The notes under the pieces were generated by a model. The model was not told the DNA's origin and did not search any database. It worked only from the letters and a program-made list of their open reading frames with translations. From positions 1 to 48,283 of the IMG/VR virus record IMGVR_UViG_3300035210_000071: a stretch of 48,283 bases of DNA; one strand, given 5' to 3'. Within the stretch, counting starts at the first letter, position 1. Each line of letters starts with the position of its first letter. The position numbers were made by a program, and so were the translations under genes. Below are positions 1-48,283 of the stretch, piece after piece. This stretch comes from a virus.

Positions 1-48
1 CAGGCATACTACGACATCGCGCGGCGCATGAACGACAAGCTGATCTGA
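1..48 (+). CDS. C-terminal fragment of a gene cut by the window edge
   Basis: An open frame runs from the first base to a TGA and encodes the last 15 residues of a protein (ending MNDKLI). The start lies outside the window. It reads in the same direction as the operon that follows. If the window were circular, the frame would continue into the last bases of the window and meet a stop without a normal start codon, so the missing part is probably off the left edge. No function can be assigned. Confidence 0.4.
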   Translation, partial: QAYYDIARRMNDKLI

Positions 49-139
49 CGCAGGGGGGTGCGGACGCTGCGGCGCCCGCATCTCTCTGCGCCAGGTGCGC
101 GGACCGCCGGCAATGCAGCCTGCGGATGGAGAGAGACGA

Positions 140-934
140 ATGGCACTGAGCAAGAAGAAGGCGAGCACCGCCGGGAAGAACCGGCAGAAGCCGATGCCCA
201 AGCGCAAGCCGGCGAAGGAGCCGGTTTACCGGACCCGCGAGGTCATCCTCGCAGACATGACGGAGGTTGCTGCCAAGGTCGAGGTCGAGGCCGCCAAACC
301 CCGGACCAAGGATCTGGAATGGCAGTATGCCCGCAGCGGGCCGCTGTCCAAGCTGCGGGAGAAGACCACCGACCTGGGTTATGAGCTGCGGAGCACGGTG
401 CAGCACGACCCGCTGCCGGAGGAGGATGGGCTCGGGGATAGCTGGGCCATCTCGGAGACCCTCATCGACCGGGCTTTCGCGGCGAAGCCTGGGGAGGTGC
501 CGACGTGGACGCAGAGCGGCGCCTTCCTGCTATGGGCTGGGCGCATCCCGGTCCTGTGCGAATGGGGCGGCTGGGTCCACCCTACCGCGGCTGTCTGCGC
601 GGTGGCGCCCAACCTGCCTTGGTTCAAGCCGGGCGGCTACCAGTCCGGAAGCGCCTCCACGCTGCCGGCCAAGGCGCTGACGGTTGACGGTTTCTTCCGC
701 GGGTCGATCGCGGCCTTCCTGAAGGCGCCCGATCTCAAGCTGCACCCGCTGACCGACAATCCGAAGCTGCGGGGTGAGTGCCGGCTCGGGGTCAAGACGC
801 CGCTCGACGGGGTGAGGCAGGCGGTGGAGGGGCATGGGGAGTGGCTGCGGCTGGCTCTCGCGCGGGGCCCGGTGCAGCCTATTCCCATGCCGCACCACCT
901 GCCGGCTATTCAGCTTTCGTTCCTCGGAACGTAG
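140..934 (+). CDS. Hypothetical 264-aa phage protein, first complete gene of the left operon
   Basis: A soluble protein with a very basic, lysine-rich start (ALSKKKAS) followed by a mixed globular region with several Trp and Gly residues around residues 110-180. I do not recognise the family. The ATG at 140 is chosen over an upstream GTG at 95 because a purine-rich GGAGAGAG ribosome site lies just before it. It heads a plus-strand series of small genes that share overlapping starts and stops further on. The basic N-terminus could bind nucleic acid, but that is a guess. Confidence 0.75.
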   Translation: MALSKKKASTAGKNRQKPMPKRKPAKEPVYRTREVILADMTEVAAKVEVEAAKPRTKDLEWQYARSGPLSKLREKTTDLGYELRSTVQHDPLPEEDGLGDSWAISETLIDRAFAAKPGEVPTWTQSGAFLLWAGRIPVLCEWGGWVHPTAAVCAVAPNLPWFKPGGYQSGSASTLPAKALTVDGFFRGSIAAFLKAPDLKLHPLTDNPKLRGECRLGVKTPLDGVRQAVEGHGEWLRLALARGPVQPIPMPHHLPAIQLSFLGT

Positions 935-992
935 CCAAACCCGACTTTAGCGGGGCGGCTCGCTGCGGCGGGCCGCCTCCAAGGAGCCAACA

Positions 993-1211
993 ATGAGCGG
1001 ATTTGTCGTTGCGATGGGGCCGTGCCTCGCCTGCGGACAGTTTTTCTCGTTCAACCCGCATTTGGTGCCGAGCCTGATGTGGAATGGCGCGAAGGAGCCG
1101 ATTTGCCAGACGTGCATGGAGGCCAGCAACAAGAAGCGGGAGGCGGCCGGGAAGCCGCCGCACGTCATCCGACCTGGGGCCTACGAACCGCTGCCAGAGA
1201 GCGAGCTATGA
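993..1211 (+). CDS. Small two-CxxC zinc-ribbon-like protein (72 aa)
   Basis: Two CxxC pairs at residues 11-14 and 38-41 (CLAC and CQTC) are spaced as in small zinc ribbons, so zinc binding is likely although the partner is unknown. A good AAGGAG ribosome site precedes the ATG. The last codon and TGA overlap the ATG of the next gene (ATGA), indicating translational coupling. It is one of several cysteine-pair proteins in this operon. It could bind nucleic acid or act as a small adaptor. Confidence 0.75.
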   Translation: MSGFVVAMGPCLACGQFFSFNPHLVPSLMWNGAKEPICQTCMEASNKKREAAGKPPHVIRPGAYEPLPESEL

Positions 1212-1801
1212 GCGACAAGCCCGGATTCGAGCTCGTGTTCTCCGACGAGGAGGGCAGCCGGGTCTGCGGGAGATGCACTCTCTGTTGCCGCCTGGTGCCC
1301 GTTCGGACGCTGAAGAAGCCGGCGAACACGCGCTGCAAGTATCAGCGGTTCGGCCAGGGCTGCCGCATCTACGACAGGAGGCCGCCCGAGTGCCGGTACT
1401 GGTCGTGCCGCTGGCTGAGCGCGCCGGACGCCGCCGGCCTGCCGCGGCCTGACCGCTGCCACTACGTCGTGGACGTGATGCCTGACGCGATCACCATCGT
1501 GCATGACGACACCGGCGAGCACATCCCGCTGCCGGTGGTGCAGGTGTGGGTCGATCCGGACTATCCGGACGCCCACAAGGATCCGGCTCTGCGCGCCTAC
1601 CTGGAGCTGCAGGGCAAGGAGCACCGCTGTGCGGCGTTGATCCGCTTCAACTCCGCCGACGCCATCGTGCTGATGCCGCCGGCGATGACACACGATGGGA
1701 AGTGGCACGAGCAGCGATCAAACCTGCGGATGGGAGTGCGCGACGCCGAGGGAATCCCGACAGACCAAAAGGAGGGGCCGCCCGCCGCAAGCGGGACTTG
1801 A
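1208..1801 (+). CDS. YkgJ-like CxxCxxCC zinc/iron-chelating domain protein (197 aa)
   Basis: Cysteines at residues 20, 23, 26 and 27 (CGRCTLCC), then 43, 52, 62 and 67, with a CRIYDRRPPECR segment, match the layout of the YkgJ-type metal-chelating domain, in which a CxxCxxCC cluster is followed by C-x-Y-x-x-RP-x-x-C. The family is widespread but biochemically poorly defined. The ATG at 1208 overlaps the upstream stop, and longer frames starting at 1022 overlap the previous gene and are not favoured. The C-terminal third has no visible motif. A metal-binding role is inferred from the cysteines only. Confidence 0.75.
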   Translation: MSDKPGFELVFSDEEGSRVCGRCTLCCRLVPVRTLKKPANTRCKYQRFGQGCRIYDRRPPECRYWSCRWLSAPDAAGLPRPDRCHYVVDVMPDAITIVHDDTGEHIPLPVVQVWVDPDYPDAHKDPALRAYLELQGKEHRCAALIRFNSADAIVLMPPAMTHDGKWHEQRSNLRMGVRDAEGIPTDQKEGPPAASGT

Positions 1802-1851
1802 TCGAAACGGCCGAGGCGTTGAAGGCGCCCCGGCCATCCCGGAGAACTGAG

Positions 1852-2172
1852 ATGAGACGAGTGATAGACGGTTTAGCCTACGACACCGAGACCGCGGAAC
1901 AGATTTGCGACATTTCCGGCAGCGCGGGCGCGTATCCAATCAACGACTTCAATTGGGAAGATACGTGGCTGTATCGGACGAAGAAAGGCGCCTTCTTCAT
2001 TTCCGGGTCTGGTGGGGCGCTGTCCCGCTGGGCAACCGACCTTGGCGACAACAAGGTTGGAGGTGGATCCGGGGTCAAGCCCGTGACCGAGCAGGAAGCC
2101 AGAACCTTGGTTGAGAAGCACGGGAGCGGTGAGGATTACGACAGGGTGTTCGGCCCTGCCGAAGAGGCTTAA
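1852..2172 (+). CDS. Small acidic hypothetical phage protein (106 aa)
   Basis: The protein has the look of a recurrent small phage family: an early YDTETAEQI stretch, a central WEDTWLYRTKKGAFF segment that suggests a beta hairpin, and a GGALSRWA motif. I recall similar small proteins in phages and plasmids but no function. Its ATG has a GGAG site 6-7 bases upstream. It follows the chelating-domain gene after 50 bases and is followed by a strong hairpin, so it may close a translational sub-block of the operon. Confidence 0.65.
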   Translation: MRRVIDGLAYDTETAEQICDISGSAGAYPINDFNWEDTWLYRTKKGAFFISGSGGALSRWATDLGDNKVGGGSGVKPVTEQEARTLVEKHGSGEDYDRVFGPAEEA

Positions 2173-2185
2173 CTAGACATCAGCA

Positions 2186-2218
2186 GGCCGGCGGGGCTGG
2201 GAAGCGACCCCGCCGGCC
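2186..2218 (+). terminator. GC-rich intercistronic hairpin (11-bp stem)
   Basis: GGCCGGCGGGG at 2186-2196 pairs perfectly with CCCCGCCGGCC at 2208-2218 around an 11-base loop. No U tract follows on either strand, so this is not a classical intrinsic terminator. It may be a partial terminator, an RNA-processing site or a stabiliser between two genes. Confidence 0.5.
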
Positions 2219-2240
2219 AAACGAAAAGGACATCCGTGCA

Positions 2241-2762
2241 ATGCCCAAGACGCCTGCGTTTTCAGATTGTGCCAGCCCCGATGATTGTCAATGCGCCGCC
2301 CGTGGCTACGAGCACGAGCGCGACAGTTGCGCGTTCCCGGCCGTGGTTGCCGCGGCCAAGCAGATCGGCATCGACACCGAGGCTTTGGTGGGGATGCTCG
2401 CGCCGCCGGGGGAAATCAAAGCGAAGATGCAAATGACCAGATGGGAAGATCGCTACCGCGTAGCCGCCGAGCGGTGTGCCGCATTGGCGGCTGTTGAGGG
2501 CAACGGGCTGGTACGCCAGGCGCTCATCGACGCCGGGCACAGCTTCCGCAAGGCCCAGGCGCAGCACCGGGAGATCAAGGAGAAGCGGGACGACACGCGC
2601 TTCACCATTTTCCAGGAAGGCGACTTGTCCAGCGCCGAGCGCGGCATCCCGTTCGATGAGGCGGAGGCGTCGATCCACCTCCGCGACAAGGGCTGGCGGA
2701 TGCTGCCGGACGCCGAGTTCGACGCGCTGGTGATCTACACGATGATCGAGAAGGGGGAGTGA
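2241..2762 (+). CDS. Hypothetical protein with an N-terminal cysteine cluster (173 aa)
   Basis: Four cysteines near the start (residues 10, 16, 18 and 30) are followed by a mostly helical, charged region (residues 60-125, rich in Arg, Lys, Glu and Ala) and a more globular C-terminus. I do not recognise the family. An AAAAGGAC-type ribosome site precedes the ATG. The end runs into the ribosome site of the next gene. It is a typical accessory gene of this operon. Confidence 0.7.
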   Translation: MPKTPAFSDCASPDDCQCAARGYEHERDSCAFPAVVAAAKQIGIDTEALVGMLAPPGEIKAKMQMTRWEDRYRVAAERCAALAAVEGNGLVRQALIDAGHSFRKAQAQHREIKEKRDDTRFTIFQEGDLSSAERGIPFDEAEASIHLRDKGWRMLPDAEFDALVIYTMIEKGE

Positions 2763-2770
2763 GCGTTCCA

Positions 2771-3019
2771 ATGGGCGCAGTCGAAATCTACAACACCGAA
2801 TACAACCTCGTGCAGTTCCGAACGGAAGATCAGGCAACAGCCGACGCGCTGGTAGCGTGGGCAAAGAAGGCCGATCCGGACGCCAAGATAACGTTGCTGC
2901 CAATGCAGGATCATGTCCTCGGCCGCGCGCAGACTGCCATTGGCGCCTCTGGAAAGCACGATTTCGAAGAGCGTTTCGCCAAGGCGCTGCGGGCCTACAT
3001 CGCTCGGGAGGCGCCGTGA
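2771..3019 (+). CDS. Small hypothetical protein (82 aa)
   Basis: A compact alpha/beta-looking protein starting MGAVEIYNTEYN. An in-frame GTG at 2759 would add four residues, but the GGGGGAG ribosome site at 2753-2759 overlaps that codon and suits the ATG at 2771 better. The TGA overlaps the next ATG (TGATG), so the two genes are coupled. The family is not recognised. Confidence 0.65.
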   Translation: MGAVEIYNTEYNLVQFRTEDQATADALVAWAKKADPDAKITLLPMQDHVLGRAQTAIGASGKHDFEERFAKALRAYIAREAP

Positions 3020-3618
3020 TGTCGTTCTCATTTACACCACCTACGACACTGGCGATCGGCCAGAGGTGCGATGCCTTCAACGACGCCCCATTTCTCGGCG
3101 AGGGCATGCGGCTGGTGGCGGACGCCAAGCATGCGCCGGTCATCTGGGCGCTGTTCCGCAACCCGACGCCGCGGGAAATCCGCTGCGCCGGCGCGGACAG
3201 CGGCACCAAGCTGAAGCTCGCGCTGGTGCCGGGCGGGCGCCACACGATGTTCTGGCTGATGGACTTGCCGGGAGTGACCGAGGGATGGGCGGACATGCCG
3301 TTCAGCCGCGGGCTGCTGCCGCCGGGCTTGCGGCCGAACATCCCGCGGACGCCGAAGCAGGGCTATCTCTGCACGCTGGTGCTGCTGGACGCCGACACGC
3401 GCATTGTCCACGCCCTGCGGATGTTCTCGGTCTCGCCCAAGTTCTCCGAGACGTTCGACCAGCTCTGCACCGAGCAGCTTGCGAGGCTCGAGACTTTCAG
3501 CCCGGAGGCGCACGATGCGGAGATCCAGGCTGCCTATCGGAAGTGGCCGCGGGCTGACGCCATGCTGAAGCACGCGGTGATTGTCGAGACCGCCGGCATC
3601 AAGGAGACGTTCGGTTGA
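3019..3618 (+). CDS. Hypothetical protein (199 aa)
   Basis: A globular protein with a beta-rich first half (for example RLVADAKHAPVIWALF) and a helical C-terminal third containing an AEIQAAYRKWPRAD segment. No catalytic motif or membrane segment is seen. It starts within the stop of the preceding gene. The large antisense frames here are composition shadows. Function unknown. Confidence 0.7.
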   Translation: MSFSFTPPTTLAIGQRCDAFNDAPFLGEGMRLVADAKHAPVIWALFRNPTPREIRCAGADSGTKLKLALVPGGRHTMFWLMDLPGVTEGWADMPFSRGLLPPGLRPNIPRTPKQGYLCTLVLLDADTRIVHALRMFSVSPKFSETFDQLCTEQLARLETFSPEAHDAEIQAAYRKWPRADAMLKHAVIVETAGIKETFG

Positions 3619-3656
3619 CGGACGCGGAGTTCACAGAAGCCGAAGGGAAGCACGAC

Positions 3657-3902
3657 ATGAGCGTTCCGAAAACCATCACCGAGCTTTACGCCTGGATTTG
3701 CACCGAAGAAGACGGCAGCGAGGGTCTGTGTGCGCAGTCCATGCTGATCGAGGGCTACGAGACGCTGGTTCCATTCATCGGGGCCGACATGGAGAGGGTG
3801 CAGAAATTGCGACCGTTCGCCGCCACCATCGCGCATGAAACCGGAAAGCCAATCCGGCTTGTTCGGTTCTCGATAGTCGGGACCATGGAAACGGCGCTAT
3901 GA
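3657..3902 (+). CDS. Small hypothetical phage protein (81 aa)
   Basis: The ATG at 3657 is preceded by AAGGGAAG at good spacing. An in-frame TTG at 3615 inside the previous gene's end is less likely. The sequence begins SVPKTITELYAWICTEEDG and ends with a beta-strand-like RLVRFSIVG. Small acidic proteins like this occur widely in phages without a known role. It overlaps the next gene by four bases (ATGA). Confidence 0.7.
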   Translation: MSVPKTITELYAWICTEEDGSEGLCAQSMLIEGYETLVPFIGADMERVQKLRPFAATIAHETGKPIRLVRFSIVGTMETAL

Positions 3903-4129
3903 CCGAGCCACCAAACTGGACCGGAGAGTTTCGGACGGACGGCGTGCGCGTCGAGCTTGTGCCGGTCAAGACCTCATCGGGCAACGAGAGCTGGATCGTC
4001 ACGGCGCCCGGGCGGCTCCCCATTTTGTTGTGCCCGTGCTGTGACCGGACGATGCAGAGCCAGCACGCGGCGAAACTGGTGGCGGACGAGGTGTTCCCGT
4101 TCAAGCCTGGAGAGGGCGCCTCCGCCTAA
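3899..4129 (+). CDS. Small protein with a CPCC motif (76 aa)
   Basis: A beta-rich small protein with a single CPCC cluster near residue 46. A lone CPCC is compatible with metal binding or redox chemistry, but neither can be shown. It is coupled to the upstream gene by ATGA. Its TAA interlocks with the TAG of the minus-strand gene that follows, so the transcripts converge here. Confidence 0.65.
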   Translation: MTEPPNWTGEFRTDGVRVELVPVKTSSGNESWIVTAPGRLPILLCPCCDRTMQSQHAAKLVADEVFPFKPGEGASA

Positions 4130-4323
4130 ACGATTGAGGCCTTCCACCCGCGACGACTGAACAGCGCCCGCAGCTCGTCCGAGGACCTCCGGAGGCAATG
4201 CTTCCGGAGGATCGGCGCAGCTTCCACGCACACGCCATTTTCCACGATGATGCCTGCAACGAATGTTGGCGCGACAACACGCACCAGCGTAGTAATCCGG
4301 GCATCAACAAGGCGGTGTGACAT
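4126..4323 (-). CDS. Lone minus-strand small gene inside the plus-strand operon (65 aa)
   Basis: The frame encodes a protein with a central FVAGIIVENGVCVEAAPIL segment followed by SDELRALFSRRGW. This matches my recollection of a small family found in alphaproteobacterial phages and plasmids (hydrophobic hairpin, AAPIL, then a basic RRGW end). It fills the gap between two plus-strand genes exactly. Its TAG overlaps the TAA of the left neighbour, and its ATG shares the palindrome CATG with the ATG of the right neighbour. Function is unknown. Opposing transcription could silence it or create an antisense effect. Confidence 0.6.
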   Translation of the reverse strand: MSHRLVDARITTLVRVVAPTFVAGIIVENGVCVEAAPILRKHCLRRSSDELRALFSRRGWKASIV

Positions 4324-4651
4324 GGGCATTCCCATCGGCGGAACGGTTGACCTTTCACTCGCGCCGGTGACCGGCACACTCGGGGCGGTCGGAAACGGCT
4401 CGCCGTTCCAGCCCGCGCCGGGCGAATTCAATCTCCTGATCTACGGGACTTTCGTCGCGACAATCGTAGTCGAGAAGACATCAAACGCCGGGACGACCTA
4501 CGTGCCGCTATCCATCGACCTGTACGGCACGGCAATCAGCCTGACAGGCCCGGTGGCGCTGCAGCTCAACGACGAGGAGCAGGGCAACTCCTATCGCATC
4601 CGGACGACGGCGTGGACGTCCGGCACTGTCAGCTATCGGTGGTCGCAGTGA
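4322..4651 (+). CDS. Putative virion/tail-associated beta protein (109 aa)
   Basis: A Gly/Thr/Val-rich sequence (starting GIPIGGTVDLSLAP) predicts a beta sandwich of the kind found in small phage structural or fibre-accessory proteins. The ATG at 4322 follows AAGGCGG. An in-frame ATG at 4247 would run through the minus-strand gene and is rejected. It lies directly before and overlaps the tail-fibre-like gene (GTGA), supporting a linked role in the virion. Confidence 0.65.
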   Translation: MGIPIGGTVDLSLAPVTGTLGAVGNGSPFQPAPGEFNLLIYGTFVATIVVEKTSNAGTTYVPLSIDLYGTAISLTGPVALQLNDEEQGNSYRIRTTAWTSGTVSYRWSQ

Positions 4652-5964
4652 CGGCCGCGGCCATTGCGGCTGCCGTTTTCCCACACGTCCGTCCGAATTT
4701 AGAGGCCAGGACATCGTCAAACGCTTTCCCGCTGACGTCCCAGCTTCTGCCGGCCTTCACGTTCACTCGCCCGAGCGCGGCTCACGCGCTGAATGCCAAA
4801 GGTGCCCTGGTGGAGTGCGCGACCGACATTCCGGCCTTCGAGCACAGTCCCACGACCAACGTGCCGCGGGGAATCGCGATCTTTGGCGTGATCACCAATC
4901 TCAATCCCAACCCGAGAGCGGAGGCCGCTGCGGCCGGCAGTCCGGGGACACTTCCGGCAGGGTGGTCCGTGAGCACGCTGCCCAGCGGCATCACCAGGAC
5001 CGTGGTCGGCGCAACCTCCGAGGACGGCATCGAGTGCCTCGATGTTCGCTTTTCCGGGACACCAGGATCGACGCTCGCGACCAGCATCCACTTTATGACC
5101 AACACGGGGGCTACGCCGGGTCAGGGGTTTACCGGGGCGTTCAATGCAAAGATAAGCGCCGGGTCGGCCACGAACCTCGCATTTCAGCAGAAGCTGGTGA
5201 CGCGGCAGGCCAACCAGTCCGGCGTCGATGTCGTTACACCCGCCGTCGTCCTGACATCGGGGCGGCTGTCGGCACAGCGATTTTCCGCCAACATTGCAAA
5301 CGCCGGCGCGCTGACGGCGTTCGTCCAGGGCGGCATGAACATAGTTTTCACCTCAAGCATGCCGGTGGACGTGACGCTGCGTATCGGCGGCACAACGTTG
5401 ACGCAGACATCGTTCACGCCGCCGATTATTCTTCCGCCGGCGTTTCCTGATGTCGGGAACGGACAAATTTCGGTGCGCGGCATTGAGCTCCTGCGCCTGT
5501 CCAACGCGATGATGGCGCGGTTCGGAGACGCGACCAGGGGAACGATCGTCATCGACGCTGTCATGTGGCGCTCGATAGCGTCCAGCAATCTGGCGCGTGT
5601 GGTGCAGTTGAATGATGGCACCGTGAACAACACGATTGACCTGTATGTCACAGGGGCCACTGTCGCCGCGCAGGTGGCAATAGCCGCCGTGCAGCAGGGA
5701 GTGACGCCTGGCTATGCTCCTCTTGTGGGCGAGCGCGCTAGGTACGTTCTGCGCTGGAGGCCCGGGGTGGTCCGTCACGCGGCAAACGGCAACCTGTATG
5801 GCGAGATCACCACAACGCTGCCGAGCATCACGCAGGTCTGGTTCGGGAACCGCCCGGACGGGCAGCGCCCGCTGAACTGCAACATCGAGCGAGTGGCGAT
5901 CTACCCTGACGACATCAGCAACGAGAGGATGCAGACCGTGTCGGTTCTTGGAGCACCCCTATGA
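4648..5964 (+). CDS. Tail fibre / receptor-binding-like protein (438 aa)
   Basis: Residues about 35-80 contain TFTRPSAAHALNAKGALVE followed by IPAFEHSP and VPRGIAIFG. This matches the conserved F-x-R-x-SAA-x-x-x-x-x-x-G...PRF-x-H-x-P...RG opening of phage fibre and spike proteins. The remainder is beta-rich and ends with CNIERVAIYPDDISNERMQ, like the closing strand of a concanavalin-like (LamG) lectin fold. A surface glycan-binding role is inferred. The GTG start overlaps the previous stop, and the end overlaps the next ATG. It is far from the main tail operon and transcribed oppositely. Confidence 0.7.
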   Translation: MTAAAIAAAVFPHVRPNLEARTSSNAFPLTSQLLPAFTFTRPSAAHALNAKGALVECATDIPAFEHSPTTNVPRGIAIFGVITNLNPNPRAEAAAAGSPGTLPAGWSVSTLPSGITRTVVGATSEDGIECLDVRFSGTPGSTLATSIHFMTNTGATPGQGFTGAFNAKISAGSATNLAFQQKLVTRQANQSGVDVVTPAVVLTSGRLSAQRFSANIANAGALTAFVQGGMNIVFTSSMPVDVTLRIGGTTLTQTSFTPPIILPPAFPDVGNGQISVRGIELLRLSNAMMARFGDATRGTIVIDAVMWRSIASSNLARVVQLNDGTVNNTIDLYVTGATVAAQVAIAAVQQGVTPGYAPLVGERARYVLRWRPGVVRHAANGNLYGEITTTLPSITQVWFGNRPDGQRPLNCNIERVAIYPDDISNERMQTVSVLGAPL

Positions 5965-6338
5965 CGACATATTTCGATTTCCGCTTTCGCTTCCTGGCGA
6001 CGCCGGAGGCGATGGCAACCGCCCTCGGGGCGCTCGAAGCCCTACGCGAAGCCGGCGCCTGGGTCGGCTCCAATGGAGCGCCGATGAACATGCTGGGGGA
6101 GCCGATCCCCGGCATGCCGGGGGTCAACGGGAAGCTGGGCTGCGCCGCCTACTCATATCTCGAAGAGGGCGTTGGCCCGCTGATCACGGTCCCGGCTGTT
6201 GGCGACCCGAATTATTACTACGTTGCCATCCGCACCACCGTGGATCCGTCGACGGTGCCGCCGGGGCTGCCCGAAGAATTCGGGCTCGAGGCTGTCGATG
6301 CCGCGACGAGCGCCGCCGTGCTTGGCGTGTGGGCGTAG
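5961..6338 (+). CDS. Hypothetical protein downstream of the fibre gene (125 aa)
   Basis: Starts inside the fibre stop (ATGA). The N-terminal half is helical (EAMATALGALEALREAGAWV); the C-terminal half has proline-rich loops. There is no signal peptide or known motif. Its position suggests a fibre-linked chaperone or accessory, but this rests on context alone. Confidence 0.65.
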   Translation: MTTYFDFRFRFLATPEAMATALGALEALREAGAWVGSNGAPMNMLGEPIPGMPGVNGKLGCAAYSYLEEGVGPLITVPAVGDPNYYYVAIRTTVDPSTVPPGLPEEFGLEAVDAATSAAVLGVWA

Positions 6339-6385
6339 GTTGGACTAAACAGACCGACATCGAGACAAGCCTGCTATTTTAGGGC

Positions 6386-7369
6386 GTGGGCCGACTATCG
6401 GATTTTTGGAACAATCCAATGCGAAGCGAGCTCCTTGACGTTGTGGCGTGTGTTGCCAACCCGGTGCGAGAAAAGGCGCGCATAGCTCTGGCGCTGCCGT
6501 TCATTGACCACATGATCGCATCCGGGGTGCGGCTTACCATTGTCGAATGCGCTTATGGTGAGCGACCATTCGATCTGGTGCCGTCCACGCCAGCGGCATT
6601 CACCCACATCGGCGTGCGCGCTGCCGGCAACACGCTGATGTGGAACAAGGAGAGCCTGCTGCAGATCGGCCTGGAGAGGCTGCCGGACGACGCGAAATAC
6701 GTCTGCTTCTGGGACGCGGACGTTCATTGCCGAAATCCAGATTGGGCGGCGGAGGTCGTGCATGCGCTGCAGCACCACGAGGTCGTGCAACCGTGGTCGA
6801 ACTGCCTTGATATGGGATCGCACGGCGAAGTGCTGGAGGTGCATACGGCGCTGTTCCGGCTGTATCGCGAGGGGCATCAGATCGTGCAGGGGCCGAACGT
6901 TGGGCGGGTGCCCTACAAGTTCGGCCATCCGGGTTTCGGCCTGGCCTTCACCATGCGCGCTCTCGACCGGCTTGGCGGGCTGATCACCACGGCGGCGCTA
7001 GGTGCTGCCGATCATCACCAGTGCATGGCGCTGCTGTCGCGTGTTGAGGACAGCATCCCGCGTGCGATGACGGCGGGCTACAAGGCGCCGCTGCGGGCGT
7101 GGCAGGCCCGCGCCGATCGGTTCATCCACAAAAATGTGTCGTTCATTCACAACGTGATAGAGCACGGCTTTCACGGCGAAAAGGCAGCCCGCGCCTACGT
7201 GTCTCGCTGGGACATCCTCATCAAGAACGGCTTCGATCCAGCCTGGGACATCAAGCGGAACAGGTATGGCGTCCTGGAGCTCGCTGGCAACAAGCCGGAG
7301 TTGCGCCACGAGATTGATCTCTATTTCCGCAGACGAGACGGGGATCGCCCCTCGACGGCGATCGCCTGA
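6386..7369 (+). CDS. GT-A-fold glycosyltransferase-like protein (up to 327 aa)
   Basis: A central hydrophobic strand followed by FWDADVH (D110 and D112) is the DxD metal and nucleotide-sugar site of GT-A glycosyltransferases. The preceding segment VACVANPVREKARIALALPF resembles the nucleotide-binding strand, and HPGFGLAFTMRALDRLGGL resembles an acceptor-side region. The start may be the GTG at 6386 or the ATG at 6419; neither has a strong ribosome site. Adjacent to the fibre genes, it could modify virion, host surface or DNA; the substrate cannot be read from sequence. The end overlaps the next ATG. Confidence 0.7.
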   Translation: MGRLSDFWNNPMRSELLDVVACVANPVREKARIALALPFIDHMIASGVRLTIVECAYGERPFDLVPSTPAAFTHIGVRAAGNTLMWNKESLLQIGLERLPDDAKYVCFWDADVHCRNPDWAAEVVHALQHHEVVQPWSNCLDMGSHGEVLEVHTALFRLYREGHQIVQGPNVGRVPYKFGHPGFGLAFTMRALDRLGGLITTAALGAADHHQCMALLSRVEDSIPRAMTAGYKAPLRAWQARADRFIHKNVSFIHNVIEHGFHGEKAARAYVSRWDILIKNGFDPAWDIKRNRYGVLELAGNKPELRHEIDLYFRRRDGDRPSTAIA

Positions 7370-7761
7370 TGGCCGTCGACACAGAGGGGTGGCGGACCTG
7401 CCCGATCGGATCATGCCAGCGACATGGCGCGTGCATGTACCAGCCATGCCGGAATTGGGCGCTGCCGGCGGACGCCCCGCCGCCGGTCGACCTGATCACC
7501 GCGGCGCTGCGGGCCGCCACCGAAGCAATCTACGTCGGGGGCGGAACAGGCGATCCTGACCTGTTGGCGCTGGCCGAGCAGTTCGCGGCGCTGGATGCGC
7601 GCACGGCCGTCGTGGCGTTCCTGCGGGCGCTGCCGGCCCGCTTCCCGCTGCCCAGCCGCACGGGATCGGGCTGCAGTGTGTGGGGCGCCACCGAGGGCTG
7701 GCACGCGATGCTCGCCGACGCCGTGGCGCGGTTGCCGGAAATACCCCCCAACTCCAAATAG
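7369..7761 (+). CDS. Cysteine-motif hypothetical protein (130 aa), last gene of the left operon
   Basis: Cysteines at residues 11, 16, 22 and 27 within a CPIGSCQRHGACMYQPC stretch suggest a small metal site. The rest is an alanine-rich helical domain. It is coupled to the glycosyltransferase by TGATG. It ends five bases before the stop of a minus-strand gene, so two operons converge here with no clear terminator between them. Confidence 0.7.
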   Translation: MAVDTEGWRTCPIGSCQRHGACMYQPCRNWALPADAPPPVDLITAALRAATEAIYVGGGTGDPDLLALAEQFAALDARTAVVAFLRALPARFPLPSRTGSGCSVWGATEGWHAMLADAVARLPEIPPNSK

Positions 7762-7766
7762 GCCGG

Positions 7767-7961
7767 CTACAGCAGCCAGAGCATCCGACACAGGTGGACG
7801 GCGGGCCCCGGCTGGATCGACAGCACGCGCCGGGCCTCCAGCTCGCAGACCACCTGCCGGCGGTGCAGCTCGGCCGCCAGCACGTTCCGGCCGGCCATGA
7901 CCATGGCGAACCCGGTGGGCAGCAGCACCGCCAGCAGAACCAGCCAGCGGCGCAGGCTCAC
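7767..7961 (-). CDS. Small membrane protein (64 aa)
   Basis: A basic start followed by one hydrophobic stretch (residues about 5-25, containing WLVLLAVLLPTGF) indicates a single-pass inner-membrane protein. A GTG at 7961 overlaps the stop of the upstream HTH gene (GTGA) and is preferred over the GTG at 7976. It is the last gene of the leftward operon. A lysis or superinfection role is possible for a small membrane protein in this position, but is unproven. Confidence 0.5.
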   Translation of the reverse strand: MSLRRWLVLLAVLLPTGFAMVMAGRNVLAAELHRRQVVCELEARRVLSIQPGPAVHLCRMLWLL

Positions 7962-8158
7962 TGCAAAGCGTCCCACACGGCTTCTGCGCCCACGCCCAGC
8001 GCCCGCGCCATCCGCATCAGCTCAACCGCCTGCAGGCGCCGGGTGCCGTGCAGGGTCTTGCTGAACTTGACCGGATCCAGGCCGATCGCGTCGGCAAGCG
8101 CCCGCCGGGAGCCAAAGCCCGCGGAGTTCAGCAGGCCAGCGAGAACTTTCGTGGTCAT
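7958..8158 (-). CDS. Small HTH DNA-binding protein (66 aa)
   Basis: The sequence SRRALADAIGLDPVKFSKTLHGTRRL is a Cro/CI-type helix-turn-helix, followed by LMRMARALGVGAEAV. It consists of little more than the HTH. An AAGGAAG ribosome site lies in the end of the upstream HTH gene, and the starts overlap (ATGA). Two HTH proteins in tandem at the distal end of the leftward operon suggest control of late or neighbouring transcripts. Confidence 0.7.
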   Translation of the reverse strand: MTTKVLAGLLNSAGFGSRRALADAIGLDPVKFSKTLHGTRRLQAVELMRMARALGVGAEAVWDALQ

Positions 8159-8385
8159 AACACTTCCTTTCGCCATGCGATTTCATCCGCGATCAGCTTC
8201 GCCACGGTTTCGTCGTCGACGTTCATGGCGAGCCCGATGGCGTGCCGGTCCTTCGCCGCGGTCCGGTACTTGCCGGTCAGGATTTGGCTTAGCTTCGTCG
8301 TGCTGAAGCCGGCAGCCGCGGCGAGCTCCCGCTGATTGTTGAGGCCGGCTGATCGTAGCGCCGAGGTGAATGCCCACGAGCGCAT
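8155..8385 (-). CDS. Small HTH DNA-binding protein (76 aa)
   Basis: NQRELAAAAGFSTTKLSQILTGKYRTAAKDRHAI, split here around residues 17-50, forms a Cro/CI-type HTH followed by a short dimerisation-like helix (DDETVAKLIADEI). It is similar in size and layout to the following HTH protein, and the two may have arisen by duplication. It starts in the stop of the zinc-finger gene (TGATG). Confidence 0.7.
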   Translation of the reverse strand: MRSWAFTSALRSAGLNNQRELAAAAGFSTTKLSQILTGKYRTAAKDRHAIGLAMNVDDETVAKLIADEIAWRKEVL

Positions 8386-8603
8386 CACGCCGCCGCCAGT
8401 GCGCACCGCAGCGAGCAGAACACGGCCGGCCCCGCGTAGGGCTTGGCGCAATGGTCGCACTTGCGCTCGGGGTGCCCCTCGACCCGGTAGCGGCTATCCC
8501 AGCCGCAGGTCGGGCAGATCGCGAAGCTGGAACGAATGCGGCCGCGGCGGTCGCTGAGTGCCGTGACGTGCAGGGTATCCTGGCAGATCGGGCAATAACT
8601 CAC
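8385..8603 (-). CDS. Multi-CxxC zinc-finger-like protein (72 aa)
   Basis: Cysteine pairs at residues 4/7 (CPIC), 30/33 (CPTC) and 49/52 (CDHC), plus 63 and 67, suggest two small zinc sites: a zinc ribbon and an HNH- or treble-clef-like finger (CDHCAKPYAGPAVFC). No nuclease residues are obvious. The GTG at 8603 overlaps the upstream stop (GTGA). Probably a DNA- or protein-binding accessory. Confidence 0.65.
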   Translation of the reverse strand: MSYCPICQDTLHVTALSDRRGRIRSSFAICPTCGWDSRYRVEGHPERKCDHCAKPYAGPAVFCSLRCALAAA

Positions 8604-8806
8604 GGCACCGGCTTCTTTTTGCGCCGCCGGGGGCGGTGCACGGGCTGGGATGGCTGGCGCGGCCGGATCGCTCGCGGCAGCGGGTGGGAGGGGTCCGAGC
8701 ACGTCGGGCAGGTGCGCGGGTGGCCCGGCGGATCGGGGTCGTCAAAGGACGCGCAGCAGCACTCGCACAGCGCGCCATTGAGGATCAGGTCGGCAATCTC
8801 GCCCAT
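8600..8806 (-). CDS. Small zinc-finger-like protein with a basic tail (68 aa)
   Basis: Cysteines 14, 16, 17 and 18 (CECCC) and 33/36 (CPTC) could form one metal site. The C-terminus is proline-rich and very basic (HRPRRRKKKP), compatible with nucleic-acid binding. GAGGG precedes the ATG. It overlaps the next gene by four bases. Confidence 0.6.
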   Translation of the reverse strand: MGEIADLILNGALCECCCASFDDPDPPGHPRTCPTCSDPSHPLPRAIRPRQPSQPVHRPRRRKKKPVP

Positions 8807-8827
8807 GCGCCCTCACAACAGAATTGC

Positions 8828-8864
8828 CCCGCGCCGCCCAGGAGCCACCGAAGGGCGGCGCGGG
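8828..8864 (-). terminator. GC-rich intercistronic hairpin (12-bp perfect stem)
   Basis: CCCGCGCCGCCC at 8828-8839 pairs with GGGCGGCGCGGG at 8853-8864 around a 13-base loop, in the leftward operon between the lysis-side genes and the zinc-finger genes. On the minus strand the stem is followed by a mixed TTCTGTTGT rather than a U run, so it may be a partial terminator or processing hairpin. Confidence 0.5.
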
Positions 8865-8871
8865 AGCCAGA

Positions 8872-9021
8872 TCAGCGAGCCCACCTTGGCCGGACACGCT
8901 CGACTGACCCGGCTACGGCAGTCACGCACAGGGCGTTCTTCCACCGGCAAAAGAGGGGTCGCGGCGCCCCTTTCTGGACGACGCCACGACCCAGCAGCCA
9001 CACCCCAGGCGTCGGCCGCAT
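8872..9021 (-). CDS. Small hypothetical protein (49 aa)
   Basis: A short frame starting ATG at 9021, overlapping the stop of the 30-residue membrane peptide (TGATG). It ends VRPRWAR. It is Trp/Arg-rich with GC-rich third codon positions similar to its neighbours. Support is the coupled start and the codon pattern only. Confidence 0.4.
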   Translation of the reverse strand: MRPTPGVWLLGRGVVQKGAPRPLFCRWKNALCVTAVAGSVERVRPRWAR

Positions 9022-9113
9022 CACAAAGCCCGCGCGATCTGCCACAGCAGCAGCCAAAGGGCTGTCGAGAGGGCGGAGATCAGCAGCAGGCAGAGCCAAA
9101 CCGGGAACGGCAT
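9021..9113 (-). CDS. 30-residue membrane peptide next to the lysis genes
   Basis: A very short frame encodes MPFPVWLCLLLISAL and then a second leucine-rich run, i.e. a single transmembrane helix with almost nothing outside it. It begins 27 bases after the holin-candidate stop and overlaps the next small gene. Such peptides in lysis cassettes can be holin partners or pinholin-like, but size alone makes this tentative. Confidence 0.4.
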   Translation of the reverse strand: MPFPVWLCLLLISALSTALWLLLWQIARAL

Positions 9114-9139
9114 TTCGCTTTTCCCGTGATAACTTCCCC

Positions 9140-9544
9140 TTACCGCGGCTTATTCACTTCGGCCGCAATCATCGGCACAGAGGACGGCAGGGTCAGCGCG
9201 GTCATCTTGCCGAGCTCGCCACCGATCATGCTGCCGAGCACTTCGTCGCTGACGCCGAGCCGGTCGATGGTGTCGGGCATCCGCCCCTTGAGCATCCGGA
9301 CCGCGCTGACGATCATCGCCTGCTTGACCGCCTGACCGTCCTGCCGACCGGAGACCGGCATGCAGGCCAGGGTGTCGTGGATGGTGCCGGCCAGCCGGCC
9401 AGCCCCGCCGACAACGCGCGCCAGCAGCTCGTTGTGGGTGCGCTCGCGGAGGTAGCCGGCGGCCAGGGCGAGCGCCCAGCTCGCCAGCGTGGACACCACC
9501 AGGCCGGCCGGGACCGCCAGGGCGTCGACGACTTCGGTAATCAT
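9140..9544 (-). CDS. Putative holin / phage membrane protein (134 aa)
   Basis: One hydrophobic helix near the N-terminus (residues about 8-30, PAGLVVSTLASWALALAAGY) is followed by an amphipathic helical domain with AVRMLKGRMPDTIDRLGVS and VLGSMIGGELGK, reminiscent of LLH-type phage holins. It starts within the endolysin stop (TAATG), the usual place for a lysis partner. The holin assignment is by architecture and position. Confidence 0.6.
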   Translation of the reverse strand: MITEVVDALAVPAGLVVSTLASWALALAAGYLRERTHNELLARVVGGAGRLAGTIHDTLACMPVSGRQDGQAVKQAMIVSAVRMLKGRMPDTIDRLGVSDEVLGSMIGGELGKMTALTLPSSVPMIAAEVNKPR

Positions 9545-10125
9545 TACGCGCGTTCCTCGAAGTGAACGGTGGTGGTGTCGCCGAGCCCAGCCAGAAAGGT
9601 GGCGTGGTGCAGGGCGATCAGCGAGCAGCGGTCAACACCGTTGACGATACGGCGGGCCTGCGTCGGGTTGTCAGTCATTGCGTTGAAGTATTGTTTGAGA
9701 CAATGGCCAGTAAAGTCGCCGTCACGCATGCCGTCGAGCAGGATCGCAGCGGCATGCTTCGGCCGCATGACCAGCTCCGGATTGCGCACAAAATCGACGC
9801 CCAGCTTCTTGGACTGACGCTCGTAATTGGCTTTCCACGTCAGTTGAACAAAGCCCCGGCCGTAGTAGGTCTGATGGGTGGTGATGTCGGGGAGGCCGTA
9901 GGGCCGGCCGCGGCCATGCCCAACCTCCTCGATCGGCTCCATGGTGTGGTCGGTCTCGTGGTAGGTCGTCGCCAGGGCGTAGGCCAGCCACGCAATGGGC
10001 TTGCGGCTGTAAAACGCGTCCCAGTGATCCAGGATGGCGTCGGTGCCGTCCACCGTCCCCTGGGTCAGATGGCCGCTGAACAGGCAGCGGCGCATCTGGG
10101 CGAACAGGGCCTGTCGGTCAATCAT
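9544..10125 (-). CDS. GH19 chitinase-like endolysin (193 aa)
   Basis: Degrades peptidoglycan (or chitin-like glycans) for host lysis. The GH19 signature is clear: TYHETDHTMEPIEE supplies the catalytic acid (E57) and second acidic residues, and YYGRGFVQLTWKANYE (87-102) is the substrate-groove motif. A MIDRQALF start at 10125 follows a GGGGGTG ribosome site; a longer version from 10149 is less likely. No signal peptide is seen, so export should depend on the holin encoded next. Length is normal for single-domain phage endolysins. Confidence 0.9.
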   Translation of the reverse strand: MIDRQALFAQMRRCLFSGHLTQGTVDGTDAILDHWDAFYSRKPIAWLAYALATTYHETDHTMEPIEEVGHGRGRPYGLPDITTHQTYYGRGFVQLTWKANYERQSKKLGVDFVRNPELVMRPKHAAAILLDGMRDGDFTGHCLKQYFNAMTDNPTQARRIVNGVDRCSLIALHHATFLAGLGDTTTVHFEERA

Positions 10126-10849
10126 GGGGCACCCCCTCGGAAACGCCACTAGAGGCCCCTACAGGCCCTCCGGGCTCCGGTGGCTCCACCCCACTGGAAA
10201 TGTCGCCAGGGGCCTCTGGCGGCCCCACGGGGCTGGCAGGGAGACCTTCCAGGATCACGCCAAGGTATTGCATCTTGGACCCGCGCCGCCCCACGGTCCG
10301 CCATTGCCGGATGACTTTCGCATTCATCCGGCGCGCCACCTCCTGCAGTGCGGCATCGACGATCTGGTCCTGCCGGCGATGGGAGCCGAGCACCGTCCGC
10401 CGCAGGCCGGTCAGCGCCGCCAGGGCCGCGGAAAGGCTGCACATTTGCATCGCGAGCGCATTGCCCTCGGTGATCGTCAGGCCGACCAGCTCGCCGGGAG
10501 AGACGCGCCGCCGGGCCGCGATGATGGTCGCCTGCGCCCAGGGACAGCCGTAGGCGTCGATGTCGAAGATGTTGTAATTGCTCAGATCAATGGCGCGCAT
10601 GACGCGCTCGTTCGGCGCGGCAAAGGCCAGCCGGTCGGCCGGCCAGTAGGCCTTGAGGTCGCAGCCCACGTAGTCGGCGGCCTCGCGCCAGATGTTCGCG
10701 TGCATCTTGCCGGCCCCGGCAAAGGCGTCGAACACCGCCGCCCGCCCGGGGCCGATGGCTTCCAGCACCAGCCGCCGGATTTGCACCTTGGCGGTCGCCG
10801 CGGAGCTGGCGTTGTCGCGGCTCTCGGCCAACGCGACCTCGTGGCCCAT
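10118..10849 (-). CDS. SAM-methyltransferase-like protein (243 aa)
   Basis: AAVFDAFAGAGKMHANIW contains a class I SAM-binding motif I (DAFAGAG), followed by DYVGCDLKAYWP, the acidic strand-2 residue that binds the SAM ribose. No NPPY or DPPY tetrad is visible, so it is not an obvious adenine DNA methylase; an NIFDIDAYGCPW segment occupies the expected motif IV place. The C-terminus is Pro/Gly-rich. The ATG at 10849 follows the previous gene's stop by five bases. Substrate unknown; host-nuclease evasion is a speculative role. Confidence 0.65.
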   Translation of the reverse strand: MGHEVALAESRDNASSAATAKVQIRRLVLEAIGPGRAAVFDAFAGAGKMHANIWREAADYVGCDLKAYWPADRLAFAAPNERVMRAIDLSNYNIFDIDAYGCPWAQATIIAARRRVSPGELVGLTITEGNALAMQMCSLSAALAALTGLRRTVLGSHRRQDQIVDAALQEVARRMNAKVIRQWRTVGRRGSKMQYLGVILEGLPASPVGPPEAPGDISSGVEPPEPGGPVGASSGVSEGVPHD

Positions 10850-10854
10850 GCGGC

Positions 10855-11205
10855 TCACGGCGGGAACCCCAGCACCCGCCGGGTTTCCTCGGCGACGTGG
10901 ACGTTCATCTCGATGCCCGCCGGCACCGCCCGGTAGCCGGGGAATTTTTGCTGGTAGAAGGCGTCCATGGCTTGCGCCTCGGCGGCGATCGCCGCCTGCA
11001 GGTCCGCGCGGCTGAAAAGCTCCAGGTCGAGCAGCACCTTGGCGAGTGCGGTGATCTCCACCCGCATCAACAGCCGGGCTTCCTCGAGGTCGCGCATCGC
11101 GGCCATGCCGGGCGCATCGCGCTCCAGGCTGCCGAGATGCCAGGCCGCCAGCACGCCGCGCCACTTGCACAACGTTTCCAACGCCTGCCGCCACGGCTCC
11201 ATCAT
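10855..11205 (-). CDS. Helical hypothetical phage protein (116 aa)
   Basis: An all-helical acidic protein with LGSLERDAPGMAAMRDLEE, RVEITALAKVLLD and FYQQKFPGYRAVPAG segments and a GFPP end. I recall similar small proteins in many siphophages, always without assigned function. It overlaps the ParB-like gene by four bases and is followed closely by the methyltransferase-like gene. Confidence 0.7.
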   Translation of the reverse strand: MMEPWRQALETLCKWRGVLAAWHLGSLERDAPGMAAMRDLEEARLLMRVEITALAKVLLDLELFSRADLQAAIAAEAQAMDAFYQQKFPGYRAVPAGIEMNVHVAEETRRVLGFPP

Positions 11206-11783
11206 GTCAGCCCCTCGCCGCGCTTCGTGATCCCGACGTCCGCCGTCACGTCGGAGTGCTCGGCCAGCAGCACGCGGACCCGGTCGAGCACGAGCGCCTG
11301 CTTCGCCAGGGGGCCGGTGACCGAAATCCAGAAATCATCCCGGACCTGCCCGGTCGCGACTTCGCGGACTTCGAGCGTCTCGCCCAGGCCGCCGAACAGC
11401 TTGGACGCCTCCGCCTCGGAAAAGCCCGTGGCGAAGCGGTCCGCCGGCGCCACCTCGCGCAGCAGCTCGGCCACCATCTCGGCGTCGTCGGTCGACAGGT
11501 CGCCCAGCCGGTTGTCGGACAGCATCACCCGGTCGGCGGTGGCCTGGTCGACGTCCCACAGCACCGCGGACACATCCGGCCAGCCCAGCCGGGTCGCCGC
11601 TTGCACGATGCCGTGGCCGGCCACGATCTGCATGTTCAGCCGGCGCACCAGCACCGGCTTGTGCTGACCATCCGCCCGCAGGCTCGCCATCAGCCGGTTG
11701 ATCTGATCCTCGGAATGCCGGCGCGGGTTGCGCGGGTTGCCGATCAGCCGGGAGATCGGCACCGTCTCCAGCGTGGGTTTCAT
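11202..11783 (-). CDS. ParB/Spo0J-like nuclease-domain protein (193 aa)
   Basis: The N-terminal half matches the ParB N-terminal domain: VPISRLIGNPRNPRRHSEDQ, a middle strand, VAGHGIVQAATRLGW (box II-like), and VMLSDNRLGDL. The family includes CTPases, centromere proteins and free-standing DNA nucleases or DNA-modification partners of phages. No ParA is present, so plasmid-style partition is unlikely. The C-terminal half (after residue 110) is family-specific. The ATG at 11783 overlaps the upstream stop. Confidence 0.8.
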   Translation of the reverse strand: MKPTLETVPISRLIGNPRNPRRHSEDQINRLMASLRADGQHKPVLVRRLNMQIVAGHGIVQAATRLGWPDVSAVLWDVDQATADRVMLSDNRLGDLSTDDAEMVAELLREVAPADRFATGFSEAEASKLFGGLGETLEVREVATGQVRDDFWISVTGPLAKQALVLDRVRVLLAEHSDVTADVGITKRGEGLT

Positions 11784-12067
11784 GCCGCTTGCGCCGCCTG
11801 CGCCGCCAGCGCCACCCAATCCCGGACTTTCTGCGGCGAGCCCCAGGTGTGCGGCGGCAGGTTGTGGTGCATCCACATCGCCAGCCGGGGCATTTGCTCG
11901 CGGAGCTCGGCATCGGCGAGCACCACCGACCATGTCCAGTCGTTGGCGAGGATCGCGGCCAACGGGTGGGCCAACGGCGGCGCCTGGCCGCGGAGCAGGT
12001 AGGCGCCAAGCATGTCGGCCAGCTCGGGGGCGGGCATGCCGCCCCACTGGATGTTTTCGACGCGCAT
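11780..12067 (-). CDS. Hypothetical protein (95 aa)
   Basis: A Trp-rich helical protein (for example NDWTWSVVLADAELREQMPRL is split across residues 45-66). It overlaps both neighbours at its ends. Its place before the ParB-like gene is the only functional clue. Confidence 0.65.
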   Translation of the reverse strand: MRVENIQWGGMPAPELADMLGAYLLRGQAPPLAHPLAAILANDWTWSVVLADAELREQMPRLAMWMHHNLPPHTWGSPQKVRDWVALAAQAAQAA

Positions 12068-12351
12068 CAGGCGTGCCCGACCACCGGCTTGAGGTCGAGC
12101 CGGGCGGCGGCCTCGATCCCCATGCTCAGCGTGACGGCGGTGATGTAGGCCCGATGCGGGTTGCCGCCGGAGGCCACCAAGCACGCCCGGTAGGCCGTCT
12201 CGCCCAGGCAAGCGAGCCATTCGTTGGTGTCTGTGCCGGCCGGGGTGGCGGCGCCGATCGCCTTCCAGAGCGCCTCGGCCAGCTTGTCGATCGGCTCGCC
12301 ATCGGCCTTTTTCGGCAGCGGCGGCAGGGGCAGGTCGATCACATCCGGCAT
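12067..12351 (-). CDS. Hypothetical protein (94 aa)
   Basis: Starts MPDVIDLPLPPLPKKADGE, then a helical domain ending in LKPVVGHA. No motif. The start overlaps the end of the small membrane protein gene by 13 bases, and the end shares a base with the next ATG. Confidence 0.65.
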   Translation of the reverse strand: MPDVIDLPLPPLPKKADGEPIDKLAEALWKAIGAATPAGTDTNEWLACLGETAYRACLVASGGNPHRAYITAVTLSMGIEAAARLDLKPVVGHA

Positions 12352-12503
12352 GCCGAGCTCCCGATGGCTGCGGCGGCGAGAACGATCACGACCAGGAACA
12401 GCGCGCCCAGGGCAACTGCGCTGCCGAGCAGGCGCGTCAGCATGCGATCTGAGGCGCGGTCCGCGGCGGCGTACGGGTCTTCGTCGGGATCGTAGGCCTT
12501 CAT
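12339..12503 (-). CDS. Small single-pass membrane protein (54 aa)
   Basis: A short acidic N-terminus (KAYDPDEDPYAAAD) leads into one strongly hydrophobic helix (LGALFLVVIVLAAAAIG, residues about 32-48). Its orientation is probably N-inside. It overlaps the end of the P-position gene (ATGA). No function can be deduced. Confidence 0.6.
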   Translation of the reverse strand: MKAYDPDEDPYAAADRASDRMLTRLLGSAVALGALFLVVIVLAAAAIGSSACRM

Positions 12504-13237
12504 GGCGTGGGGGCTCCTTGCCGCATGGCATCGAGGATGGCGGGAGGCAGCGCGCCGCCGCGCCGCTGCATGCCGGGGCGCGTCGGCTCTTTGCGGAGTG
12601 GTGGCGGGTCGGGCACGAGGTGGAGATTTTCCGGCGCGTGCTTCTCGACCAGGCCGCGCAGGAGGGTCAGGCAAACCGTGATGCTGCCAGGGGGCGGATC
12701 GCTGCCGTCAGACATCGGCGCCAGGATCCCGCGAACACTCTGGGCCACGTTCTCGGCGTCGCGCCAGTCGGCCTGCACGGCGGCGGCACCTCCACCCACG
12801 AGCAGCCAAGCGCCATGGGCGTGGTGCTTCAGCAGCCCGAGCATGTGATCGCGGCCTGAGACGTTCCGCGGCCCGCCGGCATTGGCGAACCCCTCGGCCT
12901 CGTGCTTGTGGAAACGCTTCAGCCACAGCGTTTCCACGGCGGTGAGCTGCAGCCGGCGGTCGCCGGCGGGCGCCGGCAGGGCGCGGGTGGTGTCCTGCAG
13001 CTCGCGATACCAGGCCGAGAGCGCGGCCGAGAGCTCCGCGAACGACGGGAAGAATTTGAACTGCGGGGCGATGCTGGCGAGGCTCGCCGCGCAGAAGGCG
13101 TCGGTGTGGTGCTCCAGCAGGGAGGCGTAGAGGGCGATCTTTTCCCGCATCGCCCGGTCATCGGCGCCAACGTGGGTCAACTGCGCGAGGTCGGCCAGCC
13201 AGGCCGAGATGTGCCGGAGCCGGTCTTTGGGGGTCAT
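12500..13237 (-). CDS. Replication protein in the lambda P position; possible helicase-loader-like (245 aa)
   Basis: The N-terminal half has the pattern of phage replication accessory proteins that follow an O-like initiator: a repeated FCAASLASIAPQFKFFPSFAEL element followed by LSAALSAWYREL. The C-terminal part is low-complexity, Pro/Arg-rich. It overlaps the initiator gene by four bases. With no phage helicase or polymerase in the window, loading of host DnaB is a reasonable but unproven role. Confidence 0.55.
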   Translation of the reverse strand: MTPKDRLRHISAWLADLAQLTHVGADDRAMREKIALYASLLEHHTDAFCAASLASIAPQFKFFPSFAELSAALSAWYRELQDTTRALPAPAGDRRLQLTAVETLWLKRFHKHEAEGFANAGGPRNVSGRDHMLGLLKHHAHGAWLLVGGGAAAVQADWRDAENVAQSVRGILAPMSDGSDPPPGSITVCLTLLRGLVEKHAPENLHLVPDPPPLRKEPTRPGMQRRGGALPPAILDAMRQGAPTP

Positions 13238-14055
13238 TGGAGCATCCTTGGGGCTTGTTCGGTGGCGGCCGTGCTCTCGCCCTCGTCGTCGTCATCGAGG
13301 TGCATCGCCGCATCGCCGTAGCTGGGGAGCCCCCAATCCTCCCGGATCCGCGAGATGACGTTGCCGCGGGCGTTGGAGCGCTTGCCGCGCTGGCACGCGC
13401 TGACAAGCCAGCCCTCCGGGTCAATAGGTTTAGTTTCCTCGGCGTCGATCAGAATGGCCATGAGGCGGGCGCAGTCGTCGTCGAGCAGCTTGAGCAGCCG
13501 GCCGAGCAGCCCTCTCGCCTTGCGGGGAGGCAGGCCGGTCAGGGCTTGGACGATCGGCGTCCCGTCCTGCCAAAGCTGAAGTCTGACCCCCCCTTTCACG
13601 ACCCCATCGGGCGCACTCTGCGCCACACCGTTAGGTGTGATTCTTCTACTGGAGAGTCCTTGGAGAGTTGGGGTGACACTGGTGTCACCCTTTACGGTCG
13701 TATTTGTCACCCTTTCTCCCGGCAAAAGGTGACAGCGTGTCACCCTTTCCGGCGTAGCTTTTGTTGCTGACGTGCGCGTCATCTGAAGTTGATATTCGGA
13801 CGAATGACCGCGCCCGGTTCCTCGCTCAACCGCAACGAAACCAGCCGCCTCAAGATCGGATATCGCGCGCTGAACCGACCGCTTCGAGGTCCGAAGCTCG
13901 CGCGCCAGCCGGGCCAGTGTTGGGAAACACTTCCCATCGTGGTCGGCATATTTGGCGAGAATGACCAGCAGCAGCCGGGTGAAAGTGGTCAGCCCTTCGT
14001 CGGTCAGGTTCAGCGCCCAGAGCAACGGCGCCCAGCCATTGACGCGGCCGGTCAT
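13234..14055 (-). CDS. Lambda O-like replication initiator with N-terminal winged helix (273 aa)
   Basis: Residues about 45-85 (FPTLARLARELRTSKRSVQ then LEAAGFVAVERG) form a winged helix-turn-helix as in phage replication initiators. A low-complexity Thr/Val/Arg-rich linker follows, then a C-terminal helical domain (ALTGLPPRKARGLLGRLLKL) and an acidic DDDDEGE tail. The linker is encoded by a cluster of TGTCACCCTTT iterons, the arrangement of lambda ori inside gene O. The ATG at 14055 overlaps the preceding stop. It is the probable origin-binding protein. Confidence 0.75.
   Translation of the reverse strand: MTGRVNGWAPLLWALNLTDEGLTTFTRLLLVILAKYADHDGKCFPTLARLARELRTSKRSVQRAISDLEAAGFVAVERGTGRGHSSEYQLQMTRTSATKATPERVTRCHLLPGERVTNTTVKGDTSVTPTLQGLSSRRITPNGVAQSAPDGVVKGGVRLQLWQDGTPIVQALTGLPPRKARGLLGRLLKLLDDDCARLMAILIDAEETKPIDPEGWLVSACQRGKRSNARGNVISRIREDWGLPSYGDAAMHLDDDDEGESTAATEQAPRMLQ
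13671..13748. other. Candidate replication origin: iteron cluster inside the initiator gene
   Basis: TGTCACCCTTT occurs at 13683-13693, 13705-13715 and 13738-13748 (start-to-start 22 and 33 bp, multiples of 11 and so on one DNA face). Inverted copies are AAAGGTGACA at 13725-13734 and GGGTGACA at 13671-13678. Lower-GC DNA lies on both sides. This is the expected layout for an initiator-bound phage origin. Confidence 0.65.
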
Positions 14056-14330
14056 GGCCCACCCCAGGCGGCGCAGGCCACGAACGAGACCACGAGGGCG
14101 GCGGGCGAACGGTCCTCGCGGTGGAGCACCTGAACCGCGCAATCGCGTCGGCCACTGGCGACCAGCGCGCGGCAGATCGCCACCAAGGGGTTGGGACCGA
14201 CGTGGCTCAGCCGGCCGCAGGTGATCCGGTCGCCGTGCAGCAGGGCTACGACCGACCGGATGGGGGAGGCCAGCGGGACGGTCCCACTGTGGCGGTTGAC
14301 CCGCCCGGCCAGGAAGGTTCCGGGGGTCAT
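14052..14330 (-). CDS. Hypothetical protein between resolvase and initiator (92 aa)
   Basis: A small beta/alpha protein starting MTPGTFLAGRVNRHSG. Both ends overlap neighbours by ATGA, so it is translated within the replication operon. No motif is recognised. Confidence 0.65.
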   Translation of the reverse strand: MTPGTFLAGRVNRHSGTVPLASPIRSVVALLHGDRITCGRLSHVGPNPLVAICRALVASGRRDCAVQVLHREDRSPAALVVSFVACAAWGGP

Positions 14331-14827
14331 GCAGCTCGGACACGCCGCCCCCGCAGCAGCAGGCAGCCGTAGATCCAGGTGACCCGGGCGTCCGCTTCGT
14401 CATCGCCAAGCCCCGTCCATCCCTGCCGGGCGCACCAGGCTATGACGTGGTCTTTGGCAGTTCCGGTTGGAAATCGGCCTCTCCCCATGACGCGCGCCCG
14501 AATGGTCGTCGAGCTCTCGTCGGCAAACGGAATGCGCAGGCGAAAACAGGTGCTTTCGGCGTGGTACGAGAGTCCCTGCAGCAGCGAGGCGCTGGTCTGC
14601 CGCTTTTCGAAAAGCGGGCGCTCGGCGATCACCCAGCCCGGCTGGTAGGCGGAGCACGCAGCCTCGAGCTCGGACACAAGGGCGCAGAAAGCGCGCCCAA
14701 GGTTGTCGAGGCCGGGCAAGTGCCAGACGCCAGATATCGGCTCCCGGTCGTTGATCCCGCCGTACGCCCATCCCGTCGTGCGGCTGAGATCGAGCGCCAG
14801 GACCCCGCCAGGCCCGGGTCCGCTCAC
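14327..14827 (-). CDS. RuvC-like Holliday-junction resolvase (166 aa)
   Basis: The RNase H-fold opens with GVLALDLSRTTGWAYG (D13), followed by WVIAERPLFEKRQT (E69) and a terminal GDDEADA cluster (D142, D143 and D146), the four acidic metal ligands of RuvC. It should cut four-way junctions made by recombination or replication before packaging. The GTG at 14827 overlaps the previous stop (GTGA) and gives a length normal for RuvC; upstream starts give an unlikely Arg-rich extension. Confidence 0.8.
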   Translation of the reverse strand: MSGPGPGGVLALDLSRTTGWAYGGINDREPISGVWHLPGLDNLGRAFCALVSELEAACSAYQPGWVIAERPLFEKRQTSASLLQGLSYHAESTCFRLRIPFADESSTTIRARVMGRGRFPTGTAKDHVIAWCARQGWTGLGDDEADARVTWIYGCLLLRGRRVRAA

Positions 14828-15351
14828 ATGGGGAGTCCGGCATTCCCCCCGGCCGCCTTGCGTCCGCGCTTCTTCGGTGGGGCGGCCATCTCTTTCGCGA
14901 TCTTGGCTTGCCCGCGGCGATAGCCGGTGTCCCATGCGCCGTAGAGCTCTGTGCCGACCGTGTGCGGATTTTCGTCACGGTCGCCGCCGCGCAGCCCGAC
15001 TTTGTAGCCGGCGCCGTCAGCTTCCCAAGCGTTGTGCGTGGCGGCTGCGTCTTCGGAAACTTCCACCGACGTGAACAACTCGGCCTGGACGACAGGGATG
15101 TTGAGCAGCGCGAGGATGCGGATGCGATCGCGCATGTCGCCGCGCAGACGATCGGGGTCGCGGCTGCGATCCTTCAGGCTGACGGCCAGCATCTTGCTGT
15201 TGCAGCCATCGCTTTTCGCCGCCTTGAGCCGGCCCTTGTACTCGGCCTGGGCCTCCTTCATCGCTTCCAGCGCGTCGGAGCACGCCCGGATGTGATGTTG
15301 GTAGGTTTCGTCAGTTACGTTCGAGAGCGCGGCGGCGAGGCTTTTGGCCAT
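14824..15351 (-). CDS. Basic-tailed hypothetical protein (175 aa)
   Basis: The N-terminal two thirds are helical and charged (ACSDALEAMKEAQAEYKGRL, then DRLRGDMRDRIRILALLNIP). A C-terminal LYGAWDTGYRRGQAKIA segment resembles the Gly/Ala-spaced helix of ribosome-modulation-factor-like proteins, and the tail PPKKRGRKA is AT-hook-like. It is the second gene of the replication operon and overlaps the Cro-like gene by 41 bases. A nucleoid- or single-strand-associated role is conceivable but not shown. Confidence 0.65.
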   Translation of the reverse strand: MAKSLAAALSNVTDETYQHHIRACSDALEAMKEAQAEYKGRLKAAKSDGCNSKMLAVSLKDRSRDPDRLRGDMRDRIRILALLNIPVVQAELFTSVEVSEDAAATHNAWEADGAGYKVGLRGGDRDENPHTVGTELYGAWDTGYRRGQAKIAKEMAAPPKKRGRKAAGGNAGLPM

Positions 15352-15592
15352 TTGGAACTCCAAGAAAGCTCTGCGTGGAGTGCGGCACCGAACGCAGGAT
15401 CGCCTCGACGGTGAGATCCAACTTGCACTTCGCGGCCAACGCCGAGAGTTGGAGCGCCCGACCCGGCGGGATTCCATCCAGTCGCCACGAGCTGACCGTC
15501 GATGGCGCCGTTCCGAGCGCCTGCGCGAGCGCCGACGTTCCCCCGAACAGGTCCACGATCGAATTGACTGTCATCTCGGAAGGTTTAGCCAT
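15311..15592 (-). CDS. Cro/YdaS-like HTH repressor (93 aa)
   Basis: IVDLFGGTSALAQALGTAPS, then TVSSWRLDGIPPGRALQLSAL, is the classic Cro/YdaS helix-turn-helix with its GIPPGRA wing. It is the first gene of the leftward replication operon and lies directly beside the divergent control region, the lambda cro position. Its C-terminus overlaps the next gene in another frame. The ATG at 15592 is preferred over 15652, which would extend into the control region. Confidence 0.8.
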   Translation of the reverse strand: MAKPSEMTVNSIVDLFGGTSALAQALGTAPSTVSSWRLDGIPPGRALQLSALAAKCKLDLTVEAILRSVPHSTQSFLGVPNGQKPRRRALERN

Positions 15593-15599
15593 TTTCCCC

Positions 15600-15690
15600 G
15601 TTCGCGTCGGTCGCCGGCACAGGACACTTTCTAGTCGCGCAAATACCTTCACATCAAGCGAAAGTGAAGATTATTACATTTCGAATTACG
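15600..15690. promoter_or_regulatory. Divergent promoter/operator region
   Basis: This lower-GC stretch separates the leftward and rightward early operons. CTTCAC (15647-15652) and GTGAAG (15664-15669) form an inverted repeat; CACTTTC (15625-15631) and GAAAGTG (15660-15666) form a second, overlapping one. A rightward promoter is possible with -35 TTCACA (15648-15653) and -10 TATTAC (15672-15677), 18-bp spacer. A weaker leftward pair is TTGATG/TAGAAA read on the minus strand. Operator use by the Cro-like protein is inferred. Confidence 0.45.
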
Positions 15691-15835
15691 GGTAAGGCGA
15701 AATGGGGCCGTTTCCAGAACGTTGCATGCCACTTGTCATGTCACCCGATAGATTGACTTCGGGGAGCCGGAAATCAACTCTTGAAAGCCGTCTCCGAGAG
15801 GGCTTCATTCCGCGCAACATTGAAAGCGCCGGGAG

Positions 15836-16081
15836 ATGGCACAAGACGTTGTTGAGCTGCGTTTGGAGACCCCAGACGGCCTGATCGTCTATCTCCTGGT
15901 CGACCGGCAGCGCGGCTTGCCGCCGCGCAGCGATCCACCGGACCCCGGACAGCCGCGCGAGGCCGAGTTGCTCCGGGTTTACTGCGAGGACGGAAAATTG
16001 CCGGACCGGGAAACGTCGCGCTGGGCCGAGACGTGGTTCGGCGAGAATTCGGACGCCGCCTTTGATGGCGCAGAAGTTTGA
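15836..16081 (+). CDS. Small acidic hypothetical protein (81 aa)
   Basis: First supported gene of the rightward operon. Acidic, with Pro-rich centre (RGLPPRSDPPDPGQPREAEL). The only in-frame ATG is at 15836, with a GGGAG almost touching it, so initiation may be inefficient. Its TGA overlaps the exonuclease ATG (TGATG). No recognised family. Confidence 0.55.
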   Translation: MAQDVVELRLETPDGLIVYLLVDRQRGLPPRSDPPDPGQPREAELLRVYCEDGKLPDRETSRWAETWFGENSDAAFDGAEV

Positions 16082-17034
16082 TGCCCGGAACGATGCTGGG
16101 CGCGGGCATCTATTTCGGCGTCCCTGCGGACGTCTATCATTCCGATCCGTGTCCAGAACCGTCCCTCTCTCATTCGATCGCACGCACGATCGCAGGCCGC
16201 AGCGCCAAGCACGCGTGGCAAATCCACCCTCGCTTGAACGGCGAGTATCGGAGGGGTGCCCCAACCCAAGAGATGCAGGACGGTAGCTGCATACACGCAT
16301 ATGTGCTGGGCGGTCACGAGGATTTAATAATCACAGTTGACGCCGAGGATTGGCGCACCAAGGCCGCGCAAGAAATCCGCGACACCGCACTCGCCGAGGG
16401 AAAAATAGCCGTCCTGAAGAGGCGTATCCCAGGACTCCAGGCTGCCGGCGAAGCGGCTTGCAAGGCGTTGAAAGAACACGAAGATAGCTCGGAAATATTC
16501 GCCTTAGCCGAAAAGGAGGCGACGGTTATTTGGCAGGAGGGCGGCATCTATTGCCGCAGCCGGGTGGACCTCCTGCCGAACGATCCAGCGGCCACGGTTT
16601 ACGACTTCAAGTTCACCACCAAGAGCGCCGCACCCGCCGATTACGAGAAAACGGTCTGGAGCACGCTGGCCACCCAGGCGGTGTTCTACAGCCGTGGGTT
16701 GGAGGCGGCCCGGCAGGTCAGGCCGCGCGGATTCAAGTTCATCGCCTGCGAGATGTCGCCGCCGTACGGCGCCGCGGTGTTCGAGATCGGAAACGATCTG
16801 TGGGCGTATGCAGAGGACCAGATCGAGACCGCCATCATCCAGTGGGCGACGTCGATCGAGAGCGGATCGTGGCGGAGCTACCCGCGCCGCACCGTCACCG
16901 TGGGCCTGCCGGGGTGGTTGGCGAACCGCTGGGAAAACGAGCAGACGCTCACCCAGATCGGTCGCCGCGCCTCGATGGAGCGCGTGGAAGCCGTCGCCGG
17001 CGTCGCCAAGCGGCTCGGGAAGCCGCTGTCATGA
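16081..17034 (+). CDS. PD-(D/E)XK recombination exonuclease, RecE/Exo VIII-like (317 aa)
   Basis: Matches the phage exonuclease family with a RecB-type nuclease fold: GSCIHAYVLGG supplies the early His, RVDLLP gives D163, VYDFKFTTKSA gives D175 and K177, and QAVFYSRGL (Q199, Y203) is the QxxxY motif. It should resect double-strand ends to expose single strands for the annealing partner encoded downstream. The ATG at 16081 overlaps the upstream stop. Codons around 16300-16530 are somewhat AT-richer than the rest, suggesting mosaic origin. Confidence 0.8.
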   Translation: MPGTMLGAGIYFGVPADVYHSDPCPEPSLSHSIARTIAGRSAKHAWQIHPRLNGEYRRGAPTQEMQDGSCIHAYVLGGHEDLIITVDAEDWRTKAAQEIRDTALAEGKIAVLKRRIPGLQAAGEAACKALKEHEDSSEIFALAEKEATVIWQEGGIYCRSRVDLLPNDPAATVYDFKFTTKSAAPADYEKTVWSTLATQAVFYSRGLEAARQVRPRGFKFIACEMSPPYGAAVFEIGNDLWAYAEDQIETAIIQWATSIESGSWRSYPRRTVTVGLPGWLANRWENEQTLTQIGRRASMERVEAVAGVAKRLGKPLS

Positions 17035-17192
17035 GCAAGTACGGTGACACGCCGGAAGCCGCCAAGGCCGAGATCGCCGACCTCAAGCGCCATCTCGCCC
17101 AAGCCCGCCTCGACCGCGACCGGCTGGAGGCGCAGCTCGCCCGCGTCCTGGCGCAAGTGGCGGCACTGCAGCGGCGGAGGATCGCTGCATGA
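17031..17192 (+). CDS. Coiled-coil micro-protein between exonuclease and ATPase (53 aa)
   Basis: Almost the whole sequence is one heptad-patterned helix (AEIADLKRHLAQARLDRDRL, then a Leu/Ala-rich continuation) ending in basic residues. Both ends overlap neighbours by ATGA, so production is coupled to exonuclease and ATPase. It may bridge or regulate them, but nothing more is visible. Confidence 0.65.
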   Translation: MSKYGDTPEAAKAEIADLKRHLAQARLDRDRLEAQLARVLAQVAALQRRRIAA

Positions 17193-18202
17193 CCATCACT
17201 TGGGAGCCGGCCCGGCGTGACGGATTTGGCCTGTTCATCGCGTTGGCCGGGGGGTCGCGGTCGGGCAAGACCTTCAGCGCCCTGGAGCTCGCGACTGGCA
17301 TCGCCGGGCCGCGCGGGAAGATCGCCGCGGTCGACACCGAGAGCAAAAGGATGAGCCACTACAGCTCCCAGTTCACGTTCCATCGCGCCAGCATGGATCC
17401 GCCGTTCTCGCCTGACCGCTTCGCCGAACATGCGTTGAGCGCGGAAACGGCCGGCTTCTCGGTCCTCGTGATCGACAGCTTCTCGCTCGAATGGGCTGGC
17501 GAGGGCGGCGTGCTCGACTGGCACGAGCGTGAGCTGCAGAAGATGGTCCCGAGCGGCAACGAGACCGAGCGGAAGAAGAAAAGCCGCACCGCCTGGATCA
17601 AACCCAAGGCGGCGCACAAGGCGATGATGAATAGTCTGCTGCAACGGAAGATACCGATCATCTTTTGCCTGCGCGCCGAAGAAAAATTCGACGAATTCTT
17701 TCGTCCGTTGGGGTGGGTGCCGCAGCAGGACAAGCGATTTATTTTTGAGTGGACCGTGTCGCTGACGCTTTCGCCGGCCCGACCCGGTGAGCCCGATTAC
17801 GACCTGCCCCACAAGCTGCAGGACCAGCACCGCCCGCTGTTCCCCGAGGGCCAGAAGCTCACGGCCGCCGCCGGCGCCGCGCTGTGGGCGTGGGCGTGCG
17901 GCGACTTGCCGGCGCCCCCGGCGCGCGAGCCCGAGGATGGCGAGGAGAAGGTGCGCCAGATGCACGCCAACGCCGGAGATCGTGCGGTGCTGTTCGTCGC
18001 CGAACTCAAGGACGCGATCGCCAAGGCCGGGACCAGGCCGGCGCTCAACGCCCTGCTCGACCAGAAAGCCGTGCGCGCCCGGCTCGACCGGCTGGTTGAG
18101 GCGCACCCGGACAAGCACCGCGAGGTCATGGAGGCCGTCCAAATCCGCACCGCAGACCTTGCCGCGAACGAAATGACGCAGGAAGAGGATGTGCCGGCAT
18201 GA
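17189..18202 (+). CDS. Sak4-like RecA-fold ATPase / single-strand annealing protein (337 aa)
   Basis: Walker A GGSRSGKT (residues 21-28), a VDTES strand, and Walker B SVLVIDSF (91-97) followed by a Trp-Ala-Gly loop mark the RecA-like ATPase group used by phages as Sak4 recombinases. The core spans residues 1-230; a C-terminal charged region (KDAIAKAGTRPALNALLDQ) looks like a helical accessory domain. Next to a PD-(D/E)XK exonuclease, it should pair resected ends. Length is longer than minimal Sak4 owing to the C-terminal extension. Confidence 0.75.
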   Translation: MTITWEPARRDGFGLFIALAGGSRSGKTFSALELATGIAGPRGKIAAVDTESKRMSHYSSQFTFHRASMDPPFSPDRFAEHALSAETAGFSVLVIDSFSLEWAGEGGVLDWHERELQKMVPSGNETERKKKSRTAWIKPKAAHKAMMNSLLQRKIPIIFCLRAEEKFDEFFRPLGWVPQQDKRFIFEWTVSLTLSPARPGEPDYDLPHKLQDQHRPLFPEGQKLTAAAGAALWAWACGDLPAPPAREPEDGEEKVRQMHANAGDRAVLFVAELKDAIAKAGTRPALNALLDQKAVRARLDRLVEAHPDKHREVMEAVQIRTADLAANEMTQEEDVPA

Positions 18203-18669
18203 TCGACCTCAACTTGCACTCGACGCTGCGGCTCGCGATCGACGAAGCCGAGACCTTACTCGAAGCGCGCAGCGCCCGCGACAAGGTGACGGAGCTCGGC
18301 CTCAACGCAAGCGAGCACGGCGACCGGGCGGCCTGGGGTGGGCTTTTCGTGCGCGCCTGCTTCCGCCTGGGCGAATTGAGCCGAGCGTTGCCAAAGGCGC
18401 ACCGGCTTGGCGCGCGGGGCGGCATCAAGATGCCAGCGAGCGGCAAGTCGAAAGCCATGTGTCTCGCCGAAGCCGGCATTCAAGCCAACATGGCATCCGA
18501 GTACGAGCGCCTGGTTGGCCGCGCCCCTGCAGCCTCCGCGACAGCGAGGGCCACGCTGGAAACCTACCTGGCGCAGACCCGGGCTGCCGGCCGCATCCCC
18601 CGGCTGTCCGGCCTGCGCGCCGCGATCAATCTCAGCCAAGCGCGCCCACTGCCGCGAGGAAAGCCCTGA
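18199..18669 (+). CDS. Hypothetical recombination-operon protein (156 aa)
   Basis: Helical: EAETLLEARSARDKVTELGL, then FRLGELSRALPKAH and KSKAMCLAEAGIQANMASEY. The RxGELxxxLPK...LAExGI...S pattern recalls a common family of phage and plasmid proteins of unknown function with ERRLGELLxxMPK motifs. It overlaps the ATPase stop (ATGA). DNA-binding is plausible from the family context but is not demonstrated. Confidence 0.65.
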   Translation: MIDLNLHSTLRLAIDEAETLLEARSARDKVTELGLNASEHGDRAAWGGLFVRACFRLGELSRALPKAHRLGARGGIKMPASGKSKAMCLAEAGIQANMASEYERLVGRAPAASATARATLETYLAQTRAAGRIPRLSGLRAAINLSQARPLPRGKP

Positions 18670-18722
18670 CCTCCTGAAATTCAACGCTACCGAACTCGTA
18701 AATACCGTGAGATAGATGCCGT

Positions 18723-18737
18723 GGCGGAAATTCCGCC
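18723..18737. promoter_or_regulatory. 15-bp palindrome just upstream of a ribosome site
   Basis: GGCGGAAATTCCGCC has 7-bp perfect arms and a single central base. It lies 2-3 bases before the TAGGAG ribosome site of the 293-aa gene. GTGGC (18721-18725) could instead pair with GCCAC (18744-18748), which overlaps that site, so an operator or a translational switch are both possible. Confidence 0.4.
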
Positions 18738-18751
18738 GTAGGAGCCACCCG

Positions 18752-19633
18752 ATGGCTGCGAAGAAAAAAGAAGAAGAACAGGCCCAGATTGTCGTTGAGC
18801 CGCTCGAAATCGGCGAGATGAAGTTTCACCTCATCGGAAATTCGCCGTTCATCTTCAACACGATGAGCGAGAAGGTGAAAATCTATCTGTTGATCCCGCC
18901 GCCTGGGAAGAAGACTGCCGCGGACAAGGCGGCCACCCTCAAGCACGACCCGGAGCAGGAGTTTCGGGACAGCGCCTCGCGGAACCTCGGCAACACCTGC
19001 GCCACCCGTCTCTGCCACCCGACGCCCGCCTTCAAGAACGCCATCGCCTCGGCCGCGCTCGACATGCCAGGCGCCGCCAAGACGGAGATCGGCCGGCTGA
19101 GTTGGGTCACGGGATACGCCGTCGACATCTACGGGATCCCGAAGTTGCTGATGAGCGTCGTGAAGATGAACAACGCAGCCAGGACGCCCGATGTCCGGAC
19201 GCGGGCAATCCTCATGGAATGGGCTTGCAGTTTCACGATCCAGTTTGCGAGGCCGAAACTGACGGCTCAAGCTATGACCAACCTCGCCGTTGCCGCCGGC
19301 ATGATCCGTGGCGTCGGCGATTTTCGCCAGGAGAAGGGCAAGGGCAGCTTCGGGCGCTTCCAGGTCGTTGGGCCTGACAACCCCGACTACAAGCGGATCG
19401 TCGCCACCGGCGGCCGGGCAGTGCAGGACGCCGCCCTTGAAGAGTGCGAGCCGGCTGACGACGAAAGCGAACGGCTGTTGAGCCGCTACAAAATCGAGGC
19501 CGCCCGCCTCGGTCGCGAGCCGGTGCGCCGCCCGCCCCCCGTCGAGAAGATTGCCAAGAAGAACGTCGCCGCCGGCGCTGCCGTCGCCAAGCGCCAGGCC
19601 GCCAAGCGCAACGGCACAGGAGCACGCAAATGA
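18752..19633 (+). CDS. Recombination-module partner protein, possibly RRM/RAMP-like (293 aa)
   Basis: The N-terminus is a lysine/glutamate run; FHLIGNSPFIFNTMSEK opens a domain that I recognise from many siphophages carrying Sak4-like ATPases (an I-x-G-x-SP-L/F-x-x-x-x-x-S motif). The domain closes with MIRGVGDFRQEKGKGSFGRF (about 187-206), a glycine-rich loop like those of RRM/RAMP-type nucleic-acid binding folds. A single-strand-binding or annealing-partner role is inferred; the exact family function is unknown to me. The C-terminus is basic and Ala-rich. AGGAG precedes the ATG. Confidence 0.65.
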   Translation: MAAKKKEEEQAQIVVEPLEIGEMKFHLIGNSPFIFNTMSEKVKIYLLIPPPGKKTAADKAATLKHDPEQEFRDSASRNLGNTCATRLCHPTPAFKNAIASAALDMPGAAKTEIGRLSWVTGYAVDIYGIPKLLMSVVKMNNAARTPDVRTRAILMEWACSFTIQFARPKLTAQAMTNLAVAAGMIRGVGDFRQEKGKGSFGRFQVVGPDNPDYKRIVATGGRAVQDAALEECEPADDESERLLSRYKIEAARLGREPVRRPPPVEKIAKKNVAAGAAVAKRQAAKRNGTGARK

Positions 19634-19821
19634 ATTTCCCCCAGGAGCTTTTCGAGATCATCGAGCACAACGGCGGGGAGATCACACCGAAACTGATCGT
19701 TGAGGCGGCCAGGGGGCCGGACTCTCCGTTGCACGCGGCATTCGAGTGGGACGACAGCAAGGCGGCCGAATGTTGGCGCGAGAGGTGCGCGCGGGACATC
19801 CTCGTCAGCTCAACGCGGTGA
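19630..19821 (+). CDS. Short copy of a tandem paralogous domain (63 aa)
   Basis: GEITPKLIVEAARGPDSPLH, then AAFEWDDSKAAECWRE, is the same domain as in the next gene, here without a C-terminal extension. The domain (L/I-TP-x-x-V-x-AAR...LH-x-x-FEWDD) is recurrent in phage genomes. It overlaps both neighbours by four bases. Function unknown. Confidence 0.7.
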   Translation: MNFPQELFEIIEHNGGEITPKLIVEAARGPDSPLHAAFEWDDSKAAECWRERCARDILVSSTR

Positions 19822-20291
19822 GCGCCCGGTTGGAGGTGCTTGCCCTCGCCGACAAGCACAAGGGGAGACTGACCCCGGACATGCTTGTGGCTGCGGCCAG
19901 GAAACCGTCATCGGCGTTGCACCGGCGGTTTGAGTGGGACGACACGATTGCCGGGCAGAAATACCGGCTTTACCAGGCGCGGCTGATTATCAACGTGGTT
20001 GTCACGCCGTCGATCGCCGGCAAGACCACTGTTGCGATCCCGGTTTTCGTCAGGAACCCGGGTATGGCATACAACGTGCAGGGATATATCGCGGTCGAGC
20101 ATCTGGCCGCGGACCCGGAAGCTGCGATGGAGAGCGTCAATGCCGAGTTCTCGCGGGTGCTGCAGGGCTTGATGCGGGCGAGGCATCTGGCTGTGGCGCT
20201 CGGCTTCGCCGGGGACATTGACCGACTGATGGAAGATGTGCGCAAGCTCGCGGGCCGGATCCCGTCGCCCCCCAAACGCAAGGCGGCGTGA
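19818..20291 (+). CDS. Long copy of the tandem FEWDD domain (157 aa)
   Basis: N-terminal KGRLTPDMLVAAARKPSSAL and RRFEWDDTIAGQKYRLYQAR repeat the previous protein's domain. A second domain (residues 60-157) carries beta strands VVVTPSIAGKTTVAIPVFVR and a helical basic end. The GTG at 19818 overlaps the previous stop. It is the last recognisable gene of the rightward operon before the pentamer array. Confidence 0.7.
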   Translation: MSARLEVLALADKHKGRLTPDMLVAAARKPSSALHRRFEWDDTIAGQKYRLYQARLIINVVVTPSIAGKTTVAIPVFVRNPGMAYNVQGYIAVEHLAADPEAAMESVNAEFSRVLQGLMRARHLAVALGFAGDIDRLMEDVRKLAGRIPSPPKRKAA

Positions 20292-20312
20292 GCCGGTAGG
20301 ATGTCGTGGAGC

Positions 20313-20913
20313 GGCTAGGCCAGGCGTGGCCGGGCAAGGCTTGGCGAGGCTCGGCACGGCAGTCCACACGCGGCCTGGTAAGGCCCGGCGTGGCTCGGCA
20401 CGGCAAGGCCCGGCTCGGCAAGGCACGGCCGTCTTGGCAAGGCATGGCTCGGCGCGGCGCGGCGGGGCATGGCGCGGCCGTCTACACCCGGCCAACAATG
20501 GACCGGAGAGGCATGGTGCGGCGCGGCCCGGTAGGGCCGTCCACATCGGGGCAGGCAGCACGAGCCTGCCCTTCGTGCCGAAAGACCAACGGATGTCACG
20601 GAGAGGCAGTCACGGCGCGGCAGGGTCGGGCAGGGCGCGGCCGGGCTTGGCTCGGCAGTCGTGGTACGGCACGGCTCGGTAGGGCGTGGCATGGTGCGGC
20701 AGTCCAGGCAAGGCGGGGCCAGGCACGGTGCGGCGAGGCCCGGCTTGGCAAGGCAAGGCCAGGCTCGGCCGTCAAGGCTCGGCTCGGCAAGGCGGGGCAT
20801 GGCAGGGTAGGGCAGTCAAGGCTCGGCATGTCCTGGCGCGGCATGGCTCGGCTCGGCCGTCATGGCGAGGCCTGGCCGGGCAAGGAGTGGCTCGGCTCGG
20901 CGCGGCCCGGCCA
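20313..20913 (+). repeat. GGCNN pentamer array with GGCMGTC punctuation
   Basis: About 600 bp are built of five-base units beginning GGC or, less often, GG, with two free bases, kept in phase for long runs. The phase is reset by GGC(A/C)GTC at 20358, 20427, 20476, 20535, 20605, 20654, 20698, 20767, 20811 and 20855. An irregular island lies at about 20544-20604. Stop-free frames on both strands follow from the composition and are not taken as genes. GG every five bases also fits a potential two-tier G-quadruplex series on the plus strand. Confidence 0.9.
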
Positions 20914-21040
20914 CCAGAGGCCACAGGTGCCGGCGGGGAGCGATCTTCGCCGGCACCGACCCCTATACGGGATACCCGCAATCAGGGCCTTGCCAAACTG
21001 TCATCAATGAAGGCAGCGTAACGGGCCGGCATGGGCCGGC
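20914..21040 (+). other. Gene-poor spacer after the pentamer array
   Basis: No frame here has a ribosome site or convincing codon pattern. A short stretch (20930-21020) could encode a non-repetitive peptide with GAIFAGTDPYTGYPQ, which looks more protein-like than its surroundings and may be a remnant of a gene broken up by the array. Otherwise nothing is recognised. Confidence 0.4.
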
Positions 21041-21075
21041 AAAAGAAAGGGCCGGACCCCGAAGGACCCGGCCCT
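21041..21075 (-). terminator. Leftward intrinsic terminator with UUCG tetraloop
   Basis: Read on the minus strand, AGGGCCGGGTCC and GGGTCCGGCCCT pair over 12 positions (two G-U) around a C(TTCG)G tetraloop and are followed at once by TTCTTTT. On the plus strand the G-U pairs become mismatches and no U run follows, so the element is directional. Confidence 0.75.
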
Positions 21076-21185
21076 AACTTTGAGATGGAGGAAGAGGCGA
21101 GACCGAGAGGACCACACCCACAACCGATACCCAACTCATCTTCGATGCAGCGCCTTGGCGGGCGCGGGATCACGCTATGAATGAC
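21041..21185 (-). ncRNA. Candidate leftward small RNA (about 145 nt)
   Basis: A strong leftward terminator ends a stretch that has no leftward gene. Upstream on the minus strand, TTGACG (21212-21217) and TATGAT (21192-21197) resemble -35 and -10 boxes, though the 14-base spacer is short. A transcript from about 21185 would hold a small GCGCC/GGCGC hairpin, one arm of the long inverted repeat, and the terminator. It would be antisense to any read-through leader of the gene at 21287. Confidence 0.3.
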
Positions 21186-21266
21186 CCCAGCATCATAGAG
21201 AAATCGGCTGTCGTCAAGCTGCTTCGTTGCAGCATACGCGGGTGTGTGTCCTCTCGGTTTCGCCTC
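21094..21266. repeat. Long imperfect inverted repeat (about 26-bp arms)
   Basis: The arm at 21094-21119 (starting GAGGCGAGACCGAGAGGAC) is repeated inverted at 21240-21266 (ending GTCCTCTCGGTTTCGCCTC) with one mismatch in 19 bases and then one bulge. About 120 bases separate the arms and include a smaller CTATGA/TCATAG hairpin. The right arm ends some 20 bases before the next ATG, so the leader RNA of that gene could fold into this stem. Confidence 0.65.
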
Positions 21267-21286
21267 TCCCAGATCGGAGAGAAGAG

Positions 21287-21922
21287 ATGCACATTTCGCC
21301 GAGACCGAAGCACCGCGCCGGCGCCACCAGTGAGGCCCCGCCGCCCGTAGATTTCAGCCCGGCCGAGATGCATCTGTGGCGGTGCCGCGCCTGGGAGGCC
21401 TTCCGCATCGGCGCCATCGACGGGGATCACTACGCCCTGATCTTGGCTCTGTCGGGGGGCATGGCCCTCGGGCTCCCTTACTTCCCCAGCCTCGCCAACA
21501 TCGCCGAGATGGTCGGCCGCTCAAGAACCACCGTGCGCAATTGGTTGGGACGGCTGCAGGAGGTCGGGCTGCTGGTCATCATCCCCCGGAAGGTCCTGGT
21601 GCCGTGGCTGGGCAGCCGCAGGGGCGGCATGCAGGGGGTGCAGACCACCAACGCCTATCTGCCGCGCCTACCGGAGCCGGATGAGGTTTTCGTGCCGCGC
21701 CGCCGCAACTGTGAGACCGTCCAGCGGCCAGGACTCAAGGGTAGTTCTATTAAGAAGAAAGAAGAGGGAAATCAGCCTGTTGACAACTCGCGGACGCAAC
21801 AACTGTCCCTGGATTGGGCGGGATCGCTGGCGCCATGGGAGAGGCGAGCCGCCTTGGATGCCAGAACCGCCTCGGTAGAGGCAAGGCTGGCAGCGGAATA
21901 TGCCAGGAGGCGGGTGTTCTGA
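21287..21922 (+). CDS. Winged-helix DNA-binding protein (211 aa)
   Basis: Residues 62-102 (LPYFPSLANIAEMVGRSRTT, then VRNWLGRLQEVGLLVIIPRK) form a winged helix like that of phage replication or regulatory proteins. The N-terminal part (DFSPAEMHLWRCRAWEAFRI) looks helical. The C-terminus is low-complexity and basic, then helical. GGAGAGAAG precedes the ATG, which supports 21287 over upstream starts. Its leader may fold into the long inverted repeat. It could be a transcription regulator or a second initiator. Confidence 0.65.
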   Translation: MHISPRPKHRAGATSEAPPPVDFSPAEMHLWRCRAWEAFRIGAIDGDHYALILALSGGMALGLPYFPSLANIAEMVGRSRTTVRNWLGRLQEVGLLVIIPRKVLVPWLGSRRGGMQGVQTTNAYLPRLPEPDEVFVPRRRNCETVQRPGLKGSSIKKKEEGNQPVDNSRTQQLSLDWAGSLAPWERRAALDARTASVEARLAAEYARRRVF

Positions 21923-21999
21923 CGCACAAGCCGCCAGCGTTTCACCAACATTTGGTTGAGTAAACAGGCCGCGGAAAGGCGGCAACGGGAGAGGTGTGG

Positions 22000-22416
22000 A
22001 TGAGCGACGCCGCGGGGTGGCCACAGCCAATATCTGACATGACACCATCAGCTCAGGTAATGCTGGCCGAGCGCCGATTGAACTATTGCCGCGACATCAA
22101 CAGCGATCGGAAGTATTTCGTTTTCCTATCAAAGATTGATGTGCTGGATAATCGTCAATACGACAACTGGCGGCTTTGGGTTCTCTTCAAGTTTAGGCAG
22201 CGCGCCATAGGTAAGGCCGCGTTTGAAATCGGGCTGCTTCTGCCAAACCACATCAGACCCGACCAAAGCATAGATAGGGCGGGGCTCCGGAAGGCTGCGC
22301 GCATGCAGGAAACCAAAACACTCAACAAGCACCTCGACGCGTTGGCCAAGGCCGGACCCACAGACTTCCGCGGCCTTGAAATGTGGCCCCACCCAATCCG
22401 GGGAACGTCCACCTAG
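22000..22416 (+). CDS. Lower-GC hypothetical protein (138 aa)
   Basis: Clearly AT-richer than its neighbours over most of its length, suggesting later acquisition. The protein starts SDAAGWPQPISD and has YFVFLSKIDVLDNRQYDNWR, then helical segments ending in FRGLEMWPHP. A GGGAGAGG site precedes the ATG. No family recognised; it might be an accessory gene of the moron type. Confidence 0.6.
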   Translation: MSDAAGWPQPISDMTPSAQVMLAERRLNYCRDINSDRKYFVFLSKIDVLDNRQYDNWRLWVLFKFRQRAIGKAAFEIGLLLPNHIRPDQSIDRAGLRKAARMQETKTLNKHLDALAKAGPTDFRGLEMWPHPIRGTST

Positions 22417-22454
22417 CTATCTCGGGCAGTTAGGTAGGCCGTCTCAGCAAGCGC

Positions 22455-22477
22455 GAGATTCTCGGCCCCGGAATCTC
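22455..22477 (+). promoter_or_regulatory. Intergenic hairpin
   Basis: GAGATTC (22455-22461) pairs with GAATCTC (22471-22477); the loop can extend the stem by CGG/CCG. No U run follows. It lies between convergent genes and just left of the FNR-type palindrome. Confidence 0.4.
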
Positions 22478-22507
22478 ACCCGGTGGGAGAGCCGCGCCCG
22501 GAGAGAT

Positions 22508-22521
22508 TTGATCCAGATCAA
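22508..22521. promoter_or_regulatory. FNR/FixK/ANR-type palindrome
   Basis: TTGATCCAGATCAA is an exact match to the TTGAT-N4-ATCAA consensus bound by oxygen-responsive Crp/Fnr-family regulators of proteobacteria. It sits in a convergent intergenic gap and not upstream of a recognisable gene, so its target, if any, is an unannotated RNA or distant transcript. Confidence 0.5.
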
Positions 22522-22567
22522 GACTGCGTGATGACCTGAAGATCAGTCCGGGCGCGCAACTCCAAAG

Positions 22568-22607
22568 AGCGCAGAGTGCAACTGCGCTTTGTCAACCTAC
22601 GGTTGAC
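22568..22607. terminator. Twin hairpins between convergent genes
   Basis: AGCGCAG/CTGCGCT (22568-22574 with 22582-22588, 7-base loop) followed by TTTG, and GTCAACC/GGTTGAC (22591-22607, 3-base loop) overlapping the stop of the leftward gene. The position between a rightward and a leftward gene suits a weak bidirectional terminator, although U tracts are short. Confidence 0.45.
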
Positions 22608-23151
22608 TTACTTCGATGGTAGCGCCGACAAAGGCCCGTCCCTCTCCTGGGGTCGCATCGGGTAAGCAACTTGGCGGCGGCGCACCCCTCCCTGGCGCCG
22701 CCGCTTCTTTGTCCGCCACCAGCTCGGCAGCGCCCTCGATGGTTTGCCCGTTTGCCATGGCGGTTTGCCCGGCCCGGCGGACCAGCTTCCCTGGTAGGCC
22801 GCGCGCCTCTCGCAGCCTGATCCTGGCGGCACCGTAGGCCTCCCGCGCCACGCTTCGGGGCAGGCTTGGCGCCACGGCGCCCACGGCCGCAACCGCCTGC
22901 AGCAAGGCCGCGAGATCGGCGGTCTCCACCGACACCAGGGCAGGTAAATCCTCCGGTTTGTCCGGTTGTCCCGGCGGTATGACCTGGGTTCCCGCGTCGA
23001 TCGCGGCTTGGGTGTCGACCGCGCGCACCAGGAACTCGGCCATTGTTTCGTCCGCGCGGGTGGCACACGCTGCCATCTTCAGGCGCGTGGCGATCGGCAC
23101 CGCCTTGATCGTCATCGGCTTTTCGGCTTTCGGCAGCTTGCCTTCGGTCAT
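22597..23151 (-). CDS. Putative ribbon-helix-helix-like DNA-binding protein (184 aa)
   Basis: Residues about 13-50 (KAVPIATRLKMAACATRADE, then TMAEFLVRAVDTQAA) have the strand-helix-helix look of RHH proteins such as mobilisation accessory factors. The remaining Ala/Pro-rich region contains a helical REAYGAARIRLREARGLPGK segment. It is divergent from the XRE-domain gene across a 132-bp control region, like a regulator pair. The ATG at 23151 is preferred over the frame extending to 23383. Confidence 0.55.
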   Translation of the reverse strand: MTEGKLPKAEKPMTIKAVPIATRLKMAACATRADETMAEFLVRAVDTQAAIDAGTQVIPPGQPDKPEDLPALVSVETADLAALLQAVAAVGAVAPSLPRSVAREAYGAARIRLREARGLPGKLVRRAGQTAMANGQTIEGAAELVADKEAAAPGRGAPPPSCLPDATPGEGRAFVGATIEVSQP

Positions 23152-23177
23152 CGTTCATCTCCGGCCAAGGAAAACCC

Positions 23178-23198
23178 GTTTTACCATTGGTTTTACCA
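23178..23198. promoter_or_regulatory. Tandem GTTTTACCA operator-like repeats
   Basis: GTTTTACCA occurs at 23178-23186 and 23190-23198, a 12-bp period, in the gap between divergent genes. AAAACC (23171-23176) and GGTTTT (23189-23194) also make an inverted pair. Such tandem sites often bind RHH or XRE regulators, both of which are encoded next door. Confidence 0.45.
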
Positions 23199-23283
23199 GA
23201 TCCGAAATCGGGCAAACCGACTTCGTGTTGACCGGCAACGAAAGCATATGGCATTTCATTGCCTCTAAAGCGAAAGCAAAGCG

Positions 23284-24171
23284 ATGTCACAAAGCGAGCT
23301 ACGCGCACGAATAGCAACATTGGAAAGGAATGGGTGGTCAGCGACGAGAACAAAAACTGGACTGATACAAGTTTCTCATCCATCTGCGTCTAACCATGTT
23401 CTCGTTTCTCCACGAAATCACGGCCAACGAGAGCTCGCAAACTTCGACGCGGCGGTCCGGCGAGCCATCGGGCGAGACAAACAAGCCGCCAAGCCGGACG
23501 CCCAGGAGCGCAAGCCGCCCAAACCCCGGACGCCGGTCACCAACTTCAACATGCCAGCCCTAGCCGGGCAGCGCCTCGCGGCCATGCCGCACACCGAGGC
23601 CTACGCACCGGCCGTCACATCTCCCCAAGTTGAGACCGCCCTCGCCGCCGCCCTGCGGGGCGCCAACCTATCAGCCAGCGACCTGCGGAAAGCAGAGATC
23701 GCCGCCGCCATTGCCCGGCTGCGTGCCGCCCCTGAGCTTGAGCGCAAGCCGCAGGCCTGCCCCGAACCAAGGTCCACGCGCCGGCAGGAGCGGCCCATTC
23801 CTGTCAGGCCACTGGCGCCGTTCGAGGCCCGCCCGCGCGTTTGGGAAAGCTCGACCAGCTTTCTCAATCCAGAGCCCATCGAAACAAAACCGGCGCCAAA
23901 GGCCTACGTGTGGGATCCGATCCGCGGCGGCTTTACCGATGACCTGGCACGCGAGGACGAGGCTCGCCGGATGGCGGCCCGTTGGGGCGCGCACTGGGGC
24001 GCGGCTATCCGGGCCGCTCGGGAGAGGTGCGGATGGAGCCAGGCAGAGCTCGGCGCGCGGATGGGCATGACCGGCATGAGCATCTCGCTGTACGAGCGGC
24101 AGAAGGTGCAGCCGTCAGCGCCCGCGCGGACCAAGTTGCTGAAGCTGCTCGGCGTCACGGTGCCAGCTTGA
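23284..24171 (+). CDS. Chimeric regulator: HicA-like N-terminus and C-terminal XRE domain (295 aa)
   Basis: Residues 1-60 (LERNGWSATRTKTGLIQVSH, then HVLVSPRNHG) resemble the small double-stranded-RNA-binding fold of HicA toxins but lack the GSHH catalytic motif. A long Pro/Arg-rich linker follows. Residues about 238-295 (AAIRAARERCGWSQAELGAR and MGMTGMSISLYERQKVQ) are a standard XRE helix-turn-helix. The first 150 bases are much AT-richer than the rest. It may be the phage repressor. The ribosome site is weak. Confidence 0.65.
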   Translation: MSQSELRARIATLERNGWSATRTKTGLIQVSHPSASNHVLVSPRNHGQRELANFDAAVRRAIGRDKQAAKPDAQERKPPKPRTPVTNFNMPALAGQRLAAMPHTEAYAPAVTSPQVETALAAALRGANLSASDLRKAEIAAAIARLRAAPELERKPQACPEPRSTRRQERPIPVRPLAPFEARPRVWESSTSFLNPEPIETKPAPKAYVWDPIRGGFTDDLAREDEARRMAARWGAHWGAAIRAARERCGWSQAELGARMGMTGMSISLYERQKVQPSAPARTKLLKLLGVTVPA

Positions 24172-24376
24172 CCTCCGCGGCCCCGCAGCAGCACCGGCGG
24201 ATGGCTTCCGCGAGATCAGTCTGCGCGGTGTCGAGGGCTGCCTTCGCTGCGCAAAGCTCGTAGTCCAACTGGTCGACGCGAACGGTGGCGAGCGCGACGG
24301 TGCGCCGCAGGGTGCCGATGAGGTAGGCGGCCTCGCACAGCATCGGCTGTTCCGAGACGTCAAGGTCGAGTGTCAT
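24155..24376 (-). CDS. Small helical protein after the spanin-like pair (73 aa)
   Basis: A mostly helical protein (YLIGTLRRTVALATVRVDQL) ending with CCCGAAEVKLAP. It has a strong AGGAGG site and its ATG overlaps the stop of the lipoprotein gene. Last gene of the long leftward late operon, overlapping the end of the convergent XRE gene by 17 bases. Confidence 0.6.
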   Translation of the reverse strand: MTLDLDVSEQPMLCEAAYLIGTLRRTVALATVRVDQLDYELCAAKAALDTAQTDLAEAIRRCCCGAAEVKLAP

Positions 24377-24762
24377 AGCCCGTCCTCCTTTGTTGCCTCC
24401 ATTAGATACGTGGAGAGCTTTGAAACTGCGTCGCGCGCTTCGGCCAGGGCGTGGCCGTAGCGGGGCCCCGCCGGGGTCTTCTGCAGGATCGCCATCGCGA
24501 CTTGGGCGCGTCTGTTCAGCTTGCGCAGATCGGCCAACTGCAGCGTGCTGGTAGAGGTGGCGGCGACCGAGAAGGAGCTTCCGACTGCGGCCGCATATTC
24601 CTTGCTGAGCTTGCTGGGCGGCTCCGGTTGGCGCGGCGCCTCGGCGGCGACCGCGGGCGGCACTGGAGGCACCGGAAAAGGGGCGGGGAGTTCCTCGCTG
24701 TGCGGCTGGCACGCGGCGAGCATCCACGACAGCGCGAGCCAGCATGCCCGTGCCGTCACCAT
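24373..24762 (-). CDS. Predicted lipoprotein, probable outer-membrane spanin (129 aa)
   Basis: The N-terminus (MVTARACWLALSWMLAAC) is a type II signal peptide with lipobox cysteine C18. A Pro-rich stretch (residues 24-52, PAPFPVPPVPPAV) follows, as in o-spanins such as Rz1, then a helical region. Its ATG lies inside the end of the upstream membrane-anchored coiled-coil gene, the characteristic Rz/Rz1 overlap. The pair would fuse inner and outer membranes at lysis. A general lipoprotein is the alternative. Confidence 0.55.
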   Translation of the reverse strand: MVTARACWLALSWMLAACQPHSEELPAPFPVPPVPPAVAAEAPRQPEPPSKLSKEYAAAVGSSFSVAATSTSTLQLADLRKLNRRAQVAMAILQKTPAGPRYGHALAEARDAVSKLSTYLMEATKEDGL

Positions 24763-25178
24763 TTCCGGGGGACTTTTGGCGCCGGACTGATGAAGTCGAA
24801 GATGAAGCCGACCCGCTCGCGCTCGACGGCCATCTGCTGATGAACACTGACCAGGTCCTCGCGGAGCTTGTCGACCTGGGTCGTGAGTTGGTGCAGCGCG
24901 GCTTCGATGCGGGCGGCTTGGGCGAGATCGGTGTCGCGCAGGGACGATGAAGTCCGGACAACGTCCGCCAGCGTGCCGACGCGGCTGGACAGGGCGCTGG
25001 TGGTTTCCTGTAGGTGCCTGATCTCGCGTTCGGACTCGACGTTCGAGCGCAGATGGTTGGAGAGGCTGGAGGCGAGGCCGAACACGCCGGACAGGCTTGC
25101 GGCAAGCGTTGCAGCGATCCACCAATATCGTTTTGCTACTACAATTCTGCTTTCTTGAGCGGCCGGACGCGCGGTCAT
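24756..25178 (-). CDS. Membrane-anchored coiled-coil protein, probable inner-membrane spanin (140 aa)
   Basis: A short cytosolic N-terminus leads to one transmembrane helix (residues about 18-38, YWWIAATLAASLSGVFGLA), then a long periplasmic coiled coil (REIRHLQETTSALSSRVGTL to LREDLVSVHQQMAVERERVG) and a Pro/Lys tail. Length and design match i-spanins of the Rz type. The gene is separated by about 14 kb from endolysin and holin, which is unusual. Confidence 0.55.
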   Translation of the reverse strand: MTARPAAQESRIVVAKRYWWIAATLAASLSGVFGLASSLSNHLRSNVESEREIRHLQETTSALSSRVGTLADVVRTSSSLRDTDLAQAARIEAALHQLTTQVDKLREDLVSVHQQMAVERERVGFIFDFISPAPKVPRKW

Positions 25179-25233
25179 GCCATTTCGCCGATGTGTTGGC
25201 GGGGCCACCGTTGACCCCGCCTGGTCGTAGCCT

Positions 25234-25572
25234 TCAGCCGGCCGCTGCCGGCGCTTTGGGTGGCGCAGGCTCCGCCGGCTTCTCGGTCGCCGGCTTGTCA
25301 GCGGCCGGCTTCTCGGTCGCGTGCTTCTCGGCTGGCTTGGCTGGTGCTGGCGCGGGTGCGGGCGCCGACGCAAACCCTGTGTTGGCCGCAGCGGCGGTCG
25401 CAAGCGGGAGGATGGCGCTGTCCATTGCGGTGTTGAAAGCGCCAATGGCTGCGGGGTCTGTACCGCAGGCACGGTGCGCCGCTGCGATACCTTGCAGCAG
25501 GAAGATTACGGACTGCGCGACCGTCGTGGTCTCTTCGACCTTCAGGCGCAGGGCTTCAAACTCACCAGCCAT
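25234..25572 (-). CDS. Hypothetical protein with Ala/Pro/Lys-rich C-terminus (112 aa)
   Basis: The first 65 residues are helical (EALRLKVEETTTVAQSVIFL), resembling small phage proteins with a TTVxxSVIxLL motif. The last 45 residues are an Ala-Pro-Lys-Glu repeat (PAEKHATEKPAADKPATEKP). The ATG at 25572 is favoured because of a GGA site eight bases upstream, but 25578 is also possible. It lies between the tail fibre module and the spanin-like pair. Confidence 0.6.
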   Translation of the reverse strand: MAGEFEALRLKVEETTTVAQSVIFLLQGIAAAHRACGTDPAAIGAFNTAMDSAILPLATAAAANTGFASAPAPAPAPAKPAEKHATEKPAADKPATEKPAEPAPPKAPAAAG

Positions 25573-25607
25573 CAGCATGTTCCAGTTCAATGTGCGAGAA
25601 ATTTAGA

Positions 25608-25675
25608 GCGCGGCTGATTGCACCGCGCGATATAGCGGAGGGGCTTAGAGTTACGCCATAAGTTTCACGAGTGAA
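25608..25675. promoter_or_regulatory. Two small palindromes in an intergenic gap
   Basis: GCGCGG/CCGCGC (25608-25613 with 25623-25628) can form a hairpin and TTCACGAGTGAA (25664-25675) is a palindrome with a two-base centre. They lie between the tail-fibre accessory gene and the next leftward gene, so a local promoter or processing site for the lysis-side genes is possible. No good -35/-10 pair was found. Confidence 0.3.
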
Positions 25676-25705
25676 CCATTTACATCCTTTTCCCCTGGGT
25701 GCCGC

Positions 25706-26086
25706 TCAGCCCGGCAACGTTAAGAGTTCTGCCGTTCTGGCGGTGTCGATTGCGCCCTCTGCAACCAGCAGCGCAAGCCAGTTTGCCGCTCGCGGTTGGG
25801 CAAGGTCTATCCAGCCTTGCGCCAGCCCGACTGTCAGGCCGAGCTGAATGGTCGGGTTCGAGAGGCATGCGGCCTGCACTGCTAGTTGTTCCGCTGGCGT
25901 GAAGCGGTCGAGCCACGCCGATGCCGAGATGATCGAGGGCGGCGGCGGCGGCGTGTAGGGGGTTGGCGTGTTGCCTTCCTCCTGCCATTTCAGGAACGCC
26001 TGGTAATCGGTGTTGCCTGGGTCTGCCGGGATGATCGCGCCATCGGCCTCACGGGAGACGGCGCCATTTTCCAGTGCTTGATACAC
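25706..26086 (-). CDS. Tail-fibre assembly-like accessory protein (126 aa)
   Basis: The N-terminus READGAIIPADPGNTDYQAF, then LKWQEEGNTPTPY, is the recurrent opening of phage tail-fibre assembly or fibre-tip accessory proteins (IPxDxxNxDYxxFLxWxxxGNTP). A Pro-rich hinge and a helical domain follow. It lies directly downstream of a fibre gene. Confidence 0.7.
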   Translation of the reverse strand: MYQALENGAVSREADGAIIPADPGNTDYQAFLKWQEEGNTPTPYTPPPPPSIISASAWLDRFTPAEQLAVQAACLSNPTIQLGLTVGLAQGWIDLAQPRAANWLALLVAEGAIDTARTAELLTLPG

Positions 26087-26095
26087 GAGGTTTCC

Positions 26096-27178
26096 TCACA
26101 AATCGGCCGACAGGGTGATGGTGCCGGAGAACATGGTGGCGCCGCCGGCGGAAGACGTGGCGGCATAGTAGGCGGATGACGCGGTGACCGAGGCGGCCGT
26201 CATCGTTGCGGCATTGGTGTAGGCTTGCCCACTGAGGCCAGCGGTGGGCGCCACGCGCATCTGCACCGGATGCATGACGGCGTAGCCGTAAGCCTGCGAG
26301 CCAGAGACGTAGGTTGTCAGCTTCGCCGCCACGATCTGATAGTGCCGCTGACAGGCAGCCAGATCGACGGCGTCGCTGACCGCGCTGAACGGCCTTAGCA
26401 CCGCCGCCTCTTCGAGCATCACGTTGGCAAGCTGCAGGGTGTAGCTCTGCGGGGTGACGCCCCACGAAGCCCAGCCGGCGCCGCCGCTCATGAGGAAGTC
26501 AACGATCAGCTTGTGATCATTCCCGCTGCCAACCGTCTTTCCGGTCAGCGCCGGCAGCGTGAAGGCGGTTGAGAATCGCGTCCACGTCGTCGAGAGGGTC
26601 ACGGCAACGGGCGGCATCTGGACCAGCGCCGAGCCGCCGGCCCCGAAGCTCTGGCCAAGCGAGCACGACAGCTTTGGCGTTCCGGAAGTTGCTCGCGCCG
26701 TAAACGACAGCGTCACGACCTTGCCGGCCAGCCGGCGGACGTTCTCCATGTTCTGGCTGACGCCGCAGAAATCGTTGTAGGCCGAGCCGCCGACCACCAC
26801 GCCCTGCCAGTAATGGCTGACCGACTGGTCGCCGATCGCCGTCCGGTCGGCATCTGACGCGGCAACCAGGGTAGCCGAGTTGGTGCAGCCGGCCGACAGC
26901 CAGATGAACCAGCGGTCGGCGGTGTAGGAGGCCGCCGTTGTCCAAGGCCCGGTGCCGCGTTGCTGGATGCGAAATTGGGCATTCAGAACGTAATTCCGCG
27001 AACCGTTCGAGGCGGAAATCGCCGCGGCGGCGCTGTAGGCGGCAATGTCGGTGTACCCGGCCACGACATAGGCCAGATACCGCGGATAGGCCGTGCCATC
27101 GACGGTGATCGGGTCGTTGTAGCCGTAGCCAGCGAGCAGAGCCGGGTCGATCGTGATGCTGTCCCAAACGTTCACCAT
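26096..27178 (-). CDS. Tail fibre protein with carbohydrate-binding-like domain (360 aa)
   Basis: NYVLNAQFRIQQRGTGPWTT followed by YTADRWFIW is the conserved N-x-x-F-x-I-x-QRG...YTADRW opening of a beta-sandwich domain common in phage tail fibres and related to carbohydrate-binding modules. The following strands (residues 120-260) include AGKVVTLSFTARATSGTPKL. The C-terminal region has a conserved AACQRHYQ motif seen at fibre ends. It should bind host-surface glycans at the tail tip. Confidence 0.75.
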   Translation of the reverse strand: MVNVWDSITIDPALLAGYGYNDPITVDGTAYPRYLAYVVAGYTDIAAYSAAAAISASNGSRNYVLNAQFRIQQRGTGPWTTAASYTADRWFIWLSAGCTNSATLVAASDADRTAIGDQSVSHYWQGVVVGGSAYNDFCGVSQNMENVRRLAGKVVTLSFTARATSGTPKLSCSLGQSFGAGGSALVQMPPVAVTLSTTWTRFSTAFTLPALTGKTVGSGNDHKLIVDFLMSGGAGWASWGVTPQSYTLQLANVMLEEAAVLRPFSAVSDAVDLAACQRHYQIVAAKLTTYVSGSQAYGYAVMHPVQMRVAPTAGLSGQAYTNAATMTAASVTASSAYYAATSSAGGATMFSGTITLSADL

Positions 27179-27188
27179 CGGGTGCGTC

Positions 27189-28676
27189 CTAAGCTATGAT
27201 TTCGGTGAGCTCGAAGGTGGTGTCGATCAGGCCGTGCGTTGCCGCAACGAGCGCGGACAAGGTCGACAGGCGCGACAGGAAGCACTGGCGCGGGAAGTTG
27301 GCCGGATCGTCCGGGTTCCAAACGAAATAGACCTGCCCGGAGACGCCCAGCAGGTATTGCATATCGTTGGCCCACGTCATCGCTTCGGCTTTGGGCAGGT
27401 GGTTGATCGAGAAGCGGGCGACGCGCCGGCGCGCTCGCTGGTCGAAGAAGTCGGCGCCGCCGGCCGTGGTCTGCACCACCGTGCTGTCGTTGTTGGACCA
27501 ATTCGCTCCGTAGACGAAGTTGCGCGTGGGCTGCCAGCCAGCGGCGAACACAAAGCGGGGTAGCTCGAAGTAGCCGTCAGGGTTGCCGACGTCGGAAATC
27601 TCGACCAGCCAGTAGCGGGCATTCTGCGCTGTCGGGAAAACTGTAAGCCACGGCATCGGGTAAATCAGCGCGGTCTCGGGATCCATGCGGCCATCCCACA
27701 GCGATGGGTCGCCCCAAGGAAGCGTTCCGGCGCCAAACAGCACGGAATAGAGGTCTCGCCAGCCGGTATCGACGACCGCGGGGTTGTCAGGGTTGATCGC
27801 TACCGGATCGGCGCCGATCAGGCTCAACCGCTGCAGCTCGGCGGCCGAAAGCTCGCCATCATAGACCGCGGAGTAGAGGGGTGCGCCGGGCCCCATGGCA
27901 GGGCCGGCCTGGTGCCCGGTGTAGATCCACCAAGGCGAGCCGCCGATCGACAGGCTGGTATAGGCCGGGAAGCTGCCGGCCGTGGTGGTTGTGCCGCAGT
28001 GGGTGCCGTTGCAGTAGACCGAGATGCCGCCAGGGGAAAAGCGCACGGCCGCCCGGTTCCGCCCAACGACAACCGGCGCCATATAGACGTTGAAGTTCGG
28101 CGACGTGGAGGTGAAGTAGGTAGTGCCGGCAGCGGTTGAGATGTAGCAGCACTCGGAGAAGCCGGCCGCCGTTGCAAACCCGCCACACGTCCCGGCATTG
28201 GCGGACCCCGTCCATTCCATGATCCAGGTGAACGAGCTTGTATCGGAACCTGGGGGTGGGGTGACGCGCACGCCGGAAACCGGGTAGGCGTTGGCCGTTT
28301 CGTAGCCAATGACCGGATCAACGTAGCCGAACACCTCCGGGCCGAAGCTGGTGGCTGTCGCGAGGTCGAGCGCATAAGACGGCGAAATGTCGGTGGCGCC
28401 GGTGTTGCTGCAGCCGCGCACCCTGATCTTAGCCGTGCGCGAGGCGTTCGAGCGCGGCATGGCCACCAGGCGCACGCCGCGCGTCAGCCCGAGATCGGCC
28501 CAGAACTTCGTCGACGCAGCGAGCGTGTCAGCGGACCGGGCAACGCTGGCGAAGTCGCGCTTGAGCAGGTTGGACAGCGGCAGCGCGCCGCTCCACGAAC
28601 CGCCGGACAACGCTACCGTCGTGATCGAGGCATCGGGATAGAGATAGTCGGGATAGCCGAGAACGAGGTTGCCCAA
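27189..28676 (-). CDS. Tail tip structural protein with an inserted lectin-like domain (495 aa)
   Basis: The N-terminal part (GNLVLGYPDYLYPDASITTV, LVAMPRSNASRTAKIRV) and the C-terminal part (ISDVGNPDGYFELPRFVFAA, FVWNPDDPANFPR) form one tail structural domain. Residues about 120-300 look like a concanavalin/LamG insert: FTWIMEWTG, a strand-rich centre, then YSAVYDGELSAAELQRLSLI. It lies between the tip hub-like gene and the fibre gene with near-zero gaps. Confidence 0.65.
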   Translation of the reverse strand: MGNLVLGYPDYLYPDASITTVALSGGSWSGALPLSNLLKRDFASVARSADTLAASTKFWADLGLTRGVRLVAMPRSNASRTAKIRVRGCSNTGATDISPSYALDLATATSFGPEVFGYVDPVIGYETANAYPVSGVRVTPPPGSDTSSFTWIMEWTGSANAGTCGGFATAAGFSECCYISTAAGTTYFTSTSPNFNVYMAPVVVGRNRAAVRFSPGGISVYCNGTHCGTTTTAGSFPAYTSLSIGGSPWWIYTGHQAGPAMGPGAPLYSAVYDGELSAAELQRLSLIGADPVAINPDNPAVVDTGWRDLYSVLFGAGTLPWGDPSLWDGRMDPETALIYPMPWLTVFPTAQNARYWLVEISDVGNPDGYFELPRFVFAAGWQPTRNFVYGANWSNNDSTVVQTTAGGADFFDQRARRRVARFSINHLPKAEAMTWANDMQYLLGVSGQVYFVWNPDDPANFPRQCFLSRLSTLSALVAATHGLIDTTFELTEIIA

Positions 28677-28680
28677 GCGT

Positions 28681-30252
28681 TTATCCCCACGCGTAGATGG
28701 TGGTTTGGTTGTTGGCGAAGTCTTCGATCATGCCGGTGACCATCAGGAACTTGCCGGCAAGGCCGAAGCGGTTGGTGTTGATCGAGATGGTGGTTCCGAG
28801 GTCTACCTCCGCGGCAAACTCAGGAGGCACCACGAACGAGACGAACAGGTGGCGGACGCTGTAGATCGCCAACAGCCGCGCGGCTTCGGCGCTGGCGCCT
28901 GAGCTGTAGATGCAGGTGTCTATCTGCAGCGACTTCGATGTTGGATTGCGCCCGGTAAGGGTGATCGGATCCCACACCGCCGGCGCCGAGGCCACCTGAT
29001 ACCGATATTCATGGCTGAAGTAGTCCTTCAGCAGCGCGCTGGTCGCGCCAGCCACGGCCGCGCCGGTCAATGTCATGAAGATGCGCGAATAGCCGACCTT
29101 GACCTCATAGGTGGGAATGCCGCGGCCTTCGTCGGTGGTCGGCTGGAGCACGATGGTCGATCCCGACGCCGGAAGAAGTTGCGTCTCATCGAACGTCACG
29201 GCCGCCGGGCCGGCTGGCACGCTCAGGCGGAGCAACTGAAACTTGCCGAGGCGGTTTGGCGTCCAGCTCGCGCCGACGCTGCCGAGCACCAGGTCAAGGA
29301 CATCGCCAACCTTGGCGTTGGCGCCGGTGGCAATGAAATGCCCGCAGTCATTCGGCTGCAGCGTGTCGAGCGCCGCCACCCCCAGGATGTCGCCGGACGA
29401 AACCCCGGCCCGCTGCAGCACGAACGAGGCAATGCCCGCGGCGCTGCGGCCAGATGGCTGCTTTGACCAGGCCGTGACGGCAAGGGAGGGCTGAGAGCCG
29501 AGGCGGATGTAGGCGCCTTCGGTCGACGATCCTTGCGAGTAGTCATAGGTGGCGGCAGCCGGCGCGGTCGCCTCCAGCGCCGCAACGTTGGCGCGACTGG
29601 TGCCAACCGGGATGTCGTTGCCGCCCTCGCGGACCCCCAAGCCGTTAATCTGCGCCTCTGAAATGTGGTAGATGAGCTTCGACGAGTTCACCAGCGTCAG
29701 CTCGCAATCGCCGACCTGTCCGAGCACCAGGGGCAAGGACTGTCCCTTGATGGTTTCCGCGGTGCCGTCATGCCCGGCCGGCAGCACGTTGGTGCCGCCG
29801 TAGTTCGTGGCCACCACCAGCTTGTCGGCCACCTCCGCCCGGCGGTCGCGGATGCGCACGGTCACGGTGCTCTCGGTGATGTCGATCTGGTCCAGCGTGC
29901 CTACGAGCGCGGTGGTGAAGCTGGCGCGGGCGGCGCGCTGGTCGCCGCGCAGGATGGTGATCGAGCGGCCGTCAAAGTCGTAGTCGAGCAGGTAGTCCAG
30001 GCTGCCGTCGATGTTGGCGAGCTCGACCGTGCCCAGATTGACACTGCCCTGGCCGCGGGTGGTGCCGGCTTGCCACATATGCCGCTCGTAGGAACCCGGG
30101 GAGATGACGCGCGGGTAGTAGATCGCGTTGGCGGGCGTCTCGGCCGGCTTCGTGACGTAGCCCACGCCGGTGCAGTAGCGGAGCGTCTCAAGCGCCCCAC
30201 CGGCGCTGACCGGCTGCAGCCCCACGATCTCCACGAGGTAGATGGTGCTCAT
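28681..30252 (-). CDS. Tail tip/hub-like structural protein (523 aa)
   Basis: A long beta-rich protein directly after the tape-measure gene, where siphophages encode distal tail and hub proteins. It contains GSVNLGTVELANIDGSLDYL, ADKLVVATNYGGTNVLPAG and a C-terminal YSVRHLFVSFVVPPEF to TISINTNRFGLAGKFLMVTG, which resembles tail proteins that carry hub-like beta barrels. The ATG overlaps the tape-measure stop. No peptidase or glycosidase motif is seen. Confidence 0.65.
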   Translation of the reverse strand: MSTIYLVEIVGLQPVSAGGALETLRYCTGVGYVTKPAETPANAIYYPRVISPGSYERHMWQAGTTRGQGSVNLGTVELANIDGSLDYLLDYDFDGRSITILRGDQRAARASFTTALVGTLDQIDITESTVTVRIRDRRAEVADKLVVATNYGGTNVLPAGHDGTAETIKGQSLPLVLGQVGDCELTLVNSSKLIYHISEAQINGLGVREGGNDIPVGTSRANVAALEATAPAAATYDYSQGSSTEGAYIRLGSQPSLAVTAWSKQPSGRSAAGIASFVLQRAGVSSGDILGVAALDTLQPNDCGHFIATGANAKVGDVLDLVLGSVGASWTPNRLGKFQLLRLSVPAGPAAVTFDETQLLPASGSTIVLQPTTDEGRGIPTYEVKVGYSRIFMTLTGAAVAGATSALLKDYFSHEYRYQVASAPAVWDPITLTGRNPTSKSLQIDTCIYSSGASAEAARLLAIYSVRHLFVSFVVPPEFAAEVDLGTTISINTNRFGLAGKFLMVTGMIEDFANNQTTIYAWG

Positions 30253-33200
30253 CGCGAGGCCAGCCGCTTGGCGGAGCCGGCCGCCTGCTGGGCCACCGTG
30301 GTGTTGTCCTGCACCGCCTGAATGGTCGCCAGATGCCCCTGGGCGGCCACCTGCGTGGCGGCGGTCTGACCCTTGCGCAGCGCCGCCAGCTCAGCGCGCA
30401 CGGCCCGCAGCTCCACCACCACGGCCTGGTTGTCGTTGGCGCGGTAGCTGCCCGCATTCATTCCGGGCAGCATGTCGGCATAACGGGCAGCCTGCGCGGC
30501 GTTGACCACATACTCGCCGCCGGCCAGCCCGATCGAGCCGCCGCCGGCGTAGGAGGCCACCACGCTGTCACGGTTCCAGGTGCCGTTGCCGACCCAGCCG
30601 CCGGCCTGCAGCCCGTGCGTGGTGCGATATTCCGTGGTGCTCTGGATCCCGCGCAGGACCTCGCCGCCGGAGGCCCCGGCCTGCATCGCCGCGACCCAAT
30701 GGGCCAGCCCTGCGGCGTCGGGTGCGCGGCCAAGGGCCGCCCGGTAGATCGCCGTCACCGCGGCCGTGGCAGTCGCCTTGTACTCGTCCGAGCCGGTCAG
30801 GCTGCGCTCGATGGTCGAGAGGGTGGCGCCCCCGGAGGCCAACTGTCCTTGCCAGTAGGCCAGTCCGGCGGCGTCAGGGGCCCGGCCGAGCACGTCCTGA
30901 TAGGCCTGGGTGATGGAGGTCGTGGGCTGTGCGCCGACAAGCTGGGCTGCCGTGGCGGCCTTTGCCGCGGTGCTGGACCCGCCGGCCAGATTGGTGGCGC
31001 CTTTGGCCGCCTCATCGGCCGCGAGCTTCGCCGCATAGGTGACGGCAACCAGCGCCTTGAGCTCGTCGAGCGTCGCCGGCGCGACGGCGCCAAGGGCCTG
31101 CAGCTCGGCAAGCTGGGTCTTGAGCACCGCAAGCTGGTCGCCGAGCAACTTGACCTGCTGCTCCTGCGGGCTGGCGGTGTCGACCATCGCCGCGGAGGCT
31201 GCCGTGAGGGCCTTCTGCACCGCCTCGAACTCGTCCGCGTAGCCGGGGCCCGCCTTGCCGTAATAGCTCTCGGCCAGCGACAGCCTGGTGCTGGCGTCGG
31301 TCTGGAGCTGGGAGGCCGCCGCCGCCCGCGCGGAGGCGTCCAGGCTGGTGTCGCCGGCCGTGGCGGCTGATGCGGCCATGGCGACGCGGGCCGCCGCGAG
31401 CTTCTGCTCGGGCGTCAGCGGCGAGGACGCGGAGGTAAGCAGCCCGGCCGCAAACTTGGTCAGCGCCTCCGCGGCCGTGCGCAGGGTGGTCGACAGCGTG
31501 ATGGCGGCGGAGGATGCCGCTTCGGCGGAGGTGATCGCCGTGTTGAGTGCCGCCTCATAGGCCGAGCGCGCGGAGGTGTAGGCCGCATTGGCGGCCTCGG
31601 CCGCCTGGACCGCCATGAGGGCGTCGATCTGGATGGAGGCCTGCCACGCCGTCAGCCCGAGTTCCTTGAGGCTGCTGGTGGCGGCCACGATCTGGTCGCG
31701 GAAGGTGGAGGCGTTGGCCGACGAGGTTGCCAGGGCAGTATTGCCGGTGGCGGTCGCCATGCGGTTGGTCAGCGCATCGGCCCAATTGTTGAGGCCTTGC
31801 TTCTGCGTGGCGGAGAAGTCGCGGATGATCTTCTGCCGCTCGGCCACCTGGGTGGCGGTGAGCTGTGCCACGAGGTCGGCATATTCCGCCGTGGTCGCGT
31901 AGGCGTCGCCGAAGGCCGCGGTCAGCGCCCCCATGAACGAGAGCATCTCGGTCTTGGCGTTGGCTGCGGCGGTCGCCAGGGACTTCGCCAGCGGGGTGGC
32001 GTCGTTGTCGTTGGCGACGGCCACGCGCGAGGCCATTGCGGCACGCTCGGACGCCAGCTTCGCCGCGGCTTCGTCGTTGACCGACTTGATCGCCTCCGCG
32101 CGCTTGGTGTTGAGGACCGTCTCGGACAGCCCATACTTCGTGCATTGCGTCACGGCGGCGTCGTAGGTGGTGTTGAGCGAGTTGATCGCCGTCTGCACCG
32201 AGCCGATGCTTTTCGCCGTGGTGGTGAGGCTGTCGAAGGTCTCGGAGGCCGCGACCCCGGCCGCCAGGTCATCCCACGATGAGAACTCCCGATCGGCGAG
32301 GACCTGCTTCAAGCTCGCGCTGTCGTCGGTGGTGGAGAAGCGGAACCCCTGCGCGGTTTCCTGGAACGTCGCCTTTTCGCCGGCCACGCCGGTGTTCTTG
32401 CCGCCGACGAGCGACACGCCCTTGGCCTGGATCTGCTTCTCGTCCAGGTAGACGTTGACCTTGGCCATTGAGGCCATGTCAGCCGTCCACTGCTCCTTGG
32501 CGACAGCGTTGTAGTGCTCGTTGGACGACACCAGCCGGCCGCCATCGTTGCTGTCGACCTGATAGCCCCAGCCGTTGTGCGCTGCGCCTGGACCGAAGAA
32601 CGAGCCACCGCTGCCGCCGAGCGCGCCGCCGAGGACGCCGCCGATCAGCGCGCCCACCGGGCCGCCAATCGCGAAGCCGGCGATCGCCCCGCCCACCGCG
32701 CCGACACCGGCCCCCACCTGCGTCTGGTCCTCGTGGCCCGGGTTGAGCATGTTGCCGAAGGTGGTCCCGGCGAGGTAGCCGCCGCCGATGCCGCCGACAA
32801 ACCCGCCAACAGTGCTGGTGAGGGTGGCGCCGGTCATGGAGCTCGCGACCCCGGCCGAGTTGGCAGCGCCGACTTCGCCGGACACAAAGGCCGCCTGCGC
32901 TGCATCAAGCCCGGCGCCGGTGCCGAGGTTTGACATGCCCCAGGTGTTGACGGCGTTTCCGATGCCGCTCATGGACGGCATCTCGATGCCGAACAGCTTG
33001 GCGCCGCTGGATGCCAGGCCGACGCCGGAACCAAGCGTGCTCATCGAGGAGCTGGTGGACGATTGGCTGCCGGACCCGCTGGACGACCCCGAGCCGCTCG
33101 TGACCAGCGTGTTGTTGGTCGTGCTGATGATCGCCGAGCCATTGGTCAGCGATGTGCCGGAGTTGGAGATCAGATCGCCGCCGACCGAAGTGGTTGCCTT

Positions 33201-36200
33201 GTCTTCTGCTGTCGAAGCAAGGCCGAGCGCCGAGAGGATCGAGGCCCCCCAGGATGGCGCCACACTGCCGCTGCTCCCGAACGCGGCAGATGTGGCGTCA
33301 CCGATCGTCGTGAGCTTCTGCGAGAACAGCGTGTTGAGCAGCGGATTGAGGATCGCCAGTTTCAGCGCGAACTCGGCAAGCTGGGTGCCGATGCCCTGGA
33401 GGATGGTCTTGAACTTCACCCCGGACGCCTCGCCCTTCACGAAGGCGTCGGAAATGCTGGACCCCACCGATGAGAAGATGGAGGTGAGCTCGGTGGCGAT
33501 GTCGGCGTTGACCTGGGTCTCTTTCGCCAGCCTTTGCTGAGCTGACGCCTGCCGCACCGCCGCGGCAACCGCCTCGTTCGCCACTTCCGGGGAGAGCTTC
33601 TGCAGCGTCTTCTTGGCTTCGATCTCGGCCTTGAGCGCCGCCAGCACCAGGCCGCGCTTGTCGGCATCCATGCCGAGGGTGGCGATCTCGGCTTCGATAT
33701 ATTGCGTGCCGAGATTGGTGTTGAGGGTTGCCCGTGCCGTGGTCTGGTTGGCGATCGACGCGGATTGCTTGTCATAGGAGGCCGTCAGCGCGGCAACCTT
33801 GGTCTCGTACTCGGCCGAGCCCTCCTTCGCCTTCTTGCGGGCCTCTTCCTCCGCCCTGATCTTGTTGGTGAGGTGGACCGTCTCCGCGCCGCCGGCCTGC
33901 AATGAGGCGGTGAGCCGGTCGTTGTTGGCGGTGGCGCGGTCGGTGTCGTCGATCTGGCGGCGGAACTCGGCGTCGAGCTCCTTCAGGCGTGCGATATGGG
34001 CGCGCTCGATCTGCTCGGCGCTGGCGTTCTCCTGCCCCATGCCGCGGGCCGCCTCGCGGAGCTGCACGTCCAGCTTGGCGAGCTCAAGGGTGGCGCCGCT
34101 GGCAACGTTGGCAGTCGAGGCGCTCTGTTCGAGGCCGTGGATGATCGTCTCAATGGGATCGCGGGTCTTGTAGAGGTCGCCCTGCAGCTTGGTCAGCGCG
34201 GACGAAACACGCGCATAGGTCTCCTTGCCGCCGTCCAGCGTGGCATAGAGCGGGGTGACGCCATCGGACTGCAGTTCTTCGAGGGCGGTTTTGGCCCTTT
34301 GCGCCTGAAGGATCGTGTCCTTGAGGCCGGTCGTGGTCTCGGAGAACACCCCGAGGCTGGGGATCTTCCCGACGAACTCATTCACCACGCCGGGGTAGCC
34401 GGCCGCCTTGCCCTCGCGCGCCAGGGGATCGCGGGAAGTGGCGCCACCGCCGCCGGAAATGTCGATCACCTGGCCGGTGTTGCTGGCAACGCCCGTGTAG
34501 CGTTCAGCGCGCTTGTAGGCGCTGATGACCTCCTCTTTCTGTGCGGCGGTCAGCGACCCCGTGTTCCCGGCAAGCACCTTGTCCATGGTGCCGGGGCCGA
34601 CCTTGAAGGCCACCAGCGCGAGCGTCGCGTTGCCGTATCTCTCCAGCATTTCGGCCAGGTAGCCGCCGCCGACCATCGTCCCATAGGTCGTGTTGGAGAG
34701 ATCGCCGGCGCCGAGGCCGAACTTCTTCACCACATCCGCGCCGGTCGACGGCTTGACCTGCATCGCGCCAAGGGCCGGCTCGCTGGAATCTGACGGGAGC
34801 CAGCGCCCGCCGCTGTACACGCCTTCGGTCGCCTGGGTGTAGGCGATGAACCGCTCATCCAGACCGAACCGCAGCGCCGCCGCGGAAATGGCGGCTTGCA
34901 GCTCAGCCCTCACGTCGGACGGAAGGCCTGCCTGCTTGCGCTCGACAAACCGCTCCGACGAGACGGTCCCGCCATCGGACCGGAGCACGCCCACGTTGTT
35001 GACGACACCACCGCCGAGGCTGGCGCCGCTGATCGCCGCGCTGATCTCTTCGTTGAAATCCCCGCTCAGCAACGAGGAGACGCCCGAGGCGATGATAGAA
35101 AGCACGTTGACCAGCGGGCTGCCGAGGAAATCGAGATACCACGACATCGACTGCTTCAGCTTGTCGAACGCCTTCGCCAGCTTCTCGATAGCCTCGCCAA
35201 ACTTCGTCACCGGCTCCGCGGCGCCGTGGGTGTTCTCCTTGATCGTGGACAGCACCAGCGCGGCCGCGCCCGACTTGTCGCCCACGGCCTGGAGGCGGGC
35301 GATGGTGTGGGCAAGCGCCTGGTTGAACCCGAGCAGGTCCTCGTCGGCAAACTTCTTGGCGACAGCGGCCGGGTCCTTGAGGCTTTCCGCCAGCGTCTTG
35401 GCTGCCTCCGGGACCTTCTGGTTCATCACGTAGGCCAGATCGGTGGCGATCTTGAGGATGTCGCCCATGCTCTGCTTGGTCGCGGAGAAATTGGGCTGCG
35501 CCGCAATCAGCGCGATCGACGCCTTGGCATCCGACGTTGAGAGGCCAGCGACATTGATCGCCGCCTTTTTGGCGGCCTCCTGCGCCGCCTTGCCGAGCTC
35601 GACGTAGTCCTCGCGACTGGCGCGGAGGTGCTGCTGCAGCTTGTTCAGCGCCGAGGCGTGCATCTCGTGGGCAGCCACGGCAGCGATGCCAACGCCGGTC
35701 GCCGCAAGGCCGAACATCGTCATGATGCCGTTGGCGGTCTTCAGCCACGTCACCAACGCCTGCAGCTTTTCGACAAGGCCGCCGGTCATCTCGGCGAACA
35801 CCATCAAGGTGCCGGGCATGCGGCTGAAGGAGCCCATGGCCATTTCGTGGGCAAGCACGATCAATTCCTGCAACGCGCCGGCGTTCAGGGTCCGGTTGCG
35901 GTTGTAGGTGTGACCGTGCCGGGTCTGTGCCTCCGTCGCCTTGTCGTAGGCCGCCGTGACCTGCTCCAACGTGGCGATGGACTCTTGCTCGGTGATCATG
36001 CCGGCGGCGACCGCCGCGGTTATCGACTCCTGCTGCTTCAGCTTGATTTGGAGCGCCGCATAGTTGCGGTCGACCGCGACCTTTGTCGCCTCGTATGCGT
36101 TGGCAACAGCCTTTTCCCTGGCCGCCGCCAGCGCCGCAGCGTCGGAGGCCTCCTTGGCTGCGCGAGCGGCGCGCGAGTACGTTGCCGCGATTTGCTCATA

Positions 36201-37577
36201 ACGTGCATCGGCCGCCGCGACGGTGATGTTGGCCTCTTGCTGCGTGGCGTCGCCGCGCGCCACGGCCGCCTCGACCTCATCGACCGTGCGATTGTAGGCG
36301 ATCATCGCGGCATAGAGCGGGTCAACAGAGGCGCGGGCCGCCTGGAAGGTCGCGATCCCCGATTGGTGGGCCGCCGCGTTGATGGCCGCCGCCTCGGCCG
36401 CCAGTTCCTCGGCGTTCGCCATATACTCAAGCGAGTTGGCGGTGACGCGATGCTGCGCCGTGAGCTCGGCCAGGACGACGGTCGCCGTCTCCTTGCTGCG
36501 AAGCCCGGCGGTCACCGCCGCGTTCAGCTCGGTTTCGGCCAGGATGAGCTGCTGCTCGGAGGCCCACAGCGGATCCACCTTGGACCGCCAGGCATCGAAG
36601 GTGGCGGCAAGCTGCGCGTTGGTGGCGACAGTCTTGGCCGCCGCGGCAGCGTTCTGATCCAGCGCGGTGGTGACGAAGCTCAGCGACGACAGCTTGGCGT
36701 CCAGCGCCACGCGGGCGAGATTGATCTGCCGGGCAGCGTCTTCCTCGGTGACGCCCAGGTGACCGATCGCCGCCGTCGCCGTCGCGACCCGGGCGTTATA
36801 CTCCGCCCACGCGCCAGAGGCCGGATCAAGCGCCGCCTGCTGGGAGCGGAAGGCAGCCACGGCGCGCTCGATCTTGGCCGCGTTGGCTGCGGCCTCGTCG
36901 CCGTTGCGCTTCAGCGCCGCCGTGGTGCCGTCGAGCTCGGCAACGGTCTCCGCGTAGGCCGCGCGTGCCCGCCCGACCACGATCGCCGCGTCCGCCCACG
37001 ATGTAACCTGACCTTCGACGGCCGCCTTGCAGACCGCCAGCCGGGCATTGAGTGTGGCGAGGGCTCCCTCGGTCGGGAGCATCTGGTTGCGGAGCGCAGC
37101 ATAGGACGTGCCGGCCCGTTCGATCGAAGCCGCAGCGTCAGCCTGTCGCCGTTCGGCATTGGACAGGGCGGCGTTGAAGCCGCTCAGCTCGTTGATGAGA
37201 TCCCGGTAGATTTGCAGCGACCGCTCTTTGACGGCGTTGGCGTCGGTTTCCGACACCCCCAGCCGCGTCACTGCGGTGTTGCAGATGTCGACGGCGCGCT
37301 CGTGGTTGAGCAGAGCGCCATAGACCGGGTCGAGCTTGGCCTTCAGCCCGTCATAGGACAGCGCCGCACGCCGCACGGTGTCCGCGTTGGCGGCTGCGGC
37401 CTTGTCGGCGATTTGCTGCTTGTCGGTGAGCGCGACAAAGGCTTCGGACGCCTTGCGAACGCCAGCTTCGAGCGTTGCCATATCGGAGGCGCCGCCGGAG
37501 GCAAGCCCCTGCAGGATCGTCCGGAAGGTCTCGGCCTCGCGGATCGACAGCCGGATCGAAAGCGTGCCGCCAGCCAT
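30249..37577 (-). CDS. Tail tape measure protein with lytic transglycosylase and DUF4214-like domains (2442 aa)
   Basis: Very long, Ala-rich and helical, as expected for the ruler inside a siphophage tail. Approximate layout: coiled coils 1-580; hydrophobic segment 586-640 (MFGLAATGVGIAAVAAHEM); a transglycosylase domain 905-1025 with EGVYSGG, LGAMQVKPSTGADVV and ALVAFKVGPG; glycine-zipper segment about 1616-1665 (GAVGGAIAGFAIGGPVGALI); and near 2222-2322 two GRAPDAAGL repeats typical of DUF4214. It starts inside the preceding stop (TAATG). The domain mix suggests cell-wall penetration during DNA delivery. Confidence 0.9.
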   Translation of the reverse strand: MAGGTLSIRLSIREAETFRTILQGLASGGASDMATLEAGVRKASEAFVALTDKQQIADKAAAANADTVRRAALSYDGLKAKLDPVYGALLNHERAVDICNTAVTRLGVSETDANAVKERSLQIYRDLINELSGFNAALSNAERRQADAAASIERAGTSYAALRNQMLPTEGALATLNARLAVCKAAVEGQVTSWADAAIVVGRARAAYAETVAELDGTTAALKRNGDEAAANAAKIERAVAAFRSQQAALDPASGAWAEYNARVATATAAIGHLGVTEEDAARQINLARVALDAKLSSLSFVTTALDQNAAAAAKTVATNAQLAATFDAWRSKVDPLWASEQQLILAETELNAAVTAGLRSKETATVVLAELTAQHRVTANSLEYMANAEELAAEAAAINAAAHQSGIATFQAARASVDPLYAAMIAYNRTVDEVEAAVARGDATQQEANITVAAADARYEQIAATYSRAARAAKEASDAAALAAAREKAVANAYEATKVAVDRNYAALQIKLKQQESITAAVAAGMITEQESIATLEQVTAAYDKATEAQTRHGHTYNRNRTLNAGALQELIVLAHEMAMGSFSRMPGTLMVFAEMTGGLVEKLQALVTWLKTANGIMTMFGLAATGVGIAAVAAHEMHASALNKLQQHLRASREDYVELGKAAQEAAKKAAINVAGLSTSDAKASIALIAAQPNFSATKQSMGDILKIATDLAYVMNQKVPEAAKTLAESLKDPAAVAKKFADEDLLGFNQALAHTIARLQAVGDKSGAAALVLSTIKENTHGAAEPVTKFGEAIEKLAKAFDKLKQSMSWYLDFLGSPLVNVLSIIASGVSSLLSGDFNEEISAAISGASLGGGVVNNVGVLRSDGGTVSSERFVERKQAGLPSDVRAELQAAISAAALRFGLDERFIAYTQATEGVYSGGRWLPSDSSEPALGAMQVKPSTGADVVKKFGLGAGDLSNTTYGTMVGGGYLAEMLERYGNATLALVAFKVGPGTMDKVLAGNTGSLTAAQKEEVISAYKRAERYTGVASNTGQVIDISGGGGATSRDPLAREGKAAGYPGVVNEFVGKIPSLGVFSETTTGLKDTILQAQRAKTALEELQSDGVTPLYATLDGGKETYARVSSALTKLQGDLYKTRDPIETIIHGLEQSASTANVASGATLELAKLDVQLREAARGMGQENASAEQIERAHIARLKELDAEFRRQIDDTDRATANNDRLTASLQAGGAETVHLTNKIRAEEEARKKAKEGSAEYETKVAALTASYDKQSASIANQTTARATLNTNLGTQYIEAEIATLGMDADKRGLVLAALKAEIEAKKTLQKLSPEVANEAVAAAVRQASAQQRLAKETQVNADIATELTSIFSSVGSSISDAFVKGEASGVKFKTILQGIGTQLAEFALKLAILNPLLNTLFSQKLTTIGDATSAAFGSSGSVAPSWGASILSALGLASTAEDKATTSVGGDLISNSGTSLTNGSAIISTTNNTLVTSGSGSSSGSGSQSSTSSSMSTLGSGVGLASSGAKLFGIEMPSMSGIGNAVNTWGMSNLGTGAGLDAAQAAFVSGEVGAANSAGVASSMTGATLTSTVGGFVGGIGGGYLAGTTFGNMLNPGHEDQTQVGAGVGAVGGAIAGFAIGGPVGALIGGVLGGALGGSGGSFFGPGAAHNGWGYQVDSNDGGRLVSSNEHYNAVAKEQWTADMASMAKVNVYLDEKQIQAKGVSLVGGKNTGVAGEKATFQETAQGFRFSTTDDSASLKQVLADREFSSWDDLAAGVAASETFDSLTTTAKSIGSVQTAINSLNTTYDAAVTQCTKYGLSETVLNTKRAEAIKSVNDEAAAKLASERAAMASRVAVANDNDATPLAKSLATAAANAKTEMLSFMGALTAAFGDAYATTAEYADLVAQLTATQVAERQKIIRDFSATQKQGLNNWADALTNRMATATGNTALATSSANASTFRDQIVAATSSLKELGLTAWQASIQIDALMAVQAAEAANAAYTSARSAYEAALNTAITSAEAASSAAITLSTTLRTAAEALTKFAAGLLTSASSPLTPEQKLAAARVAMAASAATAGDTSLDASARAAAASQLQTDASTRLSLAESYYGKAGPGYADEFEAVQKALTAASAAMVDTASPQEQQVKLLGDQLAVLKTQLAELQALGAVAPATLDELKALVAVTYAAKLAADEAAKGATNLAGGSSTAAKAATAAQLVGAQPTTSITQAYQDVLGRAPDAAGLAYWQGQLASGGATLSTIERSLTGSDEYKATATAAVTAIYRAALGRAPDAAGLAHWVAAMQAGASGGEVLRGIQSTTEYRTTHGLQAGGWVGNGTWNRDSVVASYAGGGSIGLAGGEYVVNAAQAARYADMLPGMNAGSYRANDNQAVVVELRAVRAELAALRKGQTAATQVAAQGHLATIQAVQDNTTVAQQAAGSAKRLASR

Positions 37578-38284
37578 TACGCAGCCCCTTCTCCAAGTCC
37601 CAGGCGCAGTTCCGTGGCGAGCTTGTCCAGCGCGCGGCCGTGCGCCGCCGCGATGTCGATGCGTTTCGTGATGCGGACGCTGGGCACCAGGATGAACAGC
37701 GGCACGTTGCCGCCGCGTGGCACACCCAGGCCCCGCTGCTTGCTGCCACGGATGACCTCGCCGCGCCCGACCACGTTCGGCGAGCGGTAGATCAGCAATT
37801 GCCGGCCGCCGCTCAGCGGGATCGAGAACAGGTTCTTCTTCCCGAGCCGCTCCTCTGCCAGCTTGATCTGTGACGCCCGCCGCAGCGTGCCGCCGTGCCC
37901 GCCGGTGGCGCCGGCACGCTGCGACGGCCGGGACACCTTGGTGTCGCCGAGCCCCATGGCGATCGCTTCGGGAGTCGGGATCGCAAGGAACTTGCCCCGG
38001 CTGTGCGTGATGTAGGCGCCCTCATCGAACACCTGATGGAGCAGCGTGGCATTCGAGTAGACCATGCCGGCCGCCTTGATGGATGGGTGCGACGGGTAGA
38101 CCCGCAGCCGCCACGCCTTCGCCAGCCCGCGCCCCAGGCCGGCCGCTTCCACCTGGGCCCGGAGGTCGATCTGCGCTGAGATTGCCGCCCGCATGACGGC
38201 GCCGCGCACGGCAAACGCCATCTCATCGAGATGGCGCGCAACCGTCACGGTCAGGTCGTTGGAGAACTCGGAGGTGAGGCGCAT
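37577..38284 (-). CDS. Tail-module protein upstream of the tape measure, DUF6441-like (235 aa)
   Basis: RLTSEFSNDLTVTVARHLDE opens a protein whose basic, membrane-free sequence (AWRLRVYPSHPSIKAAGMVY, FEEGAY-like FDEGAYITHSRGKFLAIPTP) matches my recollection of a phage family encoded between the tail chaperones and the tape measure. Its ATG overlaps the stop of the frameshifted chaperone. A role in tail assembly is inferred from position. Confidence 0.65.
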   Translation of the reverse strand: MRLTSEFSNDLTVTVARHLDEMAFAVRGAVMRAAISAQIDLRAQVEAAGLGRGLAKAWRLRVYPSHPSIKAAGMVYSNATLLHQVFDEGAYITHSRGKFLAIPTPEAIAMGLGDTKVSRPSQRAGATGGHGGTLRRASQIKLAEERLGKKNLFSIPLSGGRQLLIYRSPNVVGRGEVIRGSKQRGLGVPRGGNVPLFILVPSVRITKRIDIAAAHGRALDKLATELRLGLGEGAA

Positions 38285-39155
38285 CAGGCTTCGCCTTCCT
38301 TGTCCTTGGAGAGCTCGGCCTCGACACCGTTCAGGATCGAGAACGCATCGAGCAACCATGCCGACTGGTCGTTGTAGCCGCCGTCATCAGGCAGGTGGGT
38401 CATGCCGAATTCGCCCCGACAACCGGACCAAATCTGCAGCACCGGCCAGATGTCTTGCGGAAGGACGGTCCGCGGGTCCTCCGAAAAGACTTCGCCGAGG
38501 ATGGTCCAGGTCTCGCCGGGACCTAGATCGACTGCGAAATCTCCTGGCCTTCGGGAGATCCAGAAGGCGGTGCGGAGTTTTTTCTTTCTTCTTCTCCGGG
38601 TCGCATGAGTTCGAGCGCGCGACCGCCGATCTCGATCACGTCGATCTGGTCGAGCCGGTCGAGCAGGTCGTCAGGGACCACGCCGCCCGCCTGCCGGAAC
38701 GGGAGATCAACGTTGACCCAGCCGCGCAGGGCGTGCGCCGCAGCCAGCGGCGGGGCCAGCATGTTGAACATCGTCCGTGCCGCCATCAGCCGGCCAACGA
38801 TCGGAGAGGCGCGCATCTGATCCTCGATGATCTGATACGCCTCGATCAGCTCGGGAGAGGCGGCCTCTTCGGGGTTGCCCTCGCGAGCAAGGATTTCGGC
38901 CGCCTGGTATGCTTCCACTACCGCCACGAACGGGGCCGAGCTCTCCGGGTCGAGTTCATCGAGCGCGCGGCGGACCGCCCTGATGATCTCGCCGTTCGAC
39001 GGGTATCGCGTGACCCCACGATAGACGAGATCGGCATTGAACCGCGCCCTCTCCCAATAGGTGAGGGGCGCGATGATGTAGACCGGAGCGCCATCCTGAC
39101 CGCGCAGGCGCTCCGGGGTAAAGCGGTCGGTCTGCCGCCGTGACGTCACTGCCAT
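38284..39155 (-). CDS. Frameshifted tail assembly chaperone, G-T type fusion (290 aa)
   Basis: A -1 shift at A AAA AAC (38577-38583) after 193 codons continues for 97 more residues to a TGA at 38284. The shifted part reads LRTAFWISRRPGDFAVDLGP and then GYNDQSAWLLDAFSILN, clearly protein-like, and has no start of its own. This is the standard gpG/gpGT strategy: a minor fusion product whose T part recruits the tail tube protein. Confidence 0.7.
38523..39155 (-). CDS. Tail assembly chaperone, unshifted product (210 aa)
   Basis: A helical acidic protein (VVEAYQAAEILAREGNPEEA) in the lambda G position between the tail tube and tape measure genes. It ends shortly after a slippery A AAA AAC site by reading through in frame to TAG. 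It should coat the tape measure during tail assembly. The ATG at 39155 overlaps the tail tube stop (TAATG). Confidence 0.75.
   Translation of the reverse strand: MAVTSRRQTDRFTPERLRGQDGAPVYIIAPLTYWERARFNADLVYRGVTRYPSNGEIIRAVRRALDELDPESSAPFVAVVEAYQAAEILAREGNPEEAASPELIEAYQIIEDQMRASPIVGRLMAARTMFNMLAPPLAAAHALRGWVNVDLPFRQAGGVVPDDLLDRLDQIDVIEIGGRALELMRPGEEERKNSAPPSGSPEGQEISQSI
38577..38583 (-). other. Slippery heptamer for -1 ribosomal frameshifting
   Basis: On the minus strand the site reads A AAA AAC in the frame of the chaperone gene, preceded by a purine-rich GAAGAAGAAAG. The X XXY YYZ form is optimal for tandem slippage, and the downstream -1 frame is open and coding for 97 residues. Confidence 0.8.
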
Positions 39156-40318
39156 TAGAAATGCACCAGGATCAGGCCGGCGTCTGCGACCGTCGCCTGG
39201 AAAGGCAGCGTCTCGGCCATCAGGTTGTTGCGGTCGGTGGGGGTGTTGCCGGTGTACATGATGCCGGGGCACACCACGCCGATCCGGTTGCCGGCGGTGG
39301 TGCCGAGCGTCGCCGCGAAGCCGGTCACGCTGCCATTCGTGAAGTTGGTCATGCGGCCAACGGTCTCGGTGATCGACATCAGCGGATCGAGCGAGCCCTT
39401 GCAGTCGCGCTGGGTGATGATGCTCGGGTCAAAGCCCAGCGTCGCTTCCGGGTTCTCCGGCTGGATCACGGTCACGCCGGCATCGAAGGACATCTTGCTG
39501 ACGCGGACCACGTTGCGGTCCAGGCGGCACTGCCCGCCGATGAAGATGGGCGGCTGGCCGGTGTCGACCACGAAGCCGGTCGGGAAGGTGAAGGTCTCCA
39601 TGCCGACGAAAATGCCAACCATGGTGAACTTCAGCGTGCCGGCGCCGCCGGTCGGGACATCCAGCGTCCAGGAGCCCTGCATGCCGACAAAGCGCCAGGC
39701 CGCGCCGTCGATGCAGACCAGGATCGAGCACGTCTTGATGAGGCTCTGGTCGCTGGTCGGCGTGTACTTGATGTGCTGCGGGATCGCCGCCGTGGTGGCG
39801 GTGCTGAGCACCGGGGCAAAGGTCGAGGACAGCGAAGCCACCAGCGCCGTGTTGTCCAGAACCCAGGTGGTGACCGGCGTGACAGGGTTGACCGCCAGTG
39901 TGATCGGCGCCCCCTGGTAAAGCGAGTTGGTAGCCACGTAGCCGACGCCGAGCGTGGCCGTCGTCGCCGTGCCGGCCGTGAGGACGGTGGCCGAGATCGC
40001 CGTGACGGTCGTCTCCTTGTAGGAGCAGCAGGGCATCAGCTTGCCCCACTTCGGCGCCGTGCCGGCCGCGCCACTGCCGCGCGCCATGCAGGTCAGCGTC
40101 ACCGTGCCCTTGGTGCCGGCCGCGATCGGCGGCGCGTCATCGAGGGAGCCGATCATCTCGGGGTTGGCAACCTGCGACTGGTTGAAGCTGATCGCCGCGT
40201 CCGCGCGCATGTAGTCGGTCGCCGTAGCAGGTGCGCCGGCATTCCAGATGTCGGTGCCGGCTGTGGTCTCCTGCTTAACCGCAACGATGGCATTCCGTTT
40301 GCGGACATACGTCGGCAT
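39155..40318 (-). CDS. Major tail tube protein (387 aa)
   Basis: Lies directly before the tail chaperones, the fixed place of the tube gene. The sequence is beta-rich with repeated Thr/Val/Gly strands (TKGTVTLTCMARGSGAAG, TITAISATVLTAGTATT-like) and ends LILVHF. It starts PTYVRKRNAIVAVKQETTAG, resembling long tube proteins that begin with a conserved KQE-T-x-G segment. It is longer than lambda gpV, allowing an extra surface domain. Confidence 0.75.
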   Translation of the reverse strand: MPTYVRKRNAIVAVKQETTAGTDIWNAGAPATATDYMRADAAISFNQSQVANPEMIGSLDDAPPIAAGTKGTVTLTCMARGSGAAGTAPKWGKLMPCCSYKETTVTAISATVLTAGTATTATLGVGYVATNSLYQGAPITLAVNPVTPVTTWVLDNTALVASLSSTFAPVLSTATTAAIPQHIKYTPTSDQSLIKTCSILVCIDGAAWRFVGMQGSWTLDVPTGGAGTLKFTMVGIFVGMETFTFPTGFVVDTGQPPIFIGGQCRLDRNVVRVSKMSFDAGVTVIQPENPEATLGFDPSIITQRDCKGSLDPLMSITETVGRMTNFTNGSVTGFAATLGTTAGNRIGVVCPGIMYTGNTPTDRNNLMAETLPFQATVADAGLILVHF

Positions 40319-40327
40319 GGCGTCCTC

Positions 40328-40777
40328 CTAATCGGCAATCGGATTGCCGTAAGCCGTGTGGAACGAGATCGTCAGGGCGAGGCTCGACAGCATCAGAGGC
40401 GCCTGGCTTTCCTCTGCGGTGACGACGCGGGTTTCAAACGAGGCCTCGGTCGTGTCTGTCACCACGCCGCCCAAGGTTGGGTCGGCCATGATCGCCACGA
40501 CCGTGCGCAGGTAGAGCGCGTTGGCTGTCGGGCCGAGATCGTCGTCGATAGCCGCGGTCACCGTCGCATCGACAACCGCCTGCATCTCATAGGCGGTCTC
40601 GCCGGCGCTCATGGTGTTGTCCGCCGTGTGCTGGCCGTCATAGACGATCAGCAGCGGGGCTTCGTCGGCATCCGGAACGCTGCGCCGGTTGCGCTGCACG
40701 GTGACGTCAGGCAGCAATGCGGTGAGCCGCGCCGTCAGCGCCGCCATGACCTGCTCGCGCTTGGACAGATCAGGCAT
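40328..40777 (-). CDS. Tail terminator-like protein (149 aa)
   Basis: LTARLTALLPDVTVQRNRRS, then EAPLLIVYDGQHTADNT, matches the first strands of tail terminator or completion proteins of the lambda U/Z type that cap the tube and set up head joining. Position between the connector and tube genes agrees. It overlaps the preceding gene by eight bases. Confidence 0.65.
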   Translation of the reverse strand: MPDLSKREQVMAALTARLTALLPDVTVQRNRRSVPDADEAPLLIVYDGQHTADNTMSAGETAYEMQAVVDATVTAAIDDDLGPTANALYLRTVVAIMADPTLGGVVTDTTEASFETRVVTAEESQAPLMLSSLALTISFHTAYGNPIAD

Positions 40778-41084
40778 CGGTCAGCACCAGCAGCCAACGC
40801 AGATTGCGCGCGTCGGCTGTCGCTTCCACGACCTCGTAATCCCCGGAAGACGTGGTGAGCAGGTCGCCCTTGCGCGGCTTGGTCGGAACCTCCGACTGCA
40901 GCAGGTGCGCCGACTGGACCGAGGTAACGGCCTTCAGTTGCCCCAGGCTTGGATATTGTGCCGAGGGCGAAAACAGCATGGCGCTCACCTGCGATAGACC
41001 GCCGGCAATGGGGGCGTAGACCGCCTCCACCGCCAGGTCATCGCAGGCGAAGATGCTCGCCATGCCGTCTTCGAGAGCGCCCAT
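40770..41084 (-). CDS. Head-tail connector-like protein, gpFII position (104 aa)
   Basis: A short beta-rich protein: AVYAPIAGGLSQVSAMLFSP, then LLQSEVPTKPRKGDLLTTSS and a terminal RWLLVLTDA. The GD-x-L...Y-x-V-x-x...D...R-W-x-L pattern is that of small head-tail joining proteins. It follows the capsid gene by 12 bases and precedes the tail terminator gene. Confidence 0.65.
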   Translation of the reverse strand: MGALEDGMASIFACDDLAVEAVYAPIAGGLSQVSAMLFSPSAQYPSLGQLKAVTSVQSAHLLQSEVPTKPRKGDLLTTSSGDYEVVEATADARNLRWLLVLTDA

Positions 41085-41096
41085 AGGATGCCGAGC

Positions 41097-42149
41097 TCAG
41101 CTCTTGGTCAGGCGGAACAGCGACTTGGGCCGCATGCAGGCGATCAGCGGATTGCTCTGCAGCTCGAACACGCGCCGGCTGTCCGTCTGCCGCTCGCGAC
41201 GCTGCAGCAGGTAGTAGGGCAGGCCAACGCCGCTGATCGTGTCGAAGGTGTCCGCCGGTGCGAAGAACGACTGGAACAAGCCGGGGACGCCGCTCATGAA
41301 CGCCCGCGCTTCGTTGGTCGGAACCGCGATCACGCCATCATCGGAGCCGCGATAGTTGATCCAGGTCACGCCGCCGAACACGATCGCGTCGTAGGGCAGG
41401 ATCTCGGTGATCTGCGCCAAGGCATTCGGCGAGGACATCGCCCCGAGCTTGCGCGCCGCGGTGACCTCCTTGCTGACCACCAGCGCGTCGAAAAAGTTGT
41501 CGCCGCAGAGGACGACCGTGCGGCCGCCGTCCATCGCCATGCCCTGCAGCGCCAGCACCATCGAGCGCCGGAGGGTGGTGCAGGCCTGCGTCAAGATCGC
41601 CGTATCGGTCCCCATCGTCGAGACCGGGACGTTGATCGCAGTGGGCCGCGACACGCCGAAGAACGAGAACCAGTCGTAGAGCAGGCGGCTGTTGTCGGCG
41701 TCGTAGACCTGCCCGTCGATCGCGCCGAGATACAGGTGCTCCATGGTCGCGTTGATCTGCTGCCGCAGGCCAACCGGCCCCTCGACGCGCTGTTCAACGA
41801 GGCCCTGCGCAGTCTGCAGGTTCAGGCTGCCGGTCGCCCGCATAGCGAGCAGCTCGTCGGCATTGACCTCGGCCTCGCGCGCCAGATGCACGACTTCCAT
41901 CACGCGGGTCTTGCCGCGGATGATGTCGGCCTGCGACGGCGGCGCGCCGCGCGGAGACGTCTGGATCAGGGAGATGGCGCCCGCCAGCTCGTCGAAGCTG
42001 ACGTATTTCGTGTAGACCCCTTCGCCCGTGAACAGGTTCATCCGCGACAACAGGCCCGGATAGAACGGGATGTTGCGGTTGACGAACGCCGTCAGCGAGA
42101 TGTTGGTGAAGGCGTCTTGGTTGAAGATGTCGACGATGAGGTCGGCCAT
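41097..42149 (-). CDS. Major capsid protein, lambda gpE-like (350 aa)
   Basis: DIFNQDAFTNISLTAFVNRN, then YKYVSFDEL-like TKYVSFDELAGAISLIQTSP and IIRGKTRVMEVVHLAREAEV, follow the lambda E family (HK97 fold). The C-terminus (GVGLPYYLLQRRERQTDSRR, then SNPLIACMRP) matches the conserved final strands of the capsid subunit. Length agrees with lambda E (341 aa). It follows the decoration gene as in lambda. Confidence 0.9.
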   Translation of the reverse strand: MADLIVDIFNQDAFTNISLTAFVNRNIPFYPGLLSRMNLFTGEGVYTKYVSFDELAGAISLIQTSPRGAPPSQADIIRGKTRVMEVVHLAREAEVNADELLAMRATGSLNLQTAQGLVEQRVEGPVGLRQQINATMEHLYLGAIDGQVYDADNSRLLYDWFSFFGVSRPTAINVPVSTMGTDTAILTQACTTLRRSMVLALQGMAMDGGRTVVLCGDNFFDALVVSKEVTAARKLGAMSSPNALAQITEILPYDAIVFGGVTWINYRGSDDGVIAVPTNEARAFMSGVPGLFQSFFAPADTFDTISGVGLPYYLLQRRERQTDSRRVFELQSNPLIACMRPKSLFRLTKS

Positions 42150-42164
42150 GATGCTGCGCTCCGC

Positions 42165-42533
42165 CTACCGGACGATGATGCCAAGGGCGACGAGGGCAGC
42201 GAGGGCAGTGACCTTCTGCGGCCCGGTGATGCCGGCAGGCCAGGTCAGGAGGGTGCCGTTCACTTCGCACTGCCGGACGTTGACCGTCTGGATCACGTCG
42301 GCAGAAGCAGCCGCAGCCTTCGCGTAGAGGATGCCCGCGGCGTTCTGGCTGCCATCGACAGCGGCCGGGGCCAGAATGACATACTTGCCGCCGGTGGTGA
42401 TCTTGCCGAGTACGGTGCCCGGATCGAGATCGGCGCCAGAGGCAATGGTCACCTGCTCGCGGCTCAGGGAACCGTTGGCCTCCGACACGAGATGAGCGGC
42501 CCGCCGGGGCCCCTCGGTGAGAACGGTGGCCAC
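42165..42533 (-). CDS. Head decoration protein, lambda gpD-like (122 aa)
   Basis: LVSEANGSLSREQVTIASGA, then LGKITTGGKYVILAPAAVDG and AAGILYAKAAA, match the gpD fold that trimerises on the capsid to stabilise it during packaging. The size is close to lambda gpD (110 aa). Position between protease/scaffold and capsid genes is diagnostic. Confidence 0.85.
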   Translation of the reverse strand: MATVLTEGPRRAAHLVSEANGSLSREQVTIASGADLDPGTVLGKITTGGKYVILAPAAVDGSQNAAGILYAKAAAASADVIQTVNVRQCEVNGTLLTWPAGITGPQKVTALAALVALGIIVR

Positions 42534-42535
42534 AG

Positions 42536-43861
42536 CTATGCCCTCCGGTTGTTGAAGCGTGCGTAGACATCATGCGCGGCGGGGATGGACGCCCGCGGCG
42601 CACTCGCATCGTTGGCGGTGAAGATCGCCATGGCATCGCCAGCAGCGGCCTTGGCGGCAAATGCCATCTCGCGGGCCGCGTCCTGGCTCATCCCGTTCTT
42701 CAGCACCACGGGCAGCAGCGCCGAGAGGTTCATGCGCTGCAGATCGGTGGCGATGGCGCGGACCTCGGCGATGCGCGCGTTGACCATCGGCAGCGACGCA
42801 CCAACCGACAGAAGCCCAACGATCAGCCCGGGGAAGCCGGCGTCGGTGCAGAGCTGCGCAAGCTCCTGCGCGCCCGCCAACGTTTCGCCGAGAGTTGGTG
42901 CCTCAAGCGACTGAACCGGGGGAACCGCCACGAAGGCAGGCGGCACGCCTTCGGGCTCAGCGCAGCCAAGAAACTCAGTGGCCGGATCGGGGGAAGCAAC
43001 TTCCTCCGTCAAGCGGGCACCAGGCACGGCCTGGCGCGGTGTCATCGCCATGATGGTCTCCTCGATTGTGGAGAGGGAGTCGGCAAGACCTGCCGCGACG
43101 GCCTCGGCGCCCATGAAGGTGCCGGCCTCGGTTGCGCGCACATCCTCGACAGAAAGGCCGCGATTGATGGCCATCTGCTGGCAGAAGGCGCCGTAGAGCG
43201 TATTGACCTGGGTCTGGCATCGGGCCAGCGCTTCGTCGGTCAGCGGCATCGTCTCGACGCCGTCGATCTTGCGCGCACCCGCGTAGATGTAAGTGACCGA
43301 GACGCCGGCCGAGGCCAGCGCCTTGGAGACATCGGCATGGTACAGGACCACGCCAATTGAGCCGGCGATGCCGGTGGACGAGAGCGAAATGGAGTTGCAG
43401 CCGGAGGCGATGGCGTAGGCCGCGCTGCAGGCCCGCGAGTTGACCATGGCCTTGATCGGCTTGCGCTTGCACGCCGCCATGGCCGCGATCTTGGCGCTCA
43501 GCTCCAGCACCCCGGAGGCCTCGCCGCCAGGGCTGTCGATGTCGAGCAGGATCCCGGTGACATCGCTGTCAGCGAAGGCGTCGCACAGCATGTCGTCGAG
43601 CGCCTGATAGGAGCAGAGGCCAGAGGCGGCATCCATGCCGCTGCCCCGGTGCACGAGCTCGCCGACCACGGGAATGATCGCGGTGCCGGCCAGGAATTGA
43701 TACTGGCGCGGGTCTGGCATATCGGCGGAGACCACCTCGCCGTCCCACCCTTGCAGCCGGGCGCCCGGCAGCAGCGCGTGCAGCACGGCCGCACCGGCGC
43801 CGGGCTCGATGAGCTGCGGGCGGCACACCAGGGAGGCCACAAAGCGGCGTGCGATCCTCAT
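42536..43861 (-). CDS. S49 family head maturation protease with fused scaffold, lambda C/Nu3-like (441 aa)
   Basis: GILLDIDSPGGEASG (about 103-117) and NSRACSAAYAIAS place the nucleophile at S146; ARKIDG gives the general base K198, the Ser-Lys dyad of signal-peptide-peptidase-like phage proteases. After residue 270 the sequence becomes helical and Ala-rich, a scaffold-like tail; M271 or M273 could start a separate Nu3-like scaffold as in lambda. It overlaps the portal stop (ATGA). Confidence 0.85.
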   Translation of the reverse strand: MRIARRFVASLVCRPQLIEPGAGAAVLHALLPGARLQGWDGEVVSADMPDPRQYQFLAGTAIIPVVGELVHRGSGMDAASGLCSYQALDDMLCDAFADSDVTGILLDIDSPGGEASGVLELSAKIAAMAACKRKPIKAMVNSRACSAAYAIASGCNSISLSSTGIAGSIGVVLYHADVSKALASAGVSVTYIYAGARKIDGVETMPLTDEALARCQTQVNTLYGAFCQQMAINRGLSVEDVRATEAGTFMGAEAVAAGLADSLSTIEETIMAMTPRQAVPGARLTEEVASPDPATEFLGCAEPEGVPPAFVAVPPVQSLEAPTLGETLAGAQELAQLCTDAGFPGLIVGLLSVGASLPMVNARIAEVRAIATDLQRMNLSALLPVVLKNGMSQDAAREMAFAAKAAAGDAMAIFTANDASAPRASIPAAHDVYARFNNRRA

Positions 43862-45432
43862 GGCTTTTTGCCCTTTTTCGCTGGCGGCGGCTCCTGTGCG
43901 GGGTCCGCAGCTGTTGCGGCGTCAGGGGCGGCGATCGCAGCTGGTGCGGCGGCCTTGGTGCCGAAGCTCAGCCCAAGCGCCTCTTCCCGCGCGTGGTCGT
44001 CGGCAAGCTGGGCGTCCACCACTTCGATGTCGTCTCCCCGCTCCGCAACCTCGGCCTGCCGGGAGGTGAGCCCGAGCGCGATGGCTTCGCCGGTGGCGGC
44101 CACGTCCTGCACCGGGTTGAGGTATTCCCAGCGCTCCGGGCGCCATTCGCAACGGCGAAGGTCCTGCTCGTTGACCGACTTCGGGACCACCAGCGCGCCG
44201 GAAGCGAGGGCGTAATCGACAAAGCGGGTCCAGACCGGGGTGCAGAACTGCGCGGCCACCAGGTTGAACTGCCACTGGCGCACGGTCCGCTTGAACGTGC
44301 CGAACATCGCCCGGAACGTGCGGTCGTTGGTGTTCGACCAGTCGCCGGTGAGCTCCTCGTAGATGAGGTCAGCGCCGGCGGCGACAGTGCGGTAGGTCGC
44401 GGTCAGGAAGGTGTCGAAGTTGCCGCCGACATCGCCAGGGGAGTTGAAGACCACGTCTTCGCCGGCTTCCAAGTAAGTCATGGTGCCGGGCTCCATCGCC
44501 ACGTCAGGCGGGCCGCCGTCAGCCGCCTCGCTGATCGGCCCAAGCGTCTCCTGCACGTTCTGAGGCAGCACCATCTCGGCCGCCGGCTTGCGAATGAAGC
44601 CGACGATCAGCGCCACCATCTGCTTCCGCAGCAGCTCGGCATCGAGATACTGATTGACCTGATAGAGCGTGGTGATCGCGGCGCTGAGCCAGGGCAGGCC
44701 GCGCAACTGGCCGATCCGGGACACATTGTACATATGCGCGACGTCCTCGGCCGACACGCGGACCGGGGTCGGGGAGAATGCAGGGAAGCCGGTCAGGAAC
44801 TCGCCGGGGTGCTGCGGCAGGACCCAATAGGCGGTGCGCTTGCCGATCGGATTGCGCTCGATGCTCTGCACAATCGGGTTGAGGCGGTCGGGCACGGCAT
44901 AGGAAAGCGGAAGCTGCTCGCTCGGAATGAGCTGAAGTTGCAGCGGCACCGGCAGGCCGTCGCTCAGCTTGCGGGTGCGCAGCCGGCAGAACGATTCCCC
45001 GGCTTCGACCATCTCCGACACCGCGAGCGCCTGCAGCCCATAGAAGTCGAGCACGCCGTCAGCGTCGGCAACCGCCGTCCAATCGGCCCAGAGCTCGGTC
45101 AGCGCCGCCCGGACCTTTGCGTTTTTGCAAAGCGGGCGCGGCTTGATCCCGCCGCCAACCGTGTGGGTGGACAGCAGCGACATGGAGCGCCGCGCCATCG
45201 GGTTGTTGCGCCGGGCGTCGCGGCTGCGGCGGACCAGCTCGTCGGACGAGGCATTGACGACGGCATTGGGCCCGGAGCTCGTCGGCCGCCATGCCGCCAT
45301 CCGGCGCGTGACGCTGGCGCCGTGGTGAGGATTGGGCTGCGGCGTCAGGCCGGCGGCCAGGCTATCGCTCATGGCGAAGCTGTTGAAGCCCGCGGCCTTG
45401 ACCCGGATGCGCGGCTTGGTTGGCGCGTCCAC
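43858..45432 (-). CDS. Portal protein, lambda gpB-like (524 aa)
   Basis: ELVRRSRDARRNNPMARRSM, TVGGGIKPRP, and VAHMYNVSRIGQLRGLPWLS are hallmark segments of the lambda portal family. RQWQFNLVAAQFCTPVWTRF and ECLNPV-like EYLNPVQDVAA come from the stem and crown. The GTG at 45432 begins two bases after the gpW-like stop; longer readings to 45600 overlap that gene and give an implausible Cys/Arg-rich start. A low-complexity Ala/Pro/Lys tail ends the protein. Confidence 0.9.
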   Translation of the reverse strand: MDAPTKPRIRVKAAGFNSFAMSDSLAAGLTPQPNPHHGASVTRRMAAWRPTSSGPNAVVNASSDELVRRSRDARRNNPMARRSMSLLSTHTVGGGIKPRPLCKNAKVRAALTELWADWTAVADADGVLDFYGLQALAVSEMVEAGESFCRLRTRKLSDGLPVPLQLQLIPSEQLPLSYAVPDRLNPIVQSIERNPIGKRTAYWVLPQHPGEFLTGFPAFSPTPVRVSAEDVAHMYNVSRIGQLRGLPWLSAAITTLYQVNQYLDAELLRKQMVALIVGFIRKPAAEMVLPQNVQETLGPISEAADGGPPDVAMEPGTMTYLEAGEDVVFNSPGDVGGNFDTFLTATYRTVAAGADLIYEELTGDWSNTNDRTFRAMFGTFKRTVRQWQFNLVAAQFCTPVWTRFVDYALASGALVVPKSVNEQDLRRCEWRPERWEYLNPVQDVAATGEAIALGLTSRQAEVAERGDDIEVVDAQLADDHAREEALGLSFGTKAAAPAAIAAPDAATAADPAQEPPPAKKGKKP

Positions 45433-45433
45433 G

Positions 45434-45670
45434 TCAATATCCGCTGCAAACCATCCCGCGGAAGGCCCTGAGCGGGCGCAGCCAGAAGTCCACGCCGGCA
45501 GTTGAGGTATTGGCGCGCACGTCGGCCTGCATGGTCTGCAGGAGCAGCAGCGCCTTGTCGACGGGGATGCGCGTGATGGCCGCCCCGTCCGGATAGGCAA
45601 CGTGGCCGGTGATGCCGGCTCGGGCGATCTCTGCCTTGAGGGCGTCTACATCAGCCTGCGTGTACGCCAT
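45434..45670 (-). CDS. Head-tail joining protein, gpW-like (78 aa)
   Basis: A small two-helix protein starting AYTQADVDALKAEIARAGIT with VDKALLLLQTMQADVRA, in the lambda W position between large terminase and portal. It completes heads so that tails can attach. The ATG immediately follows the terminase TAG. Confidence 0.75.
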   Translation of the reverse strand: MAYTQADVDALKAEIARAGITGHVAYPDGAAITRIPVDKALLLLQTMQADVRANTSTAGVDFWLRPLRAFRGMVCSGY

Positions 45671-47569
45671 CTATCGACCGATCCTCGCCATGTATGCCGA
45701 TCGACCCACGCGACGCTGCGGGCCAGCCGGCGGTGTTTGGGGGGGATGCGGCCTCGGAGGGGTGAATGGGCCCCCAGGCGGCTCCGTTTCGGAACCATCC
45801 GGGTTGGGCCGGCGGCGGAAAAGGGTCCAGAACCCTTCGCCGTGCCGGTCGGCACCCAAGATGTAGAGGGCCGCGCGGGCGTAAACCGCACAATCTAGCC
45901 CCTCGTTCCGTTCCCGGGTTTTGCGCCATTCTCGCTTCGTCTGTCCAGCGCGATCCTTGGTCGTTACCAGTTCTTCGGCCACCATTTGCTTAACGGCCTC
46001 ACCGTCGCACCATTCTGGGATGTGAACCCAGCCGGCCGGATAGCCGACGCCGTCGCCGCGCGACAGCCAGAGCCGGCGGTAGAAGTCAGACTTGTAGGTG
46101 CTGACTGAGACGTTCCAGATCGCCAGCCCGCGCCGGAGCTTTTGCCCGTTCCAAGAGACATCCACGAAGGTCGGGCCGCTCACCGGCTGGCTGCGATTGA
46201 AGCCCTCGACGCCGCGCATGCCGAGGATGCGGGGATCGCGCAGCCGGCGGAGCTGGCCGTAGATCGCCGCGGTGTAGAGGCCGGCGACATCGACGCCAAC
46301 CTGATGGATGCGCATCGTCCCGCCGTCCGCGCACGGCCAGTTGGTGGCGAGCAAATCCGCCATTTCGTCCCAGGTTTCCGACTGGGACGGATTGCCCCAC
46401 ACGATTTCCCGCGCCACCAGCCAGGAGGTGAAGCCAGGACCCCACGCCCACACGTAGAGCTCAAGCCGGTCGGCCTGGTTGTCGATCCCGGCCGTCAGAA
46501 CCAGCGCCTCCGAAGGGATAATGCCGGCATCAAGCGGCTCGCGGCGCTCGACCAGCCGTTCCCAGTCGGGCACGTCGCCCTTGTCCTCCCAGAGCTCGGC
46601 CAACGCCGTGTTCAGGAAGACGCGCAGCAGCTCCGGGTCGTCCTTGGCTTCGAGGAAGTCGCGGGTGGTCTCAACAATCCGCCGCCACGGGCTGTAGAGT
46701 TCGGAAATGGTGTAACCGGCGATGCCCTGGAACGGCTTGGAGGCCCGCCAACTGCCCACCGACACCGCAAACCGGCGCTCGGCTTCGGACCATGGCTTGT
46801 CGCACGCCTTGCAGTGCAGTTTCGCCGTGCGCCAGTCGTTATCCGTCCACTTCACTTGCGAAAAGGTGAGCGTTTGCATGGTGCTGCAGTGCGGGCACGG
46901 GACGAAGTAGCGCCGCTGGTCAGATCCCTCGAACGCTTTGTCGATGCGGGATCGCCCCAAGGTGGTTGGGGACGAGCACAGAATTATTTTGCGGTTCCAG
47001 AACGTGCTCGTGCGCTTGATCGCCAGCGCCAGGGGGTCGCCTTCCTTGCCGGCGGAGGCGGGGTAGCGGTCGACCTCATCGCAGAACAGGACGCGGATCG
47101 GCCGCATGGCCAGGCCGGCGGCGGCATTTGCGCCCACGATGGTCACATGGCCGCCCGGAAAGACTTTGTGCAGCACGCGGTTGCCGCTGTCCCAGGACCG
47201 GGCCGGCTTGACCTTGGCGGCGAGCGCCGGGCTGTCGCGCAGCATCGGGCGCAGCCGGTCGTTGGACCACGCTTCAGCCGCCACCTCGTTGGGCGTGACG
47301 TAGAGCATCGCCGAGGGGTCGCTCGCGATGTAGTAGCCGACGCCGTTGTTCAGGATTTCCGTCTTGCCGACCTGCGAGGACCACTTGAGCACCACCTGTT
47401 CCACGGTCGGATCGCTGATCGCGTCCATGGGCTCGCGCTGGTAGTTCGCCCGCTTGGTGTTCCACTGGCCGGGCTCGGCGGAGGCCTCCGGACTTAGCCG
47501 CCGGTGCCGGTCAGCCCACTGGCTCACCGTCAACTTCGGCGGCGGCGTCAGCGTCCGCAGCATCATCAT
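45671..47569 (-). CDS. Terminase large subunit, lambda GpA-like (632 aa)
   Basis: Packaging motor and nuclease. KWSSQVGKTE (Walker A, residues 62-71) and IRVLFCDEVDRYP (Walker B, 158-170) form the ATPase; LILTAG-type VLTAGIDNQADRLEL and HQVGVDVAGLY contribute acidic residues of the nuclease; FVPCPHC and LHCKACD are the two zinc-like CxxC pairs seen in GpA. The start is one of three consecutive ATGs at 47569-47561, overlapping the small-subunit gene by about 55 bases; an ATG at 47656 is an alternative. Confidence 0.9.
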   Translation of the reverse strand: MMMLRTLTPPPKLTVSQWADRHRRLSPEASAEPGQWNTKRANYQREPMDAISDPTVEQVVLKWSSQVGKTEILNNGVGYYIASDPSAMLYVTPNEVAAEAWSNDRLRPMLRDSPALAAKVKPARSWDSGNRVLHKVFPGGHVTIVGANAAAGLAMRPIRVLFCDEVDRYPASAGKEGDPLALAIKRTSTFWNRKIILCSSPTTLGRSRIDKAFEGSDQRRYFVPCPHCSTMQTLTFSQVKWTDNDWRTAKLHCKACDKPWSEAERRFAVSVGSWRASKPFQGIAGYTISELYSPWRRIVETTRDFLEAKDDPELLRVFLNTALAELWEDKGDVPDWERLVERREPLDAGIIPSEALVLTAGIDNQADRLELYVWAWGPGFTSWLVAREIVWGNPSQSETWDEMADLLATNWPCADGGTMRIHQVGVDVAGLYTAAIYGQLRRLRDPRILGMRGVEGFNRSQPVSGPTFVDVSWNGQKLRRGLAIWNVSVSTYKSDFYRRLWLSRGDGVGYPAGWVHIPEWCDGEAVKQMVAEELVTTKDRAGQTKREWRKTRERNEGLDCAVYARAALYILGADRHGEGFWTLFRRRPNPDGSETEPPGGPFTPPRPHPPQTPPAGPQRRVGRSAYMARIGR

Positions 47570-48098
47570 CGCCGTTTCCGCCAGCCCAGGCGGGCCGATC
47601 AGCTTCAGGCTCGGCTGCGTAGACGGGAGTGCTAGCGAGAGCTGCGAGGATGTCATGGACTGCTTCGGTGAGAATGGCGTGGATCGCCGCGAGGCCCGGG
47701 GCGGCCTCGATGAGCGGCGCAACACGCGAGGGGAGGGCGAGCAGCGCGGTGCGGACGAGCGTCGCGAGGGCAACCCAAGCGCCCCCGACAACGGACTTTT
47801 CGAGCACCAGCCCATCAAGCAGATCAGCTTCGCGCAGCGCCTTGCGCGCACGGGCCGCCAGCAGCAGGTCCTTGGATGAGGGCGCGGCGTTGTCGTTGCC
47901 ATCGTTGCCGCCGCCGCGCTTGCGCAGGAAGCGGATGTAGCCCTGCACGCACGGAATGACCTCGTAGCGTTTCGCCACGGGCAACGGGATCACGCCATTC
48001 CGGGCATGATAGTAGACCTGGCGCTCGGTCATATCGAGCAACCGGGCAATGACAGTGGCAGGCGCAAAACCGCCGCCAACTTCGGGCTCGGCAACCAT
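47511..48098 (-). CDS. Terminase small subunit, Nu1-like (195 aa)
   Basis: The N-terminus (ATVIARLLDMTERQVYYHAR, then NGVIPLP) is a winged-helix DNA-binding domain of the Nu1 type. A helical oligomerisation region (SKDLLLAARARKALREADLL) and an acidic DDDAADADAAAEVDGE tail follow. First gene of the late operon; it should recognise the packaging site, probably in the sequence just to its right. Confidence 0.8.
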   Translation of the reverse strand: MVAEPEVGGGFAPATVIARLLDMTERQVYYHARNGVIPLPVAKRYEVIPCVQGYIRFLRKRGGGNDGNDNAAPSSKDLLLAARARKALREADLLDGLVLEKSVVGGAWVALATLVRTALLALPSRVAPLIEAAPGLAAIHAILTEAVHDILAALASTPVYAAEPEADRPAWAGGNGDDDAADADAAAEVDGEPVG

Positions 48099-48283
48099 GC
48101 AGTCAGCTCCACGGAAGTTAGGGAGCGGGCTGGACGGCGGCCACCCTCGGCCTTATCGGACCCGATACATCAAGGCCATTGCTGGCACTCGACTTGCCGA
48201 TATTGGGAGCATTCGATGTGAAACGCGAACTTTAAGCTATATCTCGGGGTAGGCCGGGCGTTTGCCACCCTCATTGGTTCCGG
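48099..48283. promoter_or_regulatory. Non-coding end region; candidate packaging site and late promoter area
   Basis: No gene is supported here. TATCGG (48154-48159) and CCGATA (48162-48167) form a palindrome and CCGATA recurs at 48197-48202. In lambda, cos and the terminase R sites lie directly upstream of Nu1, so these repeats are candidate terminase-binding sites. Leftward late and rightward left-operon promoters might also lie here if the window ends adjoin, but no convincing pair was found. Confidence 0.35.

Follow-up and report, generated by a model that had tools for sequence, protein, structure and literature searches.

A GGCNN pentamer array beside a phage vipr gene is very probably a bank of about ten VIPR guide RNAs

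We report that a pentanucleotide array in a viral sequence of 48,283 nucleotides (IMG/VR record IMGVR_UViG_3300035210_000071; the window, by which we mean the whole stretch analyzed) very probably encodes some ten guide RNAs with which a phage VIPR system recognizes rival DNA. We base this reading on computational analysis, which shows a conserved C or T after GG, variable dinucleotides (NN) behind it, a constant orientation with respect to the genes of a single protein family and a decoded target. According to the main text of a preprint that is not peer reviewed (PMC13142463; bioRxiv 2026.04.26.720920), VIPR systems combine a Vipr protein with vrRNAs made of GGY/NN repeats, in which GGY forms the scaffold and NN carries specificity, and successive NN pairs leave out one target base, usually a wobble base. 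The same text gives 9–16 repeats and a structured 3′ tail for each vrRNA, describes the SUSP1 locus as having four vrRNAs of ~100 nt, each separate and tailed at its 3′ end, and mentions staggered arrays (PMC13142463). VIPR is further characterized by a RAMP-type Vipr with an RRM core, a glycine-rich loop and a thumb domain, by vrRNAs that co-purify with Vipr and repress the target, and by accessory genes, published as vap1-6.

The array is not a product of base composition. Positions 20313–20913 contain 86 GGC triplets, and 62 consecutive pairs of these are spaced exactly 5 bases apart; in 1,000 dinucleotide-preserving shuffles the count averages 3.6 and never exceeds 12. Autocorrelation of the bases is highest at lags 5, 10, 15 and 20 (0.54–0.47, with other lags at 0.2–0.4), a six-unit GGCNN pattern occurs 19 times, always on the + strand (reversed pattern, 0), and nothing of comparable periodicity exists elsewhere in the whole window. 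The array runs from about 20299, where it starts with GGATGTC, to the end of a hairpin at 20957. A first-pass annotation made from the letters alone had described in-phase pentamers with conserved GG spacing, directly following a recombination operon, and had judged them unlikely to encode a protein repeat. The repeat, its spacing, its location and its non-coding nature are all borne out, and the pentamers are indeed in phase, but not over an unbroken 600 bases: the phase is shifted by about ten one-base slips of the form GGC-[A/C]-GTC, a step of 4 bases rather than 5 (at 20362, 20431, 20480, 20539, 20609, 20658, 20702, 20771, 20815 and 20859), and a non-repeat stretch cuts the array into two blocks. 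Each block opens with GGATGTC-NN-GGA and closes with a hairpin region, and splitting at GTC yields ten units of 8–13 NN pairs each (Table 1). The window has no Rfam match, and a literature search on GGCNN or pentanucleotide repeats returned nothing relevant; the earlier statement that no named element of this kind was known has nonetheless been overtaken by the description of VIPR vrRNAs in April 2026 (PMC13142463).

Table 1. Array units and neighboring genes in the window, with the NN pairs of each putative guide
Feature	Position	Strand	Basis and remarks
Exonuclease VIII-like gene (DUF3799, PDDEXK), recombination operon	16078–17034	+	phrog_412, E 4.6e-48; PF12684, E 1.3e-8
AAA ATPase gene (Sak4-like in the first-pass annotation)	17189–18202	+	phrog_1366, E 5e-52; AAA_24 below curated cut-off
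vipr, predicted RAMP-fold RNA-guided protein	18716–19633	+	family profile vs SUSP1 Vipr; AlphaFold2 model; phrog_4652
Partial extra copy of FEWDD 5′ part, directly after vipr	19630–19821	+	phrog_15946
FEWDD gene, start probably near 19827	19746–20291	+	phrog_15946; between vipr and array
Leader A, GGAT, before GTC and first guide	20299–20302	+	GGATGTC-NN-GGA recurs at 20591
U1: GT GC TA CA GT CG AA TT GA TC AC	20303–20361	+	GTC split
U2: [GC] CT AA CC GT TC AC AA CC TC AA AC	20362–20430	+	GTC split
U3: TT AA AT TC GC GC GG AT GC	20431–20479	+	GTC split; identical in sister phage L136
U4: CC CA AT CC GA AT GC GC CC AG	20480–20538	+	GTC split; identical in L136
Tail 1, non-repeat	20539–20590	+	hairpin 20548–20572; identical in L136
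Leader B, GGATGTCACGGAGAGGCA	20591–20608	+	GTC split; comparison with L136
U5: AC GC AG CG AG GC CG TT TC	20609–20657	+	GTC split
U6: GT AC AC TC AG GT AT GC	20658–20701	+	GTC split
U7: CA AA GG CA AC GC GA CC TT AA AA CA TC	20702–20770	+	GTC split; decoded target, rival vipr gene
U8: AA TC TC AA GG AT AG AG	20771–20814	+	GTC split
U9: AA TC AT CT GC AT TC TC	20815–20858	+	GTC split; one scaffold triplet is an in-phase GTC
U10: AT GA CT CG AA GT TC TC GC CC (CA)	20859–20925	+	GTC split
Tail 2 hairpin, 14 bp	20926–20957	+	fold z −4.3; two pair-preserving changes in L136

Three units have 8 NN, slightly below the published range per vrRNA, and U4 carries one degenerate scaffold triplet, ACA. The ten units share only two tail hairpins, most unit junctions having none. 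The tail 1 hairpin folds no more stably than its shuffles (z −0.7) and, being the same in L136, offers no covariation to examine; on paper its loop (20558–20563) may pair with 20573–20578, although a pseudoknot with a one-base linker across a long stem is doubtful. Shortly past the array, at 21048–21075, lies a strong terminator-like hairpin with its T-run on the − strand.

The gene that accompanies the array lies 675 bases upstream, and profile homology and predicted fold together identify its product as a Vipr protein. A profile of the family (alignment A1) matches SUSP1 Vipr (PDB 36pp) at E 2.1e-43, with Csm5 next at 0.14; the window protein as a single sequence matches it weakly (E 0.09), and it takes the family profile to reach the strong score. 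The AlphaFold2 model has a pLDDT of 87.8 and finds Csm3/Cas7-type RAMPs as its leading Foldseek matches in the PDB, at E about 1e-4 and moderate TM-scores. In the G-rich region of the protein, G199, R204 and G213 are invariant among 48 homologs.

Scanning viral contigs with seven units of the DNA pattern, a search of the kind that had been suggested, recovered at least 120 loci, and clustering their ORFs yielded one recurrent family, that of the window vipr gene. Among the 120 pattern-found loci listed, a profile search detects vipr in 83 (controls, 0 of 22 contigs); among these listed loci the array lies on the vipr strand in 121 of 123 cases, within 2 kb in 121 of 123 and at a median distance of 20 bases, and almost every array follows vipr in the same orientation. 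The reverse search agrees: most of 20 loci fetched by Vipr protein alone have a same-strand array. Named carriers of both include two plasmids of alphaproteobacteria, Sulfitobacter and Paracoccus, and Gordonia phage UmaThurman. The profile search detected no vipr in the other 37 of the 120 array loci listed, several of which have their array at a contig end; such loci perhaps encode a divergent Vipr or carry solo arrays. Arrays without a Vipr match occur in L009, L068, L084, L113 and others, some of them long and well inside the locus. In UmaThurman, gp40, annotated as a hypothetical protein (L173 3635–3952), overlies a 53-unit GGY/NN array beside vipr (gp39) and is probably a mis-annotated guide array. 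VIPR loci can be found quickly by DNA pattern alone.

Between vipr and the array lies a gene of the FEWDD family. The first-pass annotation had pointed to Sak4 and FEWDD genes as the neighbors to follow, and the FEWDD linkage stands: in the 10 loci found with the FEWDD protein, vipr is just upstream in 8 and an array is present in the other 2. The key neighbor is Vipr, and not the exonuclease or the AAA ATPase. FEWDD has no Pfam family, and its confidently predicted structure has no PDB match at E 0.001; its sequence shows no relationship to that of the gene following vipr in the SUSP1-like phage HY02. We consider it a candidate VIPR-accessory protein on the basis of this gene linkage. The partial copy after vipr is ~72% identical to the downstream one, and L136 has a single copy.

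L136 is a sister phage whose Vipr is 98% identical to that of the window and whose DNA around the array is 83–92% identical. The two arrays share one exact 186-base block (window 20426–20611, covering U3, U4, tail 1 and leader B) and the short start of U7 (CA AA GG), while the remaining L136 units keep the scaffold and boundaries and carry different NN. This pattern looks like the replacement of entire guide cassettes among related phages. The GGC-N-GTC boundary occurs in 13 of 15 examined members of the window Vipr subfamily and is absent in the more distant L067. Other VIPR clades (L067 1543–1899, L122, L104) have the unit boundary GGCA|GGC, again a 4-base step.

Decoding by the published rule, with one target base skipped between NN pairs, gives a target for U7. 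Its nine central NN match contig L129 among the viral contigs, and the alignment covers 11 consecutive NN, in frame and with the wobble base skipped (CAC AAC GGG CAG ACC GCC GAT CCC TTG AAC AAG), in a stretch encoding HNGQTADPLNK. The matched gene is itself a vipr gene, as judged by its match to SUSP1 Vipr (E 1.5e-15). L129 had been fetched with U7 and was therefore left out of the independent permutation test. With L129 excluded, at least 18 of the 26 U7 bases are matched in each of 8 other vipr genes, all in frame and nearly all where the homologous HNG..ADP motif lies; 1,000 permutations of NN order yield 0.16 such vipr genes on average and 9 at most. The highest score is 21, while no permutation scores above 20. 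The decoded motif is missing from the vipr gene of the window itself, and U7 is most likely, on this decoding, directed at vipr genes from another Vipr clade. More broadly, 228 of 343 guides from the loci best fit codon positions 1–2, compared with 158 in base-shuffled controls, an excess that would follow from coding targets whose wobble base is the one skipped. The targeted vipr of L129 (1430–2060) appears frameshifted near its 3′ part and is followed by an array of its own.

In a unit-wise scan of guides against the loci, the match of U7 to L129 is the only one beyond controls; blind decoding of whole arrays with skips of 0–4 was dominated by long undivided runs and was uninformative. U1, U2 and U10 have no convincing target in the data searched, and the 343 guides show no excess of matches to vipr genes in general beyond U7. 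We judged matches of U3 to L156 and L157, and of U7 to L133–L135 (9/13 NN), to be chance-like. An L136 guide matching the window ATPase gene at 15/16 was likewise put down to chance, a scan of the collection giving 14 matches, none in that gene. Three near-identical contigs (L130–L132) contain an 11/13 NN match to U7 in an ORF (LNVNGHTAEPFNN), which may be chance or a second target.

With nine units lacking a known target, the guides could mainly regulate genes of their own phage or its host. We regard this as unlikely, given that the one solved guide targets the vipr of another element, that U1, U2, U7 and U10 match neither the window nor L136 when as many as 5 base mismatches are allowed, and that the best self matches of the remaining units are chance-like. 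It is less likely still that the array is a genuine VIPR array that has decayed and no longer functions in the window phage. The degenerate scaffold triplets of U4 and U9, the partial FEWDD duplication, the scarcity of tails and the single target found would fit such decay; the near-identity of Vipr in L136, the replacement of guide units with their scaffold intact and the persisting match of U7 to rivals' vipr all speak against it.

The first-pass annotation had raised two-tier G-quadruplex formation and slippage of GGC/GCC units. We find such a DNA structural element, with a role in replication or recombination, unsupported as the cause and very improbable. The array does share a simple 5-base periodicity with GG with G-quadruplex and pentanucleotide satellite repeats, GG every 5 bases could give a weak two-tier quadruplex, and recombination genes precede it. 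Yet a quadruplex requires neither the pyrimidine after GG nor variable NN, slippage would be expected to produce homogeneous units where the NN are diverse, and such repeats would not account for arrays that track vipr and its strand, for whole guide cassettes being exchanged or for an NN order that spells a Vipr motif. A protein-coding pentapeptide repeat, G-x-A-[RW]-x, can practically be dismissed: with a 5-base period, any reading frame yields a 5-residue repeat, and long ORFs are present (e.g., 20306–21010), but open frames are expected where TAG is the sole possible stop in the GGCNN pattern, all frames yield the same kind of peptide, this ORF has no family match, and unit lengths in L136 differ from those of the window in 5-base steps, not codons.

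Returning to the guide-RNA bank, we take transcription, processing, binding and silencing by analogy from the VIPR preprint (PMC13142463). The array would be transcribed from the + strand together with vipr, and one unit, GTC-NN-(GGY-NN)n-GGC, would constitute one guide. The GGY triplets would serve as a scaffold gripped by Vipr subunits, while the NN pairs would base-pair with target DNA, skipping one target base between pairs; placed at the codon wobble position, the skipped base would let one guide cover synonymous variants. The one-base slip GGC-N-GTC separates the units, and related phages appear to exchange these as intact cassettes. The Vipr-RNA complex would probably bind and silence the DNA of rival elements, with at least U7 directed at the vipr gene of other phages.

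The locus resembles published VIPR in its RAMP-fold vipr in a phage, its adjoining same-strand GGY/NN repeat (here at the DNA level), its candidate accessory gene, its NN decoding with a 1-nt skip at the wobble (here computational) and a guide aimed at another VIPR system. Unlike SUSP1 VIPR as the preprint's main text presents it, it has ten guides head to tail, the GGC-N-GTC slip and just two tail hairpins. With Class 1 CRISPR-Cas (type III Csm/Cmr, type VII Cas7) it shares the Csm3/Cas7 RAMP matches of the Vipr model and a multi-guide array of exchangeable units, but specificity in the array is interleaved with scaffold every 5 bases. The neighbors examined contain no CRISPR repeats or other cas genes, and PADLOC gives no match for vipr, FEWDD or the exonuclease and only E 0.03 for the ATPase.

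VIPR systems were already known from the 2026 preprint, and what is worth following here is the cassette turnover and the linked FEWDD family. Taken together, our findings independently support the published VIPR code from raw sequence and extend it to a phage with ten guides, one of which, aimed at a conserved Vipr motif, follows the logic of an arms race between phages. We tentatively suggest, at somewhat less than even confidence, that alphaproteobacterial phages and plasmids carry a VIPR subtype with compact, GGC-N-GTC-delimited guide cassettes swapped between sister phages and with FEWDD as a partner that may help to process or acquire guides. If so, block-wise exchange would be a first clue to how VIPR systems gain guides, a question for which the preprint's main text offers no explanation and for which sister phages with the same Vipr and different guides provide a natural experiment.
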